Assembly: GCA_006218045.1 (NCBI GenBank)
Contig: VBWB01000005.1
Location: forward strand, 62,001 to 126,000
From: Stygiobacter sp.
GTDB taxonomy: Bacteria; Pseudomonadota; Alphaproteobacteria; Rhodospirillales; Magnetospirillaceae
Direction of reading: 5' to 3'
Length of the DNA: 64,000 nt
Positions 1 to 64,000 of the stretch are shown here, piece after piece (position 1 is the first letter of the stretch; every line of letters begins with the position of its first letter). Below the pieces are notes generated by a model. It was not told the DNA's origin. It saw nothing but the letters and a program-made list of their open reading frames with translations, and did not search any database. The position numbers were made by a program, and so were the translations under genes.

Positions 1-1555
1 GACGGGCTTGCAGCAAAGCCATGGCCTTGATCAGGGTGTGCAGGTTTTTCTGCACATAGATGTCGCAGACCGCCAGCAAGGTGTTTTGTTCGCGGCGGAC
101 CGAAGCATCCGGGGTGAAGGCCGGGGCGATGCCGTGATGGATGATTTCGACGCGTTTGACGATGGCGGCGGGCAGGCCGAAACTGAGGGAACGGCGGGCG
201 TAATCGGACACGGCGATGGCCCGGCGGCAGGTGATCAGCGACAGGGCGGTGGCCAAAGCCAGCATACCCCAATAGATGCGCTTGTTCAGGCGCTTGTCCC
301 GTTGCACCACGGCCAGCGAATTGCGCAGCAGAATTACCGGATTGGGGGCGGCGAAGGGGCCGTAATTGGCGGGGGAAAAGGTCACCACCGCCAGCATTTC
401 GCGGGCCAGGATCGGCAGAGCCAGCTGTTCCCACAACAACAGCCGCAGGAAACCGGTCTTGAATTGCAGCAGATGCAGGCGCACGCCTTCCGGCGGTTCA
501 CCGAACAAGGCGTATTGGTCCTGGTGCAGCAGCAAATGGATCTGAAGCCGACGATCATCGGCCAGATCGCCCAGGATGTTGCGCAAATAGGTGACGCCAC
601 CGCCACTTTTGGCATGCAGGCCGTTGATCAGCACCGGCAGACGGTCATGGGGCGCCTTGGGACCGTGCGGGATCAGGCTCAACAGCATGGCGGCCCAATT
701 TCGCGGCGCCAGCGGCCATTGACGCAGCGATCTGGCGAAAAACCGGCGGGCTTTGATCTGATCGCCGGCTTCCTGATAAAGCCGCCCGGCTCCGTATTGC
801 AGGCTTGCCAGGCGCCGGCGTAAGCGCAGGGCATCGCGCCACGAACGGTTGGGCAGGCAATCATAATGCTTGCGCACCGCCAGTTCCGACGCTTCCATAT
901 GCCGTTCCGCCGATTTGCTTTGCTGACCGGGATGGAGGCGATATTTGCTGAGCACCAGGGGAAGAAAGCGGATGCGCGCCCCGACCTTGACCAGCTTCAG
1001 CTGTAATTCGTAATCCTCGGCGCTGCGCAGGGCGGCATCCTCGCTGACACCGCCGACCTGTTGCAGCAGCGAATGGCGGATGATGGTCGCCGACGGCGAC
1101 ATGGCCGAGCCCTCGAACAACAGATTGCGCAATTGCGCCCGCCGTTCCGGTCCCGGCAGCCAATCGCGCAGAATGCGGTTGCCGTCCCAGAAATGCACCC
1201 CGTGGGTGACGATATCGGTGTCGGCGGTCAGATGCGGCAAGCAGGTTTCCAGCTTGTCGGCGTGCCAGACATCGTCGGAATCGAGAAACGCCACCCATTC
1301 GCCCCGGGCTTCGGTGATGCCGATATTGCGCGAGGCGGCGATGATACCGTGATTGGCGAAGTTGATCAGACGGATGCGCGGATCATTGATTTCCGCCACC
1401 ACGCTTTCGGTATGGTCGGCGGAATGATTGTTGATGACGATGGCTTCCCAACCATCCACCCGTTGGGCCAGCACCGAATGCAGGGCCTCGCGCAGCCAGT
1501 CGGCCTGATTGTAGGTGGGAATGACGATGGTGATCAGGGGCGTGGCGTTGGTCAT
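1..1555 (-). CDS. Two-domain glycosyltransferase (N-terminal GT2, C-terminal GT4-like), 3' end off the left edge
   Basis: Reverse strand open from ATG at 1555 to base 1 (not in the ORF track because it runs off the edge). N-term MTNATPLITIVIPTYNQADWLREALHSVL...VAFLDSDDVW (GT2); C-term ...PVLINGLHAKSGGGVTYLRNIL...RRAIAVSDYARRSLSFGLP...VEIIHHGIAPAF (GT4-like). ATGA overlap with the upstream gene stop. Confidence 0.85.
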   Translation of the reverse strand, partial: MTNATPLITIVIPTYNQADWLREALHSVLAQRVDGWEAIVINNHSADHTESVVAEINDPRIRLINFANHGIIAASRNIGITEARGEWVAFLDSDDVWHADKLETCLPHLTADTDIVTHGVHFWDGNRILRDWLPGPERRAQLRNLLFEGSAMSPSATIIRHSLLQQVGGVSEDAALRSAEDYELQLKLVKVGARIRFLPLVLSKYRLHPGQQSKSAERHMEASELAVRKHYDCLPNRSWRDALRLRRRLASLQYGAGRLYQEAGDQIKARRFFARSLRQWPLAPRNWAAMLLSLIPHGPKAPHDRLPVLINGLHAKSGGGVTYLRNILGDLADDRRLQIHLLLHQDQYALFGEPPEGVRLHLLQFKTGFLRLLLWEQLALPILAREMLAVVTFSPANYGPFAAPNPVILLRNSLAVVQRDKRLNKRIYWGMLALATALSLITCRRAIAVSDYARRSLSFGLPAAIVKRVEIIHHGIAPAFTPDASVRREQNTLLAVCDIYVQKNLHTLIKAMALLQAR

Positions 1556-2499
1556 GACATAGCCTTGGCCTGGGCCAGACAGAAATCAAGGGTTTCGTCG
1601 ATGGCTGCCGCCAGATCGGCTTGCGGGGTGAAACCGCAGGCGCGCAGCTTGTCGATTCGGTACTCCAGCGGTGCCGTCGTTTCACCGGGGGCGGGGGCCG
1701 GTCGCTGCAAGACGACGTCGAGGCCGCGGGCGCGGGCGCGGGCCAGCACCAGATCGGCCATGGCCGCCACGCTCTTGCCTTGTCCGCTACCCAAATTCAT
1801 CAGGCCGTCGCCCCAGGCGCTGAGTGGAACCGCCAGCAGATGAACCAAGGCGTTTTCCACATCGGCCAGGGGGATGAAATCGCGGCTGACCAAGCCGGCG
1901 GTCCGCATCACCAACGGTCCGCCCACCGCCGCCGCCCGGCACAAATCGTTGACCAGCAAGCCCCAGCGGTCGATGTCGGCATGGACGGGGGCGCCGATGG
2001 CGTTGGACAGGCGCAGGGCCAAGCCGCCGATGCGGCCCTGGGCGTGGGCGGTCAAGACGAAATCCTCGGCCACCCGGTTGCTGATGCCGTAAGGATGGCG
2101 GGGCAGCGGCAGCGCGGTTTCATCCACCACGCCATGCAGCCGGGCGCCATAGACATGGGCGGTGGAAAACAGGACGAAGCGCGGGCAGCCGGCGGCGATG
2201 GCCGCTTCCAGCAGACGGACGGTGTATTCACCGTTGACGCGCAGGGCTTGGACCGGGTCACGGGCACATTCGGCATCGGACAAGCCGGCCAGATGGACCA
2301 CGGCCCGGCAGCCGGCGCACGCCGCCGCCACACTGGCCGGATCGTCCCAATCAAGCACGATGGTTCGGGCGTCCTTGGCCCAGATGGGTGAAAGCGGGCG
2401 ACGGCTGGCCAGACGGATTTCATCGCCCCGTGTCAGCAGGTGACGGACCAGACGCCCCCCCACATAGCCGCTGCCGCCGGTGACCAGAATGGCGGTCAT
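1552..2499 (-). CDS. NAD-dependent epimerase/dehydratase (extended SDR)
   Basis: MTAILVTGGSGYVGGRLVRHLL; Rossmann GxxGxxG and YGISN active-site region. Confidence 0.88.
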   Translation of the reverse strand: MTAILVTGGSGYVGGRLVRHLLTRGDEIRLASRRPLSPIWAKDARTIVLDWDDPASVAAACAGCRAVVHLAGLSDAECARDPVQALRVNGEYTVRLLEAAIAAGCPRFVLFSTAHVYGARLHGVVDETALPLPRHPYGISNRVAEDFVLTAHAQGRIGGLALRLSNAIGAPVHADIDRWGLLVNDLCRAAAVGGPLVMRTAGLVSRDFIPLADVENALVHLLAVPLSAWGDGLMNLGSGQGKSVAAMADLVLARARARGLDVVLQRPAPAPGETTAPLEYRIDKLRACGFTPQADLAAAIDETLDFCLAQAKAMS

Positions 2500-2942
2500 G
2501 GCCTCTCCCGCCAGATATAGGGGATGGCCGGGTCGTCATGGTCCTTGCGCTCGGCCTCGCTCGGGTCATGGGCAAGGGTGGCGCAATTGGCGACCATGGC
2601 GGTTTCCTGGCCGACGCATTGAAAGCCGGTCCACAGGCCCGGCGGGACGCTGACCAGGGCATAATCGTCACCGCCCACGGCGATTTCCTGCACCTGACCA
2701 TGGGTGGGGCTGTGCGGGCGAGGGTCGAACAGGACGAAATTGATGCGCCCCACCGGCACCGCATAGTTCAAGCCCATGCGGTGGTGGTAGTGCCAAGCCT
2801 TGATCTTGCCGGGATGGACCGAGGAAAAGTAAATCTCGCCGAATTGCCGGAAAACCGGCGAATCGGCGCGCAACATATGCATGACCGCGCCCCGGTCGTC
2901 GGCGATACGGCGCAACGGGGTGACGACGACGCCGTCGATCAC
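2496..2942 (-). CDS. Cupin, dTDP-4-dehydrorhamnose 3,5-epimerase-like (RfbC/RmlC type)
   Basis: Real start is GTG at 2942 (GTGA overlap with upstream stop): VIDGVVVTPLRRIADDRGAVMHMLR...FGEIYFSSVHPGKIKAWHYH. Confidence 0.8.
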   Translation of the reverse strand: MIDGVVVTPLRRIADDRGAVMHMLRADSPVFRQFGEIYFSSVHPGKIKAWHYHHRMGLNYAVPVGRINFVLFDPRPHSPTHGQVQEIAVGGDDYALVSVPPGLWTGFQCVGQETAMVANCATLAHDPSEAERKDHDDPAIPYIWRERP

Positions 2943-4009
2943 GGGTTTTTGCCCATGTAATCGTTGATCTGGTTCTGGCAGACGGCGCGGGGCGAGGCGT
3001 TTTCGCGGATGACCCGACGATACCAGCCGATGGTGCGGTCGATGGTTTCGTCCACGCCCCAGCGCGACCGCCAAGCCAGATCGACAGCGGCGCGGTCGGT
3101 GTTCAACTGCAACAGCCGGGCTTCGTGCGGGGCGTTGGCCTCGGGCGAGAGCTGGAACGACCCTTCGCCCCAGACCTTGACCGCCTCGGCCACCAATTCG
3201 CCGACGGTACGGACCGAACCGACGGGCGGGCCGAAATTCCAGGCACCGCCGAATTTCTTCGGCTGTCGCAGCAGATGGGCGGCGACGGACAGATAGCCCG
3301 ACAGCGGCTCCAGCACGTGCTGCCACGGGCGGGTGGCGTGGGGGTTGCGCACCGGCACCGGCAGGCTGTCTTCCAGGGCGCGGATGCAGTCGGGGATGAT
3401 GCGGTCGCGGGCCCAGTCACCGCCGCCGATGACGTTGCCGGCCCGGGTGCTGGCGATGCCGAAGCCGGGGCGGGAGTCGAAATAGCTGGAGCAATAGGCG
3501 GAAAAAATGATTTCCGCCGCCGCTTTCGATGCCGAATAGGGATCACGCCCGCCCAGTTCGTCGGTTTCGCGGTAGCCCCACACCCATTCCTTGTTTTCGT
3601 AGCACTTGTCCGAGGTGATGTAGACCGCCGCCCGCACCGAATCACTGGCGCGCAGGCATTCCAGCAGGTTCAGCGATCCGCCCACATTGGTGTCGATGGT
3701 CTGCTTGGGCTGTTCATAGGACAACCGCACCAAGGCCTGTGCTGCCAGATGGATGACCACTTCGGGTTGGGTTTCGGCGAAGACCTGGGACATATGATCG
3801 AGATCACGGACGTCGCCGTCCACATGGCGCATGTACTGACGCAGGCCCAACAGGTCGAACAGCGGACGCTCGCCTTCCGGCGGCAGGGCATAGCCGGTGA
3901 CCTCGGCTCCCAGTTCGGTCAGCCACAGACACAGCCACGATCCCTTGAAGCCGGTGTCGCCGGTGACCAGTACCCGCTTGCCCTTGAAGGCGGTGAACAG
4001 TTTTTCCAT
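2939..4009 (-). CDS. rfbG: CDP-glucose 4,6-dehydratase
   Basis: MEKLFTAFKGKRVLVTGDTGFKGSWLCLWLTELGAEVTGYALPP; adjacent to rfbF. Confidence 0.92.
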   Translation of the reverse strand: MEKLFTAFKGKRVLVTGDTGFKGSWLCLWLTELGAEVTGYALPPEGERPLFDLLGLRQYMRHVDGDVRDLDHMSQVFAETQPEVVIHLAAQALVRLSYEQPKQTIDTNVGGSLNLLECLRASDSVRAAVYITSDKCYENKEWVWGYRETDELGGRDPYSASKAAAEIIFSAYCSSYFDSRPGFGIASTRAGNVIGGGDWARDRIIPDCIRALEDSLPVPVRNPHATRPWQHVLEPLSGYLSVAAHLLRQPKKFGGAWNFGPPVGSVRTVGELVAEAVKVWGEGSFQLSPEANAPHEARLLQLNTDRAAVDLAWRSRWGVDETIDRTIGWYRRVIRENASPRAVCQNQINDYMGKNP

Positions 4010-4788
4010 CACCAGCATCTCCACGGGGCCCGGCCGGCGTTCCACAGGTCGTTCAGCAGCGAGTAGTCGCGATAGGTGTCCATGCATTGCCAAAAGCCGT
4101 CATGGCGATAGACCATCAACTGGCCGTCGGCCACCACCTTGCGCATGGGATCTTGTTCCAGCATGACGTTGTCGTCGCCGATGTAATCCAGCATTTTGCG
4201 ATTGCAGACGAAATAGCCGCCGGAGATGCAGCCGTCGGTGGCTTGGGGCTTTTCGTTGAACTCGCGCACGCCGCCGTCGGCCTCGATCCCCAATTCGCCG
4301 AAGCGACCGGGTGGGCGCACACCGGTGACGGTGACCAGCTTGCCGTGGCCGCGATGAAAATCGACCAGGGCTTTGATGTCGATGTCGGCGACGCCGTCGG
4401 CATAGGTGAGCAGGAAGTCCTCATCGTCGCCCAGATATTTGGCGATGCGCTTGACCCGGGTGCCGGTCAGCGAGTCGAGGCCGGTTTCGGCCAAGGTGAT
4501 CTTCCAGCCGCTTTCGTCGTGGTCGCCGTGATAGTCGATGGCCTTCTCGCGCCCGAGCGTCAGGGTGAAGTCGCTGGTGAAGGCCTGATAGTTCAGGAAG
4601 AATTCCTTGATGGTGTGGCTTTTATAGCCCAGGCACAGCACGAACTCGGTGAAGCCGTGGGCGGCATAGGATTTCATCACATGCCACAGGATGGGCGCCG
4701 GCCCGACCGGGATCATCGGCTTGGGGATATTGTCGGCGACATCGCGGATGCGCGTGCCCTGACCGCCGCAAAGAATGACGACTTTCAC
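4009..4788 (-). CDS. rfbF: Glucose-1-phosphate cytidylyltransferase
   Basis: MKVVILCGGQGTRIRDVADNIPKPMIPVGPAPILWHVMK signature. Confidence 0.94.
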   Translation of the reverse strand: MKVVILCGGQGTRIRDVADNIPKPMIPVGPAPILWHVMKSYAAHGFTEFVLCLGYKSHTIKEFFLNYQAFTSDFTLTLGREKAIDYHGDHDESGWKITLAETGLDSLTGTRVKRIAKYLGDDEDFLLTYADGVADIDIKALVDFHRGHGKLVTVTGVRPPGRFGELGIEADGGVREFNEKPQATDGCISGGYFVCNRKMLDYIGDDNVMLEQDPMRKVVADGQLMVYRHDGFWQCMDTYRDYSLLNDLWNAGRAPWRCW

Positions 4789-4807
4789 TGACTTTCCCCC
4801 ACTGTGC

Positions 4808-6295
4808 TTAATCGGGTGCTGGCCGGAAAAGCGCCTTATACCCCCACTCGACGCTACGGGCCATCACATAAAGTACCGCGATCAGCAAGACGATGTTGCC
4901 ACAGGTCAGGCTGATATTGGATTCCTGGTTGATCAACGGAAACAGTACGCTGCTGCCGATGACCATATTCAACGGCTGGCCCGAGAGGGAATTGAGCAAG
5001 GCGTTGAGACCGGCCAACGTCAAGCCGACGACGGACATGGTCGCCAGCATCCCCCAAAGACCGAAATTCGCATAGGCTTCAACCAGCCAGGGCAGATTGA
5101 CGGCCATGTTCATGTTATCGGCGGGGATGAAGACGTAACGGCGACCGAATTCGTTGCCCAGCCGCTCCTCGGGCTTTTGCGCATAGAGGAAACGGGGGAT
5201 GAAACTGGTCAGCAGCGGTCGCAATGTCTCACCGTGCCAATAAGGCACGGTGTCGGGCGAGAGCGCATGCACCTGGGCGAACAGCACCGCGGCGTTGACC
5301 CGCTTTGCGGTTTCGCGCAAGGAACCGAGAAAAGGCGAGCGCGGGGCATCGACGACCGCCGCCTCGAGTTGCATGGGGGCAGAGAAAGTGAGGTTGAGGC
5401 CGAACTTCATCGATGCCAGATAATCGGCAGGGTGAAGGGTTTTCCCGGACAGCTTTGAAAACCAGACATGATCGCGGAAATCCCGGAATGGGCGATAGCC
5501 GACGGCCCCCACCACCAGGATGATGGTCAGCAAGACCACGGCTTGACGACGATTCAGCGCCAGATACAAGAAAACCAGAAAGGCCGGCAACATCAGGACC
5601 TTGATGAAATTGCCGCTTTCCATTCCCATGACGATCTTCAACGGCAGCAGGACGCCGAGCAGGGGGATCAACCACCACCGTTTGATTTGATTGCTGCCGG
5701 CCAGGAAAACCGGAATACCGAAGCCTACGAACGCCAACGGATTGGCGAGCTGTTCCACCGAGGAAATACCGAGCCGGCTGGAAACCAGCATACCGCCGAA
5801 ATGCCCGGTCAGGGCCAGAACGGCCAAGCCGATGGACAGCCGGACAGAGGGTTGGCCGACGAAGCGGACGGGACGAATCCGCTGGTTCAGCCACCGGGCG
5901 GTCCCCATCAGGACGATCATCAGCATGGCGATGCCGCCGGCCATGGCGACCATGGCATCCGTGCCGAGCTGGTTGCCGGGTAAGGCCATGCCGTCCCGGT
6001 AAAGCCGGATCGCGCCGTCGCGCCAGATGAAATCGGTCAGGAATGGCTGGCAGACGAACCAGATCAGATAAAATAGGCCGATGGCGGCAATGAACGGCAT
6101 GGATCGGTCATGGCCTCTCCACCACTGGATCAGCGGCCATAGGCAAAGAGGGACGGTCAACGCGACGCAGACCGCTCCCCCCCATTCCACCCGCGCCGGC
6201 CTGACGGCAATCAGGGCGACCGCCAGCATGAGCAGGACGAGCAGGGGATAAGCTGATCCCTTGTACTGTGGAATAGTGATCTTCACGGCAGGCAA
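4808..6295 (-). CDS. Polytopic membrane protein, O-antigen polymerase-like (Wzy-like candidate)
   Basis: About 10 or more hydrophobic segments, position in a glycan operon; no specific motif. Start codon uncertain. Confidence 0.55.
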   Translation of the reverse strand: MPAVKITIPQYKGSAYPLLVLLMLAVALIAVRPARVEWGGAVCVALTVPLCLWPLIQWWRGHDRSMPFIAAIGLFYLIWFVCQPFLTDFIWRDGAIRLYRDGMALPGNQLGTDAMVAMAGGIAMLMIVLMGTARWLNQRIRPVRFVGQPSVRLSIGLAVLALTGHFGGMLVSSRLGISSVEQLANPLAFVGFGIPVFLAGSNQIKRWWLIPLLGVLLPLKIVMGMESGNFIKVLMLPAFLVFLYLALNRRQAVVLLTIILVVGAVGYRPFRDFRDHVWFSKLSGKTLHPADYLASMKFGLNLTFSAPMQLEAAVVDAPRSPFLGSLRETAKRVNAAVLFAQVHALSPDTVPYWHGETLRPLLTSFIPRFLYAQKPEERLGNEFGRRYVFIPADNMNMAVNLPWLVEAYANFGLWGMLATMSVVGLTLAGLNALLNSLSGQPLNMVIGSSVLFPLINQESNISLTCGNIVLLIAVLYVMARSVEWGYKALFRPAPD

Positions 6296-7209
6296 TGATC
6301 TTCCAATCCCTTGATTGCCGCCATGCCCATGGCCAGGACCGCTTCTTCGGCGCTGCCGCCGATATGCGGCAGGGCCAGGAAATTGGGCAGATGCAGCAAT
6401 TCCAGGTCGTCAGGGGGTTCGTCATGAAAGACGTCGAAGGCTGCCGCGGCCAGGCGCCCCTGGCTCAGCATCGCCTTGAGCGCCGGCTCATCGACCAGGC
6501 CGCCGCGGGCCGCATTGATCAGGATGGCCCGCGGCGACAACAGGGCCAAGCGTTCGGCGTTCAGGATGTTGCGGGTCGAGGGACCGGCGGGCAGGTGCAA
6601 GGTAACGATGTCCGACGTGGTCAACAAGGTTTCGAGATCGACCGCCGTCACCTTGTGGGCGGCATAGAATTCGGGGAAATCCAGGATATCGTTGGCCAGG
6701 ACGGTACAGCCAAAGGCGTTCAGCAATCCGGCCAGATCCTTGCCGATATGGCCGCAACCGACGATGCCCACGGTTTTTCCGGTCAGTTGCCGTCCCATCA
6801 ACTGACGCCATTGACCGGCGCGTACCTCGGCATTGGCTTGCGGCACGTGGCGCAACAGGGCGATGGCGCAGGCGATGACCAACTCGGAGACCGAACGCTT
6901 GTTGACGCCGCCGGTCCAGCCAAGGCGCACGTCATGCCGCCGCATGGATTCCAGGTCGATCATGTCCAGGCCGACGCCATATTTGCCGATGACGCGCAAT
7001 TCCGGCAAGGCGGTGAAAAAAGCATCGTCCAGTTTTTCCAGGGCGGTAATGGCCTTGTCGTGGCCACGGACGAAATCGATCAAGGCCTGGCCCGACAGGC
7101 TTAGCCCGGCGTCGTTGAAGGTGACGGACCGACCATAGCGCGCGGTCAGTTCGGCGCGCAGGATGGGGTGTTTGGAAAACGAGCGGGAACAGACGGCGAT
7201 GCGGGTCAT
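6283..7209 (-). CDS. D-2-hydroxyacid dehydrogenase (phosphoglycerate dehydrogenase-like)
   Basis: GKTVGIVGCGHIGKDLA, NAARGGLVDE, LPHIGGSAEE. Confidence 0.88.
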   Translation of the reverse strand: MTRIAVCSRSFSKHPILRAELTARYGRSVTFNDAGLSLSGQALIDFVRGHDKAITALEKLDDAFFTALPELRVIGKYGVGLDMIDLESMRRHDVRLGWTGGVNKRSVSELVIACAIALLRHVPQANAEVRAGQWRQLMGRQLTGKTVGIVGCGHIGKDLAGLLNAFGCTVLANDILDFPEFYAAHKVTAVDLETLLTTSDIVTLHLPAGPSTRNILNAERLALLSPRAILINAARGGLVDEPALKAMLSQGRLAAAAFDVFHDEPPDDLELLHLPNFLALPHIGGSAEEAVLAMGMAAIKGLEDHCLP

Positions 7210-8285
7210 GCGGCCTCCGTGCGGACGGCATTGAGAAACTGCCGGCATAGCTGACGGAAGGCGTCGTCATCGGCATGGATGCCTCGGGCGATGGTGCCTT
7301 GGTGGTCGGGCAGGATCAGGGTCACCGTGCCGGTCCCCACGTTCTTTTTGTCCTTGCCCAAGGCGGCGAAGAACCGGTCTTCATCCACGGGGGTGAGGGC
7401 ATAGCCGCGATAATTGGCGACGTAAAGCGGGTGAAAGCGCTGGAAATAGGTGGTGTCGCCCACCTTCAGCCCGGCGGCGACAAAATTGGCCATGTCCATG
7501 CCCATGCTGACGGCAATGCCGTGAGGGATGGCGAAATCCGTCGCCGTTTCCAGGGCATGGCCAAAGGAGTGACCGTAATTGAAGACGTTGCGGATGCCGC
7601 GATCGAATTCGTCGGCTTCGATCAAGCGTCTCTTGATCTCGAGCGAAGCGCGGATGCGCCGTTGCATGGTTTCGGTATCGGTGAAGAGTGCGGCGTAATC
7701 GGTGTGGAAGCCGGCCAGGGCGTCGGGGCCGGCGACGGCATGGGCCTTCAACATTTCACCGACGCCGGACAGCACCTCGCGGTGATCCAGGGTTTCGAGG
7801 AAACGGGCATCCACCAGCACCCGGCGCGGCGGCGTGAAGGTGCCCAGAATATTTTTCACCTCGCCGCAATTGATCGAACTTTTCGAGCCGATGCACGAAT
7901 CGGTCTGGGCCAGCAAGGTGGTGGGGACGAAGCGCCATTCCACCCCGCGCAGCAAGGTGGCGGCGAGAAAGCAGGTGATGTCCTGGGTGATGCCGCCGCC
8001 GATGGCGATCAGCACATGGTCGCGGCGTATCTTGCGATCGACCAGATGGGCGACATAGTCGGGAAAGCGGTCAAGCGACTTGGCATCCTCGGTGGCATCG
8101 ATCAGCAGGACCGAGCCGTGGGCGAGGATGGACAGCATGCGCTGGCCATGCAGTTGGGCGACCCGACGGTCGATGATGAAATGGGCATCGGCGGGGAAGT
8201 CGCGGTCCAGAGCGCTAACCCCGTCCCATTGGAAATCCACCCGGTAGGGGCCTGTGTGCGACTGGATGATCAGGCTGTCAGACAC
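7206..8285 (-). CDS. 3-dehydroquinate synthase-like sugar phosphate cyclase
   Basis: IAIGGGITQDITCFLAATLLRGVEWRFVPTTLLAQTDSCIGSKSSINCGEVKNILGTF; FNYGHSFGHALE. Confidence 0.85.
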   Translation of the reverse strand: MSDSLIIQSHTGPYRVDFQWDGVSALDRDFPADAHFIIDRRVAQLHGQRMLSILAHGSVLLIDATEDAKSLDRFPDYVAHLVDRKIRRDHVLIAIGGGITQDITCFLAATLLRGVEWRFVPTTLLAQTDSCIGSKSSINCGEVKNILGTFTPPRRVLVDARFLETLDHREVLSGVGEMLKAHAVAGPDALAGFHTDYAALFTDTETMQRRIRASLEIKRRLIEADEFDRGIRNVFNYGHSFGHALETATDFAIPHGIAVSMGMDMANFVAAGLKVGDTTYFQRFHPLYVANYRGYALTPVDEDRFFAALGKDKKNVGTGTVTLILPDHQGTIARGIHADDDAFRQLCRQFLNAVRTEAA

Positions 8286-8974
8286 GGGTGAATCCTCCGT
8301 CGATACAAATATTCTGGCCGCTGATGAACGTGTTTTCCGGTCCGGCGAGCCAGACGACGAAGGCGGCGATCTCTTCGGGGCGGCCCAGGCGGCGGGCCGG
8401 GACTTGGGCGACCAGATCGCGAATGCCCTCCTCGCCCAGAACCTGACGGGTCAGTTCGGTGTCGATGAATCCGGGGGCGACGCAATTGCACAGGACGTCG
8501 TCGGCGGCGGCTTCCGCCGCCAGCGCCGCATTCATGCCGTCGACGGCGAATTTGCTGGCGGAATAGGAGGCCCGACCGGCCTTGCTGATCCGACCCCAGA
8601 TGGAACTGATGGTGACGATGCGTCCCCAACGGCGTTGGCGCATGGCCGGCAGGACCGCCTGGGCCAGACGGAAGGGGGCGACGACGTTGACCTGTTGAAT
8701 CCGCATGAAATCGTCGGGATCGATCTCGGCAAAGGGGGCGACCTTGTTGATGCCGGCGTTGTTGATCAGGATGTCGGGGGACAGCTGGCGCACCTGCGAC
8801 ACCGCCAGATCCAGTCCGGTGGTGGTGGTGAAATCGGCCTGCAGATAGGTCATGCCGTCGGCGGCGCGTCCGTCGCTGCGGGTTCCGGTCACCGTCACCC
8901 GGGCGCCCTCGGCGGCCAGACCCCCGGGTTCCTCCGGTCACCAGGGCCGAACGACCGGCGAGTTTCCCGTTCAT
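8278..8974 (-). pseudogene. Short-chain dehydrogenase/reductase, frameshifted in the Rossmann glycine motif
   Basis: N-term MNGKLAGRSALVTGGTRG lies in one frame (ATG 8974, ATGA overlap with upstream stop); ...LAAEGARVTVTGTRSDG...INNAG...YSASK...CIDGGFTRV continues in another frame to 8278. Length 697 nt is not a multiple of 3; the expected IGRAIAxR segment is missing. Confidence 0.75.
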
Positions 8975-10023
8975 TGCTGTTTTCCGCCGCAATCAAGGTT
9001 CCAACGGTTCTGCCAGTCGGCGTCGGCGCAATAGATGCGATAGACCAATTGCATGGTCTTCAACGCTTCGGCGGACGAGCCGTTTTCCACCGGCGTGCCC
9101 CGCATGACGGCGTCGACGAACTCCACCACTTCATCGTTCCAGGACGGATCGGTGTTGTAGCGGGTGGTCTGTTCCTTGGGGTCGCCGGAATCATTTTCCG
9201 TTTTCCAGGCCACGGTAATGGTCTCGGCGCCGTAGCTTTTCGACCCGGTCAGCAGACCGCCAAGCACGATGCTGCCGCGATCGAACGACATTTCCAGGCG
9301 AAAGCGATGCCGCCATTCGGTGGCGGTGGAATGCAGCATGGCGACGGCGCCGTCGGCGGTTCGCATCAGCGCATAGACATTGTCCTCGACGCTGTGCTGC
9401 CAATAATTATTGGAGACGATGGAGTGGACGTCCACGAACTCACCGGCAAACAGGCGCATCAGATCGACCATGTGGATGCCCTGATCCAGCAGGATGCCGC
9501 CGCCGGCCACTTCGCGCTTGGTCCGCCAATGGGTGGGCGATCGGTAATCGATGATCGCCGATTTGCCATAGACGCCGCGCATGTTGATCAGCCGTCCCAT
9601 CTCGCCCGAGCGGATCAGGGCCAGCCCCTCACGGACGGAATCGTGGAAGCGGTGATTGAATCCGTATTTCAAGATCAGGCCGGGATGGCGCTTTTCACAG
9701 GCGATGACCCGCTCGATATCGGCGACATCGCGGCCCGGCGGCTTTTCGCAAAAGACATGCAGCCCTTTTTCCAGGCCGGCGATGGTGACATCGGCAGCGA
9801 CGTCGTTGCTCAGGCAAACGAACAGAATATCCAGGGATTCGTCCGCCAGCATGGTCTGGGCATCGTGATAATGACGGATTCCGTCCGCCAAAGCGCCGTT
9901 GCCGTCGAATGACCGGTCACAAACCGCGGCCATGATCAGATGGGGGTGGTCATCGACCACTTGGCGCCGCCGCCGTCCCACCACGCCATAGCCGGCGATT
10001 CCAACCTTGAGGCGGGCACTCAT
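8971..10023 (-). CDS. Gfo/Idh/MocA family oxidoreductase
   Basis: MSARLKVGIAGYGVVGRRR...HVFCEKPPG...GGGILLDQGIHMVDL. Confidence 0.9.
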   Translation of the reverse strand: MSARLKVGIAGYGVVGRRRRQVVDDHPHLIMAAVCDRSFDGNGALADGIRHYHDAQTMLADESLDILFVCLSNDVAADVTIAGLEKGLHVFCEKPPGRDVADIERVIACEKRHPGLILKYGFNHRFHDSVREGLALIRSGEMGRLINMRGVYGKSAIIDYRSPTHWRTKREVAGGGILLDQGIHMVDLMRLFAGEFVDVHSIVSNNYWQHSVEDNVYALMRTADGAVAMLHSTATEWRHRFRLEMSFDRGSIVLGGLLTGSKSYGAETITVAWKTENDSGDPKEQTTRYNTDPSWNDEVVEFVDAVMRGTPVENGSSAEALKTMQLVYRIYCADADWQNRWNLDCGGKQQ

Positions 10024-10799
10024 GCCGGCAGATCCATGTATTGCGCGGTCACCGGATCGCTTCGCAGCATGTGCTCGCCGCGCAGCAAATCGGCGGGGGT
10101 ATCGACGCCGACGGTTTCGACGTCGACGGTGACGATTTGAATGGGATAGCCGTGTTCCAGCGTGCGCAACATGTCGATCTGCTCGATCATCTCCAACGGC
10201 GTGCGGCTCAGTGTGCCGAAGGTTTGCAGGAAATGGTGGGAAAAGCCGATGATGCCGGTCTGCTGATACGCGGGCACCGGCCCGTTGGCGCGCCAGCGTG
10301 ACGGGATGGCCGCGCGCGAGAAGAACAAGGCCCGGCCATCGGGGGCGGCACAGACCTTGACGCAATTCGGATCGTCGTGGTCGGCTTCGTTCTGGATGAC
10401 CGAGGCCAGATTGACCACGGGAGAGCGGGTGCGGGCGTGGACCTGGACCATGTCCTCGATCATGGCCGGCGTGACCATGACTTCGTCGCCTTGCACCATC
10501 AACACCAGCGCGTCGTCGGCCAGCGACAGCCCCAGATTGGCGATGGCTTCCACCGTGCGGTCGACGCAGCCGGGATGGGTATCGGCGGTCATCACCGCTT
10601 CTCCCCCCAGCTTTTCGACGGCATCCTTGATCACCTGGTCGCAGGTGGCGACGACGACCCGGCCCAAAGACGGCGCCATCCGGCATCGGTGCCAGACATG
10701 GCCGATCAGCGGCAGGCCCAACATGGGCTCAAGCGGCTTTCCCGGATAGCGGGTCGATGCCATCCGCGCGGGAATGATGCAAATGGGCTTGGCAGACAC
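10020..10799 (-). CDS. KdsB-like cytidylyltransferase (3-deoxy-manno-octulosonate cytidylyltransferase family)
   Basis: GTG start at 10799: VSAKPICIIPARMASTRYPGKPLEPMLGLPLIGHVWHRC, matching the KdsB family N-terminal signature. Confidence 0.85.
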   Translation of the reverse strand: MSAKPICIIPARMASTRYPGKPLEPMLGLPLIGHVWHRCRMAPSLGRVVVATCDQVIKDAVEKLGGEAVMTADTHPGCVDRTVEAIANLGLSLADDALVLMVQGDEVMVTPAMIEDMVQVHARTRSPVVNLASVIQNEADHDDPNCVKVCAAPDGRALFFSRAAIPSRWRANGPVPAYQQTGIIGFSHHFLQTFGTLSRTPLEMIEQIDMLRTLEHGYPIQIVTVDVETVGVDTPADLLRGEHMLRSDPVTAQYMDLPA

Positions 10800-10804
10800 G
10801 ATGG

Positions 10805-11563
10805 TTACGATCCTTGCACTAAAGAAAGCGGGCGGCCCAAGGCGGCGCGCATGGCCACCATGTCGGTGGCATAGGCGATGAAGCGATAGCCGTCCTTTAT
10901 CCGGGCTTGCAAGGCCTGCGGATCCGGGGCGACCTGATGCAGGCCCGGGGCTTTGCCATGTCGGAAACAGGCATCCAGAACCTGCGACATGGCCGTCTGC
11001 ATCTGGGGGGTGTCGAATTGCCCGGGGGTGCCGAGATCGGCTGACAGATCGTAAGGACCGATGAACAGGGCATCGACGCAATCCAGGCTGGCAATGGCAT
11101 CCACATCGGCAATGCCGGCGCGGCTTTCGATCTGCGGCACCAGGACCGGCTGGAAGTCGCGGTTATAGGCGTCGAATTGATCGCCCCAGCCGTTGGCGCG
11201 CGACAGACAGGCGCCGCGTCGGCCAAGGGGGGCATAGAAGCAATGCTGGGCGAAATCGCGGAAGGCGGCGGCGCTGTCGACCACCGGTACGATCAGCCCG
11301 GCGGCGCCGCTGTCCAGATAACGGCGTCCCAGATAGGGGTCGGCGCACGGCAGGCGGACGAACGGGGCGACGCCATGGCGTTCCGCCGCCAGGAAAATGG
11401 CCAGCACGTCGGCGCTGTCGATGGCGGAATGTTCCAGATCGACGGCCAGCCAATGAAAGCCGCAGGCGGCCATGGCTTCGGCGACGGCGGGGGCGGGGAC
11501 GGTGCTCCAGGCGCCGATACAGGGCAGGCCTTGCCGCAAGCGGGTTTTGACTGAGCAGTTCAC
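10805..11563 (-). CDS. HpcH/HpaI aldolase family protein
   Basis: LPCIGAWSTVPAPAVAEAMAACGFHWLAVDLEHSAID...VLVPQIESRAGI...FIGPYDLSADLG. Confidence 0.9.
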   Translation of the reverse strand: MNCSVKTRLRQGLPCIGAWSTVPAPAVAEAMAACGFHWLAVDLEHSAIDSADVLAIFLAAERHGVAPFVRLPCADPYLGRRYLDSGAAGLIVPVVDSAAAFRDFAQHCFYAPLGRRGACLSRANGWGDQFDAYNRDFQPVLVPQIESRAGIADVDAIASLDCVDALFIGPYDLSADLGTPGQFDTPQMQTAMSQVLDACFRHGKAPGLHQVAPDPQALQARIKDGYRFIAYATDMVAMRAALGRPLSLVQGS

Positions 11564-13062
11564 GTGAGTTGTCCGCGCCAGAAATCCATGTCGGGGGGAG
11601 AAAATATATCGCTCCAGCGCAATGGCGGGGGTTGCCGGGCGGTTAGGACCGTCTCCACCAAAGCCGCGGAATCCGCCGTCGGAATGCGCAACGAGTTTGG
11701 CAGAATGTCCACGGCCACGCAACCAGAGGGGATGAAGCGAATCACCGGCAATCCGGCCAGCAACGCCTCGAGCCCGACGGTGGTGGCGGCATACACCACG
11801 GCCCGGAGACCGGCGCTGGACTGCAATGGTCCCGGCGCCCGGCGCAAGGTTTCGGTGGCGGTGAAATCCACGGGAAACAGCGGATGGTCGCGGACCAGCA
11901 CGGTGATGCCGCTTTCGCTCAATGGCCGGGCGGCTTCGATCATCTGGGCCGCCACCCGACGGTCGAACGGCATGGCCAGGAACACCGGACCGGCAGGGTC
12001 ATGATTTTGCCCGGCGGAGGGGGTGAAGCGCAAACTGCCGGCGATCACCAGCCGGTCGGCCGGAATGTCGCGTTCCAGCAATTGCCGGTAGGCTGATGGC
12101 CCATTGGTGGCGATCAGGTCGGGCAACAGGTCCGGGGCGATGTTGCTCATGTTGAATTGCTGGCCGACCACCGAATGCTGGCATCCGATGGTACGAAGAC
12201 CCAGACTGCGGGCCTGGCGGACCAGGGCGCGTTCCCAGCCATGATTTTCCCAGGGCCATGTCACCACCTTCGGTCGGGCGGCGCGAAGCCAGCGCGCCTG
12301 GCAATGAATTTGCCAGGCGATGGCCGCCGCCTGCGCGGTGCCGCCTTCCAGGGCGGCGGCGCGGCGGATCAGCCAGCCCCACGCACCGCGTGAAACGGCG
12401 GCCGAGGGCCGCCATTTGGCGAAAGGCAGGCAGAACAAGGCGTAAAACGGCGATCCCCAGGCATGCAGGCTGACGCTGCCGTGCAGCCGCCGGCCGGCGC
12501 TGGCCGGGGCATCCACATGCAGGGCGCGATAAAGGCCGGGAACATGATTGAGCAATGGGCCGAAATAGGCATCGTGCCCCGCCGCCGTACTGGCCGGATG
12601 GTCGTAGACCAGCATCGCCGCGGCATTTTCCACCTTGGTCGCCTGCCCTTGTCGGCAGGCCAAGGCGGTGCGCCAGGCGAAACGCAGACGGGCGGCATAG
12701 CCCCGCAGCCACAACCCGAGCGACAAGCGCCAGAATCCGGGTCTGGAGCCGGTTGCCTGGACCTGGGGAAGGCCGGAAAAATGTCGGAAAAGCCAGGGAT
12801 CCGGGCAGTTGATTTCGGCGTTTGCCTGCTCCGGCACCGGCTGACCCTGGATCAGCCGAGTCCATGCCATCATCACCCCCAGGTCGGAATTGTTGGGGGC
12901 GGCGGACGGCGCATGGGCGAGAACGGCGGAAGCATCGTCATTCATGGCTTTGGCGGCGTGGCGCCAAACCGGTCCAATCTGGTCGAAGGCATGGTCGAAC
13001 TGGGATGGGGTGATCCAGCTGAGGCGGAGATCAGGCCCCGAGCAATTCAACGCGATGGTCAT
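11560..13062 (-). CDS. Putative GT-B-like surface carbohydrate transferase, uncharacterized
   Basis: C-terminal half WPWENHGWERALVRQARSLGLRTIGCQHSVVG...YAATTVGLEALLAGLPVIRF resembles capsule / CDP-glycerol transferase-type GT-B domains. Confidence 0.5.
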   Translation of the reverse strand: MTIALNCSGPDLRLSWITPSQFDHAFDQIGPVWRHAAKAMNDDASAVLAHAPSAAPNNSDLGVMMAWTRLIQGQPVPEQANAEINCPDPWLFRHFSGLPQVQATGSRPGFWRLSLGLWLRGYAARLRFAWRTALACRQGQATKVENAAAMLVYDHPASTAAGHDAYFGPLLNHVPGLYRALHVDAPASAGRRLHGSVSLHAWGSPFYALFCLPFAKWRPSAAVSRGAWGWLIRRAAALEGGTAQAAAIAWQIHCQARWLRAARPKVVTWPWENHGWERALVRQARSLGLRTIGCQHSVVGQQFNMSNIAPDLLPDLIATNGPSAYRQLLERDIPADRLVIAGSLRFTPSAGQNHDPAGPVFLAMPFDRRVAAQMIEAARPLSESGITVLVRDHPLFPVDFTATETLRRAPGPLQSSAGLRAVVYAATTVGLEALLAGLPVIRFIPSGCVAVDILPNSLRIPTADSAALVETVLTARQPPPLRWSDIFSPPDMDFWRGQLT

Positions 13063-14906
13063 GACGCTGGTGCCGGATCATCCAACCGGCCCAGTTCCAC
13101 CATGCGGCGGAAATCAGGCTGACGTTGGCATAACGCATCGAAGCTGCCGGCATCGACGATGACACCTTGGTCCATCAGGATGATGGTGTGGCAATGACGC
13201 ACGGTGCTCAGGCGGTGGGCGATGATCAGCAGAGCCTTGTTTGCGCGGACGTTTTCCAGGGCACGGGATATCTTGTGCTCGGTTTCATTGTCCAAAGCCG
13301 AGGTTGCTTCATCCAGAACCAGCAGATCGGGGTCATGATAAAAAGCGCGGGCCAGCCCCACACGCTGGCGTTGACCACCGGACAACCGCGATCCACCTTC
13401 CCCTAGACGGGTGTCCAGGCCTTGCGGCAGGGCGGCGACGATATCGTCAAGTTCGGCCAGACGAAGGGCGGAGGCCAGCCGATCGGTATTGATGTCGCCA
13501 TCCTGCACGCCGAAGGCGATGTTGCGGCGCAAGGAATCGTCAAGGATGAAAATGGATTGCGGCACAAAGCCGACCCGTAGGCGCAGGGACTGAACCGCCT
13601 GTGGGTCGGCCTGTCCATTGATCTGCACCTGTCCCGATTGCGGCTCCAGCAGGCCCAGGACCACGTCGGCCAGAGTGGTCTTTCCCGCCCCCGACCGACC
13701 GACCAGGGCGACGGTCTGGCCCCAGCGCAAATCCAGATCAATCGCCGACAAGGCCGGCTTGTCGCGCCCCGGATAGGTATAGCCCACCTTGGTCAGGCGC
13801 AGACTTTCGATGCGCGGCACCACCGATGGCGGCGCAACGCGGCTTTGACGGGCACCGGTGATGGTGCTCCAGTCGGTGTGCAGGGCGGCGACGGCGGCGA
13901 CGCCTGACTTGATGGTGCTGTGCAGGTTGAGCAGGCGGTTGGCCGACGGCATCAAGCGGATGGCGGCGGCGCCGAACACCCCGACCACAGCCAGCAAATC
14001 CCCGGGATGGCGCTGGCTGAGCACCACCACCGCGGCCAGGATGGCCAGCACCATCAGGGTTTCCACATAAAGCCGGGGGGCGAAGGTGGACAGGCTTTGA
14101 AAGCTGCGATAGCGGGCGGTGTTCAGCAAGAGGCGGCGGAAATTGCCGACGAAATGCTCTTCGCATTGCAAGATCTTGATGTCCTTGATCGCCCCGACCG
14201 CTTCGCGGACGTTTTGCAGGACCATTTGCGACCTGTCGTTGACGACCACACCCCAGCGGACCAGACGCGGCCCCAGGACCAATTGATAGGCGACGATCAG
14301 GCCGCCGAGAAATCCGCCCATGGCCACGGTCAGCAGCGGTTCCAGCGACAGCAGGAAACCCAGCAGGGCAAGGATGACCAGCATTTCCAGCAGCAGGTTA
14401 AGCAGTTGCAGCAGGCCGTTGACGAAGACCTGAATGGCCGATTCCGTCAGGTTGCGCTGGATTTCGGCGCTGTTGCGCGAGGACAGGAAAACATAGCCGC
14501 CCTCGAGATAGGTGGCGAACAGGCCGGCGGTGAACAAGGCGTGCTTGCGATAGGCGAAGGCCGACTGAAAATAGCCGAGTAAAAACAAGGTGGCGTTCTT
14601 GAACAGAAAGAACAGCGCCAAGGCTAATCCACCCAATGGTATCAACCGGGCGTGATCCAGCCCGGCCAGGAGCGGCAGGCGCGAAAACCAATTCGGCAAG
14701 GGGAGGGCCGGATTGGTGATCATCTGCAACCACGTGAACAGCATGCCTACCCCGAGTGTCTCCAGGGCGGCGATGACCCCCATGGCGATGAAGAGGGGAA
14801 GCAGTTGCCAGCGGGTGCGGCGGTCGAGAAACGACCAGATCCGTTTCACGTGATCGGACAGGCCGGACCGCAGAGCTTTTGGTGGTGGGGGCGTGATGGC
14901 GTTCAC
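13059..14906 (-). CDS. ABC transporter, fused permease and ATP-binding domains (MsbA-like exporter)
   Basis: Walker A GRSGAGKTTL, signature LSGGQRQRVGLARAF, Walker B LLVLDEATSALD; N-terminal TM domain; GTG start. Confidence 0.93.
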   Translation of the reverse strand: MNAITPPPPKALRSGLSDHVKRIWSFLDRRTRWQLLPLFIAMGVIAALETLGVGMLFTWLQMITNPALPLPNWFSRLPLLAGLDHARLIPLGGLALALFFLFKNATLFLLGYFQSAFAYRKHALFTAGLFATYLEGGYVFLSSRNSAEIQRNLTESAIQVFVNGLLQLLNLLLEMLVILALLGFLLSLEPLLTVAMGGFLGGLIVAYQLVLGPRLVRWGVVVNDRSQMVLQNVREAVGAIKDIKILQCEEHFVGNFRRLLLNTARYRSFQSLSTFAPRLYVETLMVLAILAAVVVLSQRHPGDLLAVVGVFGAAAIRLMPSANRLLNLHSTIKSGVAAVAALHTDWSTITGARQSRVAPPSVVPRIESLRLTKVGYTYPGRDKPALSAIDLDLRWGQTVALVGRSGAGKTTLADVVLGLLEPQSGQVQINGQADPQAVQSLRLRVGFVPQSIFILDDSLRRNIAFGVQDGDINTDRLASALRLAELDDIVAALPQGLDTRLGEGGSRLSGGQRQRVGLARAFYHDPDLLVLDEATSALDNETEHKISRALENVRANKALLIIAHRLSTVRHCHTIILMDQGVIVDAGSFDALCQRQPDFRRMVELGRLDDPAPAS

Positions 14907-16050
14907 CTCAGACCGGGGAAGTTGCGGTAATACATGGCACGCAAGGTGGGGTCGACATCAAAGACAAAAGTCTTGAGACCGAAGCTAGGGCTTCGACCGT
15001 CGTACTGAAGCCCGACGTCAACGCATAGGATGCCGCCAGCATCAATTCATAAGTGTCGTCCGTGGCGATGGTCGGATTGGCCGATGCACCCGCCAAGATT
15101 TCAGTAAAGAGGGCGTTATCCTCTTGCGAACGACCGTGCTTCATCTTGACAAAGACGCGCCGCTCCTGGAAATGGGCGGCAACATCACAAACGACGCGGC
15201 GTGTCTTTAGCATTTTGACAGCGGCCATGGCCAGAAAGATAATGTCCTTGCACCGCTGCTGCACGCTGCCGATACGTTGTCGCACGTCATGGGGCCGGAA
15301 CGGCCCGGTGGGGATGATCTTCATGCCTGGGGCCCAACTGTTGGCGTAATAGCGGGTCAGATCGCGACCAAAGGTGAAATAAACGTCGAAATCCACCTCG
15401 CGCCACATATGAACATAGGTGTTGATGGGCAAACCATGGGCCATGCCGATGCACCGGCGGCCGGGTTTGCACAATTCAAGGTTGTGAACGGTGTGCTCGG
15501 ATGAATAGTCGCCGCGGTGCCGGATGATCTGATTGACGGCGTTGGACAGCGCCAGGAACTTGCGGTCGGGAGTAAACGGCGGCAAGGGTGGGGCCAGGAT
15601 ATCGGCCAGTTCCTGCAATAACGGTGGGGCGCCGATCAGTCTCCAACTATCGGCTGGGCGGTTTTCGCTCAACCATTCGACCGTCAGGTAAATGGGGGTG
15701 AGCGAGCCGACGGTGCCGGTCGTGGCCTTACGGAAGGCATAGGAATATTGCGCCGCCAGCGGGTCATCGGCGGGCAGATCGAAGCGCCGCCACAATTCGC
15801 TTTCGGCACGGTGATGGACGTCGTTGTAGAAACCACCGCGACCGGGCATCCGTTCGTGCCAGGGCAAGCCGGGAATCTCGGCAATGTCATCGACCCAGGC
15901 CAAGCGGACCAGAAGGGCGGCCAGTCGGTTGAGCACGGGGGCGAACAGACGCAATCTGGCCCAGACGCCCAAAATGGTGACCGGACGGCGACGCACCACA
16001 TCGGCCAGCAATGGCCAGATGGAAAGCTCGCTCAGCACATAGACATTCAT
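14903..16050 (-). CDS. GT-B-like (CDP-glycerol transferase-like) protein with probable C-terminal frameshift
   Basis: MNVYVLSELSIWPLLADV...CIGMAHGLPINTYVHMWREVDFDVYFTFG...MLAASYALTSGFSTTVEALAS, then garbled to the TGA at 14908. Restoring one G gives GLKTFVFDVDPTLRAMYYRNFPGLR* ending at 14903, overlapping the next GTG (GTGA). Confidence 0.6.
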
Positions 16051-16055
16051 GCGGA

Positions 16056-17057
16056 TCAAGTGTTGTAGGTCTCCGGCTTGTAACGTCTCAGATTGTCGGC
16101 TTGGCGGAACCATTCGACGGTTTCCGCCATGCCGCGGTGAAAACCGTCCAGCCCACCATAGGCGGGGGTCCAGCCGATCAGTTCGGCGGCTTTGGCGTTG
16201 CATGCCCACAGCCGATCGACTTCGCTGCCGGCGGGGCGGAAGCGGGCTTCGTCGGTTTCGATTTCCAACGGCAGGCCGATGATGTCGGCAATGGTGCGGG
16301 CGGCATCGCCGACGGAAATCTCGAAATTGCTGCCGATATTGATCACTTCACCGATGGCCCGCTCGCTTTCCGCCATGGCGATGAAGCCGCGGACCACGTC
16401 CTTGACGTAATTGAAGTCCCGGGTCGGGGTCAGGGCGCCCAGCCTGATGCGGCAGATGCCGGACAGCATCTGGGTGATGATGGTGGGCAGAACCGCACGG
16501 GCCGACTGGCGGGGGCCATAGGTATTGAAGGGTCTGATCACCGAAACCGGGGTGGCAAATGACCGGTGGAAGGCAATGGCCATCTGGTCGGCGCCGATCT
16601 TGCTGGCGGAATAGGGCGACTGTCCGTGCAGCGGGTGGCTTTCGGTGATGGGGACGAATTGGGCGGTACCATACACTTCGCTGGTCGAGGTATGGACGAT
16701 GCGCGCCACGCCGGCATCGCGACCGGCCTGAAGCACGTTCAAGGTGCCGACGATGTTGGTGTCCACATAGGAATGCGGGGCCTGATAGGAATAAGGAATG
16801 GCGATGAGGGCGGCCAGATGCAGCACCCAATCGCATCCCGCCACCGCCCGGCGGACGCATTCCCCATCCCGGATGTCGCCGGCGACGACGTCGAGATCGG
16901 CTTTGATCCGGGCGTCGCTGTTGTCCAGCCAGCCCCACGAATTGAGCGAGTTGTATTGCACCAGGGCGCGAACCTGAAAGCCGCGGCGGACCAGTTCCTC
17001 GGTTAGGTGGGAACCAATGAAGCCGTCGGCGCCGGTGACGAGGACGCGTTTGTTCAT
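16056..17057 (-). CDS. legB: NAD-dependent 4,6-dehydratase, LegB-like
   Basis: MNKRVLVTGADGFIGSHLTEELVRRGFQVRALVQYNSLNSWGWLDNS...YSASKIGADQMA. Confidence 0.8.
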   Translation of the reverse strand: MNKRVLVTGADGFIGSHLTEELVRRGFQVRALVQYNSLNSWGWLDNSDARIKADLDVVAGDIRDGECVRRAVAGCDWVLHLAALIAIPYSYQAPHSYVDTNIVGTLNVLQAGRDAGVARIVHTSTSEVYGTAQFVPITESHPLHGQSPYSASKIGADQMAIAFHRSFATPVSVIRPFNTYGPRQSARAVLPTIITQMLSGICRIRLGALTPTRDFNYVKDVVRGFIAMAESERAIGEVINIGSNFEISVGDAARTIADIIGLPLEIETDEARFRPAGSEVDRLWACNAKAAELIGWTPAYGGLDGFHRGMAETVEWFRQADNLRRYKPETYNT

Positions 17058-17905
17058 GGGGAATTCCTTGCGTTGGTCAAAGTCTGGCGCACCACGGTCA
17101 GATAATCGCGTGCCGCCGCCACATCGTCAGCCTGGCGGGCCGCTTGAAGAATGAAGTCGCCCGCATACCCCGCGGTCAACAGCAGGCGGAACACGTCGTC
17201 AAGGCGGGTTTCGCCACTGCCCAGCGGGACCGAGTAATCCTTGCGGGTGCAGTCCTTGACATGGACATTGCCGATCCAGTGCGCATAGACGGGGATTTCA
17301 TCCTCGGGTTCATAGCCGAACCAGGTGCTGTTGCCGGAATCGTAATTGATGCCGAAGCGGGGGTGGTCCACCCGCTCGAGAAAGCGTCGGATGTCGGCGG
17401 GGGGGACATCCACTTCCAGCAGAATAAGGATGCCAAGCTGGTCCGCCAGGGGCAACAAATGATCGAGTACGGCGGCCATGCGGTCATAGGCGCCGTCATG
17501 GCGCAACGAATTTTCCCCCATCATCGGCAACTCGACCATGGGCAGCCCGGCTTCCGCCGAGGCCCGGATCAGCGCCATGGTGGTTTCCAAGGCGCTGGCC
17601 CGCTTGTGTTCGTCGGGACCGATCAGTGGGGTTTCCATGACGGTGTCGCAGCACAAGCCGGCCAAGTGTATGCCCGCCGCCGCCGCTGTATCGCGGATCT
17701 GGCGGCGCCCTTGCGGCGACAGCAGCGGATGGGTCTCCAGGCTGGCATTCTCGATGGTCAGTTCCATGGCCTCATAGCCCAACTCCGCCGCCAGGGTGAA
17801 CTCGGTCGGCCAAAGCGGTCCGGGAAAAGCCTGCACCCGATCGCCGACCCGAGGCAGCAGCCGGCCTTGCATGATACCGATTCTATGGGTCGGACGCGTT
17901 TCCAT
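17054..17905 (-). CDS. Sugar phosphate isomerase/epimerase (TIM barrel, AP-endonuclease 2-like)
   Basis: HRIGIMQGRLLPR...WPTEFTLAAELGYEAMELTIEN...FGINYDSGNSTWFG. Confidence 0.82.
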   Translation of the reverse strand: METRPTHRIGIMQGRLLPRVGDRVQAFPGPLWPTEFTLAAELGYEAMELTIENASLETHPLLSPQGRRQIRDTAAAAGIHLAGLCCDTVMETPLIGPDEHKRASALETTMALIRASAEAGLPMVELPMMGENSLRHDGAYDRMAAVLDHLLPLADQLGILILLEVDVPPADIRRFLERVDHPRFGINYDSGNSTWFGYEPEDEIPVYAHWIGNVHVKDCTRKDYSVPLGSGETRLDDVFRLLLTAGYAGDFILQAARQADDVAAARDYLTVVRQTLTNARNSP

Positions 17906-18939
17906 CAGAATTCCACCAAAGTACGGGTTTGCAGGGATTGGGCCATGGCCAAAGCGATGCGCTGGCCGCCGGCGACCTTGTCCAAGGCGGTCTCGGCCCG
18001 GATTTCGCCCCGGACCACGGCCAGGAAATGGGACATTTCCTCGATAAACATGGTGTTGCGTTCAAAGCTCGGGGCGGCAAAGCAATCGCGGGTGCCCGAC
18101 CGGCAATCATCGATGCTCAGGCTGTTGTCCAACAGGTTCCAGGTGATGGCGCCACCTTCGCATTTGACGACGATGCCGAATTTGACCGGGCGCTGGACGA
18201 AGGATATGGCCAGGGTCACCGGCACCGGGCGCCCCTCCATCCGGTATTCCATCAAGGCGGTGGCGCCGTCTTCCACATCCAGCGGATAGGACGACAGGTG
18301 CCCGCCAACGGTCCACAGCCGGAGCGGCAGCCCGAACATGGCGTCGAGCAGGTCGCACAGATGAACCTCGGTCAGAATGGCGCCGCCGCCAAGATCCTTG
18401 CGTCCGGCGTAAAAGCCGTTGACCGGTTCATAGGGGTGCCAGGACGGCATGAAGGAATTGGCGGTCAGTTCCACCGCTTGCACCGGTCCCAATACCCGAT
18501 CCGCCACCGCCTGGCGCAACCGCGCCACCGAAGGGTTGAAGCGCAGCATATAAGCAACCACCACCGGCGTTGCCGTCGCCGCTGTGGCCGCCAGCAATTG
18601 GTCCAGTTCGGCCCTGGTGACGCAGACCGGCTTTTCCAGCAAGGTGGGCACGCCGGCGGCGATCAGGTCCATGGTCTGGGCGGCATGGCAGGCGGTGGGC
18701 GAGGCGACGACGGCCAGATCGGGGCGGAAGTCGCGCAATGCCGTCGCCACGTCGGGAAACTGGCTGATCGCGTATTTCGCCGTGATGTCGACCGTGTAAT
18801 CGGGTTTGAGATCCGGCCCGATCTCGAAAGCCCGCCCGACCGACCGAACGGCGGCGACGGCACAATCCGGAACCAAGTGACGGAGGTTGCGCAAGTGGCG
18901 TTGGCCGACGCCACCCAGGCCGAGAAACAGGGCTTTCAT
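17905..18939 (-). CDS. Gfo/Idh/MocA family oxidoreductase
   Basis: MKALFLGLGGVGQRHLRNLRHL...PTLLEKPVCV...DLGGGAILTEVHLCDLLDA; paralog of 40883..41908. Confidence 0.88.
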   Translation of the reverse strand: MKALFLGLGGVGQRHLRNLRHLVPDCAVAAVRSVGRAFEIGPDLKPDYTVDITAKYAISQFPDVATALRDFRPDLAVVASPTACHAAQTMDLIAAGVPTLLEKPVCVTRAELDQLLAATAATATPVVVAYMLRFNPSVARLRQAVADRVLGPVQAVELTANSFMPSWHPYEPVNGFYAGRKDLGGGAILTEVHLCDLLDAMFGLPLRLWTVGGHLSSYPLDVEDGATALMEYRMEGRPVPVTLAISFVQRPVKFGIVVKCEGGAITWNLLDNSLSIDDCRSGTRDCFAAPSFERNTMFIEEMSHFLAVVRGEIRAETALDKVAGGQRIALAMAQSLQTRTLVEF

Positions 18940-18942
18940 GCT

Positions 18943-20151
18943 TCAGCACTCCCTCAAGGCAGCGTTCAACACCAGATCCCACAAGGGCGCATCGGGTGAA
19001 ACGGAGCGTTTGACGTAATCTTCCCTGTACTGGCGTTGGGAAACCGCATCCACGTCCAGTATCCCCTGCAAATCAACCGTCTCCGGTTCATCGAACATGA
19101 CCAACGGACGTCCCAGCGCCTGGGTGAAGGCCAGATAGGCGCGATGGTTGACCCAATGTCGGAACAATTGGTCGAGTGAACACAGAAAAACCGGCAGGCC
19201 GGCCATCACGGCATAGCCGACGGCGGTGGAACGATGGGCGATGACCAGACTGGCCCGGGCGACCAATGCCGCCGTGTTGCCGTGCTCGACCCGACGATTG
19301 CCGAACAATCCCATCCGTTTGTCGCGTTCGGCCCGGGGGTTGGCGGCAATCACCACGGTCAAGCCGGTGGCGGCCTCGATGCGTTCAAACAGGCGGCACA
19401 GTTTGGGATAATATTGGTCTGGCGTGATCCAGTCGTCGATCTTCAGGTCGCGTAAATCCTGCTGAAAGCACATGTTTTCGTCGATGAAGACGGCGATGGC
19501 CTGCCGGGGCGGGACGGTGTCGGCCGTGGCCCGGAAAAATTCGTAATCATTGGAATGCGCCCAGATTTTCCGGGTCGAGGCGGCACAAGGATACATGCGT
19601 CGCCCCGCCGCCGATCGCCTACCGCCCAGAACGATGAAATCAACCGGACGAATGCCCAGCCAGCCATGGGGCAGGCGCGCGATCAGGGATCGCAGCGGAT
19701 TGACGCGCAAGGCCAGCAGACGGCGCCATAATTCCACCAAGCGCCCGGCGCCCGGGCGTGTCGGCGCCGCCCCCGGATAAGCGTTATGGGCGAAAACCAT
19801 GACCGGAGTGCCGGCTTTGGCCAAGGCGCGATAAACCCTAAGCCGACTGAGGTCGCCGGTGAATCCCACATGCAGCATGACCAGATCGCAGGCGGCGGCG
19901 GCCTGGCGCAGGGCCGGCAATTGATCCGACCGCTCAATGCGGACCACGTCGGCGGCGGGGGTGGTCGGGGCGGTAAACGCAACATGCGGGCGGGTCAGCC
20001 CCGACACGTCGTAGAAGGTGACCTCCAGGCCCTTTTGCCGACAGGCCTCCGCCCCCAACCGGGCGCGGTCGCGCTGATCCGGCGGGGCTTCGACGACGAT
20101 GGCGATGCGTTTGGTCCGGTTCAAGGCATCACCAGCAGGTTCTGCCCCCAT
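18943..20151 (-). CDS. Uncharacterized surface carbohydrate biosynthesis protein (GT-B-like)
   Basis: KRIAIVVEAPPDQRDRARLGAEACRQKGLEVTFYDVSG...VFIDENMCFQQDLRDLKI...VARASLVIAHRSTAVGYAVMAGLPVFLC. Start uncertain (alternative TTG near 20124). Confidence 0.5.
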   Translation of the reverse strand: MGAEPAGDALNRTKRIAIVVEAPPDQRDRARLGAEACRQKGLEVTFYDVSGLTRPHVAFTAPTTPAADVVRIERSDQLPALRQAAAACDLVMLHVGFTGDLSRLRVYRALAKAGTPVMVFAHNAYPGAAPTRPGAGRLVELWRRLLALRVNPLRSLIARLPHGWLGIRPVDFIVLGGRRSAAGRRMYPCAASTRKIWAHSNDYEFFRATADTVPPRQAIAVFIDENMCFQQDLRDLKIDDWITPDQYYPKLCRLFERIEAATGLTVVIAANPRAERDKRMGLFGNRRVEHGNTAALVARASLVIAHRSTAVGYAVMAGLPVFLCSLDQLFRHWVNHRAYLAFTQALGRPLVMFDEPETVDLQGILDVDAVSQRQYREDYVKRSVSPDAPLWDLVLNAALREC

Positions 20152-20983
20152 CCATCACCAGATTGTGGCCGGTCATGAACGAAGAGGCATCCGAGGCGAG
20201 AAAGGCGATGGCGCCTTTGTATTCGTTGATGGCGGCCATGCGCCCCATGGGGATGCATGCGGCCAGTTTCTTGACGAAAGCGGGGTCGTGATTGCGATAG
20301 ACGCCGGCCGGCGAAAAGGCATTGACCCGCACGCCGCGCTTGGCCCACAGCGTCGCCAGATAGCGGGTCAGGTGAATGACGCCGGCCTTGGTCACCGCAT
20401 AGAAGGCGGGCGTGTTGAATTCCTGGCCGGGATAGCCGTATTCGTCCGGTTCATAGATGCGGTGGTCGGGGCTGATGACGCCGACATCGGAGCCGATATT
20501 GATGATCGAGCCCTTGCCCTGGCGCAGCATCACCGGGGCGATGACCTGACAGGCCAGGGCCACCCCGGTCAGATTGACCTTCAATCCCGCCTCCCAGACT
20601 TCGGCGTCGCTGTTTTCAAAGGCGGCGAAAAAGCGGTCGGGGGGGGCGCTACAGGTATAGCGGGTCAGGCCGGCGGCATTGACCAGGATGTCGATATGGC
20701 CATGCTTGGCGACGACGGCATCGGTGGCGGCCTGCAAGGCGGCTTTGTCGGTGATGTCCAGCGCATGGGCATCGCATTGGCCGAACTGGGCGGAAACCTG
20801 GGCGACGGCCTTGTCCATGGCGTCGCCGCCCACGTCGAACAGGACGGGGAAGGCGCCCATTTCGGCCAGGGCCTCGGCGAATTGAACCCCCAGGAAGCCG
20901 CAGCCACCGGTAATCACGGCGACCCGACCGGACAGGTCCAACTGGGTTTTGACGGAAGGGGAGACGGAGGTTTCGGGCTGCAT
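20129..20983 (-). CDS. Short-chain dehydrogenase/reductase
   Basis: LSGRVAVITGGCGFLGVQFAEALAEMG...ILVNAAGLTR...FYAVTKAGVIHLTRYLA. Confidence 0.9.
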   Translation of the reverse strand: MQPETSVSPSVKTQLDLSGRVAVITGGCGFLGVQFAEALAEMGAFPVLFDVGGDAMDKAVAQVSAQFGQCDAHALDITDKAALQAATDAVVAKHGHIDILVNAAGLTRYTCSAPPDRFFAAFENSDAEVWEAGLKVNLTGVALACQVIAPVMLRQGKGSIINIGSDVGVISPDHRIYEPDEYGYPGQEFNTPAFYAVTKAGVIHLTRYLATLWAKRGVRVNAFSPAGVYRNHDPAFVKKLAACIPMGRMAAINEYKGAIAFLASDASSFMTGHNLVMDGGRTCW

Positions 20984-21015
20984 GGCAAGGCCTCGGGCAA
21001 GGGAAGTCGGGAAAA

Positions 21016-22074
21016 TCAGTCCAGCATGTCGTCGCTGATCGGTGTATCGGCGGCCACCGCCACCTTCAGGCGCCGGCCGGCGACCTGATGGAAGCGGTCG
21101 GGACTGATGCCGGCACCGCCGGTGCGTTTGATGGCGGCGGTGGTCAGGTCGATGACGTCGCCGGGAACCAGATCACGGGCGGCCAGCAGATGCTTGCGCA
21201 GCTTGGTCCGGTTTTCCACTTCGCAGGGCAGCACCCGCTTCATGCCGTCGCCCAGGCAGGATTCGACCTCGCGGATGGCGGCGATCAACGCCGCCAACTC
21301 GTCCGGTTCCAGGGACGCCCGATGGTCCGGACCGGGCAACGAGCGGTCCAGGGTGAAATGCTTTTCATAGGCCTGGGCTCCCAGCGCCGTCGCCGCCAGG
21401 GCGGCGGAAAAGCCCGGAATATGATCGGAATATCCCACCGCGACGCCGCAGGCTTCGGCGATGGTGCGCATGGCCCGCAAATTGGCCTGATCAGCCGGGG
21501 CGGGATAGGATCCGGTACATTGCATGACCAGCAGATCCTTGCAGCCGGCGGCGCGGATGGCGGCGACGCTGGCCTTGACCTCGTCCAGCGTGCACATGGC
21601 GGTGGACAGGATCATGGGGCGCCCGGTGCGGGCCATGATCTCCAGGAACGGGATGTTGTTGGCGTCGGTGGAGGCCACCTTCAACAGATCCACATCCAGC
21701 GAATCCAGCAGTTCGACGCTTTCCACGTCGTAAGGGGTCGACAGGAACATGATGCCGCGCTGGCGGCAGCGTTGGATCAAGGCCCGGTGCATGTCCGCGG
21801 TGAGTTCCTGGGTTTTCAGCAACTGGAACCAGGTCTGCTCTTCGTCTCCACCGGTGGTTTCCACGTGGTAACGGGCCTTGGGGGCCGAGCGGGTGATGAT
21901 GTTCTCGGCCTTGAAGGTCTGGAATTTGACCGCATCGGCGCCGGCGTCGGCGGCCACGTCCACCAGCCTGAGCGCCATATCCAGGTCGCCGTTATGATTG
22001 ACGCCGGCTTCGGCGATGACGAAGACGGGGTGCCCTGGGCCGATGCTGCGGTCCTTAAGACGAATGCCGGTCAT
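21016..22074 (-). CDS. neuB: N-acetylneuraminate synthase family protein (NeuB/LegI/SpsE)
   Basis: VFVIAEAGVNHNGDLDMALRLVDVAADAGADAVKFQTFKAE...VGYSDHIPG...YEKHFTLDRSLPGPDHRASLEP plus C-terminal SAF-like domain. Confidence 0.92.
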   Translation of the reverse strand: MTGIRLKDRSIGPGHPVFVIAEAGVNHNGDLDMALRLVDVAADAGADAVKFQTFKAENIITRSAPKARYHVETTGGDEEQTWFQLLKTQELTADMHRALIQRCRQRGIMFLSTPYDVESVELLDSLDVDLLKVASTDANNIPFLEIMARTGRPMILSTAMCTLDEVKASVAAIRAAGCKDLLVMQCTGSYPAPADQANLRAMRTIAEACGVAVGYSDHIPGFSAALAATALGAQAYEKHFTLDRSLPGPDHRASLEPDELAALIAAIREVESCLGDGMKRVLPCEVENRTKLRKHLLAARDLVPGDVIDLTTAAIKRTGGAGISPDRFHQVAGRRLKVAVAADTPISDDMLD

Positions 22075-22964
22075 GACGGTTCCTGCGATGATGCGGTGAA
22101 GGGAAGGGAGGCGGCGGCGCGGACCAGGGCGATGCTGTCGGCCACTTGCGCCCGGGTGGCGTCACGGAATTCCAGAATGGCCGGAATTCGTTCCGGCAGC
22201 TTTGCCAAGGCGGCCAGCATCGGACTGTCCGCCACCAGGGGTAAATGTTGATCCTGCCGACCGTCATTGTGACTGAGTTCGACCGCCGACAAAGCGGGAA
22301 GCAGCAGTTGGATCAGTCCCTCAAGGGTGAAACCGTGGACCGAGGCCGACAGGCTGGAATGAGCGACGTTCAGGTTGATCCTGAGCTGGGGCAGCAAAGC
22401 CAGCAGCCGCTGATATTCATCCGGGCGCTCCATGAGCAGGACGCCTTGCTTGGTGACCGATCCCTCGGTTTCGATGGCCAGGCCGATACCGGCGCGGGCG
22501 GCATGTTCCGCCAATTGGCGCAAGGATTCCACCATGGTTTGGAACGCCTGCTCGTAGCTGCCGGCAGGGGCGGCAAAGGTGAAGTCGAAGGCCCCGTCCG
22601 CCCGTGTCGTCGCCGCGCTCATGGGCTCGGCCAGAAAACCGGGATGCACGGTATAAAGCTCGGCGCCGATGGCGGCGGCGGCATCGATACAGGCATGGGC
22701 ATGGGTGCGGGAGGCAAGCAGGATATCCGCATCCGCCGAGGCCAGATTGATGATCAGATCGTCGCGCGCCGGCGGAAAATAATTGTGGGTGAAGATCCGG
22801 CACCGCAGCCGTTTGGCCACCGCCTGCAGGTCGGGCCGCCAGCGATGGGTCGAGCCCAGTTCCACCCCATCCACGGGCAAGCCGTCCAGCAGGTCCAGCA
22901 CCTCGGCCAATTCCGTCGGTTCGTTGCCGAAGAAGGTGGTGGAGACGAAAACCGGTCGGGTCAT
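22071..22964 (-). CDS. Sugar phosphate isomerase/epimerase (TIM barrel)
   Basis: MTRPVFVSTTFFGNEPTELAEVLDLLDGLPVDGVELGSTHRW...LYTVHPGFLAEP; ATGA overlap at 22964. Confidence 0.8.
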   Translation of the reverse strand: MTRPVFVSTTFFGNEPTELAEVLDLLDGLPVDGVELGSTHRWRPDLQAVAKRLRCRIFTHNYFPPARDDLIINLASADADILLASRTHAHACIDAAAAIGAELYTVHPGFLAEPMSAATTRADGAFDFTFAAPAGSYEQAFQTMVESLRQLAEHAARAGIGLAIETEGSVTKQGVLLMERPDEYQRLLALLPQLRINLNVAHSSLSASVHGFTLEGLIQLLLPALSAVELSHNDGRQDQHLPLVADSPMLAALAKLPERIPAILEFRDATRAQVADSIALVRAAASLPFTASSQEPS

Positions 22965-23593
22965 GGGTTTTGCTCCAGCCATCGCGCCGGTACGCCGACC
23001 CAGCGACCGGGCCGGGACAACGGGCGGATCACCGCCGCGCCGGCACCGATGACGGCATCGTCGCAGATTTCAAGGCGCTCGATGATGGTGGCGCCAATGC
23101 CGACGATGACCCGTTCGCCCAACCGGGTCCGGCCCCCCAGGCTACAGCCCGGTCCCAGATTGGTGAAGGCGCCGATTTCGGTTTCATGGCCGATGGTGAC
23201 GTTGGAATTGATCAGGACGCCTTGGCCCAAACGTACGGCGGCATGAAGGGTGCTGTTGGGATAGATCAGGCTGCCCGCCCCGATGCCGGCGGAGGGGGCG
23301 ACCCAGGCGGCGGGATGAACGAAGCTGGCGATCCGGCGGCCCAGCCCTTCGGCGGTGCGCAGCAAATTTTGACGCAGGCCGGGATTGCCGGCGGCGACCA
23401 GCACGGCACTTTCAGGGTCGGCATCGGCCAGCACATGGTCTTCGCCCAGCCACGGCGCCGGCAAAGCGCAATCGGGTGCCGGGCCGGTAAAGCCGGTGAC
23501 GACGCCACCGGCGGCCATCAACAGTGCCGACAGTTCCAGGGCGAAGCCGCCGGTGCCCATGATGATGACCCGTCTTGGCACCAACGCGGTCAT
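22961..23593 (-). CDS. neuD: NeuD/PglD-like sugar O/N-acyltransferase (left-handed beta-helix)
   Basis: RRVIIMGTGGFALELSALLMAAGG...hexapeptide repeats GSLIYPNSTLHAAVRLGQGVLINSNVTIGHETEIGAFTNLGPGCSLGG. Confidence 0.85.
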   Translation of the reverse strand: MTALVPRRVIIMGTGGFALELSALLMAAGGVVTGFTGPAPDCALPAPWLGEDHVLADADPESAVLVAAGNPGLRQNLLRTAEGLGRRIASFVHPAAWVAPSAGIGAGSLIYPNSTLHAAVRLGQGVLINSNVTIGHETEIGAFTNLGPGCSLGGRTRLGERVIVGIGATIIERLEICDDAVIGAGAAVIRPLSRPGRWVGVPARWLEQNP

Positions 23594-24945
23594 GACCGCG
23601 CCATCCATGATTGCAGCCCCTTGCGGTCGAACATCAGCGGGCTGACGGTCAGCCCGTGCTGACGCAGGGCGGCGACCACGTCGTAACGGCGAAACGGTTT
23701 GACGAAGAACAGGAAGTAACCACCGCCGCCGGTTCCCAAAAGCCGCCCGCCTTCCGCGCCATTGTCCATGGCCAGTTGATAGATGTCGTCAAGCGGCCCC
23801 GAGCTGACCAGCGGATTTATGCGCTTCTTCAATTGCCACGTCGCATCCAGCATGGCGCCGAAATCGTTGAGATTGCCGCGCAGCAGATGCGCCTTCATCT
23901 CCAGGGCAATGGCCTTGATCTCGGCGGCATAGCCCAGTTTTTCCGGGTCGCCGGCCTTGGGTTGGCGGTTTTCGCTTTGTATTTTCTCGCCCAAATGTTC
24001 CGCGCCGGAATAACAAAGCAGGAAGCGTTCCTCCAATTCCTGCAAGGTTCCCGGTTGCAGTCGCAACGGCGTGACGGTGTTGTGCTTGTCATCGAATTCG
24101 ATGAAGTTGAAGCCACCGAAGACGGTGGAATACTGGTCCTGCCAACCGCCGGAAATATCCAGTTCGATGCGTTCCGCCTCGAAGGCGTGTTCGGCGATGG
24201 AATAACTGTCCAGCTTGTCATCGCGCATTTCATTGAAAGCGCCGATGACCCCGGCCAAGACCGAGGCCGAGCCGCCAAGCCCGGAACCGGGCAGAAAGTC
24301 GTTATCGACCCATAAATCGAAGCCGAAATCGGGCTTCATCACCCTGATGCCGGCTTTCAGCAGATCGCCGTCGCCGTCATAGACGAGCGATGACAGATTG
24401 TCGGCTTCGATCAACCGGCTGCCGACTTGCGAGAAGATGCGGATACGGGTGTCGGCGCGTTTGCGCAGTTCCACATGGCTGTAAAGACTGATGCTGGCGG
24501 TCAGGGACACACCGCCATGCTCCATGAAGTAATGGGTGAAATCCGTCCCGCCGCCGGCCAGACTGACGCGGACGGGGGCTTTGGCGCGGGCATAGGTTTC
24601 GCGCTGCGGTTCAAGATAGCCGGTGGTGACCAAGCCGACCGGCTGGCCGTCGCCGTCAAGGACGGGAATGGCGCGGATGCGGCTGTCCAGCAGTTTCAGC
24701 GTCTCTTCCTTGCGGGCGCCCTCGCGGACCGAGACGAATCCCCGATTCATGTGGTTTCGCACCGGCGATTGCAGCGTTCCCCCATCCATCAGGGCATTGC
24801 GGATATCGCCGTCGGTCAGAATCCCCAGGGCTCGTCCGTTTCCATCTTGGACGATGGTAATGCCGCGTCCCGATGCGCGAAGCGACCGCATGGCGTCTTC
24901 CATGGTCGCGCCACAGGGAATCAGCAGTTTTTCCAGACCATCCAT
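23590..24945 (-). CDS. CBS-domain pair fused to GHMP-family sugar kinase
   Basis: N-term CBS repeats (GRALGILTDGDIRNALMDG; DGQPVGLVTTGYLEP); C-term GHMP kinase RVSLAGGGTDFTHYFMEHGG...PGSGLGGSASVLAGVIGAF...LLGTGGGGYFLFFV. Confidence 0.88.
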   Translation of the reverse strand: MDGLEKLLIPCGATMEDAMRSLRASGRGITIVQDGNGRALGILTDGDIRNALMDGGTLQSPVRNHMNRGFVSVREGARKEETLKLLDSRIRAIPVLDGDGQPVGLVTTGYLEPQRETYARAKAPVRVSLAGGGTDFTHYFMEHGGVSLTASISLYSHVELRKRADTRIRIFSQVGSRLIEADNLSSLVYDGDGDLLKAGIRVMKPDFGFDLWVDNDFLPGSGLGGSASVLAGVIGAFNEMRDDKLDSYSIAEHAFEAERIELDISGGWQDQYSTVFGGFNFIEFDDKHNTVTPLRLQPGTLQELEERFLLCYSGAEHLGEKIQSENRQPKAGDPEKLGYAAEIKAIALEMKAHLLRGNLNDFGAMLDATWQLKKRINPLVSSGPLDDIYQLAMDNGAEGGRLLGTGGGGYFLFFVKPFRRYDVVAALRQHGLTVSPLMFDRKGLQSWMARS

Positions 24946-24955
24946 CGGCTGGCTC

Positions 24956-26080
24956 CTAGGCGTCGTTGCGCTCGACCCAGTCGATCACCAGATCGCAGAT
25001 CCGAGCAATGTCTTCGGCGGACAGGCCGATGGCGGAAGGCAGGTGCAGTGAACGATGGGAAATCGAGCGGCTGACCGGGAAATCGTTTGGATCATTGCCG
25101 TGGCGATAGGGTTTGGCCTCATGCACGGGAAAGATCATCGGTCGCGGTTCAACCCCGTTCCGGCGCAGATAATCGCTCAAGGGTGTTCGCAATTCGGCCC
25201 GGCGCAGCGTGATGGTGGTCAGCCAATGAACCGGGGCACACCATGCGGCCACCGGTCGGAAGCTCAGCTTGGCACAGCCGGACAACTGGCGGCGGTAAGT
25301 CTCGCACTGGATCAGGCGGCGGGCCTGGGTGTCGTCGAGGCGTTCCAATTGGGCTAGGGCAACCGCGGCCTGCATGTTGGTCATGCGGTAATTGGTGCCG
25401 ATGACATCGTGAACATAGCGCTGCTGACGTGACATGCCGTGGTCGCGGAGGATGCGCAGATTCTCCGCCAAATCGGCGTCGTGACACAGGATCATCCCGC
25501 CTTCGCCGCAGGTCATGATCTTGTTGGCGAAGAACGAATAACAGGATGCGTCGCCAAAGGTGCCGACCCGCTGGCGGCTGCCGTCGGTCGGATCGATCCA
25601 CTGGGCGTCCGGCGCTTCGGCCACGTCTTCGATGACCTTGAGGCCGTGACGACGGGCAATGGCCATGATCGGCCCCATGTTCGCGGCATGACCAAAGGCA
25701 TGAACGACGATGACCGCCTTGGTCCGGGGGGTGATCCGGGCTTCCAGGCATTGGGGATCGATTCCCCAACCGATCGGCTCCACATCCACCAGGACCGGGG
25801 TAGCGCCGGTCATGGCGATCATGTTGGCCGGGGCGATGAAGGTGAGGTCGGGACAGATGACCTCGTCGCCCGCTCCGATACCCAGGCCCAGCAAAGCCAG
25901 GTGCAAGGCGGTGGTGCAGTTGGAGGTGGCGATGCCGTGGGGCATGCCGGTGTGCCGGGCGTAAGCCTGCTCGAAATCGGTGATGAACCGCCCTTGCGAG
26001 GAAATCCATCCGGTGTCGATGCACTCAAGCAGATATTCCCGTTCCTTGGCGGTAAATTCAGGTTCAAAAATGGGAATCAT
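24956..26080 (-). CDS. DegT/DnrJ/EryC1 aminotransferase (LegC-like)
   Basis: FEPEFTAKEREYLLECIDTGWISSQGRFITDFEQAYA...SNCTTALHLALLGLGIGAGDEVICPDLTFIA...YSFFANKIMTCGEGGM. Confidence 0.88.
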   Translation of the reverse strand: MIPIFEPEFTAKEREYLLECIDTGWISSQGRFITDFEQAYARHTGMPHGIATSNCTTALHLALLGLGIGAGDEVICPDLTFIAPANMIAMTGATPVLVDVEPIGWGIDPQCLEARITPRTKAVIVVHAFGHAANMGPIMAIARRHGLKVIEDVAEAPDAQWIDPTDGSRQRVGTFGDASCYSFFANKIMTCGEGGMILCHDADLAENLRILRDHGMSRQQRYVHDVIGTNYRMTNMQAAVALAQLERLDDTQARRLIQCETYRRQLSGCAKLSFRPVAAWCAPVHWLTTITLRRAELRTPLSDYLRRNGVEPRPMIFPVHEAKPYRHGNDPNDFPVSRSISHRSLHLPSAIGLSAEDIARICDLVIDWVERNDA

Positions 26081-26155
26081 GATTGGTGCCGATTTCCTTG
26101 ACAGGGATTCCTTGCCGCCACGGCGATAGTGCCGGCGCGGACGCCCGGGTGGGGC

Positions 26156-26183
26156 ATTCTAGGGGTGGCCGGTTCGCCGTCAA
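26156..26183 (-). promoter_or_regulatory. Candidate sigma70-type promoter for the minus-strand operon A (-35 TTGACG, 16 nt, -10 TAGAAT)
   Basis: Reverse complement reads TTGACG-GCGAACCGGCCACCCC-TAGAAT, ~75 nt upstream of the 26080 start codon. Confidence 0.5.
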
Positions 26184-26201
26184 TAGTCGAGGCCTGTCCG
26201 G

Positions 26202-26855
26202 TCATGGGCTCGGCGTATCGACAGGAATGCGGCGGCGCAAATGCTGCATCATGGACGGCACCAAGATCCGATGGTCGTCGTAGTGAAGGTGCAGTTGCTC
26301 GAACACTTCCGGCAGTTTCCACATGGCGGTGACGATGACGGCGTCGATGCTGTCGTCAACGGGCGGCGAGGCGGCGCACGGCACGCCCAGATAGTCGGTG
26401 CGATTGGCGCCAGGGTCGATCATCAAGATGGGTTCGATTCCGGCGGCCTTGGCGCATAACAGGGCGACGTCGCTCATTTCGCTGAGGCCGTAGAAGGCGA
26501 TTCTCGTCCAATTCCGCGCTTTGCAGTTTTGCAGCAAGGTATCGTATTCGTCGCGGGCTTCACGAAACAGGCTGAAGGATTGCGACAGGTATTCCGACGT
26601 CAGCTTGGCTTTTTCCATGAAGCCCCGCGGCGTCAGCATGTAGCTCACGCTGGTGGGGTGGACCTGGCTGGCCTTCAGCCATCCCTTGGCGATACAGCGT
26701 TTGACATAGGCATTCACCAAACCCACGGCCACACCCAGATTCCGCGCCATGGCCCGTTGCCCGACATTGCCATCCTCGCCGATGAAACGCAGCAACCCCA
26801 GTGTCAACCGGGTCTCGGCGGCGATGGATTTCGGGTGGGGATCATCTTGGGTCAT
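26202..26855 (-). CDS. Winged-helix transcriptional regulator with C-terminal effector-like domain
   Basis: TRLTLGLLRFIGEDGNVGQRAMARNLGVAVGLVNAYVKRCIAKGWLKASQVHPTSVSYMLTPRGFMEKAKLT (MarR-like wHTH), then WTRIAFYGLSEMSDVALLCAKAAGIEPILMID. Confidence 0.75.
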   Translation of the reverse strand: MTQDDPHPKSIAAETRLTLGLLRFIGEDGNVGQRAMARNLGVAVGLVNAYVKRCIAKGWLKASQVHPTSVSYMLTPRGFMEKAKLTSEYLSQSFSLFREARDEYDTLLQNCKARNWTRIAFYGLSEMSDVALLCAKAAGIEPILMIDPGANRTDYLGVPCAASPPVDDSIDAVIVTAMWKLPEVFEQLHLHYDDHRILVPSMMQHLRRRIPVDTPSP

Positions 26856-26862
26856 GGGGGAA

Positions 26863-26892
26863 ACTATGCACCGTTCACGGCGTGAGCGTCAA
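26863..26892 (-). promoter_or_regulatory. Candidate promoter of the regulator gene (-35 TTGACG, 18 nt, -10 CATAGT) containing an inverted repeat in the spacer
   Basis: Reverse complement TTGACG-CTCACGCCGTGAACGGTG-CATAGT immediately before ATG 26855. Confidence 0.45.
26873..26887. promoter_or_regulatory. Candidate operator 1: GTTCAC-GGC-GTGAGC (imperfect inverted repeat)
   Basis: Read directly from sequence; one mismatch relative to operator 2 arms. Confidence 0.55.
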
Positions 26893-26899
26893 TGCTCCC

Positions 26900-26914
26900 G
26901 TTCACGCGGTGAAC
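26900..26914. promoter_or_regulatory. Candidate operator 2: GTTCAC-GCG-GTGAAC (perfect inverted repeat)
   Basis: Read directly from sequence; 27 nt centre-to-centre from operator 1, in the divergent intergenic region. Confidence 0.6.
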
Positions 26915-26944
26915 GACGGGGGCGGTGGTGCCGTATTGGCGGCA

Positions 26945-26973
26945 TTGATTGCTTTGGCGAAAAATCGTATAGC
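26945..26973 (+). promoter_or_regulatory. Candidate sigma70-type promoter of plus-strand operon B (-35 TTGATT, 17 nt, -10 TATAGC)
   Basis: TTGATT-GCTTTGGCGAAAAATCG-TATAGC about 45 nt upstream of the GTG start at 27019; SD-like AGGGGG at ~27007. Confidence 0.5.
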
Positions 26974-27018
26974 TCTGGTATTAGAGCCGGCGAAATATTG
27001 AGGTTCAGGGGGTAGGCT

Positions 27019-27624
27019 GTGGAATATCTTGAAAAATATCTGTTCCAGGCCAGTGAGATCTGCCGCCTGATTGATCGTGACGCTTATCGCCGCCTTGTGG
27101 ATGAGCTGACGGCGCTGAAGCGCCGCAACGGTCGGCTGTTCATTCTCGGCGTCGGCGGCAGCGCCGCCAATTGCGGTCACGCGGTCAATGATTTTCGCAA
27201 GCTTTGCGGCATCGAAGCCTATGCGCCCACCGACAACGTCGCCGAACTGACCGCGCGGACCAACGACGAGGGCTGGGATACGGTTTTTGCCGCCTATCTG
27301 CGCACCAGCAAGGCCAATGGCGACGACGCCATCCTGGTTTTGTCGGTGGGGGGCGGTAATGCCGAGCTGAATGTTTCCCCCAATATCGTTCGTGCCGTCG
27401 ACGAGGCGCTGGAGCGCGACATGCGCATTCTGGGCATCGTCGGTCGGGATGGCGGCTATACCGGGCGTAAGGGCCATGCGGTCGTCATCATCCCCACGGT
27501 GGATGCCGATGCGATCACGCCCCATTCCGAGGCTTTCCAGGCGGTGGTCTGGCATGGCCTCGTGTGCCATCCCGAACTGAAGGCCCAGGAAAACAAGTGG
27601 GAAGGGTTGAAGGTTCAGGCATGA
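27019..27624 (+). CDS. gmhA: SIS-domain phosphoheptose isomerase-like (GmhA)
   Basis: GRLFILGVGGSAANCGHAVNDFRKLCGIEAYAPTDNVAELTARTNDEGWDTVFAAYL...LVLSVGGGNAE...VVIIPT. Confidence 0.82.
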   Translation: MEYLEKYLFQASEICRLIDRDAYRRLVDELTALKRRNGRLFILGVGGSAANCGHAVNDFRKLCGIEAYAPTDNVAELTARTNDEGWDTVFAAYLRTSKANGDDAILVLSVGGGNAELNVSPNIVRAVDEALERDMRILGIVGRDGGYTGRKGHAVVIIPTVDADAITPHSEAFQAVVWHGLVCHPELKAQENKWEGLKVQA

Positions 27625-28148
27625 GGCGGGCGGTTTTTCTTGATCGGGATGGTGTCGTGCTGCGTTCCATCGAACGCGACGGCAAGCCGTTCGCCCCGAC
27701 CAAGGCCGACCAGTTCGAGATTTTGCCCGGCGTCGAGCAAGCGGTCGCCCGCCTGAAGCAGGCCGGTTTCGTCACCGTTCTGGTCACCAATCAGCCCGAT
27801 GTGGGCCGCGGCACCTTGGATCAGGCCATTGTCGAGGGCATGCATGATCGCTTGCAGGCGGTGCTGGCCTTGGACGAGGTCAAGGTCAGCTATACCGCCA
27901 GCGACGACGAAGGCTGTCAGCGGCGGAAGCCGGCGCCCGGCATGCTGTTGGAAGCCGCACGGCGATTCGACATCGATCTTGGCCGCAGCTATATGGTCGG
28001 GGACCGGTGGCGGGATGTGGAGGCCGGCAAGGCCGCCGGCTGCGTCACCATCTTCATCGATCACGGCTATCAGGAACGTCAGCCGAGCGATTTTGATCTC
28101 AAGGTTTCGGATCTGCCCGAGGCCGTCAGTTTCATTCTTGCCAACTAA
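27621..28148 (+). CDS. gmhB: HAD-IIIA phosphatase, D-glycero-D-manno-heptose bisphosphate phosphatase-like (GmhB)
   Basis: ATG 27621 (ATGA overlap): MRRAVFLDRDGVVLRS...VLVTNQPDVGRG...RRKPAPGMLLEAA...YMVGDRWRDVEAGKAAG. Confidence 0.87.
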   Translation: MRRAVFLDRDGVVLRSIERDGKPFAPTKADQFEILPGVEQAVARLKQAGFVTVLVTNQPDVGRGTLDQAIVEGMHDRLQAVLALDEVKVSYTASDDEGCQRRKPAPGMLLEAARRFDIDLGRSYMVGDRWRDVEAGKAAGCVTIFIDHGYQERQPSDFDLKVSDLPEAVSFILAN

Positions 28149-28158
28149 GGAAATCACG

Positions 28159-28881
28159 ATGACCGGCACCAGCGCGCCTTCTCCTAAAGTCAGGATTTTT
28201 GCCGATGGGGCGGATCTTGACGGTGTGCGGGCCTTGGCCGCCAATCCGGTCATCTGCGGCTTCACCACCAATCCCACGCTGATGCGTAAGGCTGGAATCA
28301 GCGATTATCAGGCCTTTGCCCGCGACATGCTGGCCATCGTCGGTGAGCGTTCGGTCAGCTTCGAGGTGTTCGCCGATGATTTCGCCGAAATCGAGCGCCA
28401 GGCCCGGATCATCGCCGGTTGGGGCAGCAATGTGTATGTGAAGATTCCCATCACCAACACCAAGGGCGAAAGTGCTGCCCCGACCATTCGGCGGCTGTCC
28501 GATGCCGGGGTCAAGCTGAACGTGACCGCCATCCTGACCGTGGCGCAGGTGCGGCGGACGGTTGAGGCCCTCAATGCCGAGGTGCCGGCGATCATTTCGG
28601 TTTTTGCCGGCCGTATCGCCGATACCGGTCGCGATCCGGTACCGGTGATGGCGCAATGTCGTCAGGAAATGGCGTCCCGGCCCAAAGCCGAGTTGCTGTG
28701 GGCCAGCACCCGCGAGCTTTACAATATTTTCCAGGCCGAGGTCTCGGGCTGCGACATCATCACCGCCACCCCGGACATTCTGGGCAAGTTGGGCGGTGTC
28801 GGGCGCGACCTGGACGAGCTTAGCCTGGATACCGTCAAAATGTTCTATCGTGATGCCTTGAGCGCCGGCTATCAGCTGTAA
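28159..28881 (+). CDS. Transaldolase
   Basis: MTGTSAPSPKVRIFADGADLDGVRALAANPVICGFTTNPTLMRKAGI...NVYVKIPITNTKGE...LNVTAILTVAQV...SVFAGRIADTGRDP. Confidence 0.9.
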   Translation: MTGTSAPSPKVRIFADGADLDGVRALAANPVICGFTTNPTLMRKAGISDYQAFARDMLAIVGERSVSFEVFADDFAEIERQARIIAGWGSNVYVKIPITNTKGESAAPTIRRLSDAGVKLNVTAILTVAQVRRTVEALNAEVPAIISVFAGRIADTGRDPVPVMAQCRQEMASRPKAELLWASTRELYNIFQAEVSGCDIITATPDILGKLGGVGRDLDELSLDTVKMFYRDALSAGYQL

Positions 28882-28909
28882 ACGCAGGTTTTGAGAAACG
28901 GGAGGCATC

Positions 28910-29899
28910 ATGAAGATCGTTCGCGCCCCATTGCGCATCACTCTTGGCGGTGGCGGCACCGATCTGCCCGGCTGGTATCGCGAGCATGGCGGCTTTCTGG
29001 TTTCCGCGGCCATCGACAAGCATATTTACCTGACCGGTTCGCGCCGTGTTTACGATGAGAATATTTGGCTCAGCTATTCCAAGGTCGAGGTTTGTCGCGA
29101 CGTTTCGGAAGTCAGCCACGAATTGTTCAAGGCCTGCCTGAAGCGCTTTGATTTCCCCCGCGGCTACGAGATCCACTCGATTTCCGAATTGCCGGGCAAT
29201 ACCGGATTGGGATCGTCGGGCGCTTTCCTGGTCGCCACCATCAAGCTGCTGGCCGAGGTGGAAAAGCGGGCGATGAGCGAACAGGACATCGCCGAGATGG
29301 CCTGCCAGATCGAGATGGAGGAATTGGGGCGCAATTCCGGCAAGCAAGATCCCTATGCGGCGGCTTTTGGCGGCATCATCGCCCTGAATATCGATAAGAG
29401 CGGGCATGTGGAGGTGGAGCCGGTCAAATTGTCGGGTCGCACCATCCGTGAAATGACCAGCACCATCCGGCTGTATTCCACCGGGATCACCCGCAATTCC
29501 GAGGAAGTGCTGAGCCATCAGAATCAGAATCTCGGGGCCAAGCAACGTTCGGCGGTCGAGGCGATGACCCGTATCCAGGAAATCGGCTATGAATCGCGCG
29601 ACTGCCTGCTGGCCGGGGATGTGGAAGGCTTTGGCCGCCTGATGCACGAGCATTGGCAGGTGAAGAAATCCATGAGCGCCAAGATGTCGGCCCCCGAGAT
29701 CGACGCGCTTTATAACTTTGCCATTGCCCAGGGGGCTTTGGGCGGCAAGATCATCGGCGCCGGTGGCGGCGGTTTCCTGATGGTTTATGTGCCGCCGGCC
29801 AAGCTGGCCGATTTTGACGAAGCCATGAGCAATCTGGGGTGCCAGGAAATGGATTGGCGCTTCTCGGATGCCGGCGTCACCTCGCTTTATTCCATCTGA
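28910..29899 (+). CDS. hddA: GHMP kinase, D-glycero-alpha-D-manno-heptose 7-phosphate kinase-like (HddA)
   Basis: MKIVRAPLRITLGGGGTDLPGWYREHGGFLVSAAIDKHIYLTGSRR...GLGSSGAFLVATIKLL...SGKQDPYAAAFGGI. Confidence 0.9.
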   Translation: MKIVRAPLRITLGGGGTDLPGWYREHGGFLVSAAIDKHIYLTGSRRVYDENIWLSYSKVEVCRDVSEVSHELFKACLKRFDFPRGYEIHSISELPGNTGLGSSGAFLVATIKLLAEVEKRAMSEQDIAEMACQIEMEELGRNSGKQDPYAAAFGGIIALNIDKSGHVEVEPVKLSGRTIREMTSTIRLYSTGITRNSEEVLSHQNQNLGAKQRSAVEAMTRIQEIGYESRDCLLAGDVEGFGRLMHEHWQVKKSMSAKMSAPEIDALYNFAIAQGALGGKIIGAGGGGFLMVYVPPAKLADFDEAMSNLGCQEMDWRFSDAGVTSLYSI

Positions 29900-29913
29900 C
29901 CGGGAGAAATGAT

Positions 29914-31008
29914 GTGCGGCGGTCCGTTGGTATCATCGGGGGCGGTATCTTTGGCCTGACAGCCGCCGTCAATCTGAGCGACACGCATGACGTCACGGTT
30001 TTCGAGCAGTCTCCGGACATTCTGACCGGAGCCACCTGGGCCAATCACAACCGCCATCATTACGGCTATCATTATCCGCGCAGTCCGGAAACCGCGCAGC
30101 AATGTCTGGAAAGCCGGGAATTGTTCGAGGGCACCTATGGCGATTGCTGCAACCGCTCTTTCGCCAATTATTATTGTGTGGCCAAGGAAGACACCAAGAC
30201 CACGCCCGAGGATTATGTCCGGTTTTGCGATCAGGTCGGGTTGGGCTGGCGGGAAGAATGGCCGCAGGGCGATATCCTTGACCGCTCCCGCATCGCCTTG
30301 AGCCTGCGGACGGAAGAGGGCGTTTATGATTTCGCCACGCTGAAGCGGTTGATCGGCGAACGTCTGGGGCGCAGCCGCGACGTGACGCTGCATCTTCGCC
30401 ACCGGGTGATTGACGCCAGCATCGCCGCGGGCGGGGAAAAGCGGCTGGTTGTCGAAGATCCCGACGGCGGACGCCGTGAAATGCAGTTCGATTATCTGAT
30501 CAATGCCATGTACGCCAATTATAATCGCTTCTGCGGTTGGCTGGGCTTTGAACAGAAACTGTTTCAGTACAATCTTCAGGAATTGTGCGTCATCGATCTG
30601 CCGGTGAACGACCCGGTGGGGATCACTATTCAAGACGGGCCCTTTCCGTCCTTTCTGCCGTTGGGCTTTTCCAGAAACCGCTGTCTGTTCGCCCATGTCG
30701 AGGCGTCACAGCTTGTCCGCGATGTTTCCAATGGCCGGACGCCGTTGCTTAATCGGGTTCTCAACATCCAGTCCAACTGGTCCGGGGTCCGCGATGTCAG
30801 CGCCCCGCTGATCCCGATCATCAACCGGGCCCAATACGTTCGCTCGATCTTCGTTGATCGTGTCGTCGATGCGACCAAGGCCGCCTCGGATGCGCGGCTG
30901 ACGGATGTCACCGATCATGGCCAAGGATGCTGGTCGATTTTCGCGGCCAAGATCATCACCTGTGAAGCCAATGCCCGCCGTATCGCCGGTGCCATTGCCG
31001 TGGGCTGA
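29914..31008 (+). CDS. FAD-dependent oxidoreductase (DAO-like)
   Basis: GTG start: VRRSVGIIGGGIFGLTAAVNLSDTHDVTVFEQSPDILTGATWANHNRHHYGYHYPRS. Confidence 0.8.
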   Translation: MRRSVGIIGGGIFGLTAAVNLSDTHDVTVFEQSPDILTGATWANHNRHHYGYHYPRSPETAQQCLESRELFEGTYGDCCNRSFANYYCVAKEDTKTTPEDYVRFCDQVGLGWREEWPQGDILDRSRIALSLRTEEGVYDFATLKRLIGERLGRSRDVTLHLRHRVIDASIAAGGEKRLVVEDPDGGRREMQFDYLINAMYANYNRFCGWLGFEQKLFQYNLQELCVIDLPVNDPVGITIQDGPFPSFLPLGFSRNRCLFAHVEASQLVRDVSNGRTPLLNRVLNIQSNWSGVRDVSAPLIPIINRAQYVRSIFVDRVVDATKAASDARLTDVTDHGQGCWSIFAAKIITCEANARRIAGAIAVG

Positions 31009-31041
31009 TCCGATAACCGGTATTGGGGTGAGGTGGGGCGG

Positions 31042-33246
31042 ATGATGTGGTTTTTTCCGGCGACCATCGTCAATTCGGCAACGTCGCAGACGCTGGCCGT
31101 CATCGTTTTCGCCGTTTGCCTATGGCTTTTCATCCGCCGGGCCCAGCGGCTGGAAAACCTTGCCGTCGGGCCGTTCTTCGCCGCATGGGCCGCCATCTGG
31201 CTGTTCGAGTACGTTTATCTCGGCCAGAATTCCTATGTCTATCCCGACGATGAAGGCAATTGGGTCATACCCTTCATCAAGCTGGCGGCGGCCAATGGTG
31301 GCAACCAGCTCTCGCATCTGATCGCCGCCGATCATGAAACCGGGGCTTCGTTTCTGACCGGCGGGGCCGTCCTGACCTTTGACGGCCTGTTGCTCAGCCA
31401 CCTGCCCGCATGGATCGCCATTGCCGTGCATAAGCTGGCCGTGGTCACCTTGCCGTTTTGGGGAATTTATCTGCTGGCGGTTCGCGGCCTTGGCTGCCGG
31501 CGGGCCATCGCCATCGCCTTCGCCGCCCTGATCACCGTCAGTACCCATCATATGATGCTGGTCACCTATGCCACCGGTCTGAGCCGGGCGCTGATCCCGT
31601 TGGCATGCTGGTTTGCGGTCGCCCGCCTGGGTCGGCCCGGTTACTGGCTGGGGGTGACCCTGTATTCCGGGGTCATCGCCCTGTGCATGGTCCCGGTCGA
31701 GGGTTTGCTGCCGCTGGGGGCATCCGTTTTGGCGGTGACCTTGTTGTTGGGACGGACGTCATGGCGTGATTTGCTGACCGTGGCACTGGCGATTGCCGTG
31801 TTGGTTGTGCCGCTGATCATCAATTGGGCCGATTCCCTGTACGGCATGATGCAATTGGCGCCCCTCTCCCCTTATGCCAGAAATGCCGTCGATCGGGCCG
31901 AATGGGGCTATCGTCTGGGGCAGATCGGCAATGCCCTGTGGCAATTATGGCCGCATAGCGTCAACGGCCTGCCCCAAAGCCTGGCCCTGTCATCCTTGGT
32001 CGTGTTGTTCGTCGGCGCCCGGCCCGAGCGCTGGCGCGCCCTGGGCACCCTGCTGATGCCGATCTTGATTTTCGCCGCCATCATTTTGTTCCCCTGGGAA
32101 AGGCTTGGTTTGGCCGCCATCCGTGGCGCCACGCTTGAATATTGCCTGGAAGCGGGAGTGATCACCGCCCCCTTGCTGGGGGCGCTGGCGGCCGAAGCGT
32201 TGTTTGCACGCTGGCCGAAAGCGGTCCTGGCCGGATCATTCGCCGTTGCGGTGATGCTGCTGGCCTGGGTAAAGGCCCATAATCTGCTCCTGCATTATGA
32301 CCATGGCGGGCAAAGCGCCTATCGCGCCGAAAACCTTGTGGATGCGGCCTGGGCCCCGGCGGAACCGTTCCGGGTCATCACCTTGTGGCACAAATACCTG
32401 ACCCCCGAGCAGAACGTGCCCAGCGGTTTCAACGGATTGGCCGCCTTTGACCAATATCTGAACATCTCGTTCGCCAACCATCAGGATTATTGGTCTTACG
32501 GCATCATGCGGAGCACGCCGCGCCGCGACCTGGATTTACAGTGGCATTACTGGAATGGTCAGGCATACGAATTGGACCGCCAAGCCTCTTCCGCCTTGCT
32601 GGGCTTGGCCAATGTGCGCTTCATCATCAGTCCGGTGCCGCTGGTCGGAGAATCGCTGCGGTTCGTCGATGGCCCCAAGGACTTGCCCAAGGACCGTGCG
32701 ATCCTGAAAATGCGCCGGCTGAACGATGGCGACAACAGTTGGAAGCGCCGCATCGCCGATAGTGTCGATGAGACCCGCTGGCATTTCGAGCGGATGTTTG
32801 AATACGGCAAGCTCTATATCTACGAAATCGCGCAATCCAAGCCGCGGGCCTATGGCGCTCGCCAAATCATCGAGGTGGCTGACCATATGCCGCCCAAGGA
32901 ATTCCATGGGTTAATCGAGCGTCATGCCGCCGAAAACGCGGCGGTGCTGCGCCATCGGGATCGACCGGCTTTGCCCTCTGCCGGGCAGGTGACCGTGACC
33001 GGGCTGTCTTTGCTGCCGGATGGATATGATCTATCCGTGTCGGCGCCGACGGATGGATTGGTGTTGGTCAATATCAGCTTCAGTCCATTTCTATCGGCGC
33101 AATGTGCTGATCAAGCTTTGACTTTGTCCGCCGCTAACGGCGTACAGACGGCTGTAGTAGTTCCGGCCGGATGTTCCGATGTCAGACTGCGCTACTACCG
33201 TCCGACAGCCTGGGAAGCCCTTGCTAAATTGTGGATTCGGCACTGA
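31042..33246 (+). CDS. Large multi-TM protein with extracytoplasmic C-terminal domain (GT-C-like candidate), paralog of 37918..40158
   Basis: ~11 hydrophobic helices; ...NSYVYPDDEGNWVIPFIKLA...HYDHGGQSAYRAENLVDAAWAPAEPFRVITL; shared layout with 37918..40158. Confidence 0.65.
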   Translation: MMWFFPATIVNSATSQTLAVIVFAVCLWLFIRRAQRLENLAVGPFFAAWAAIWLFEYVYLGQNSYVYPDDEGNWVIPFIKLAAANGGNQLSHLIAADHETGASFLTGGAVLTFDGLLLSHLPAWIAIAVHKLAVVTLPFWGIYLLAVRGLGCRRAIAIAFAALITVSTHHMMLVTYATGLSRALIPLACWFAVARLGRPGYWLGVTLYSGVIALCMVPVEGLLPLGASVLAVTLLLGRTSWRDLLTVALAIAVLVVPLIINWADSLYGMMQLAPLSPYARNAVDRAEWGYRLGQIGNALWQLWPHSVNGLPQSLALSSLVVLFVGARPERWRALGTLLMPILIFAAIILFPWERLGLAAIRGATLEYCLEAGVITAPLLGALAAEALFARWPKAVLAGSFAVAVMLLAWVKAHNLLLHYDHGGQSAYRAENLVDAAWAPAEPFRVITLWHKYLTPEQNVPSGFNGLAAFDQYLNISFANHQDYWSYGIMRSTPRRDLDLQWHYWNGQAYELDRQASSALLGLANVRFIISPVPLVGESLRFVDGPKDLPKDRAILKMRRLNDGDNSWKRRIADSVDETRWHFERMFEYGKLYIYEIAQSKPRAYGARQIIEVADHMPPKEFHGLIERHAAENAAVLRHRDRPALPSAGQVTVTGLSLLPDGYDLSVSAPTDGLVLVNISFSPFLSAQCADQALTLSAANGVQTAVVVPAGCSDVRLRYYRPTAWEALAKLWIRH

Positions 33247-33334
33247 GGTGTTTGCATTGGCCGATGGCATAGCGGTGTGCTATAGGTCCAGCTTGATTTT
33301 GTGGCGCTGCGATCAAAGTTAAAAGGAAGCGATC

Positions 33335-34171
33335 GTGAAGGTGGATCTGTCGATCATCATTCCCGCTTATAACGAGGAGCGGCGGTTGCCGCCGACCATC
33401 GAAAAGGTGCTTGAGTGGGCTGATGACAGTGTCGTCTTCAATATCGAACTGATCATTGTCGATGATGGCAGCCAGGATGATACCCGTGCCATGGTGCGCA
33501 CATTCGCCGAGCGGGACGCGCGGGTGCGGTTGATCGAGGAAACCCATGTCGGCGCCATGCACGCCATCATGTCCGGGTTCCGCGCCGCGCGCTATGAACT
33601 GGTCGGCAACATGGACGCCGATTGCGCGGTTCATCCGCGCGAATATGAACGGCTTTTGCCGTTTGTCAGTGCAACCGGCATTGCTCAAGGCTCTCGGGTG
33701 CTGCGTGATGGCTTGCCTTCGGTGGAAAACAAATCGCTGCCCCGCCGCGTGCTGTCCTTCTTCATGTATCGTCTGTTCATTGGCCTGTTTCCCATCGGTG
33801 TTCATGACCCGCAGATTGGATTTCGCCTGTTCAATCGTTCGGCGGTCTTGCGCATCATTCCGCTGATGCGGCTGCCGCACGACGGCATCAAGCACGCCGA
33901 GGTGGTGGTGCGCGGTTTCGGCCTGGGTATGGCGATTACGGAAATTCCGGTGCCCTATATTCATGACGAAGATTCCAGGTGTGTGCCCAAATCGCCGGTG
34001 AAGATGGCGACGACGGCTTTGGCGGCGGCATGGGCGGTTCTGACGATGTGGGGGCAGGTTGCCGTCGATTACCACCGTGGCATTCTGTCGCGGTGTCCGG
34101 TGAGATTGGCGGCGATCTTTCGACCGTTCGCCGGTTGCCGCGGCACCGGTCCCGAGCGTGGTGGCGTCTGA
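33335..34171 (+). CDS. Family 2 glycosyltransferase
   Basis: VKVDLSIIIPAYNEERRLPPTIEKVLEW...IIVDDGSQDDT...GNMDADCAVHP. Confidence 0.93.
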   Translation: MKVDLSIIIPAYNEERRLPPTIEKVLEWADDSVVFNIELIIVDDGSQDDTRAMVRTFAERDARVRLIEETHVGAMHAIMSGFRAARYELVGNMDADCAVHPREYERLLPFVSATGIAQGSRVLRDGLPSVENKSLPRRVLSFFMYRLFIGLFPIGVHDPQIGFRLFNRSAVLRIIPLMRLPHDGIKHAEVVVRGFGLGMAITEIPVPYIHDEDSRCVPKSPVKMATTALAAAWAVLTMWGQVAVDYHRGILSRCPVRLAAIFRPFAGCRGTGPERGGV

Positions 34172-34198
34172 GGCGCGGAAGTGGATTGGAGAGACACC

Positions 34199-35767
34199 GT
34201 GACCCTGTCCAGCTCATCCCGCTGCGTTGCTTTGGTCCGTGGGCCCATCGTCACCGCCGCCGGGGCGGTCAATAACGAAGCGACGCCGGCCATCGCCTTG
34301 GCCTACATCGCCGCGACAATTCGCAAGGGCGGTTACGAGCCGGTTTTGGTCGACGCCATCGCCGACGGTCTCAACCGCATCTGGCATCTCGACAAATATC
34401 CCGGGTTTGGTTGTCAGGGCCTGACCTTCGCCGAAATCATCGAACAAATCCCCGCCGATGTCCGGGTCATCGGTGTTTCCGGCATGTTTTCCAGTGAATG
34501 GCCGGTCATGCGTGACCTCATCACTGAAATTCGGGCGCAGTTCCCGCACGCTCTGCTGGTGGCCGGGGGCGAGCATGTCACCGCCCTGACCGAGTACAGC
34601 CTGCGGGATTGTCCGGCTTTGGATGTCTGCGTGCGGGGAGAAGGGGAGCGGACGTTCCTGGCTCTGCTTGACGCCTGGTACGAATCCGGCACTTACGAGG
34701 GTGTGCCCTCGTTGGGCTATCTCGATGCGGCGGGGGTTTATCGGGAAAGCTCGGGTGTCGCCCGTATTCGCGACGTGGATTCGCTGCCGTGGCCGGAATG
34801 GCCGGAAGGGTATCTGGAAAAATTCTGGGCCGCCGGCAAGTCTTTTGGCATCGGCACGGCCCGCGACATGCCGTTCATGCTGTCGCGCGGATGTCCCTAT
34901 CGCTGCACGTTCTGTTCAAACGAGCGCATGTGGACGACCCGATATATTTTGCGTGAGATCGATGATGTAATCGCCGAACTCAAGCATTACATCGAACGTT
35001 ACGACATTACCTCCGTACAGCTTTACGACCTGACGGCCATCGTCAACCGCAACTGGCTGTTGGAATTCGCCGCGCGCATCCAAGCTGAAGGAATTGCCAT
35101 TCAATGGTCGACTCCGTCGGGCACGCGCAGTGAAGCCCTGGATCAGCAGGGGCTGGCGGCGTTGCGCCAGATCGGCTGTCAATACTTGGTTTACGCGCCG
35201 GAAAGCGGCTCGGCCGAGACCTTGAAGCGCATTCAAAAGCGCATTGATCTCAACAAGCTGACCGCCTCGGTCCTGGAGGCCAAGCGCCAGGGCTATACCA
35301 TCCGCATCAATTTGATTCTGGCGTTTCCCGAAGATACCTGGATGGATTTGATCAAGACCATCTTCTATGGCCTTAAAATGGCCGCGCGCGGCGTGGACGA
35401 GGTTCCGTTCTACATTTTCAGCCCCTATCCCGGCACCGCGATTTTCGAGACGTTACGCGACGACCAGCGCTTGGCGCTGAATGATTCGTTCTTTTTCCGG
35501 CTGTCGGCGTTGAACAGCGCTTATCTATCCGCCGATGTTTTGTCGTTCAATCCACGCATGAATCCCCGGGTGCTCGGGATGATCCGCCTGGGTGGGCTGC
35601 TGACCACGTATGCGGTTGGTTATCTGCTGTACCCGAAGCGTATCGTGCGCACTCTCAAGGCGGTTTTCGGTAGCGAACATCGCTCGTTTACGGTCTTCGA
35701 ACATCGTCTCAAGGACATGATGGCGCGCAGGCGTGCCGTTGTCGGCGATGATCGCCCTTCAAGCTGA
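34199..35767 (+). CDS. B12-binding-domain radical SAM protein
   Basis: N-term B12-like domain (ALAYIAATIRKGGYEPVLVDA...VIGVSGMFSSEWPVMRDL), radical SAM motif RGCPYRCTFCSNERMW. Confidence 0.92.
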   Translation: MTLSSSSRCVALVRGPIVTAAGAVNNEATPAIALAYIAATIRKGGYEPVLVDAIADGLNRIWHLDKYPGFGCQGLTFAEIIEQIPADVRVIGVSGMFSSEWPVMRDLITEIRAQFPHALLVAGGEHVTALTEYSLRDCPALDVCVRGEGERTFLALLDAWYESGTYEGVPSLGYLDAAGVYRESSGVARIRDVDSLPWPEWPEGYLEKFWAAGKSFGIGTARDMPFMLSRGCPYRCTFCSNERMWTTRYILREIDDVIAELKHYIERYDITSVQLYDLTAIVNRNWLLEFAARIQAEGIAIQWSTPSGTRSEALDQQGLAALRQIGCQYLVYAPESGSAETLKRIQKRIDLNKLTASVLEAKRQGYTIRINLILAFPEDTWMDLIKTIFYGLKMAARGVDEVPFYIFSPYPGTAIFETLRDDQRLALNDSFFFRLSALNSAYLSADVLSFNPRMNPRVLGMIRLGGLLTTYAVGYLLYPKRIVRTLKAVFGSEHRSFTVFEHRLKDMMARRRAVVGDDRPSS

Positions 35768-35776
35768 CGAGGCCCC

Positions 35777-37921
35777 ATGGCAGACATTTTCCTCAGCGTT
35801 ATCATTCCTACTTTCGGTCGCAGTGCTGATCTGGTGGGGTTGTTGCGGTCCCTCACGCCGGGGCAAGAGGGGCGGGAGGTCGTCGTCATCGACGATTGCT
35901 CGCCTGATCCCAGCCAATTCGACGGCTTGAAGCAGGACTTTCCCGCCGTTCGCTTCGTCCACCTGGACCAGAACGGCGGCCCCGGTCGGGCGCGCAACCT
36001 TGGCGCCCTTGAGGCGGCGGGCGAGGTCTGCCTGTTCCTTGATTCCGATACCGAATTGCTGGCCGGGGGCTTGGATGAGGTCGAGCGGTTCTTCCGCGAG
36101 AACCCCAACCGCAACATGGTGGCCGGCTGGGATGCGGCGGTGCCGTTGAATGCGGGTTTCTTCCCCCGCTTCAAGGCGCTGTCCATGGTGGTGGGCGCTC
36201 CCGCGGTGGATGCCGAAGTGCCGTTCCTGCCGGGGCGCTGCTTTGCCGTCCGCCGTCAGGTCATGATCGACAGCGGTGGTTTCGACACCACCTACAAAGG
36301 CGCCGATGTCGAGGATTTTGAACTTGGCTATCGTTTGCGCAAAAGCTATGGCCCGATCACCTATCTGACCAAGCTGCGGGTGCATCACCGCTATCCGGAT
36401 CTGATGAAGCAGTTCCGCCTTTATTGGCGGCGGGTGCGGATGTGGATGGATTTGCGGGCCACGGCCGGGGCCTTCGACGCCGGCTTCGGCATGAGCGGCA
36501 ATGACGCCCTGATTCAATTGTTGAGCGGCTTGTGGCCGTGGGCTTTTCTCCTGCTGCTGCCCTTCGGCTGGTGGCTGCCGGGTGTGGCGGTATTGGCGGC
36601 GGCCATTTATGCCAATCGGCGCTTCCTGGGGCTGTGCCAGCGCGAGGAAGGCCTGCTTTTCACCGCTAAAGCGATCATGTGCCAAAGCTTCTTGGCTCAG
36701 GCCATTTTGGCCGGTGCCGGATCGGTGGTGCTGACCAAGCCGTCGGTGCTGGTCCATTTCGGCGGCGGCAAGATCGTGCGGCTGGCGCGGCGTCTGGTGC
36801 GTCTGGCCGATCATGGCCGCGTCTATCTGCGCACCTTGTTGTCCGATGGGCCGACGTATCTGATCTTTTTCGTCACCGGGCGCTGCAATCTGCGCTGTGC
36901 CCATTGCTTCTATATCGAAGAGATCGAGCACGCCGATAAATCCCGCGAGCTGACCCTGGCGGAGATCGAGTCCATCGCCCGCAAGGCGCCCGCGCTCTAT
37001 CACATCACCTTTACCGGCGGAGAGACATTCTTGCGCGACGATATCGCCGATATCGTCGAAATGTTCTATCGCCATGCCAGCACCCGCTCGGTGACCCTGA
37101 CCACCAACGGCACGGTGCCCGAGTTGATCGCCCGGGCGGTGGAACGCATCGCCATCGCCTGCCCCAACATGGTGGTCCGGGTGCCCCTGTCGGTGGACGG
37201 CACCGAGCCCGTGCATGACAAAAGCCGCGGTATGCAGGGCGCATGGAAGAAGGCCATGCGCACCTACGAAATGTTGCGCCAGGTGGCCGACCGTCACGAC
37301 AATGTGAAGCTGGATCTGACCAGTGTGTTGACCCAGCTCAACGGCGACGACATCGAAAAGCTGGCCGAATACGTCAAGGCCAACATGAAGGTGGATAACC
37401 ACGCCATCAATCTGGCGCGCGGCGCTATCCGTGACCCCGAGTCCATTCGCCCGGCCGAAGGCATTTACGAACGCATCATCGAGCGCACCCGCGGCGACCG
37501 TACCCGCAGCAAATACCGTTTCCCGTTGCTGTCGCGCATCCTGATCGCCATGCGCAACATGACCGAACAGACGATCCAGTGGGTGCAGGCCAATGGCCGC
37601 ATGCCGTTCGTCTGTGAAGCCGGGACCCGGCTGATCGAGATGAATGAATATGGCGAGCTGTTTCCGTGCGAAATTCTGGATACGCTGATCGCCAATGGTG
37701 AAACCCTGGCACCGGCGCCATTTGAAAAGTCGTGGATGGGCAATGTCCGGGCGCATGAATACGATCTGCGCGCGGTACTGGCCAGTGATCAGGCCAAGGC
37801 GGTCAGCCGCTTCATCCGCGACGGTGGCTGTGCCTGTACCTTTGAATGCGCTATCGGTGCCAGCTTGGTGTTCCGCCCGGTGAACATCTTTAAATCCCTG
37901 ATGTTGTACGGGAAGAAATGA
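35777..37921 (+). CDS. Fusion: GT2 glycosyltransferase (with TM segment) - radical SAM/SPASM-like protein
   Basis: Single 714-aa ORF: MADIFLSVIIPTFGRSADLVGLL...VVVIDDCSPDPS...FLDSDTELL, TM WPWAFLLLLPFGWWLPGVAVLAAAIYA, then FFVTGRCNLRCAHCFYIEEIEHAD...ITFTGGETFLRDDIADIV. Confidence 0.93.
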   Translation: MADIFLSVIIPTFGRSADLVGLLRSLTPGQEGREVVVIDDCSPDPSQFDGLKQDFPAVRFVHLDQNGGPGRARNLGALEAAGEVCLFLDSDTELLAGGLDEVERFFRENPNRNMVAGWDAAVPLNAGFFPRFKALSMVVGAPAVDAEVPFLPGRCFAVRRQVMIDSGGFDTTYKGADVEDFELGYRLRKSYGPITYLTKLRVHHRYPDLMKQFRLYWRRVRMWMDLRATAGAFDAGFGMSGNDALIQLLSGLWPWAFLLLLPFGWWLPGVAVLAAAIYANRRFLGLCQREEGLLFTAKAIMCQSFLAQAILAGAGSVVLTKPSVLVHFGGGKIVRLARRLVRLADHGRVYLRTLLSDGPTYLIFFVTGRCNLRCAHCFYIEEIEHADKSRELTLAEIESIARKAPALYHITFTGGETFLRDDIADIVEMFYRHASTRSVTLTTNGTVPELIARAVERIAIACPNMVVRVPLSVDGTEPVHDKSRGMQGAWKKAMRTYEMLRQVADRHDNVKLDLTSVLTQLNGDDIEKLAEYVKANMKVDNHAINLARGAIRDPESIRPAEGIYERIIERTRGDRTRSKYRFPLLSRILIAMRNMTEQTIQWVQANGRMPFVCEAGTRLIEMNEYGELFPCEILDTLIANGETLAPAPFEKSWMGNVRAHEYDLRAVLASDQAKAVSRFIRDGGCACTFECAIGASLVFRPVNIFKSLMLYGKK

Positions 37922-40158
37922 GCGGATCGGTCTTTTCCGTCGCCGCCCCATGGCTGGGGGCGGGGATCGGTTTGATCGTTTTTGCCGGTATGGCGCGGGC
38001 TGTGGGCAAACGGGGCGGTTTGGTCGATGACCGCCGCGTCGTCCCTGCCGTCGCCGTTGTCGCCCTGATCAGTTTATCCATTTTCTGGAGTCTTGGTCCG
38101 AACTCGTATGTGACCTTTGGCGACGAAGGGGAATACGTCATTCCCTTTGTCCATTGGCTGGCGACCTATCATGACGGCGGACGCTTTGCCCACGCCCTGT
38201 TGGGGGGCGTTGACGTTTACGCCCTGGAAATCGCCGGCTTACAGTATTTTTACCCGGAACGCCTGTTGATGACGGTGCTTCCGGTGTGGGGGGTGCTCGC
38301 CCTGCATAAGACGGCCTTGTTTCTTCTCGGCTATTCCGGAACCTATTTGTTGTGCCGGAGGTTGGGGGCGACGCGTCTGTGGTCCGCTGCCCTCGCCCTG
38401 TTTTATCTGAGTACGCCGTTGCGCGGCGACGACACCTTCTCCCAAGGAATGGTTTCCTTCGTATTGCCCTATGTGCTGCTGGTGTTCACGCAGCTCATTC
38501 AATCGCGCTGGTTTTTCGCCGCGGTGGCGCTGGTCGCGGTACCGGCATGCACCTTGGCGCCGGTGCACACCTTTCCTGCCGTTCCGATCACCGCCCTTGC
38601 CGGCTGGGTGATGCTGTCCCGACAGCGACCGGGGCGGCTGTTGGCCGGTCTGTCGGCCATGGTGGCGGTCGAGGCGGTGAACTGGTCGGAAATTCTTTAC
38701 GCCAGTATCGTCTTGGCGCCGCATTCATTGCGGGGTGCGGCGCAGGACCAAGGCCAAGGGTCCCTGTGGGCGCATTTGGATTATATCCGGGCGACCGTGA
38801 CGACGATTTTTGCCCCGACCTGGTCGATGGTCGTCGTGTGGCTGTGCGGTCTGGGTTTGTTGATCTGGAAACGGACCCACTCCCTGGTCTGGGTCCTGGT
38901 CGCGCTTCTGGTCGGGGTCACGCTTCCGCTGCTGCCGGTTTTACCCCCCTGGGACATGGTCGGGCTGGGATTCCTGACCCGAATCAGTTGGGGCAATTGC
39001 GTGATCTATGGGCCGGCCCTGGCTTTGCCGGTCTTGACCTTGGCCTATCAGCAATGGGCGGATTCATGGGGCGCCTACCCGCTCCGTCGGGCCTTGCCGG
39101 CGGTGGCGGTGTTGGCCCTGGCGGTGGGAAGTCTTGCCGGGCAAAGGGTGGCGCAGTTGGGCACCCTGGTCCATTTCGGCGGTCAAAGCCAATACCATGC
39201 CGTCGCCAATCTGCGGCAGCCATCATGGCAGGATGCGCAACCCATGCGCGCCGTCACGGTTATCGGCGGTGCTCCCGCCCGCAACGTCGCTGCGGGGTTT
39301 TACGGCTTCGATAGCTTCGACGGCATGTTTACGCTGTATCCACGGGCCATATCGGAACTCTATGGCTTCGGCATTCAAAAAACCGGTCGGCCCAATTTCA
39401 CCCCCGAGATTTATTGGGATGCGGCGTATTGGGATTGGAACAGTCTGAGCCTTGATTTCGACGCTGTGGTTGATACGACCTTTTTGCGTATCGCCAATGT
39501 GGGTTATGTTTTCAGTTCCACCCGGTTGAACGGCGTCGAACTGGACTTGTTGTCGGGGCCGCCGACGGTCGAGCGGGTGTGGTCGACGCAAAGCAATGCG
39601 CAGGAAAAGCTGGCTTACTACCAGCACCGTTGGCGCAGTATCTTCGTCCCCCAGGACGCCTTTGTTTACGCCCTCAAGGATCCGTTGCCCCGGATTTACG
39701 CTGCGACCGCGATTCATTGGCTGAAAGAGTCCGGCTCGCCGCGTGCGGCCATGGCGGAAATTCGCCAGCACGCCCCGGCGCGGCGGGCGGTGTTGGACCC
39801 GCGCTATCGCTCGGATCTGGCTTCGCTCGGTGATGGCGTGCCGACGGTCACCGGCTTCACCTTGGTGCGCGACGGCATTGACATTGAACTTCAGGCCCCC
39901 AAGGGCGGATTGGTGGTGGTCAATACCCCCTTCATGCCGTTCTGGCAGGGATGGGCGGATGCCGGCGGGGTAACGTTGGTGCCCGCCAATCATGTGGCCA
40001 TGGCGGTGGCGGTGCCGCCCGGGACGCGCCGGGTGGCGTTGCGTTATTGCCGACCTTTGTTGCGAGAACAAATCGCCGCATGGGCGTTCAAGGCTGACCC
40101 GGTGTGTACGCGGTCACCGTTTCCGCTTTCGTCAGTCGATACCGGAGTCACGAAATGA
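37918..40158 (+). CDS. Large multi-TM protein with extracytoplasmic C-terminal domain (GT-C-like candidate), paralog of 31042..33246
   Basis: ATGA overlap with the upstream fusion gene; NSYVTFGDEGEYVIPFVHWLA...LVHFGGQSQYHAVANLRQPSWQDAQPMRAVTV; same C-terminal VTGFTLVRDGIDIELQAPKGGLVVVNTPFMPFW motif class. Confidence 0.65.
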   Translation: MSGSVFSVAAPWLGAGIGLIVFAGMARAVGKRGGLVDDRRVVPAVAVVALISLSIFWSLGPNSYVTFGDEGEYVIPFVHWLATYHDGGRFAHALLGGVDVYALEIAGLQYFYPERLLMTVLPVWGVLALHKTALFLLGYSGTYLLCRRLGATRLWSAALALFYLSTPLRGDDTFSQGMVSFVLPYVLLVFTQLIQSRWFFAAVALVAVPACTLAPVHTFPAVPITALAGWVMLSRQRPGRLLAGLSAMVAVEAVNWSEILYASIVLAPHSLRGAAQDQGQGSLWAHLDYIRATVTTIFAPTWSMVVVWLCGLGLLIWKRTHSLVWVLVALLVGVTLPLLPVLPPWDMVGLGFLTRISWGNCVIYGPALALPVLTLAYQQWADSWGAYPLRRALPAVAVLALAVGSLAGQRVAQLGTLVHFGGQSQYHAVANLRQPSWQDAQPMRAVTVIGGAPARNVAAGFYGFDSFDGMFTLYPRAISELYGFGIQKTGRPNFTPEIYWDAAYWDWNSLSLDFDAVVDTTFLRIANVGYVFSSTRLNGVELDLLSGPPTVERVWSTQSNAQEKLAYYQHRWRSIFVPQDAFVYALKDPLPRIYAATAIHWLKESGSPRAAMAEIRQHAPARRAVLDPRYRSDLASLGDGVPTVTGFTLVRDGIDIELQAPKGGLVVVNTPFMPFWQGWADAGGVTLVPANHVAMAVAVPPGTRRVALRYCRPLLREQIAAWAFKADPVCTRSPFPLSSVDTGVTK

Positions 40159-40850
40159 AGGCTGTTATTCTTGCTGCCGGGAAAGGCGAACGGTTGGGCG
40201 CCATCACTGCCGTCCGCCCCAAACCGATGATCGAGATTGCCGGCAAGCCGGTGATCCAGTGGAATGTGGAATTGTGCCGCCAGCACGGCGTCGATGAAAT
40301 CTTCATCAACCTGCATCACCTGGCTGAAATCATCATCGACCACCTGGGCGACGGATCACGTTTTGGTGTCGCCATTACTTATGCCCAAGAGGCCAGTTTG
40401 TTGGGGACCGCGGGCGGCGTCAAACAATTCGCGCAAAGCCTTGGTGACGAGCCGTTCCTGGTCGTCTACGGCGATAACTATTCCGATTACGATCTGTCGG
40501 CCTTGTTGGCGTTTCATCGTGAGAAGCGGGCAGATATGTCCATCGCCCTGTTTCACCTGGACGACGTGCGTCTGAGTGGGGTGGCTTTATTGGAAAGTGA
40601 CGGACGAATCGCCGGCTTCGTCGAGAAGCCGATCCAATCGCCGCCGCCAAGCCACTGGGTGAATGCCGGGATTTACGTTGTATCGCCCACAATTCTGGCG
40701 AGCATTGGTGAAGGGGAGTGGGATTTCGGTCGCCAGATCATCCCACACCTGATCGAGGCTGGCCGCGCCGTGTACGGGATGGTTTTTCCGCGCAAGGTCA
40801 TCGCCATCGATACTCCCGCCTTGCTGGAGAAATCACAACAAGGCCTGTGA
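40155..40850 (+). CDS. hddC: Sugar-1-phosphate nucleotidyltransferase (HddC / mannose-1-P guanylyltransferase-like)
   Basis: MKAVILAAGKGERLGAITAVRPKPMIEIAGKPVIQWNVELCRQHGVDEIFINLHH...VVYGDNYSDYDLS. Confidence 0.85.
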   Translation: MKAVILAAGKGERLGAITAVRPKPMIEIAGKPVIQWNVELCRQHGVDEIFINLHHLAEIIIDHLGDGSRFGVAITYAQEASLLGTAGGVKQFAQSLGDEPFLVVYGDNYSDYDLSALLAFHREKRADMSIALFHLDDVRLSGVALLESDGRIAGFVEKPIQSPPPSHWVNAGIYVVSPTILASIGEGEWDFGRQIIPHLIEAGRAVYGMVFPRKVIAIDTPALLEKSQQGL

Positions 40851-40882
40851 TACCGGTCGGTATGATCGCCTCTTGGCGTCGG

Positions 40883-41908
40883 TCAGGGCCGTGGATCGGC
40901 GCAGGATATGACGGTGCCCTGAAGCAGGGATTCCAACATGGCCGCGGCCAGGGTTTGCCCACCGATCACCTTGTCCAAGGACAGCACGCTTGGCTGTCGC
41001 TGCTGGACCATGTCCAAGAAGACCTGCATTTGCAGCGGATAAAGCGATGCCAGGGTAACGGATGAGGCGTCGAAGAGACGATCGCCGCCCGGACCGCAAA
41101 ATCTGGTCTGGCCGGATAAGGGATCGCAACTCAGACAGCCCTCATCCCCATGGATGGTCAACAACCGTTTGACCGGACGTTCGACCATCGACACATGCAG
41201 GCTGACCGGAAAACCATAATCCAGCAGGGCGCTGGCCGTGTCTTCCACGTCACAGGCATGGCGTCCCAATTGTCCGCCCCGGCACCATAGGGCGCGCGGC
41301 AGCCCGAAAGCCGCATGAACCAGGTCTATGGTGTGGGTTTCCGACAAGATGGCGCCGCCGCCCAGATCGCGCCGGCCCAGATAAAATTCCGTCCACGGCT
41401 CATAGGAATGGTTGTGCGGCAGATGATTGTGGCAAATGGCTTGCGCCGATGAAATCCGCCCGACCATTCCTTGCTGCAACCAGTCGAGCATGGTCTGAAC
41501 CGCCGGATGAAGGCGCAAGGTAAAGGCGACCATGATCGGCGTCCCGGTGTGGCGTGCCGTCGCCAGCAGGGACTGGGCGCCGGCCGCATCGCAGGCGATG
41601 GGCTTTTCCAGCAGAACCGGAATGCCGGCGGCGAGCAAAGGCTGCGCCGTGGCGACGTGCAGGCTTGATGGATTGGCGACGATGGCCAGATCCGGAATCC
41701 AGGCCAAGGCCTGATCCATGTCGCTGAGACAGGTGATGCCGTATTTGTCGATGATGTCGACACTGTGGTCGGGGCGTAAATCGTCGCCGATCTCGAAACT
41801 CCGGCCACGGACCCGGATGGCCGCGATTTCGGCGTCGGGGTGCAGGGCCCGCAGATTGCGCAAGTGACGCTGGCCGATACCGCCCAAGCCGATGAACAGG
41901 GCTTTCAT
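40883..41908 (-). CDS. Gfo/Idh/MocA family oxidoreductase
   Basis: MKALFIGLGGIGQRHLRNLRALHP...PVLLEKPIACD...DLGGGAILSETHTIDLVHA. Confidence 0.88.
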   Translation of the reverse strand: MKALFIGLGGIGQRHLRNLRALHPDAEIAAIRVRGRSFEIGDDLRPDHSVDIIDKYGITCLSDMDQALAWIPDLAIVANPSSLHVATAQPLLAAGIPVLLEKPIACDAAGAQSLLATARHTGTPIMVAFTLRLHPAVQTMLDWLQQGMVGRISSAQAICHNHLPHNHSYEPWTEFYLGRRDLGGGAILSETHTIDLVHAAFGLPRALWCRGGQLGRHACDVEDTASALLDYGFPVSLHVSMVERPVKRLLTIHGDEGCLSCDPLSGQTRFCGPGGDRLFDASSVTLASLYPLQMQVFLDMVQQRQPSVLSLDKVIGGQTLAAAMLESLLQGTVISCADPRP

Positions 41909-42633
41909 TCGGGTGACGGACCGATACGCTGATCCGCCGGCAGTGCGTGCCACCAGACGGCATAGTCTTCGGGGTAGCGATGCGCCCATTCCTGCACATC
42001 CGACATCTCATCCAGTTCGATCAGGCGCTCAGCCTGGGCGCTGGTGTAGTAGATCGGTGTGGTGTCCGGTCCCAGCAGGTTACCGTTGACGCTGTCCAAG
42101 GCGTCGGCGCGAATACAATAGATGTAATGGTGGTTGGCCCAGGCATCGGGAAAGTCCTGGCGGCTGACTTTCTCGGAATCACAGAATTTGAACATCTTGC
42201 CGGTGACTTTATCCTGTCCCCAGCAGCGGAACGGATGCGTTGCGGCGGGTACGAAGGTGCTGATCGAGCTGGGCCGTTGCTGATCGATGATGGCCTTGGC
42301 GGCATGGAAATCGGCGGCGTCGCGGAAGACGAAAGGAATATAGAACAGCCAAAGATAGGCGTCCGCCGGCAAGCCCAGGGCGGACGTCATGGTTTCGAAC
42401 GCCGGCTTGATCGGTGCCGTCGATACGGCGGTCTCATCGGGACGGATATGGACGCGGCACTTGCGCCGAGCGGCCATCGCGGCCACCTGCTCGTCATTGG
42501 TGGTGACAACGATCTCGTCAAAAAATCCCAAGGATTCGATGAAATCGATCGTACGGTCGAACAGCAGCGGGTTCTTGTTGGGAATGCCTTTGCTGCCCTT
42601 GCGAGCCGGGACCACGGCAATGAATTGCGGCAT
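41905..42633 (-). CDS. CMP-N-acetylneuraminate cytidylyltransferase-like (NeuA family)
   Basis: MPQFIAVVPARKGSKGIPNKNPLLFDRTIDFIESLGFFDEIVVTTNDEQVAAMAARRKCRVHIRPDE. Confidence 0.8.
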   Translation of the reverse strand: MPQFIAVVPARKGSKGIPNKNPLLFDRTIDFIESLGFFDEIVVTTNDEQVAAMAARRKCRVHIRPDETAVSTAPIKPAFETMTSALGLPADAYLWLFYIPFVFRDAADFHAAKAIIDQQRPSSISTFVPAATHPFRCWGQDKVTGKMFKFCDSEKVSRQDFPDAWANHHYIYCIRADALDSVNGNLLGPDTTPIYYTSAQAERLIELDEMSDVQEWAHRYPEDYAVWWHALPADQRIGPSPE

Positions 42634-42646
42634 AGAGGCTGCTCCG

Positions 42647-43480
42647 TTAGGATCGATCGAGAAATTCAGGGTCCTGCTGTAATCTGCGTACGGCAAGATC
42701 AACGGCGGGCCGTAGTGTCAGCAGGGTGAAGCGGTAATCATCCAGCCAAGTCTCACGCAGGCATCCGGCAGCAATGAAGTCCTGCCGCAATGTCTCGAAA
42801 TTATGGGCCAAACCGGGATATTTGCGCAAACGCTCGAAACGCCGACCGTTTTCGTCCTCGACCAGGATGGTGACCTGCCGCTGGGTGACGAAGTGATCGC
42901 CGGCCATAAATTCCGCGAGATGAAGGGCGGTGCAGGCGGCCAGGCCGGTGTTCATGAACAGGACGTGGCCGTCGGCCAGATACAGCTTGTGTACGGGGCT
43001 GCCGATCCCCAGCATTTCATGCAAGGGGTGGTCTTGGGTGTAATATTGGGCCTTGGCACCGATGGCGGCGATGGACGCGATGGGGTGGTGGCTGCGCCGC
43101 ATTTGCGGGTAGGACAAAAAGGTTTCCACCAGCATTCCGCGATTGCGGGCCGGCGTGCGATGCGGATCGAAGGGCGCCATGTTGGCGCGGATCACATCTT
43201 GCCAAGCCGGCGGAACAGGGGGATTTTTCCATTCGGCGGGATCGGTCAGATGACCCGATTGCGCCGGCACCAACATGGTGCCGTCCGACCCCAGCACATC
43301 GAGCATGGCATCGATGGCGTCGTGGGCGCCGTTGACCAGATAGCCCAATCGGCCAAGGGCGGAATGGACCATCACATCCATGCCGGCGTCAATACCCGCC
43401 GTCACGAACAGACCGGCCATATCCATCCGGGTCAGAACCCGTGGCCATAATTGGTCAGTTCTCACCATGTGCTCTTTCAA
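42647..43480 (-). CDS. AAC(3)-family N-acetyltransferase, probably sugar-modifying
   Basis: DVMVHSALGRLGYLVNGAHDAIDAMLDVLGSDGTMLVPAQSGHLTDPAEW...RNRGMLVETFLSYPQMRRSHHPIASIAAIG. Start may be ATG 43468. Confidence 0.85.
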   Translation of the reverse strand: MKEHMVRTDQLWPRVLTRMDMAGLFVTAGIDAGMDVMVHSALGRLGYLVNGAHDAIDAMLDVLGSDGTMLVPAQSGHLTDPAEWKNPPVPPAWQDVIRANMAPFDPHRTPARNRGMLVETFLSYPQMRRSHHPIASIAAIGAKAQYYTQDHPLHEMLGIGSPVHKLYLADGHVLFMNTGLAACTALHLAEFMAGDHFVTQRQVTILVEDENGRRFERLRKYPGLAHNFETLRQDFIAAGCLRETWLDDYRFTLLTLRPAVDLAVRRLQQDPEFLDRS

Positions 43481-43508
43481 TACCTTATCGTTTCAATAAA
43501 GATACGGC

Positions 43509-44003
43509 TCAATGATCATAAAGACCGCATTGGTCAATGCCGAATAACTTTTGCAGCTTGGCAATTTTCCCAGCGGTTTTTTTGCCTTGTTCTGTCAGGG
43601 TATATTTATCGTCTTCTTGTCGTACCAGTCCACCATCCAGCATGACATCGATTCTGTTGGTAAAGCAGGGCAAGACAATGTCTGTCGCCACACGGTCTAG
43701 GCTCATTCGATGTCCCTGTGCGGAATATATCTGTTGCAGGATCAACAAGGAAATGGACTTATAGAACGCTCCGAAAGCGAACAGATAAGCCATGAAGCCG
43801 AACCAGTAGATCGTCGCGCCGTGCCAATAGGACAAGCCCGGGTAAATCCAGGCACCGCCGGCCATTGCCCCAAGATGAATGAACAAGGCGGTGAGGAAAT
43901 AAACCATCACCGGCGAAGCTGTGGTCAGGCGGGTGAGGATCTGGACCGCAATCAGGAAGGCGGCTAAAGCAATCAGCCCCGACAGCATGGAGGTAATGAT
44001 CAT
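43509..44003 (-). CDS. Small membrane protein with C-terminal winged-helix-like domain, uncharacterized
   Basis: TM part MIITSMLSGLIALAAFLIAVQILTRL...; soluble C-term RVATDIVLPCFTNRIDVMLDGGLVRQEDDKYTLTEQGKKTAGKIAKLQKLFGI. Confidence 0.65.
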   Translation of the reverse strand: MIITSMLSGLIALAAFLIAVQILTRLTTASPVMVYFLTALFIHLGAMAGGAWIYPGLSYWHGATIYWFGFMAYLFAFGAFYKSISLLILQQIYSAQGHRMSLDRVATDIVLPCFTNRIDVMLDGGLVRQEDDKYTLTEQGKKTAGKIAKLQKLFGIDQCGLYDH

Positions 44004-44515
44004 GGAATCCGCCTTATGCCATACCAAGCCGAAGCCAACAGGCCGATACGAGCCATCATCCGGCCCATGCCCGGGGTGATGCCGACCATGCCCTCCTCCT
44101 CGCGGACCAAGTTCATATTGGTGAGAATGGTTAGGCGATTGCGGCTGAACAGATGGTAGGTTCCACCGGATTGAGCGGCGATCCATTGGTCCCGCGACAG
44201 CGGCTTTTGCTGACGATGGGCCGCCATCAGCATGGACAGCATGAAGCCCCAGGCCAGCAGGCCCCAGATATTGAAGGAAATCATGGTGGCGGTGAGCATG
44301 ATGAGCCCCCCCGCCAAGTAATCCCAAGGATCGAACGAACCGACGATGGTAAAGAGGATCGCCCACCCCATCCAGGCGACGGCCAGGGCCAAGCGATAGC
44401 GCCGGCCCAGTTGCGGGCGCCACGAGGTCCACTGGCTGACAATCAAGGTGACGGGAATAAGAAAGCTCGCGGCCAGTGCCGCGGCGATGGGACCCGAGGG
44501 AATAAAGTCGATCAT
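44000..44515 (-). CDS. Small membrane protein with C-terminal winged-helix-like tail, uncharacterized
   Basis: 4-5 TM segments then QWIAAQSGGTYHLFSRNRLTILTNMNLVREEEGMVGITPGMGRMMARIGLLASAWYGI; ATGA overlap with 43509..44003. Confidence 0.6.
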   Translation of the reverse strand: MIDFIPSGPIAAALAASFLIPVTLIVSQWTSWRPQLGRRYRLALAVAWMGWAILFTIVGSFDPWDYLAGGLIMLTATMISFNIWGLLAWGFMLSMLMAAHRQQKPLSRDQWIAAQSGGTYHLFSRNRLTILTNMNLVREEEGMVGITPGMGRMMARIGLLASAWYGIRRIP

Positions 44516-44552
44516 ACCGCGTTTCTCCGGCCCCCCGCGTTGCCCCGGACGC

Positions 44553-45257
44553 TCAACGCCGCAGCAACAGACGGATGACCACGTCGAATAAAGCCATCAG
44601 CGTCCGCAGGCTGACCGTACGGGCGTGGCCTTGGCGCTGGGGCGTCAAGGCGATCGGTACTTCAATCACGCTGATATTGTGCAGGAACAGCTTGACTAGG
44701 CATTCCAGTTGAAAGGCCACGCCGTCAGCCTGGATATCAAGTTCCCGGACGCGCCCGGTGGGATAAAGGTTCAGGCTATGGATGTCGATCAGCCGCAGAT
44801 TGAACAATCGGGTCATGATCGCTTTATACAGACGATTGAGGATATAGCGGAGCGGCGAGCGCGCCTGCTTCTGATTGGTCCGGTAGCTGACCACCAATTC
44901 GGCTTTGCCGGCGGCGGCGAACAGAGTCCGAAGGCCGTCCGGTTCAAACGCCCGGTCGCTTGGAATCAGAGTGAAAGAAGGAAAGCGGGCGCGTTCCAAT
45001 CCCAAGCGGAAGGCATGAGACAGCCCCTTGGGCTGATCATGGTGGACCAGTTCGATACGGGAGTCGAGCAGGGCCAATTGCTGCATCAGCGGCCACGTCG
45101 CATCGGTGCTGCCGTCATCAACCAGGATGAACTGGAAATCGTCCAACTCGCTGCGGGCGATCCCGAGCAACTCGCCGACCGTCTTGGCGACCAGCTTTTC
45201 CTCGTTAAGACCCGGTACGACGACGGTTATGGCCTTGACCTGGGCTTCCGTGGTCAT
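44553..45257 (-). CDS. Family 2 glycosyltransferase
   Basis: KAITVVVPGLNEEKLVAKTVGELLG...FILVDDGSTDATWPLM. Confidence 0.92.
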   Translation of the reverse strand: MTTEAQVKAITVVVPGLNEEKLVAKTVGELLGIARSELDDFQFILVDDGSTDATWPLMQQLALLDSRIELVHHDQPKGLSHAFRLGLERARFPSFTLIPSDRAFEPDGLRTLFAAAGKAELVVSYRTNQKQARSPLRYILNRLYKAIMTRLFNLRLIDIHSLNLYPTGRVRELDIQADGVAFQLECLVKLFLHNISVIEVPIALTPQRQGHARTVSLRTLMALFDVVIRLLLRR

Positions 45258-46468
45258 GGTTGCCAGGTGTCCAGTGCCGCCAAGGCCTGATGAATGTCCT
45301 TGGGCGAGAACAAGGTGACGCAGATGGTCCGATCCGGCGACAAGTTCATGACCTTTTGCATGACCTTGTCTTCGCTTTCATTGTTTACCGCCAGAAGGCA
45401 GACAAGTGGGCGGCGGTCATCGGCAAGAACGGCGGAGGGCTTGATCTCCAATCGGCTTCCCGGCATGAACATGCCCTGGCGTTCCGGCTGGTCATCGACG
45501 GCGAAATCAATGCAATCCTTGAGGTCAAGGGCATTGACCACGGTGCAGGCGCGGCAGCCGACGCCATAAAGCACCACCCGGGCTCCTTGCGCGCGTCGGG
45601 CTTCCAGGCTGGTGCGCAGATGGGCGGCATAGTCAGCCGAGCGGGCGGCGAAACCCTGGGCGGTGTGCACGATGGCCGTCACGTCAGAGTTGGCCATGGC
45701 CGGCGCCTCGGCGCGGCGCGCCTTGACGGCAATGGTACCACCGGAAAAATCGTATTTGCGGACCGTTTCCACCAGGAAGCCGTTCCGGGCAAAGGCGGCC
45801 AGCAGTACGGGTTCCGTGAAGTAACTGACGTGCTCTTCCCACAACACCGACACGTCGCCGTTGTCGAAGGAGGGCTGGAAATCCGGCAGATCGACGAACA
45901 GGAAGCCATCGGCCTTCAGCAGTTTGGCGGCGCAGGCAAAGAAGTTGTCGATATCCAGCAAATGCTCGAACACTTGGCGCGACACCACCACGTCGAACTG
46001 ACCATGGGCGTGGACGATGTCCGTGACTAGGTCCGGCCCCAGCATCCCCTGATGGACGTGATGTCCGCGGTCGCGGGCAATGGAACCGGAGACCGGGTTG
46101 GGTTCGATGCCGACCCGAAGGGCGACGCCGCGTTGTTGCAATTCACTGAGGAAACGACCGTCATTGCAACCGATTTCGGCAACGGCCCCAGGGGCGCCAC
46201 CGGCACAGATCAGATCCAATTCATCGGGAAGATGGGGTTCTGGCTTCCACGAACTGAAATTGTAATTGTAACGGTCGTACAAAATGCCGGGATCGACGGG
46301 ATCCACGATCTGGATCAAACCGCAGCTCTGGCAAACATGCACCTGGAAGGGGAAGACTTCTTCGGTTTGGTCCCTGCGCTCGAGCAGGCGGTGGGCGATG
46401 GGCAGGGATCCCAGGTCGATCACCAAGGAAAGGTCATGGCCCCGACAAAGACGACAAGCATGGCTCAT
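45254..46468 (-). CDS. SAM-dependent sugar C-methyltransferase with N-terminal zinc-binding domain
   Basis: MSHACRLCRGHDLSLVIDLGSLPIAHRLL...HVCQSCGLIQIVDPV...AVAEIGCNDGRFLSEL; C-terminal VVLYGVGCRACTVVNAL domain. Confidence 0.88.
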   Translation of the reverse strand: MSHACRLCRGHDLSLVIDLGSLPIAHRLLERRDQTEEVFPFQVHVCQSCGLIQIVDPVDPGILYDRYNYNFSSWKPEPHLPDELDLICAGGAPGAVAEIGCNDGRFLSELQQRGVALRVGIEPNPVSGSIARDRGHHVHQGMLGPDLVTDIVHAHGQFDVVVSRQVFEHLLDIDNFFACAAKLLKADGFLFVDLPDFQPSFDNGDVSVLWEEHVSYFTEPVLLAAFARNGFLVETVRKYDFSGGTIAVKARRAEAPAMANSDVTAIVHTAQGFAARSADYAAHLRTSLEARRAQGARVVLYGVGCRACTVVNALDLKDCIDFAVDDQPERQGMFMPGSRLEIKPSAVLADDRRPLVCLLAVNNESEDKVMQKVMNLSPDRTICVTLFSPKDIHQALAALDTWQP

Positions 46469-47004
46469 AGCAGCGACTTCAGCCTTTCCAAATAGGCGGA
46501 GGCGATAGCGGCATCGCTTCCATCCGGGGCCCAGGGGGCGAAAAGAGAATCGCCCGGTCCCATGAACGGTCCTGGCCTACTTTCACGGCGGACGACGGTA
46601 GGTGTCAACAGGACGAGGGTGTGGTACTGGGCATTGCCGACCCGGTAAAGGAAATTTTCATCGGGACTTAAAATTTGAGCATCGGTCACTGCGCCGTCTT
46701 TATCAAAGACGAAAACACCCGCACGCCCATGCAGCATGTGCCAAGTCTCGTCCTTGTCCATATGGCGGTGGGGCCGGTAATAACCACCGCCGTGCTGGAC
46801 GATGATCATGTCGTGGAAGTTTTCTTCAGGCCCTTGATGAAGGCATAGACGCAGATCGCCGCCGCTGGTTTCCGCCCGTACAATCAGGTCGGCGACCACG
46901 GCGTGATTCAAGGTGATGGGCTTGCCCTGGCAGAACAGGGCAGGAGTGCGCCCAGAGTTACACTCAAGAACGCGTTCGCTGTCGTCAAGGCGGATCAGGC
47001 TCAT
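46465..47004 (-). CDS. Cupin-fold protein, WbuC-like
   Basis: GGYYRPHRHMDKDETWHMLHGRAGVFVFDKDGAV. Confidence 0.78.
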   Translation of the reverse strand: MSLIRLDDSERVLECNSGRTPALFCQGKPITLNHAVVADLIVRAETSGGDLRLCLHQGPEENFHDMIIVQHGGGYYRPHRHMDKDETWHMLHGRAGVFVFDKDGAVTDAQILSPDENFLYRVGNAQYHTLVLLTPTVVRRESRPGPFMGPGDSLFAPWAPDGSDAAIASAYLERLKSLL

Positions 47005-48857
47005 GTGGTTCTTCCAAAATGTGCGATGGCCCGTGTATCCAGAGGCGGAAGCGCCCCATCAAGAAAGGCGGAAAAAGCGAATTGACGGTCACGGGTCTGC
47101 CAATAAGGGGAACGCTTGAGCTTTTCAATCGCCTTACTTTTTGCGGCCTGAGTAGCGGCTGTGTCATTCTGTCGATGATGTAGGTATGACTGGACGCAAT
47201 CAATGGCAGGATTGTCTTCGTAGGCGGTCCCCAAGGCGGTCAGCCAGCGGATTGCGTTACGCACGCGTTGTTCACTGTCCGTGGTCGCTGCGGGTATCCG
47301 CAGGAAGTTGGCCAAATAGTTGAACGTGAACCAGATTTCCTTGAGCTGTTCCGGGCCGGGTAGTGACATCGGATCAAGATCAAAAACGTGATAGCCGCTA
47401 GCCAAATCGGCCCGCTCATCAAGGCGTTGGATGCTGCCGTCCCGGACGGGGTTGAAATTCATGGTGGTGCCGCGCTGGCGAACATCTTCATCGGCACGAC
47501 CGTCATCCATGCCGCCATAGGCCAGATAGGCATCGGTGTTTTTGAGCGGTCGGAAGGTGAAGAAATTATTCCAATCCAGGGCCGCTCGGGTCGAGACGGC
47601 AAAGGAGTCAAGCATCTGTCCGAAGGTTTCATTCGGCAGGCCGAGAATGAAATTCACTAGGTATTGCAGGCGCGGATAATTTTTCGACAAATCGGCAAAT
47701 TCGAAAAACGTCTTGATGGTGGCCGGCTTGCGGATACTGCGCAGCAACTCAGGGTTGCCGGTTTCCAGGCCGACGCCAAATCCGATGCAGCCGGAATTCT
47801 GCATGGCTTCAAGCAAGGCCGGAGTAACGGCGGCGGCAATCAGGCCATTATGAGCACCCCACGTAATGTCGGGTAGGCGATGACCGATTTCCTGAAACAG
47901 TTCATGGGCGGCGTCGTGATTGTAAAGCAGGTCGTCGTCAAGCCAGTCGAAATGACGGACGCCATGAACATCATGCAGATGCACCATTTCATCGACCACG
48001 TTGGCGGTCTGACGAATGCGCACGTTTTTACCGTTGAAATTCCGAACAGCGCAAAACGTACATTTTGCCCGACAGCCACGGCGTGAAATCACGGTGGCGT
48101 AAGGAACGTCAATTCCGCGCATACGCGAGAAATTATTGAGTGAACCGATTTCGTGGTAACGGGCTATGGGCAGTTTTGAATATTGCTGCCGGATGTCCAG
48201 ATCCACCTCGCCGCCGGTGGTGACGGAGGTGGAAATCAGGTCGCCGTTATCGTTCAGAAGGCTCAGGTTGGGCGGCGGCGGCGCGGCATTGCGCAGGAAA
48301 TCGTAGAATGCCGCCAGGGGGCGCTCCCCTTCGTTGGAAAACACGCAATCGGCCTTGCCGTGGCGCAACACGCGTTCAGGATCGGCGGTGGCGGCGACGC
48401 CGCCCACGGCCACGCAGCTTTGCGGCCATTTGCCCTTGATGTATTCGACCACCGACAATAATTGCGGATAGGTGGGGTCAAACATGAATGAGACGCAGAC
48501 GAAGGGCTGCTGAAACCGATCCATGGCCGCATCGATGGCTTGTTCCCAGGCAAGGCGCGGATCAAGGTCGCGGCACGCGGCATCAAGGGCGATGTAATTG
48601 AGATCAAGCAAGGCATTGGGTACGTCCAATTGATCAAAGACAGCACCAAGATAAAATAGCGATTGCGGCGGATAGGCGAAATAGCCCCGGTTTCGCGCGA
48701 TCTTGCTTTCCATCAGATGCGGCGGCACCTGGGGAATCTGAATGATCAGCGCGCCGTCCTCGAAATTGAAATGCAGCAGCCGGTCGGCCACGACACGGCC
48801 AATTTCCGCCATCGTCGGTGACGCGGCGGAAACAACGGCGGCATTGATCTCGGTCAT
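47001..48857 (-). CDS. B12-binding-domain radical SAM protein
   Basis: PTYPQLLSVVEYIKGKWPQSCVAVGGVAATADPERVL...ISRRGCRAKCTFCAVRNFNGKNVRIR. Confidence 0.92.
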   Translation of the reverse strand: MTEINAAVVSAASPTMAEIGRVVADRLLHFNFEDGALIIQIPQVPPHLMESKIARNRGYFAYPPQSLFYLGAVFDQLDVPNALLDLNYIALDAACRDLDPRLAWEQAIDAAMDRFQQPFVCVSFMFDPTYPQLLSVVEYIKGKWPQSCVAVGGVAATADPERVLRHGKADCVFSNEGERPLAAFYDFLRNAAPPPPNLSLLNDNGDLISTSVTTGGEVDLDIRQQYSKLPIARYHEIGSLNNFSRMRGIDVPYATVISRRGCRAKCTFCAVRNFNGKNVRIRQTANVVDEMVHLHDVHGVRHFDWLDDDLLYNHDAAHELFQEIGHRLPDITWGAHNGLIAAAVTPALLEAMQNSGCIGFGVGLETGNPELLRSIRKPATIKTFFEFADLSKNYPRLQYLVNFILGLPNETFGQMLDSFAVSTRAALDWNNFFTFRPLKNTDAYLAYGGMDDGRADEDVRQRGTTMNFNPVRDGSIQRLDERADLASGYHVFDLDPMSLPGPEQLKEIWFTFNYLANFLRIPAATTDSEQRVRNAIRWLTALGTAYEDNPAIDCVQSYLHHRQNDTAATQAAKSKAIEKLKRSPYWQTRDRQFAFSAFLDGALPPLDTRAIAHFGRTT

Positions 48858-48974
48858 GCGGGACGGGCCTCTTGTTTTTTCAACTGGACCAACAGAGACC
48901 TTGGTCGAGGTGTTGGCGGTCGTTAGCGTCGATACGCAGCTAACTCTTCAGCTCGGACGACAACGGACGTGCGG

Positions 48975-49003
48975 CTTATATCAGTTTGAAGTCACCAACT
49001 CAA
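48975..49003 (-). promoter_or_regulatory. Candidate sigma70-type promoter of operon C (-35 TTGAGT, 17 nt, -10 TATAAG)
   Basis: Reverse complement TTGAGT-TGGTGACTTCAAACTGA-TATAAG, ~115 nt upstream of ATG 48857, just after the stop of 49015..49962. Confidence 0.55.
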
Positions 49004-49005
49004 AC
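48984..49005. promoter_or_regulatory. Inverted repeat GTTTGA-N10-TCAAAC overlapping the candidate -35 and spacer
   Basis: Read directly: gtttga agtcaccaac tcaaac. Confidence 0.35.
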
Positions 49006-49014
49006 CTATTGTCC

Positions 49015-49962
49015 CTAAGGGATTGTCGTCTGCGAGGCCGGTTGCGGCTGGCGCACCGAAAGCCACAGCAATCCGCCCGGCAGCGCCATCACCGTCGCCA
49101 GCAGGCCGATACTGACCGACAACAGCATGGAGGACTCGCTGGAAACCCCTGCCAAACCCAGAGCGACGACCATCGCTCCCTCGCGCACACCCCAGCCGGA
49201 AATGGAAACCGGGAGCAAGGTGACCAGAACCACCAAGGGCCAAAGCACCAAACAATCAATCACCGTCAGCGGAATGTTGAAGGCTTGCGCCAAGGCGTAC
49301 AAAGCCATTGAAAGATTGATCTGCCCCAACACACCCATGCCGACCGAGCCCACGTTGTAGGGCCAAGAGAGCAAGACGGCACGGACATTGCGGGACAGCC
49401 GCGCCAAGGCGGAAAACAGCCGCATTTCCTGGATTTGCGCGGGCAGCCGATCCAGCAGCATCAAGATGGTGGTGCCGCCAATGGTTCCGGTGACGATGCC
49501 GGCCACCACCAGGGCGACCATATCCGCCTGTTCCATGGATGGCAGCAACCACTGCGTGACGGCGATGGTCAGCACTAGGCCGAGAACGGCCACCAGACGG
49601 TCCAGCAGCACCGAGCTGGCCGCGTTCATGGCGGTCATGCCGCTTTTCCAGATCATCCAGCCACGGATGGCGTCGCCGCCGACCGTCGATGGCAGGATGA
49701 GATTGAAGAACTGACCGATATAGACAAGCCGCCAGGCCTGGCCGAAACCAAGTCGTCCGCCGATGGCGGCGATCACCACCTGCCAGCGCCATGTGGCGAT
49801 AATCATCTGCGCCAAGGTGAAAAAGGCGGCGGCGGCGATCCAGCCCGGATTGCCGTCGCGGGCGCGGCTCAGGGTGCCGGACAGGTCGATGTTCCAGGCA
49901 AGAGCGGCGATGATGGCGACCGAGACGGTCAGCTTCACCAGAAGGGGGAGAAACCGCCTCAT
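49015..49962 (-). CDS. Flippase-like integral membrane protein (lysylphosphatidylglycerol synthase TM / UPF0104 type)
   Basis: YIGQFFNLILPSTVGGDAIRGWMIWKSG...SSVLLDRLVAVLGL...PVSISGWGVREGAMV. Confidence 0.85.
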   Translation of the reverse strand: MRRFLPLLVKLTVSVAIIAALAWNIDLSGTLSRARDGNPGWIAAAAFFTLAQMIIATWRWQVVIAAIGGRLGFGQAWRLVYIGQFFNLILPSTVGGDAIRGWMIWKSGMTAMNAASSVLLDRLVAVLGLVLTIAVTQWLLPSMEQADMVALVVAGIVTGTIGGTTILMLLDRLPAQIQEMRLFSALARLSRNVRAVLLSWPYNVGSVGMGVLGQINLSMALYALAQAFNIPLTVIDCLVLWPLVVLVTLLPVSISGWGVREGAMVVALGLAGVSSESSMLLSVSIGLLATVMALPGGLLWLSVRQPQPASQTTIP

Positions 49963-50846
49963 CCGCCGATCCCGCGGGCCAGCGTGACGAAATCGGCGCA
50001 GGCCTGCCCGATGGAGCGGGGGGACCACGACAGGTCGGTCACCAATTTGGTGTTGTTCAGGGAAACGTCCTTGGGCCGCCCCTCCAGCGTCGGAAAATCA
50101 TCGATGCTGCAGCCGACCGCCTGTGCCGGCAAGGGGGTGCCGGCTTTGGCGAACGCCTCCAGCAGGGCCTGGAACATGGCCAGACGGCTGACCGGAGCGG
50201 GGCCTCCCAAATGGTAAAGCCCCGATAGGTTGCGCTGACAGGCGCCCAAGAAGGCATCGACGACGTCGTCCACATGGACGACGGAACTGATGAAATCGGC
50301 GGCGCAGCGGATAGCCCCGCCGGCTTGCGCCTGACGATACCAGCCATCCAGCAAGGATCCATCGCCCGGGCTTGTCCCGTAAACCTTGGCTAGGCGAAAA
50401 ATCGCCGCTTGCGGCCAATGGGCGGTCAGGTGCTGTTCGACGGCGACTTTCTGCTGGCCGTAGACGAGCATGGCCGCCGTCGGATCGGTTTCCACATAGC
50501 CGCCGGCTTTGCCGTCGAAGACGACCTCGGTCGAGGCGAAGGTGCAGTGGATACCCCGCTGGCCGAGGGCATCGCAGGCCTGGAGGACGCATTCGATGTT
50601 CAAGCGATCCGAGGCGTGGCGGTCGCGGGCGCAGGAATCCGGGTTGGTGTTGCCCAGCAAGATGATGGCGTGACTAACCCCGTTCAGCGGCAGAGTGTCG
50701 ATTCCGTTCCGGGTCGCATCAAAATGGTGCCAGCCCGGAACCGCGCGGCTGTTCCAGGTGGCGACGGCGCGTTCACCCAGCCGTTGGGCCAAGGCCCGGC
50801 CAATGAATCCGGATGCGCCCAAAATCAGAATTTTGTCCGGGCTCAT
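49959..50846 (-). CDS. RmlD-like sugar nucleotide reductase / SDR
   Basis: MSPDKILILGASGFIGRALAQRLG...FASTEVVFDGKAGGYVETDPTAAMLVYGQQKVAVEQHL. Confidence 0.85.
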   Translation of the reverse strand: MSPDKILILGASGFIGRALAQRLGERAVATWNSRAVPGWHHFDATRNGIDTLPLNGVSHAIILLGNTNPDSCARDRHASDRLNIECVLQACDALGQRGIHCTFASTEVVFDGKAGGYVETDPTAAMLVYGQQKVAVEQHLTAHWPQAAIFRLAKVYGTSPGDGSLLDGWYRQAQAGGAIRCAADFISSVVHVDDVVDAFLGACQRNLSGLYHLGGPAPVSRLAMFQALLEAFAKAGTPLPAQAVGCSIDDFPTLEGRPKDVSLNNTKLVTDLSWSPRSIGQACADFVTLARGIGG

Positions 50847-50850
50847 TTTG

Positions 50851-51513
50851 TTACTCGAAATAGATGAAGCCGATGTCACCGGTATATCCGGCCTGAGTGG
50901 CCAGCCATTCCCAGCTGTCGGGATCATGGAAGCTTTGGCAGGTCAATTGCCAGTACAGCAGGTTGGCTTTTTCGCGCTCATCGCGGAACGATTCGATCAT
51001 GACGTATTTGCCGCCGCGGCCGACGCGTTCGATTTCACGAAAAGCGGCGCTGGCGGCGGGCAGGGCCAGGTTGTGCAGCGTGCCCAAGGAGACGACGAAG
51101 TCGAATTCGCCGGCTTCAAACGGCAGCCGGTCCGCCGATCCCTGTACCAGAAAGGGGCGAACCTCTTCCTTGGCGTTGTCGATACCGTATTGAGAAATGT
51201 CCAGACCGGCGACGATCAGGCCGGGGACGACCTGGGTGAGCTCGTGGAGCAGAAAGCCCTTGCCACAGCCCACATCCAGCACCTTCATGCCGGGCTTCAG
51301 ACCATAATGAGCGGCCATTTCCGCCGCGATGGGATTCCAACGGCCATCATAGCGATAGCCGCCATAGCCGTATTGACGCTCACCGTCCCAATAATCGCGG
51401 CCGAATTGGCGGGCAATGGTCGCGCATTCCGCCTTGTCGTGTTCGACCACGCGCTGAACGTAGTTGCGCGATGTCTTGGTATGAAGCTTCTGAATGAAAT
51501 CGATGCGTGCCAT
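50851..51513 (-). CDS. Class I SAM-dependent methyltransferase
   Basis: GLKPGMKVLDVGCGKGFLLHELTQVVPGLIVAGLDIS...FDFVVSLGTLHNL. Confidence 0.9.
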   Translation of the reverse strand: MARIDFIQKLHTKTSRNYVQRVVEHDKAECATIARQFGRDYWDGERQYGYGGYRYDGRWNPIAAEMAAHYGLKPGMKVLDVGCGKGFLLHELTQVVPGLIVAGLDISQYGIDNAKEEVRPFLVQGSADRLPFEAGEFDFVVSLGTLHNLALPAASAAFREIERVGRGGKYVMIESFRDEREKANLLYWQLTCQSFHDPDSWEWLATQAGYTGDIGFIYFE

Positions 51514-51514
51514 G

Positions 51515-52579
51515 TCAAACAAACATCCCATGATCCGGGTCGATGGCCAGGAATTCCTGAATGGCCAGGTTCTTCGCATGGGTCACGCAATGGTGTCCAC
51601 ATGAAACACTGGGGTCGAAGCTGAACAGCTTTTTGCGGTTTTCCTCGGAAAACCAGAACTGACGGAAGCCTTGTTCCTTGATCGACCCCAGCAGGCCGGC
51701 GGCATTATAGGCTTTGTCCTGACAGGTGTAGACGCATTGGTCGGCGCCGATGACGGTCAGGAACTGAAGGAAGGCACAGGTCTTGTATTCCTTTTGGAAG
51801 CGTTCTTCCAAATCGTGGTAGTGGTTCAGAACGGTGAAAGACCCATCTTCAAGTCGTTTGGCCGCATTGATCTGCGCGGCGACTTCCGCCTGAATTTCCG
51901 CATGGTACAGATTGTTGCCGGCGGCTTCGTTATCGACGACCGCACCGGAAATCTTCATGTGATTGACGCCGGCTTCTTTCAGCATGCCTGCCACTTCGGC
52001 GATATGGTCGAAGTTGTTTTTGCCGACAATGAAGCTGATTCCCAAGACGCATTGGCTGTTGCGGGCGGAGAAATCGGCAAGATTTCTCATCAGGCGGGGA
52101 AACCCACCGACCGGCGCGCCGCGGCTTTGCTGATAGCTTTGGTCATCCCATGCATCCATGGAAACGCGCAGCCATGTGCCATGCTCGGCGAAGGCATCGG
52201 CCATGCGTCCACGAAGATTGGCCCCGTTACTGAGGGCGGCGACCTTGATGCCGGCTCCGGCCAGACGGTCGATGACGTCGGGCAGGGCCTTGTACAAAAG
52301 CGGTTCGCCACCGCCGGAAAAGGTCACGGCCTTGACCCCCATGGCGATGATGTCGTCAGTGATCTGCATCATCTTGTCGACGGGGATCTCATCCTCCAGA
52401 TCCATGCCGTCGCCCAATTGCAGGTTGTCGACGCGATAGGCGCAATACCAGCAATTATGGTTGCAGCGATTGGTCGGCTTGATCCGGATATGAACCGGCG
52501 CCACCACCTTTTGGTCGCGAAGGGCGTTCAGATGGTCCTGAAAGCGAAGAAATTTGAGCTGACTGTAAAGGATGGCCAT
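51515..52579 (-). CDS. Radical SAM/SPASM-type protein
   Basis: IRIKPTNRCNHNCWYCAYRVDNLQLG...KAVTFSGGGEPLLYKALPDV; C-terminal cysteines CAFLQFLTVIGADQCVYTCQDKAY. Confidence 0.92.
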   Translation of the reverse strand: MAILYSQLKFLRFQDHLNALRDQKVVAPVHIRIKPTNRCNHNCWYCAYRVDNLQLGDGMDLEDEIPVDKMMQITDDIIAMGVKAVTFSGGGEPLLYKALPDVIDRLAGAGIKVAALSNGANLRGRMADAFAEHGTWLRVSMDAWDDQSYQQSRGAPVGGFPRLMRNLADFSARNSQCVLGISFIVGKNNFDHIAEVAGMLKEAGVNHMKISGAVVDNEAAGNNLYHAEIQAEVAAQINAAKRLEDGSFTVLNHYHDLEERFQKEYKTCAFLQFLTVIGADQCVYTCQDKAYNAAGLLGSIKEQGFRQFWFSEENRKKLFSFDPSVSCGHHCVTHAKNLAIQEFLAIDPDHGMFV

Positions 52580-52642
52580 GTTTTTTGGCGCTTTCCGAGG
52601 TGATGCAGGCTGGGCGAGACTATGACCCCGCTGGTGCTTGAT

Positions 52643-53050
52643 TCAAGCAATTCCGACTTGATGCAGATAGGTTTTCACCAAGATCAAATCTTCCGCTCTG
52701 GCGATGTCGTCGGCATCGGCGATGATCATGTCTTCAAGCGCGGCGTGGAATCGCGCGTTACAAGCGAGCATACGGTCCCAAAACAGCCGGCGGCGGGCCG
52801 CATCAACCGGCAGCATGAACAGGCTGTAGGCGACGATTCCTTCCAGGCACGGCATTTCGGCCACGATATCTTCCAGCATCATATAGCAAGCCGGCATGGT
52901 GTATTCCACCGCACCCAGCAGGTAATACAGGCCATGACGGCGGCAATGATCGCGGATCACGATATTCTGGACGTGTTGCGCCGTTCTTTGCCCCAGGATG
53001 GGACGGCTGGCGACGTAACCGCGCCAGCCCTTGCGATCACTCTTCATCAA
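52643..53050 (-). CDS. LIC12192-type sporadic carbohydrate cluster protein
   Basis: RKGWRGYVASRPILGQRTAQHVQNIVIRDHCRRHGLYYLLGAVEYTMPACYMMLEDIV matches the family as I remember it. Confidence 0.75.
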   Translation of the reverse strand: MMKSDRKGWRGYVASRPILGQRTAQHVQNIVIRDHCRRHGLYYLLGAVEYTMPACYMMLEDIVAEMPCLEGIVAYSLFMLPVDAARRRLFWDRMLACNARFHAALEDMIIADADDIARAEDLILVKTYLHQVGIA

Positions 53051-53840
53051 AACCCTCCGGCAGGCGATAGGTCATGCCCAGACGGGTGGCGGGACGCAGG
53101 GTGATCGGCTCGAAAAACTCGCCCAGCTTCTTGTCGGCATAGGGGGACATGATGCTCTTGAAACGGCAATTCATCGACCAGCGGGTTTCGCCGGTGGTGT
53201 TCAGGCGGTTGCCATGCATCAGATTCTGGTTGAACAGCAGGACATGGCCATACGGGATATCCAGAAACCGCACCTGATCCTGATAATGGCTGAAGGCCCG
53301 TTCAACGCTGCCGTGACTGGCGAGCCGCGCCTGGATTTCCGCGTCGATGGCGGGTGGCGCGAGGAACATGGATTTGGTTCCGGCGCAATCGACCAAGGGA
53401 ATCCACAGCACCACTTCAAACGGAGAATCGCCTGACCACACATCGGCATGGGAGGCCAGGACGGAACTTTCGTCGCCGGGCAACTGCACGCTGAGATTGA
53501 CGCGGCGTTGCATGCATAATTCGTTGCCGACGATGGTTTCGATCGTGCGGCGGGCGGTGGTGAAATAGGCATGCCGCAGCCAAGCCTGGCTGTTCATGCC
53601 TTGAATCACATGCAGGCGCAGATCATTGACCCGATCCGCCGTGACCTTTTGATGCACATGGTCCAGGAACACACGGCAATCGCCGCTGGGCGGTTCTCCC
53701 AGAAAATCGCCGGCCAAATCGGCAATCAGGGTCTGAATGCGATCAAGCGACGACGGATCATCCGCCGCTTGGATGACATAGCCGTCACGCAGGAATTGTT
53801 CGGCCAGTTTGGCCTCGGCTTCGTTCCAAAAGCCGCTCAT
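53037..53840 (-). CDS. 2OG-Fe(II) oxygenase of the sporadic carbohydrate cluster type
   Basis: HADVWSGDSPFEVVLWIPLVDCAGTKSMFL...HVLLFNQNLMHGNRLNTTGETRWSMNCRFKSIMSPY (HxD...H...R). Confidence 0.8.
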   Translation of the reverse strand: MSGFWNEAEAKLAEQFLRDGYVIQAADDPSSLDRIQTLIADLAGDFLGEPPSGDCRVFLDHVHQKVTADRVNDLRLHVIQGMNSQAWLRHAYFTTARRTIETIVGNELCMQRRVNLSVQLPGDESSVLASHADVWSGDSPFEVVLWIPLVDCAGTKSMFLAPPAIDAEIQARLASHGSVERAFSHYQDQVRFLDIPYGHVLLFNQNLMHGNRLNTTGETRWSMNCRFKSIMSPYADKKLGEFFEPITLRPATRLGMTYRLPEGFDEE

Positions 53841-54937
53841 GGCCGAAAGGCCCGCACCTGTTCCGCCACATAGGCGATGTCGTCCGGTTCCAGATATTGG
53901 TGGACCGGGAGAGTCAGAATGCGGGGGGCTTGGCTCTCACAGACCGGGAACGCGCCGGGACCATGGCCCAAGGTCAGCGCCGCCGGTTGCAGGTGGATGG
54001 GAACCGGGTAATGGATGGCGGTTCCGATACCACGCTCGCCCAGAAAGGCCTGCAACGCATCGCGCTGGTCCACCTGAATGACGAAGGTGTGAAAGGTGTT
54101 GAATTCGGTGTCACCGCAAGGCGGCATGAAAACCGGCGCATCGGCCAGCAAACGCCGGTAAAGCGCCGCGTTGGCGCGCCGGCGTTCGATCACCCATGGC
54201 AGCCGGGCCAGCCGCAGGCGCAGGATTTCCGCCTGGAGCGTATCCAGGCGCGACACCGTGCCCCAGCATTCCACCGTGTTGCGGTCAACCAGGCCATGAT
54301 TGCGGTACAAGCGCACTTTACCGGCGATGTCGCCGTCGGCGGTGGTCAGAAAGCCGGCATCGCCGGCGGCATTCAGGTTCTTCAGCGGATGGGCGGAAAA
54401 AGCGCCCACATGGCCGATGCTGCCACTCAGGCGTCCGTCGTAACGAGAGCCGATGGATTGCGCCGCATCCTCGATGACCACCAGACCATGGCGTTCCGCC
54501 AGATCCATGATTTCATCCATGCGGGCCATGCGTCCGGTCAGATGAACCGGCATTATCGCCTTGGTGCGCGCGGTGATGGCGGCGGCCACCGCCTTGGGCG
54601 ACATGTTCTGATCGGGCAGGACGTCGGCGAAAACCGGCGTGGCGCCGACGGCGACGATGGCGGCGGTGGAGGCGACAAAGGAATTGGGCGGGGTGATGAC
54701 TTCATCCCCCGGACCAATGCCCAAGGCGCGCAAGCCGAAAATCAGCGCGTCGGTGCCCGAGGCCAGCGCAACCACGTGTTCGACGCCCAAAAAGGCGGCC
54801 AGTTCGCTTTCCAGCTTTTCCACCGCGGCCCCGCCGACGTAATCGGCGCGGGCCAGGGCGGCCTCGATGACCGGCATCATTTCGTCGCGTTCGGCGGCGA
54901 ACTGGCGTTGCAGGTCAACATAGGGGACGTTGCGCAT
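53837..54937 (-). CDS. DegT/DnrJ/EryC1/StrS aminotransferase
   Basis: MRNVPYVDLQRQFAAERDEMMPVIEAALARADYVGG...SGTDALIFGLRALGIGPGDEVI...FSAHPLKNLNAAGDAGF. Confidence 0.93.
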   Translation of the reverse strand: MRNVPYVDLQRQFAAERDEMMPVIEAALARADYVGGAAVEKLESELAAFLGVEHVVALASGTDALIFGLRALGIGPGDEVITPPNSFVASTAAIVAVGATPVFADVLPDQNMSPKAVAAAITARTKAIMPVHLTGRMARMDEIMDLAERHGLVVIEDAAQSIGSRYDGRLSGSIGHVGAFSAHPLKNLNAAGDAGFLTTADGDIAGKVRLYRNHGLVDRNTVECWGTVSRLDTLQAEILRLRLARLPWVIERRRANAALYRRLLADAPVFMPPCGDTEFNTFHTFVIQVDQRDALQAFLGERGIGTAIHYPVPIHLQPAALTLGHGPGAFPVCESQAPRILTLPVHQYLEPDDIAYVAEQVRAFRP

Positions 54938-54949
54938 GCCGGAATGCTC

Positions 54950-56059
54950 CTAACGCTTGGCGTAAAAGCCGCGCACGGTATCGATGACGTAGTCCAGCTG
55001 CCACTTTTCCACATGCTGATCGACGGGGAAGCTGATGACATCGGCGGCGTGGCGGTCGGTCACCGGGAAGGTGCCGGGGGCATAGCCCAGATGCTTGAGG
55101 CCATCTTGCTGGTACAGCGGAATCGGATAATGCACCTTGGCCTCGACACCCTGATCCAGGCAATACTGGTACAAGGCGTCGCGGTCTTCGGCGAACACCA
55201 TGTACAGGTGGAAGACCCGCTTGTGATTGGCGGGGCGGTTCGGCACCCGGATACCGTCGATATCGCACAGGCCCGCATCATAATAGGCACCGGTGGCGAT
55301 CCGCTTTTCGGTGATGTCGTGGGTCTGGCCGATCAGCCAATTGCCGACGACGGCCTGCACGCTGTCCAGGCGGGAATTGTGGCCCAGGATCTCGATTTCG
55401 TCGCGGTTGCGCATGCCGTGATTGCGCAGCAGGCGCAGCTTGCGGTCCATTTCGTCGTCATTGGTGACGATGACGCCGGCATCGCCCCAGACATTGAGAT
55501 TCTTGAGCGGATGCAGGGAGAAGCCGCCGGCCGCACCCCAGGTGCCCGAACGTTTGCCGTCACATTCCGAGAAAATGCCCTGGCAGGAATCTTCCACCAC
55601 CGGCAGGCCGTGCTTTTCGGCAATGGCCATCAGGGCCGGCATCTCGACCACTTCACCGGTGATCTGCACCGGCATGATCGCCTTGGTGCGCGGGGTGATC
55701 GCCGCTTCCACCTTGCTGACGTCCATGCAGAAGGTATCCGGGTCGCAATCGACCAGGACCGGGGTCGCGCCGGTTTCAGCGATGGCGCCGACGGTGGCGA
55801 TAAAGGTATTGGCCGCAGTGATGACCTCGTCGCCGTGGCCGATGCCCAAGGCGCGCAACGGCAGTTTCAGCGCGTCGGTTCCCGATCCGACGCCGATGGC
55901 GTGTTTGACGCCGATCATGTCGGCGAAGCGGCGCTCGAATTCGGCGACGGGCTTGCCCAAGGTGAAATCACCGGTGGGCACCAGGCGGCGCAGTTCTTGA
56001 AAGATGGGCTCCGGGTCGGCGAATTGCTGGGGCAGATAGGAATAACGCACCTTGAACAT
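54950..56059 (-). CDS. DegT/DnrJ/EryC1/StrS aminotransferase
   Basis: SGTDALKLPLRALGIGHGDEVITAANTFIATVGAI...FSLHPLKNLNVWGDAGV. Confidence 0.93.
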   Translation of the reverse strand: MFKVRYSYLPQQFADPEPIFQELRRLVPTGDFTLGKPVAEFERRFADMIGVKHAIGVGSGTDALKLPLRALGIGHGDEVITAANTFIATVGAIAETGATPVLVDCDPDTFCMDVSKVEAAITPRTKAIMPVQITGEVVEMPALMAIAEKHGLPVVEDSCQGIFSECDGKRSGTWGAAGGFSLHPLKNLNVWGDAGVIVTNDDEMDRKLRLLRNHGMRNRDEIEILGHNSRLDSVQAVVGNWLIGQTHDITEKRIATGAYYDAGLCDIDGIRVPNRPANHKRVFHLYMVFAEDRDALYQYCLDQGVEAKVHYPIPLYQQDGLKHLGYAPGTFPVTDRHAADVISFPVDQHVEKWQLDYVIDTVRGFYAKR

Positions 56060-56074
56060 GGACGAGCCTTTCTT

Positions 56075-56998
56075 TCACAGCCGATTGAGCGCAGCACGAA
56101 TATCGGCGGCAACACTGTCGGCATCAAGCCGGTAATGGGCCAGCAAAGCGTTCTGCGAACCGTAATGGTGGGTAAACTTGTCGGGGATGCCCAGACGCAG
56201 GCCGGGGCGCAGCACGCCGTTGTCTTGCAGCGTTTCAAACACCGCGCTGCCCAGGCCGCCGTTGCGGCTATGCTCTTCCAGGGTCACCACCAGACGAGCG
56301 GGAGCGGCCAGTTCGACCAAAGCGGTCTCGTCCAGCGGCTTGATGGTATGCAGGTTGACGACACCGCAGGCAATGCCATCCGCCGCCAGATTGGCGGCCA
56401 CCTTCAAGGCCCGTTCGACCATGACGCCGCAGGCGAAAATCACCGCATCGCCCGGCGGGGCCATGACGATGGGCTTGCCCAGGGTAAAGCCCAGTTCCGG
56501 GCGCGAGACAACGGTGTCGCCGCCCTTGGCCAGACGGATATACATGGGGCCGGGCCAGTTCAGGGTCTGCGGCATCATCCGGGCCATTTCCTCGGCATCG
56601 GTGACCACCACGACGGCCATGTTGGGCAGGGACCGCATCAGGGCGATGTCCTCGATGGCGGTGTGGGTCGGCCCCAGCGGGGCATAAACGAAGCCGCCGC
56701 CATTGCCGATCAGTCGGACCGGAAGGTTGTGCAGGCACAGGTCGATGGCGACTTGTTCAAAACAGCGGCGGGTCAGGAAGGTGGAGATGGTGTTCACGTA
56801 AGGAATAAAGCCTTCCATGGCCAAGCCGGCGGCCATGCCGACCACATTGGCCTCGGCGATGCCTTCGATCAGATGGCGCTGGGGAAATTCCTTGCGCATG
56901 GCGTCCAAGGTGCCGGGGCCGGGATCGGACCCCAGATACAGCACGCGTTCATCCTGGCGAGCCAGTTCGTGCACCATGTTCAGACAGACTTTGCGCAT
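56075..56998 (-). CDS. Transketolase C-terminal subunit
   Basis: MRKVCLNMVHELARQDERVLYLGSDPGPG...IEGIAEANVVGMAAGLAMEGFIPYVNTISTFLTRRCFEQVAIDL...HYGSQNALL. Confidence 0.9.
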   Translation of the reverse strand: MRKVCLNMVHELARQDERVLYLGSDPGPGTLDAMRKEFPQRHLIEGIAEANVVGMAAGLAMEGFIPYVNTISTFLTRRCFEQVAIDLCLHNLPVRLIGNGGGFVYAPLGPTHTAIEDIALMRSLPNMAVVVVTDAEEMARMMPQTLNWPGPMYIRLAKGGDTVVSRPELGFTLGKPIVMAPPGDAVIFACGVMVERALKVAANLAADGIACGVVNLHTIKPLDETALVELAAPARLVVTLEEHSRNGGLGSAVFETLQDNGVLRPGLRLGIPDKFTHHYGSQNALLAHYRLDADSVAADIRAALNRL

Positions 56999-56999
56999 C

Positions 57000-57836
57000 T
57001 CAGGCGGCTCCCAGGGCGGACTCGATGGCCGCCATTTCGGCAGGGGACAGTTTGTTCTTGTGGTGCCAGTCGGGGTTGTTTTCGGCTGCGGGAATACCGC
57101 GCCCCTTGACGGTATGGCAGATGACCGCGCTGGGCTTGCCGACGGCCACCGGTAAGGCGGTGAAGGACTGGCGCAAGGCGGCGACGTCGTGGCCGTTCAC
57201 TTCCGTGACGGCGAAGCCGAAGCTGCGCCACTTGTCGGCCAGCGGCTCCATGTCCTGGACCTGGGCGGTCGGGCCATAGGATTGCAATTTATTGTAATCG
57301 ATGATGGCGGTCAGATTGTCCAGCCCGTGTTTACCGGCGGCCATGGCCGCTTCCCACACCGAACCTTCGTTGATTTCGCCGTCACCCATGGCGACGAAGA
57401 CGCGGGCATCCTGATTTTTGATGCGCTGGGCCAAGGCCATGCCCAAGCCGATGGACAAGCCGTGGCCCAAGGCGCCGGTCGAGGCTTCGACACCGGGAAT
57501 GATGCCGTATTCAGGATGGCCGCCCAAAATGCTGTCGAAAGCGCAGAAGGTCTTCAACGTAGCGGTCGGGAAAAAGCCGTGATCGGCCAAGACGGCGTAC
57601 AGGGCCAAGCAGCCGTGCCCCTTGGACAGGATGAAGCGGTCACGCCCGTTCCAACCCGGTTCGGCGGGACGGAAGCGCATGACGTCGTCATAAAGTACCC
57701 GGATGATTTCGATCAGCGACAATGCCGGCCCCGGATGGCCGCGGCCGGCGGCGATGAGCGCATCGAACACCAGGCGGCGCAAATGCTTAGAACGGTCGTC
57801 CAGGGCGCCGTCAGCGGGCAATGATGTGATGCTCAT
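57000..57836 (-). CDS. Transketolase N-terminal (ThDP-binding) subunit
   Basis: AGRGHPGPALSLIEIIRVLYDDVMRF...DRFILSKGHGCLALYAVLADHGFF...FVAMGDGEINEGSVWEAAMAAGKHGLDNLTAIIDYNKLQ. Confidence 0.93.
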   Translation of the reverse strand: MSITSLPADGALDDRSKHLRRLVFDALIAAGRGHPGPALSLIEIIRVLYDDVMRFRPAEPGWNGRDRFILSKGHGCLALYAVLADHGFFPTATLKTFCAFDSILGGHPEYGIIPGVEASTGALGHGLSIGLGMALAQRIKNQDARVFVAMGDGEINEGSVWEAAMAAGKHGLDNLTAIIDYNKLQSYGPTAQVQDMEPLADKWRSFGFAVTEVNGHDVAALRQSFTALPVAVGKPSAVICHTVKGRGIPAAENNPDWHHKNKLSPAEMAAIESALGAA

Positions 57837-58845
57837 GAAGTCCTTCTATCCAATCGAGCAAAGAAGCGGCCTTTTTCAATTGCCGGTCCTGCTCCGCTTT
57901 CTGGTCGTCACGACCTCCGGCCATGACCCGGCGCGCCCATCGCTCGGGCAGGAACTCGTTGAGCAGGATCAGGCACCATATCAAACCATAGACCGGTAAC
58001 AACATATGGAATCGCGTGACGAAATCCGGGTCGGTCGCCGCCATGTGCGGCAGCATGGCCGCGACGAAGTCCTGTCGGCATACGTCATCGAAGGCGCTGC
58101 CCGGATGCAAGATGACATCAGCGATGGCCTTGACCGGGTCATCCCAGCCGAAATACTCGAAATCGACGAACGCCAAGGTTCCGTCAGGCTGGCGCAGGGC
58201 ATTATGCAGGCCGAAATCCGATGGCGAAAGCAGCATGCGTTGCGGCGGCAACGCGCGCTCGCCAACGATCCCGGCCTGGTTCAGGCCGTTGGCGGCGGCG
58301 GCGAAGAACCGGGCGCAGGCGGGGTCGAATCGGGTGCGCAGGAATACCGACAGACCGGGGTGGTCACTGTCGATCGCCTGCAACCGGTTCCGACGGGCCT
58401 GCAATTGACCGAAAGCGTCCATCGGCGCCGGGCAAGCGGCCGAGGCCAAGGGCAGGTCTTGTGCGTCCGGCAGTCGGCCCAAGGGGGCAAGGCTGGTCAA
58501 AAAGCCAGCCAACCGGCTGGTATCGGCCCAAGTGCCGCTCCCCGGCGGGCAGGCTTGTCCCTCGATCCAACTGTAAAGCGCCAGATTATGACCGGGGTCA
58601 CAGGCGATCGGTTTGGGCAAGCCGGTGATGCCGTTCTTGGCCAAAAACGACAGGGCCCTCCATTCCGTTCCCAACCGATCGCGCGGATCGGCCTGTTGCG
58701 ACGGATAGAGCTTCAACGCCAAGGGGCCGTCCGGGGTTTGAGCACGGAAAATGCGGTTGTTGCCCCCCGCCCGGACCGAGCTTAGGGCATGGACCGGCAG
58801 TCTTGCCAAGGCGCTGGCCAATTGACGCAATTCTGCGTCAGTCAC
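57811..58845 (-). CDS. Aminoglycoside phosphotransferase / choline kinase-like protein
   Basis: LKLYPSQQADPRDRLGTEWRALSFLAKNGI...LLSPSDFGLHNALRQPDGTLAFVDFEYFGWDDPVKAIADVILHPG. Confidence 0.85.
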   Translation of the reverse strand: MTDAELRQLASALARLPVHALSSVRAGGNNRIFRAQTPDGPLALKLYPSQQADPRDRLGTEWRALSFLAKNGITGLPKPIACDPGHNLALYSWIEGQACPPGSGTWADTSRLAGFLTSLAPLGRLPDAQDLPLASAACPAPMDAFGQLQARRNRLQAIDSDHPGLSVFLRTRFDPACARFFAAAANGLNQAGIVGERALPPQRMLLSPSDFGLHNALRQPDGTLAFVDFEYFGWDDPVKAIADVILHPGSAFDDVCRQDFVAAMLPHMAATDPDFVTRFHMLLPVYGLIWCLILLNEFLPERWARRVMAGGRDDQKAEQDRQLKKAASLLDWIEGLHEHHIIAR

Positions 58846-59446
58846 CGAAAATCTCCTGCCCGATTTCTTTCCACGTGCGGCATCGGCGATAGCAGCCTTC
58901 GACGGTTTGGCCGGCGGGGTCGAAAAGAAGGCGTTGAACCCGGGCCGGGAAGGCAGGGTGGTCGAGAACTTCGCTCAGGTCATCGACGAAATGGCTGAAG
59001 TCCATGGCGGCGATGCGGGCCACCTTTTCATCACGCGTGGTCTCGAAATGCACCGATTGGCGCGCCATGGCGAAGCCGTCGGCGTTGAAAAATCCGTTGT
59101 TGTCCAGCCAGTCCATGGCCGCGTGGCGCAGATTGACGCGGGCCGGATCAAAGTGACCGTATTCGGTTTTATGGCTGACGATGGCCACGGCAATACCGCG
59201 CTGTCGGCATCGGCTCAGAAAGTCGCCGGCCCCCTCCATCAGCGTCGCCAATGGCATCAAACGCCCATAAACCTGACCTTGCAGGCTTTGCCACAGGGTT
59301 TCACCGCCAAAGCGGCGGGCGGCTTCCCGGACCTGCGTCTTGTCAGTGGTATCGGCAAGAGCCGGAACCCCCATTTCGCGGGCGGCAGCGACAAAAACCC
59401 GATCATAACAGACCAAGGTGTTGTCAAGATCGAGTCCGATACGCAT
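58838..59446 (-). CDS. HAD-superfamily hydrolase
   Basis: MRIGLDLDNTLVCYDRVFVAAAREMGVPALADTTDKTQVREAARR...IAVAIVSHKTEYGH. Alternative upstream start at 59515. Confidence 0.82.
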   Translation of the reverse strand: MRIGLDLDNTLVCYDRVFVAAAREMGVPALADTTDKTQVREAARRFGGETLWQSLQGQVYGRLMPLATLMEGAGDFLSRCRQRGIAVAIVSHKTEYGHFDPARVNLRHAAMDWLDNNGFFNADGFAMARQSVHFETTRDEKVARIAAMDFSHFVDDLSEVLDHPAFPARVQRLLFDPAGQTVEGCYRRCRTWKEIGQEIFGD

Positions 59447-59540
59447 GGGGGCGTTCAACGTGTCCACCTGGAAGACGGGCGTCTTGAGGGCACACCGAGG
59501 CAGTGATTGCATCAATGTGCTTTTATCCGCACTCGAACAA

Positions 59541-59576
59541 TCTGGCGGAAGCTTTCCAGATGAAGCTTCCGCCAGA
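59541..59576 (-). terminator. Perfect 14-bp hairpin TCTGGCGGAAGCTT-N8-AAGCTTCCGCCAGA, candidate terminator/attenuator
   Basis: Read directly; lies 10 nt past the stop of the 59587..60588 gene on the minus strand, followed by TTGTT (weak U-tract). Confidence 0.55.
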
Positions 59577-59586
59577 CTTCCTCAAA

Positions 59587-60588
59587 CTATCGTAGTTCTT
59601 CCTGCTGCATCAACTTGATATTGAAATAGCTGGGATTGTTCAATGGATCGGTCAGGCGACCATCCTTGAAGGCGGCGGCCAATTCGCGCACCGCATCCTC
59701 GATCGTGTATTTCAGCTCGAAGCCGATATCGTCGCGAATCTTCTTTCCCGACACATGATAGGAGCGGGGGTCGTTGGTGGGGACGAACTCGATTTCCACA
59801 TGCTCACCCACCACGGATTTGACGATCTGCGCCAATTCGCCGATGGGAAAGTTGGTGTCGCCCGCGTTCCAGATTTTGCCGTCGATCTTTTCGTCCGCCT
59901 GTTGCAGGACGTGCAAATAGACCCGGCACATATCCTGGATGTGGATATTGGGACGCTTCTGCGGTCCGCCGGTGACGCGAATCTTGCCCAGATTGACCGC
60001 ATGGTTGGTGAAGATGTTGACCACCACGTCCAGCCGCTGGCGCGGCGCATAGCCGCAAACGGTGGACGGGCGAATGGTGCAGGTGATGAAACCGGGGGCG
60101 CGCTCTTCTTCCAGTTCCTGCTCGCACAAGGCCTTGAACTTGGAATAATCGGTCAGGGGCTCCAGCGACAGGTCCTCGGTAACCTCGGCTTCGTCCTTGA
60201 TGCCGTAAACCGACGAGGACGACGCATAGATGAAACGCTTCACGCCGGCGGCCTTGGCGGCCCGGACCAAGGGGCGGAAGGCGTCGTAATTGATGGACTT
60301 GCCCAAGGCGGGGTCCAACTCGAAGCTGGGGTCGTTGGAAATACAGGCCAGATGGATGACGGCGTCACAGCCGGTCAAGGCATCCTTGACCACCGCCTGA
60401 TCGCGCAGATCGCCTTTGACCTGGCGCAGGCGCGGATGGTCCTTCAGCGGCGCGAACACGTCATCGCCGTAAAGATAAAGGTCCAGAACGGTGACGCCGT
60501 GTCCGGCGGCCAAAAGTTCGGGCACCAGGGCGCTACCGACATAGCCGGCGCCGCCGGTCACCAAAATATTCCAAGTCTTCGTGGTCAT
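59587..60588 (-). CDS. NAD-dependent epimerase/dehydratase
   Basis: MTTKTWNILVTGGAGYVGSALVPELLAAGHGVTVLDLYLYGDDVF...SSSSVYGIKDE...DYSKFKALCE. Confidence 0.9.
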   Translation of the reverse strand: MTTKTWNILVTGGAGYVGSALVPELLAAGHGVTVLDLYLYGDDVFAPLKDHPRLRQVKGDLRDQAVVKDALTGCDAVIHLACISNDPSFELDPALGKSINYDAFRPLVRAAKAAGVKRFIYASSSSVYGIKDEAEVTEDLSLEPLTDYSKFKALCEQELEEERAPGFITCTIRPSTVCGYAPRQRLDVVVNIFTNHAVNLGKIRVTGGPQKRPNIHIQDMCRVYLHVLQQADEKIDGKIWNAGDTNFPIGELAQIVKSVVGEHVEIEFVPTNDPRSYHVSGKKIRDDIGFELKYTIEDAVRELAAAFKDGRLTDPLNNPSYFNIKLMQQEELR

Positions 60589-60596
60589 GGCGGAGC

Positions 60597-62159
60597 CTAT
60601 TTCAAAAGCGTGGTGATGAACTTGATCAGCGGGGCCTTTTCCACCGACCGGCGATGGCCGACGATCCCCACCTTGATGGCCCCGGCGGCGTTGCCGATAA
60701 AGCCGACATGATCCATGCGTCCGCCCGCCGCCACCAGGGGCGAGGTGACCGCGAGGAAGGCGTCGCCGGCGCCAACGGTATCGACCACGGTCTTGGTGAA
60801 GGCCGGAACCCGATGGGCGCCGCGTTCGGTTTGCCAAGTCACGCAGCCATGCTTACCATGGGTCAGGATGATGCGGTTGCTCTTGATCAGGCGCGGCAGG
60901 ATATCGCCGGCAATGATCGACAGGTCTTCCGACTTGCTGCCCACCGCCATACGCGCTTCGGGGGCGTCGATACAGATGTAATCGGCCCGGGAATACCGGG
61001 TGATCAGGTTGAAGCCCATGTTGGCGCTGTTGCTTTGGGCGTTGACCGCCAGGAAACGGGCTTCGCTGGCCAGGATGCGGATGGTTTCCGGTTGGATCAG
61101 GCCGTGGCCGAAATCCGTGACCAGGACCACGTCGTAATTCTTGGCCACGTCAACGATACGCGAGTTGAAGTCATCGGCCAGGGATTCGCGCAGCGGCGAA
61201 TCGTCCATGTGATAGACTTCAAAAAGTTTCCGCATATAGGTCGGCTCGATGAACCGGCATTTACGGGTCGTCGGCGCGCCGGCGCGGCGCAGCGCCGTCA
61301 ACCCCACATTGGGCTTCAGGCTTTGGCGGATCACCGCCTCGTGCGGGTCGGCCTCGCCGATCACGGTCAGCACGTCGACCTTGGCGCAGAATTCCGCCAC
61401 ATGGTTGGCCGCGGCGATCACGCCACCGGCGAACAGCTCTTTGCTCTCGAACAAAGTGGCGATCATGTTTTCCTTGGGCGATTTGCCCAAGGTGGTGACG
61501 TACTGATATTCGTCGATGATGGTGTCGCCGACCAGCAACACCTTCATGTCCTTGACGCGTTCAATCAGGTCCAGGATCTGCGGCAGCGAATTTTCTTCGC
61601 GCATCTGCTCAAGAAAATCGCGCAGCGGCGGATCATAGACGTCGAAATACTTGTTGATCAGATTGGACGAACTGAAGGTGATGTCCTTGGTGAAGACCAG
61701 TCGACCGCCATGGGCTTCCACCGCGTCCCGTTCGGACTGGATCTTGCCGGTGACGTCGTCTTCGGGATTTTCGTAATCGGAGCCCTTGACGTAAATATCG
61801 GGGCGAACGGTATTGAGAACCACCTCGGCCGAACTGGCCTGGTTGATCCCGACCCAATCCACATAGGACAAGGCGGCCAACATTTCGGCCCGCATATGCT
61901 CGGGGAAAATCGGGCGGCCCGGGCCTTTGTTGACGAAGCCGTCACCGGTGGTGGTGACGATCAGCATGTCGCCCTCGCGCCGGGCGCCCTCCAGATGGCG
62001 GACATGGCCCATGTGCAACAGGTCGAACACCCCGTGGCACAGCACCACCTTGCGTCCTTCGTCCTGGGCTTGTTTGGCGATCTCGGCCAATTCCTGGAGT
62101 GACTGGATCTTGCTCCGCACGCTGGTGTGCGAGGCGGGATTGGCCGTCTCGTTGCCCAT
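60597..62159 (-). CDS. HldE-like bifunctional protein with reversed domain order (N-terminal nucleotidyltransferase, C-terminal PfkB-type kinase)
   Basis: N-term GRKVVLCHGVFDLLHMGHVRHLEGARREGDMLIVTTTGD (cytidylyltransferase); C-term MKVLLVGDTIIDEYQYV...VDTVGAGDAFLAVTSPLVAAG (PfkB). Confidence 0.92.
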   Translation of the reverse strand: MGNETANPASHTSVRSKIQSLQELAEIAKQAQDEGRKVVLCHGVFDLLHMGHVRHLEGARREGDMLIVTTTGDGFVNKGPGRPIFPEHMRAEMLAALSYVDWVGINQASSAEVVLNTVRPDIYVKGSDYENPEDDVTGKIQSERDAVEAHGGRLVFTKDITFSSSNLINKYFDVYDPPLRDFLEQMREENSLPQILDLIERVKDMKVLLVGDTIIDEYQYVTTLGKSPKENMIATLFESKELFAGGVIAAANHVAEFCAKVDVLTVIGEADPHEAVIRQSLKPNVGLTALRRAGAPTTRKCRFIEPTYMRKLFEVYHMDDSPLRESLADDFNSRIVDVAKNYDVVLVTDFGHGLIQPETIRILASEARFLAVNAQSNSANMGFNLITRYSRADYICIDAPEARMAVGSKSEDLSIIAGDILPRLIKSNRIILTHGKHGCVTWQTERGAHRVPAFTKTVVDTVGAGDAFLAVTSPLVAAGGRMDHVGFIGNAAGAIKVGIVGHRRSVEKAPLIKFITTLLK

Positions 62160-62169
62160 CTGATTTTCC

Positions 62170-63186
62170 TTACCCTGGCTGCTTGCCGAGAAACTTGAAC
62201 CAATCCGCGGTGGCGGTCTTAATGCTGTCGGGATCCCAGACCGGGGCCTCTCGCCAATAATCGATGTGGCGCAGCATCTCCGCCACGCCCTGTTCCAGCG
62301 AAACCTTCGGCTTCCACCCCAGGCGTTGGGTGATGCGGGTGGTGTCGGCGAAGGTACAGTCGGGTTCGCCCGGCCGCTTGGGGATATAGGTGACCGGCCC
62401 CTCGAGCAATTGCACCAGACGGTTGACGGAATAGGTGTTGCCGGAGCCGACGTTCATGACCTCGCCGCTCAGGCTGGAGGCGGCGGCCATGGCGAAGGCA
62501 TCGACCACATCGGTGACGAAGGTGAAATCGCGGGTCTGCGTGCCGTCGCCGACGACGGTGAAAGGCTTGCCCGCCAGCTTCTGCGCCAGAAACACGCCGA
62601 AGACGGCGCCATAGGTGCCCGATGTGCGGGACCGTGGGCCATAGACGTTGAACAGACGCAGGGCCACCGACGGGATATCATAGGTCTGGCACCAATGCAG
62701 GACGTACTGCTCGGCCACCCATTTGGTCAGGGCATAGGGGTACATGGGCCGTGCTTGGGCCGTTTCCGGTGTCGGATAAGCATCGGGAACGCCATAACAG
62801 GACGACGACGCGGCATAGACCAGCCGCTGCACCCCGACCGCCCGCGCGGCTTCCAGCAACGCGCAGGTGCCGTCCACATTGGCGTTGTGATAGGCCGTCG
62901 GCTGCTGGATCGAAGGAACGATATCGGCCAGGGCGGCCAGATGGAACAGCCACTGGCAGCCGGCCAGGATGGCCTTCAGGTCATCGCATTGCTCGATGGT
63001 CCGCTGGAACAGGGAAAGATTGGGGTGATCCTTCAGGTGCTGCAGATTTTCCGGCCGACCGGTGGAAAAATTGTCGATCACGGCAACCCGGTGGCCATCA
63101 TTGAGCAAGCGCTCGACCAAATGACTGCCGATAAAACCGGCGCCTCCGGTGACCACACATTTTTTGCCAGCTGAAGAAGCGCTCAT
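62170..63186 (-). CDS. NAD-dependent epimerase/dehydratase (UDP-glucose 4-epimerase-like)
   Basis: MSASSAGKKCVVTGGAGFIGSHLVERLLNDGHRVAVIDNFSTGRPENLQHL...YPYALTKWVAEQYV. Confidence 0.92.
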   Translation of the reverse strand: MSASSAGKKCVVTGGAGFIGSHLVERLLNDGHRVAVIDNFSTGRPENLQHLKDHPNLSLFQRTIEQCDDLKAILAGCQWLFHLAALADIVPSIQQPTAYHNANVDGTCALLEAARAVGVQRLVYAASSSCYGVPDAYPTPETAQARPMYPYALTKWVAEQYVLHWCQTYDIPSVALRLFNVYGPRSRTSGTYGAVFGVFLAQKLAGKPFTVVGDGTQTRDFTFVTDVVDAFAMAAASSLSGEVMNVGSGNTYSVNRLVQLLEGPVTYIPKRPGEPDCTFADTTRITQRLGWKPKVSLEQGVAEMLRHIDYWREAPVWDPDSIKTATADWFKFLGKQPG

Positions 63187-63281
63187 GCGTTGGATCGTTT
63201 CCCGTATGCGCCGAGCCCCCCGCAAGGGTGTTTTACGGCGAGTTTGCATCTTATCCTGTTCAGGAAGGGTGTTATTTACCC

Positions 63282-64000
63282 TTACGTTTGAACCGGCGCA
63301 AGTTTTTCGGGGAGAGCCGCCAACAAGCCTTGAGCAAAGGCCTCGAAGCCTCTGGCATTGAGGTGCAATCCGTCGAATCGCATGTCCCCGCCAAGATCCG
63401 CATCGGTATCGGGACCGGGCAAAACATTGGCCGTGGATGAAATCACCGCGTTTTGCGCGGCGATGATCTGCGGCCCGTCGATGTCGCGCAAGCGCGCGGC
63501 CCGGCAGACGATCATCGGCGCATCGACGCCGGCATGGCGGACCTGGTCGATGATGGCGCGCAACGACCGCTCATAGACCGCCTGTGCCGTGCCGTATTGG
63601 GCGTCGGATTCGCCTTGGTGCCAAAAAACATGGGTGAAGCGCAGCCCCAGGGCGTGGGTCTGGCGGATGGCGTCCGGGATGCGCCGGCACAGCTCGCCCC
63701 CGGGGGGCCAATGGGCGATGCGGGTGCCGCCGATGGCCACCGGGACCAGAATCACCGTCTGATACAGTCCCGACTCGAGGACGCGGCGGCCAAAGCGCAG
63801 CCAGACGCTGCCCCCCTGGCCCGAAGCCCCCAGCAGCGGGTCGCGGGCGACGTAGCAGCGGCCCCGATACAGATTGTAGACACCGGGGACGGCATCCATG
63901 GGATCCGTTCCGGCATTGGCGGCGTTGCTTTGCCCGGCCAGCAAGGCAACCATGGTTCGCCCCGATGCCACCTGGGGCAACGGCACTTCCTCGGGGTTTT
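63282..64000 (-). CDS. Sialate O-acetylesterase / SGNH hydrolase-like protein, 5' end off the right edge
   Basis: TMVALLAGQSNAANAG...IAIGGT-like PVAIGGTRIAHWPPGGELCRR...FWHQGESDAQYGT...DGLHLNARGFEAFAQGLLAAL; reading frame stays open to base 64000. Confidence 0.82.
   Translation of the reverse strand, partial: NPEEVPLPQVASGRTMVALLAGQSNAANAGTDPMDAVPGVYNLYRGRCYVARDPLLGASGQGGSVWLRFGRRVLESGLYQTVILVPVAIGGTRIAHWPPGGELCRRIPDAIRQTHALGLRFTHVFWHQGESDAQYGTAQAVYERSLRAIIDQVRHAGVDAPMIVCRAARLRDIDGPQIIAAQNAVISSTANVLPGPDTDADLGGDMRFDGLHLNARGFEAFAQGLLAALPEKLAPVQT

Follow-up and report, generated by a model that had tools for sequence, protein, structure and literature searches.

The gene at positions 35777-37921 of the window (the whole stretch of Stygiobacter sp. 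DNA analysed here, 64,000 nucleotides) encodes a GT2 glycosyltransferase and a radical SAM enzyme (rSAM) in one polypeptide. Such fusion is the less common form of a GT2+rSAM module that is widespread in surface-glycan loci, frequently together with a B12-binding rSAM. We propose, with moderate confidence, that the module edits a membrane-bound sugar after its transfer, by epimerising or oxidising it.

Domain layout and conserved motifs

The fusion gene is a 714-residue frame free of internal stops, and both Pfam assignments of its product lie well above the curated cut-offs. Its features are as follows (L084 is a two-gene relative described below):

35777-37921, forward strand: GT2-radical SAM fusion gene, 714 aa (single open frame; Pfam; AlphaFold2)
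35795-36265, forward strand: GT2 catalytic domain, residues 7-163 (PF00535, E 9.8e-19; fold matches)
36041-36049, forward strand: GT2 DxD motif, D89-S-D91 (D89 and D91 invariant in 35/35 aligned GT2 rows)
36311-36316, forward strand: GT2 ED motif, E179-D180 (E or D at 179 in 35/35 rows; D180 in 26/35)
36509-36565, forward strand: hydrophobic, probable membrane segment, residues 245-263 (hydropathy scan; helices in the AlphaFold2 model)
36737-36841, forward strand: junction between GT2 and rSAM, residues 321-355 (comparison with L084)
36872-37372, forward strand: radical SAM core domain, residues 366-532 (PF04055, E 3e-20)
36884-36907, forward strand: CNLRCAHC (CxxxCxxC), the motif for the SAM-binding [4Fe-4S] cluster (C370, C374 and C377 invariant in 28 sequences)
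37613-37669, forward strand: first half of the auxiliary cysteine set, C613-x12-G-x4-C631 then E632 (family comparison)
37829-37849, forward strand: second half of the auxiliary set, C685-x-C687-x3-C691 (CACTFEC; pattern in 104/110 relatives)

The initial annotation had described a continuous 714-aa frame, an N-terminal GT2 domain and a radical SAM domain, CNLRCAHC with later cysteines, and one or more TM segments. The frame and both domains are borne out by translation and by the Pfam search, and six further cysteines (462, 613, 631, 685, 687 and 691) follow the motif at 370-377. A hydropathy scan scores one TM-like segment, residues 245-263, which lies inside a helical stretch (239-355) of the AlphaFold2 model. 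An antisense open frame of 730 aa (window 35759-37951, reverse strand) spans the whole fusion gene and is probably a codon-bias effect in GC-rich coding DNA.

The N-terminal half has the Pfam match, DxD and ED motifs of the GT2 family. The ED motif is a marker of GT2 enzymes with hydroxyl acceptors, and since both DxD and ED are present, the GT2 half can be assigned to this type. The C-terminal half shows the CxxxCxxC motif, GGE and partial TIM barrel of the radical SAM superfamily (Pfam, motifs, Foldseek). CxxxCxxC occurs in all 110 members of the rSAM family and GGE in 109; in a 71-sequence alignment GGE is invariant, and the CxxxCxxC cysteines are kept in 41 of the 42 rows covering those columns. 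Because the catalytic residues (D89, D91 and E179; C370, C374, C377 and GGE) are conserved in relatives, chance is excluded, and to judge from these motifs both domains appear catalytically intact.

The C-terminal cysteines were compared with the motif definitions of the BtrN/twitch and SPASM classes. The first half of a SPASM motif, CX9-15GX4C, is found in 106/110 members (with C-x17-C spacing in 101/110), but canonical SPASM, CX2CX5CX3C, in 0/110, which rules out a canonical SPASM protein. The Pfam SPASM model (PF13186) has no match in the fusion protein and is borderline in one homolog only, at 21.1 against 21.5 bits. Compared with the twitch signature, which goes with one auxiliary cluster, CxCx3C stands in place of CX2C, and the strict twitch pattern is matched by two of the 110. 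Instead, the accessory set runs CX12GX4CE, then CxCx3C 33-54 residues on, and the whole pattern is present in 102/110 members; the family has a cysteine signature of its own, CX12GX4CE...CxCx3C.

Relatives and gene arrangement

Relatives were gathered from 60 related genomes, an order-wide profile search (318 genomes), a phylum-wide search and a scan of genome_contigs. Among the 60 genomes, full-length matches occur in two (G044 and G055), and elsewhere the halves are separate. A viral scan and a first genome_contigs scan with the single fusion protein gave no matches; the genome_contigs loci, of which 80 are named, came up only with aligned closer relatives as the query. These span Nitrospirota, Actinomycetes, Omnitrophota, Gemmatimonadota, Planctomycetota and Bdellovibrionota, and also cyanobacteria, candidate phyla and archaea. 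A plasmid search returned rSAM-only or GT2-only matches and no fusion.

In the set of 110 rSAM members, in which a few genomes are counted twice under different handles, there are 10 fusions, 86 members with a GT2 gene immediately next to them on the same strand (60 GT2-then-rSAM, 26 rSAM-then-GT2), and 14 without a detected GT2, some of these sitting at contig ends. Several relatives (L085, L086) lack a nearby GT2. The initial annotation had named homologs consistently encoded as two proteins as the finding that would count against its reading: relatives are mostly two genes (86/110), but not consistently so, given the 10/110 that are fused. On the 110-row tree (FastTree, with long branches flagged), the fused state requires at least eight changes, five of them forced by strongly supported branches, and gene order changes seven times. 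Fusion has arisen independently at least five times.

A GT2 is fused or adjacent for 21/23 family members in the order-level loci, compared with 20/255 other ORFs (Fisher 3e-18), and for 66/80 family members in the genome_contigs loci, compared with 48/728 other ORFs. The second comparison carries a bias, since the full-length fusion was used to rank its loci; the order-level set is affected less. The coupling of the two domains that had been proposed from the fused protein is thereby well supported as a functional one: fusion recurs, the two genes adjoin in either order, and a GT2 accompanies family members far more often than it does other ORFs.

In Parabacteroides distasonis (NZ_OY725749.1, L083:8938-11415), an rSAM homolog with 28% identity (E 4e-38) precedes a GT28/EryCIII-like glycosyltransferase at a site outside any polysaccharide cluster. 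As this partner belongs to another family, the tie of the rSAM is to glycosyl transfer and not to one gene pair.

Operon and locus surroundings

The fusion gene lies in a tight same-strand run of flavoenzyme, polytopic protein, GT2, B12-binding rSAM, fusion and polytopic protein:

29839-31008, forward strand: FAD-dependent oxidoreductase (DAO), probably in the same operon (PF01266, E 1.1e-15)
31033-33246, forward strand: 737-aa polytopic membrane protein (ORF, hydropathy; no Pfam match)
33335-34171, forward strand: second GT2 glycosyltransferase of the operon (PF00535, E 7.5e-29)
34181-35767, forward strand: B12-binding radical SAM enzyme, ending 9 bp upstream of the fusion gene (PF02310, PF04055)
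37918-40158, forward strand: 746-aa polytopic membrane protein, its start overlapping the fusion stop by 4 bp (ORF, hydropathy)

The two polytopic proteins are apparent paralogs, judged by eye; their C-terminal soluble parts are similar, and neither is recognised by Pfam or NCBIfam. Their GT-C/YfhO-like appearance is an assignment by inspection, because no homologs of them were found in the relatives' loci examined.

The window B12-binding rSAM is 55% identical over 509 residues to one in another alphaproteobacterial assembly (L111), where it lies directly downstream of an rSAM-GT2 pair. Of the 80 genome_contigs loci, about 35 contain a homolog, often abutting the module. Other recurrent neighbours are flavin amine oxidases (PRK07208/UGM-like, 11 loci), PMT_2 membrane transferases and Asn-synthase amidotransferases. 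Outside this run the window forms a surface-glycan region rich in NDP-sugar enzymes, with DegT aminotransferases, sugar epimerases, GHMP kinases, a transaldolase, a split transketolase and a C-methyltransferase; many Nitrospirota module loci are not obvious polysaccharide islands.

The contig carries 7 of the 34 rSAM matches in the genome, five of them B12-binding. The six besides the fusion fall within about 62 kb, an unusually rSAM-rich glycan region:

Window 34181-35767, 47001-48857 and 51515-52579: three other rSAM genes
L164:7839-9692, L165:2940-4499 and L165:10297-11982: three further rSAM genes of the contig

Also in the window is an aminoglycoside 3-N-acetyltransferase family protein (42647-43480, reverse strand; PF02522, E 9.5e-63; NCBIfam below cut-off). 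It sits inside the glycan locus and would more probably act as a sugar N-acyltransferase than in resistance.

Structure models

The initial annotation had suggested an AlphaFold model; the full chain, predicted by AlphaFold2 with 71 aligned sequences, is confident (mean pLDDT 91.4, pTM 0.70). This pTM indicates two well-formed domains whose relative placement is less certain. In a fold search of the PDB, the GT2 half matches the wall teichoic acid GT2 enzymes RmlT, TarS and TarP as well as hyaluronan synthase, and the rSAM half matches SkfB and BlsE. Modelled alone (pLDDT 91.6, pTM 0.91), the rSAM half matches SkfB, CteB, BlsE, MoaA, anSME, viperin, DesII and SpeY (Foldseek); BlsE has TM-scores of 0.59/0.66, and 0.59 is the top query TM-score in the search. 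Peptide-modifying enzymes (SkfB, CteB, anSME) score level with sugar-acting ones, and because both kinds are among the matches, the fold does not decide between a peptide and a sugar substrate.

Proposed function and alternatives

With a little better than even confidence, we favour a scheme of transfer followed by editing: once the GT2 has placed a sugar on a membrane-bound acceptor, the rSAM tethered to it oxidises or epimerises that sugar. The gene product would be one bifunctional, membrane-associated enzyme, the fused form of the module. With a nucleotide sugar as donor, its GT2 half would glycosylate an acceptor at the cytoplasmic membrane face, probably a glycan intermediate linked to a lipid; its rSAM half would cleave SAM to give a 5'-deoxyadenosyl radical, which would take hydrogen from the transferred sugar or from the one next to it. 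The C-terminal cysteines would bind an auxiliary Fe-S cluster that accepts or donates an electron, leaving an epimerised or oxidised sugar, after which the adjoining B12-binding rSAM may make one more change and the polytopic membrane proteins may hand the product on.

Intact motifs, conserved pairing, repeated fusion and linkage to the B12-binding rSAM support this scheme, within which we infer the membrane-bound acceptor, step order, reaction type, cluster content and substrate. The sugar-acting folds (BlsE, DesII, SpeY) among the matches count in favour of sugar editing, BlsE being a radical SAM enzyme that acts at C5 of a sugar; the NDP-sugar enzymes of the window locus and the glycosyltransferase of another family beside the Parabacteroides homolog likewise favour the scheme. 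Against it are the equally good fold scores of peptide-modifying rSAMs, the relatives that lack a nearby GT2, the many Nitrospirota loci that do not look like polysaccharide islands, and the fact that only one hydrophobic segment of the fusion scores as a membrane helix. Two precedents can be cited: HpnI (GT2) followed by HpnJ (rSAM), which remodel a sugar on a lipid (PMC12583986), and DprE1/E2, which act as epimerases on a sugar carried by a polyprenyl lipid (PMC11127046).

A rather unlikely alternative is that the rSAM acts not on the sugar but on a lipid carrier or hopanoid-like lipid, which the GT2 glycosylates, as in the building of the hopanoid side chain. The B12-binding rSAM neighbours score best against HpnJ and BchE models in several loci, flavin amine oxidases (PRK07208/UGM-like) are neighbours in 11, and the Parabacteroides partner is annotated for lipid glycosylation; but HpnJ itself works on the sugar of the lipid (PMC12583986), and the window locus is crowded with nucleotide-sugar enzymes.

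Slightly less likely still, the two enzymes would share a pathway and have separate substrates, the rSAM editing, for example, the nucleotide-sugar donor before transfer. This would suit the majority of members, which are separate proteins, and the soluble sugar substrate of BlsE, as well as the fold matches to DesII and SpeY. Repeated fusion nevertheless suggests a gain from tethering, though it is not proof of channelling.

In mycofactocin, an rSAM and a GT2 are encoded together, and by analogy with MftC and MftF the rSAM could act on a small peptide or protein, which the GT2 would then glycosylate. We regard this as improbable. The GT2 does match the MftF model, and peptide maturases lead the rSAM fold search, but every NCBIfam score falls well short of its cut-off (MftF 69.9 of 280, mycofactocin rSAM 47.6 of 265) and no conserved precursor-like small ORF lies near the 80 modules: a search there for RiPP precursors gave antisense or unrelated small ORFs only, plus a DsrE-like 90-aa gene in seven loci.

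Origin of the fusion

The closest relative of the fusion, from a Bacteriovoracales assembly (L084), is 56-59% identical across the rSAM domain and consists of two genes. There the GT2 gene ends in TAA, followed by TAGGAGAAATT and the ATG of the rSAM gene, so that the intergenic stretch holds a stop, a Shine-Dalgarno-like AGGAG and a start. The window sequence continues in frame through the equivalent stretch. From this comparison, the simplest account is that the window fusion arose by a small in-frame change that removed the stop and start. Although the closest relative is two genes, an assembly or sequencing artefact joining two adjacent genes is very improbable and was rejected, as the GT2 frame runs in register across the junction into the rSAM frame, the stop, Shine-Dalgarno and start of L084 have no counterpart in the window, and single-ORF fusions at nine other loci make a one-off frameshift unnecessary.

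The transketolase half at window 56075-56998 has a 48% identical counterpart in L084. The window transketolase is split into two halves (56075-57836, reverse strand), of which the C-terminal one resembles that of L084, so wider locus content is partly common to L084 and the window.

Comparison with known systems

Neither the fusion architecture nor the cysteine signature appears to have been described in the collections and open literature searched. In agreement with the initial annotation, which did not recognise a characterised architecture, NCBIfam gives no characterised match, every score being far below cut-off, and no description of a GT-rSAM fusion or module was found in the open-access journal literature searched.

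Mycofactocin MftC/MftF are alike in pairing an rSAM with a GT2 and give weak model matches, but far below cut-offs; with no precursor-like ORF in 80 loci, identity with a mycofactocin enzyme is ruled out. RmlT, TarS and TarP are the top structural matches to the GT2 half and lack an rSAM partner, while a Brachyspira rSAM/GT block (PMC4267127) is a loose parallel only. The twitch/SPASM enzymes acting on sugars and cyclitols (BtrN, SpeY, NeoN, and the sugar decarboxylase BlsE) likewise combine an rSAM core with C-terminal cysteines, and the C-x17-C spacing here fits their CX9-15GX4C; in contrast to twitch CX2C and SPASM CX2CX5CX3C, the second cluster motif in this family is CxCx3C, and the partner is a membrane glycosyltransferase. 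DprE1/DprE2 and related polyprenyl-linked sugar epimerases also alter a sugar once it is on a membrane lipid (PMC11127046), but by oxidase/reductase rather than radical SAM chemistry, whereas the GT2 here has the hydroxyl-acceptor ED motif.

Known cases of sugar editing are mostly on nucleotide-activated sugars, and there are very few examples of radical SAM chemistry on membrane-bound glycans, such as HpnJ. Tentatively, and with somewhat less than even confidence, we suggest that the module may be a new class of machinery for the radical editing of glycans, spread over many bacterial phyla and into some archaea. Its membrane GT2 and the cognate rSAM, which bears a new auxiliary-cluster signature, would (often together with a B12-binding rSAM) alter a sugar after its attachment to a membrane-bound acceptor and so create unusual surface sugars. 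If so, its presence in Nitrospirota, Pseudomonadota, Actinomycetes, Omnitrophota, Gemmatimonadota and archaea would mean that many radical-modified glycans are still to be mapped, and the fused form would be a ready single-gene handle on the module's product.

The hopanoid cyclitol ether pathway, HpnI-HpnK-HpnJ, is similar in that a GT2 places a sugar on a membrane lipid and an rSAM remodels it, from clustered genes (PMC12583986). HpnJ is, however, B12-binding and unfused, whereas the rSAM of the fusion has no B12 domain and a different set of C-terminal cysteines; identity with HpnJ is ruled out by the absence of a B12-binding Pfam match in the fusion, and the B12-binding rSAM neighbour (34181-35767) scores 88.8 of 577.6 against the HpnJ model (NCBIfam). 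In outline, by analogy, the fusion may work like such a GT2/rSAM pair for remodelling lipid-linked sugars.
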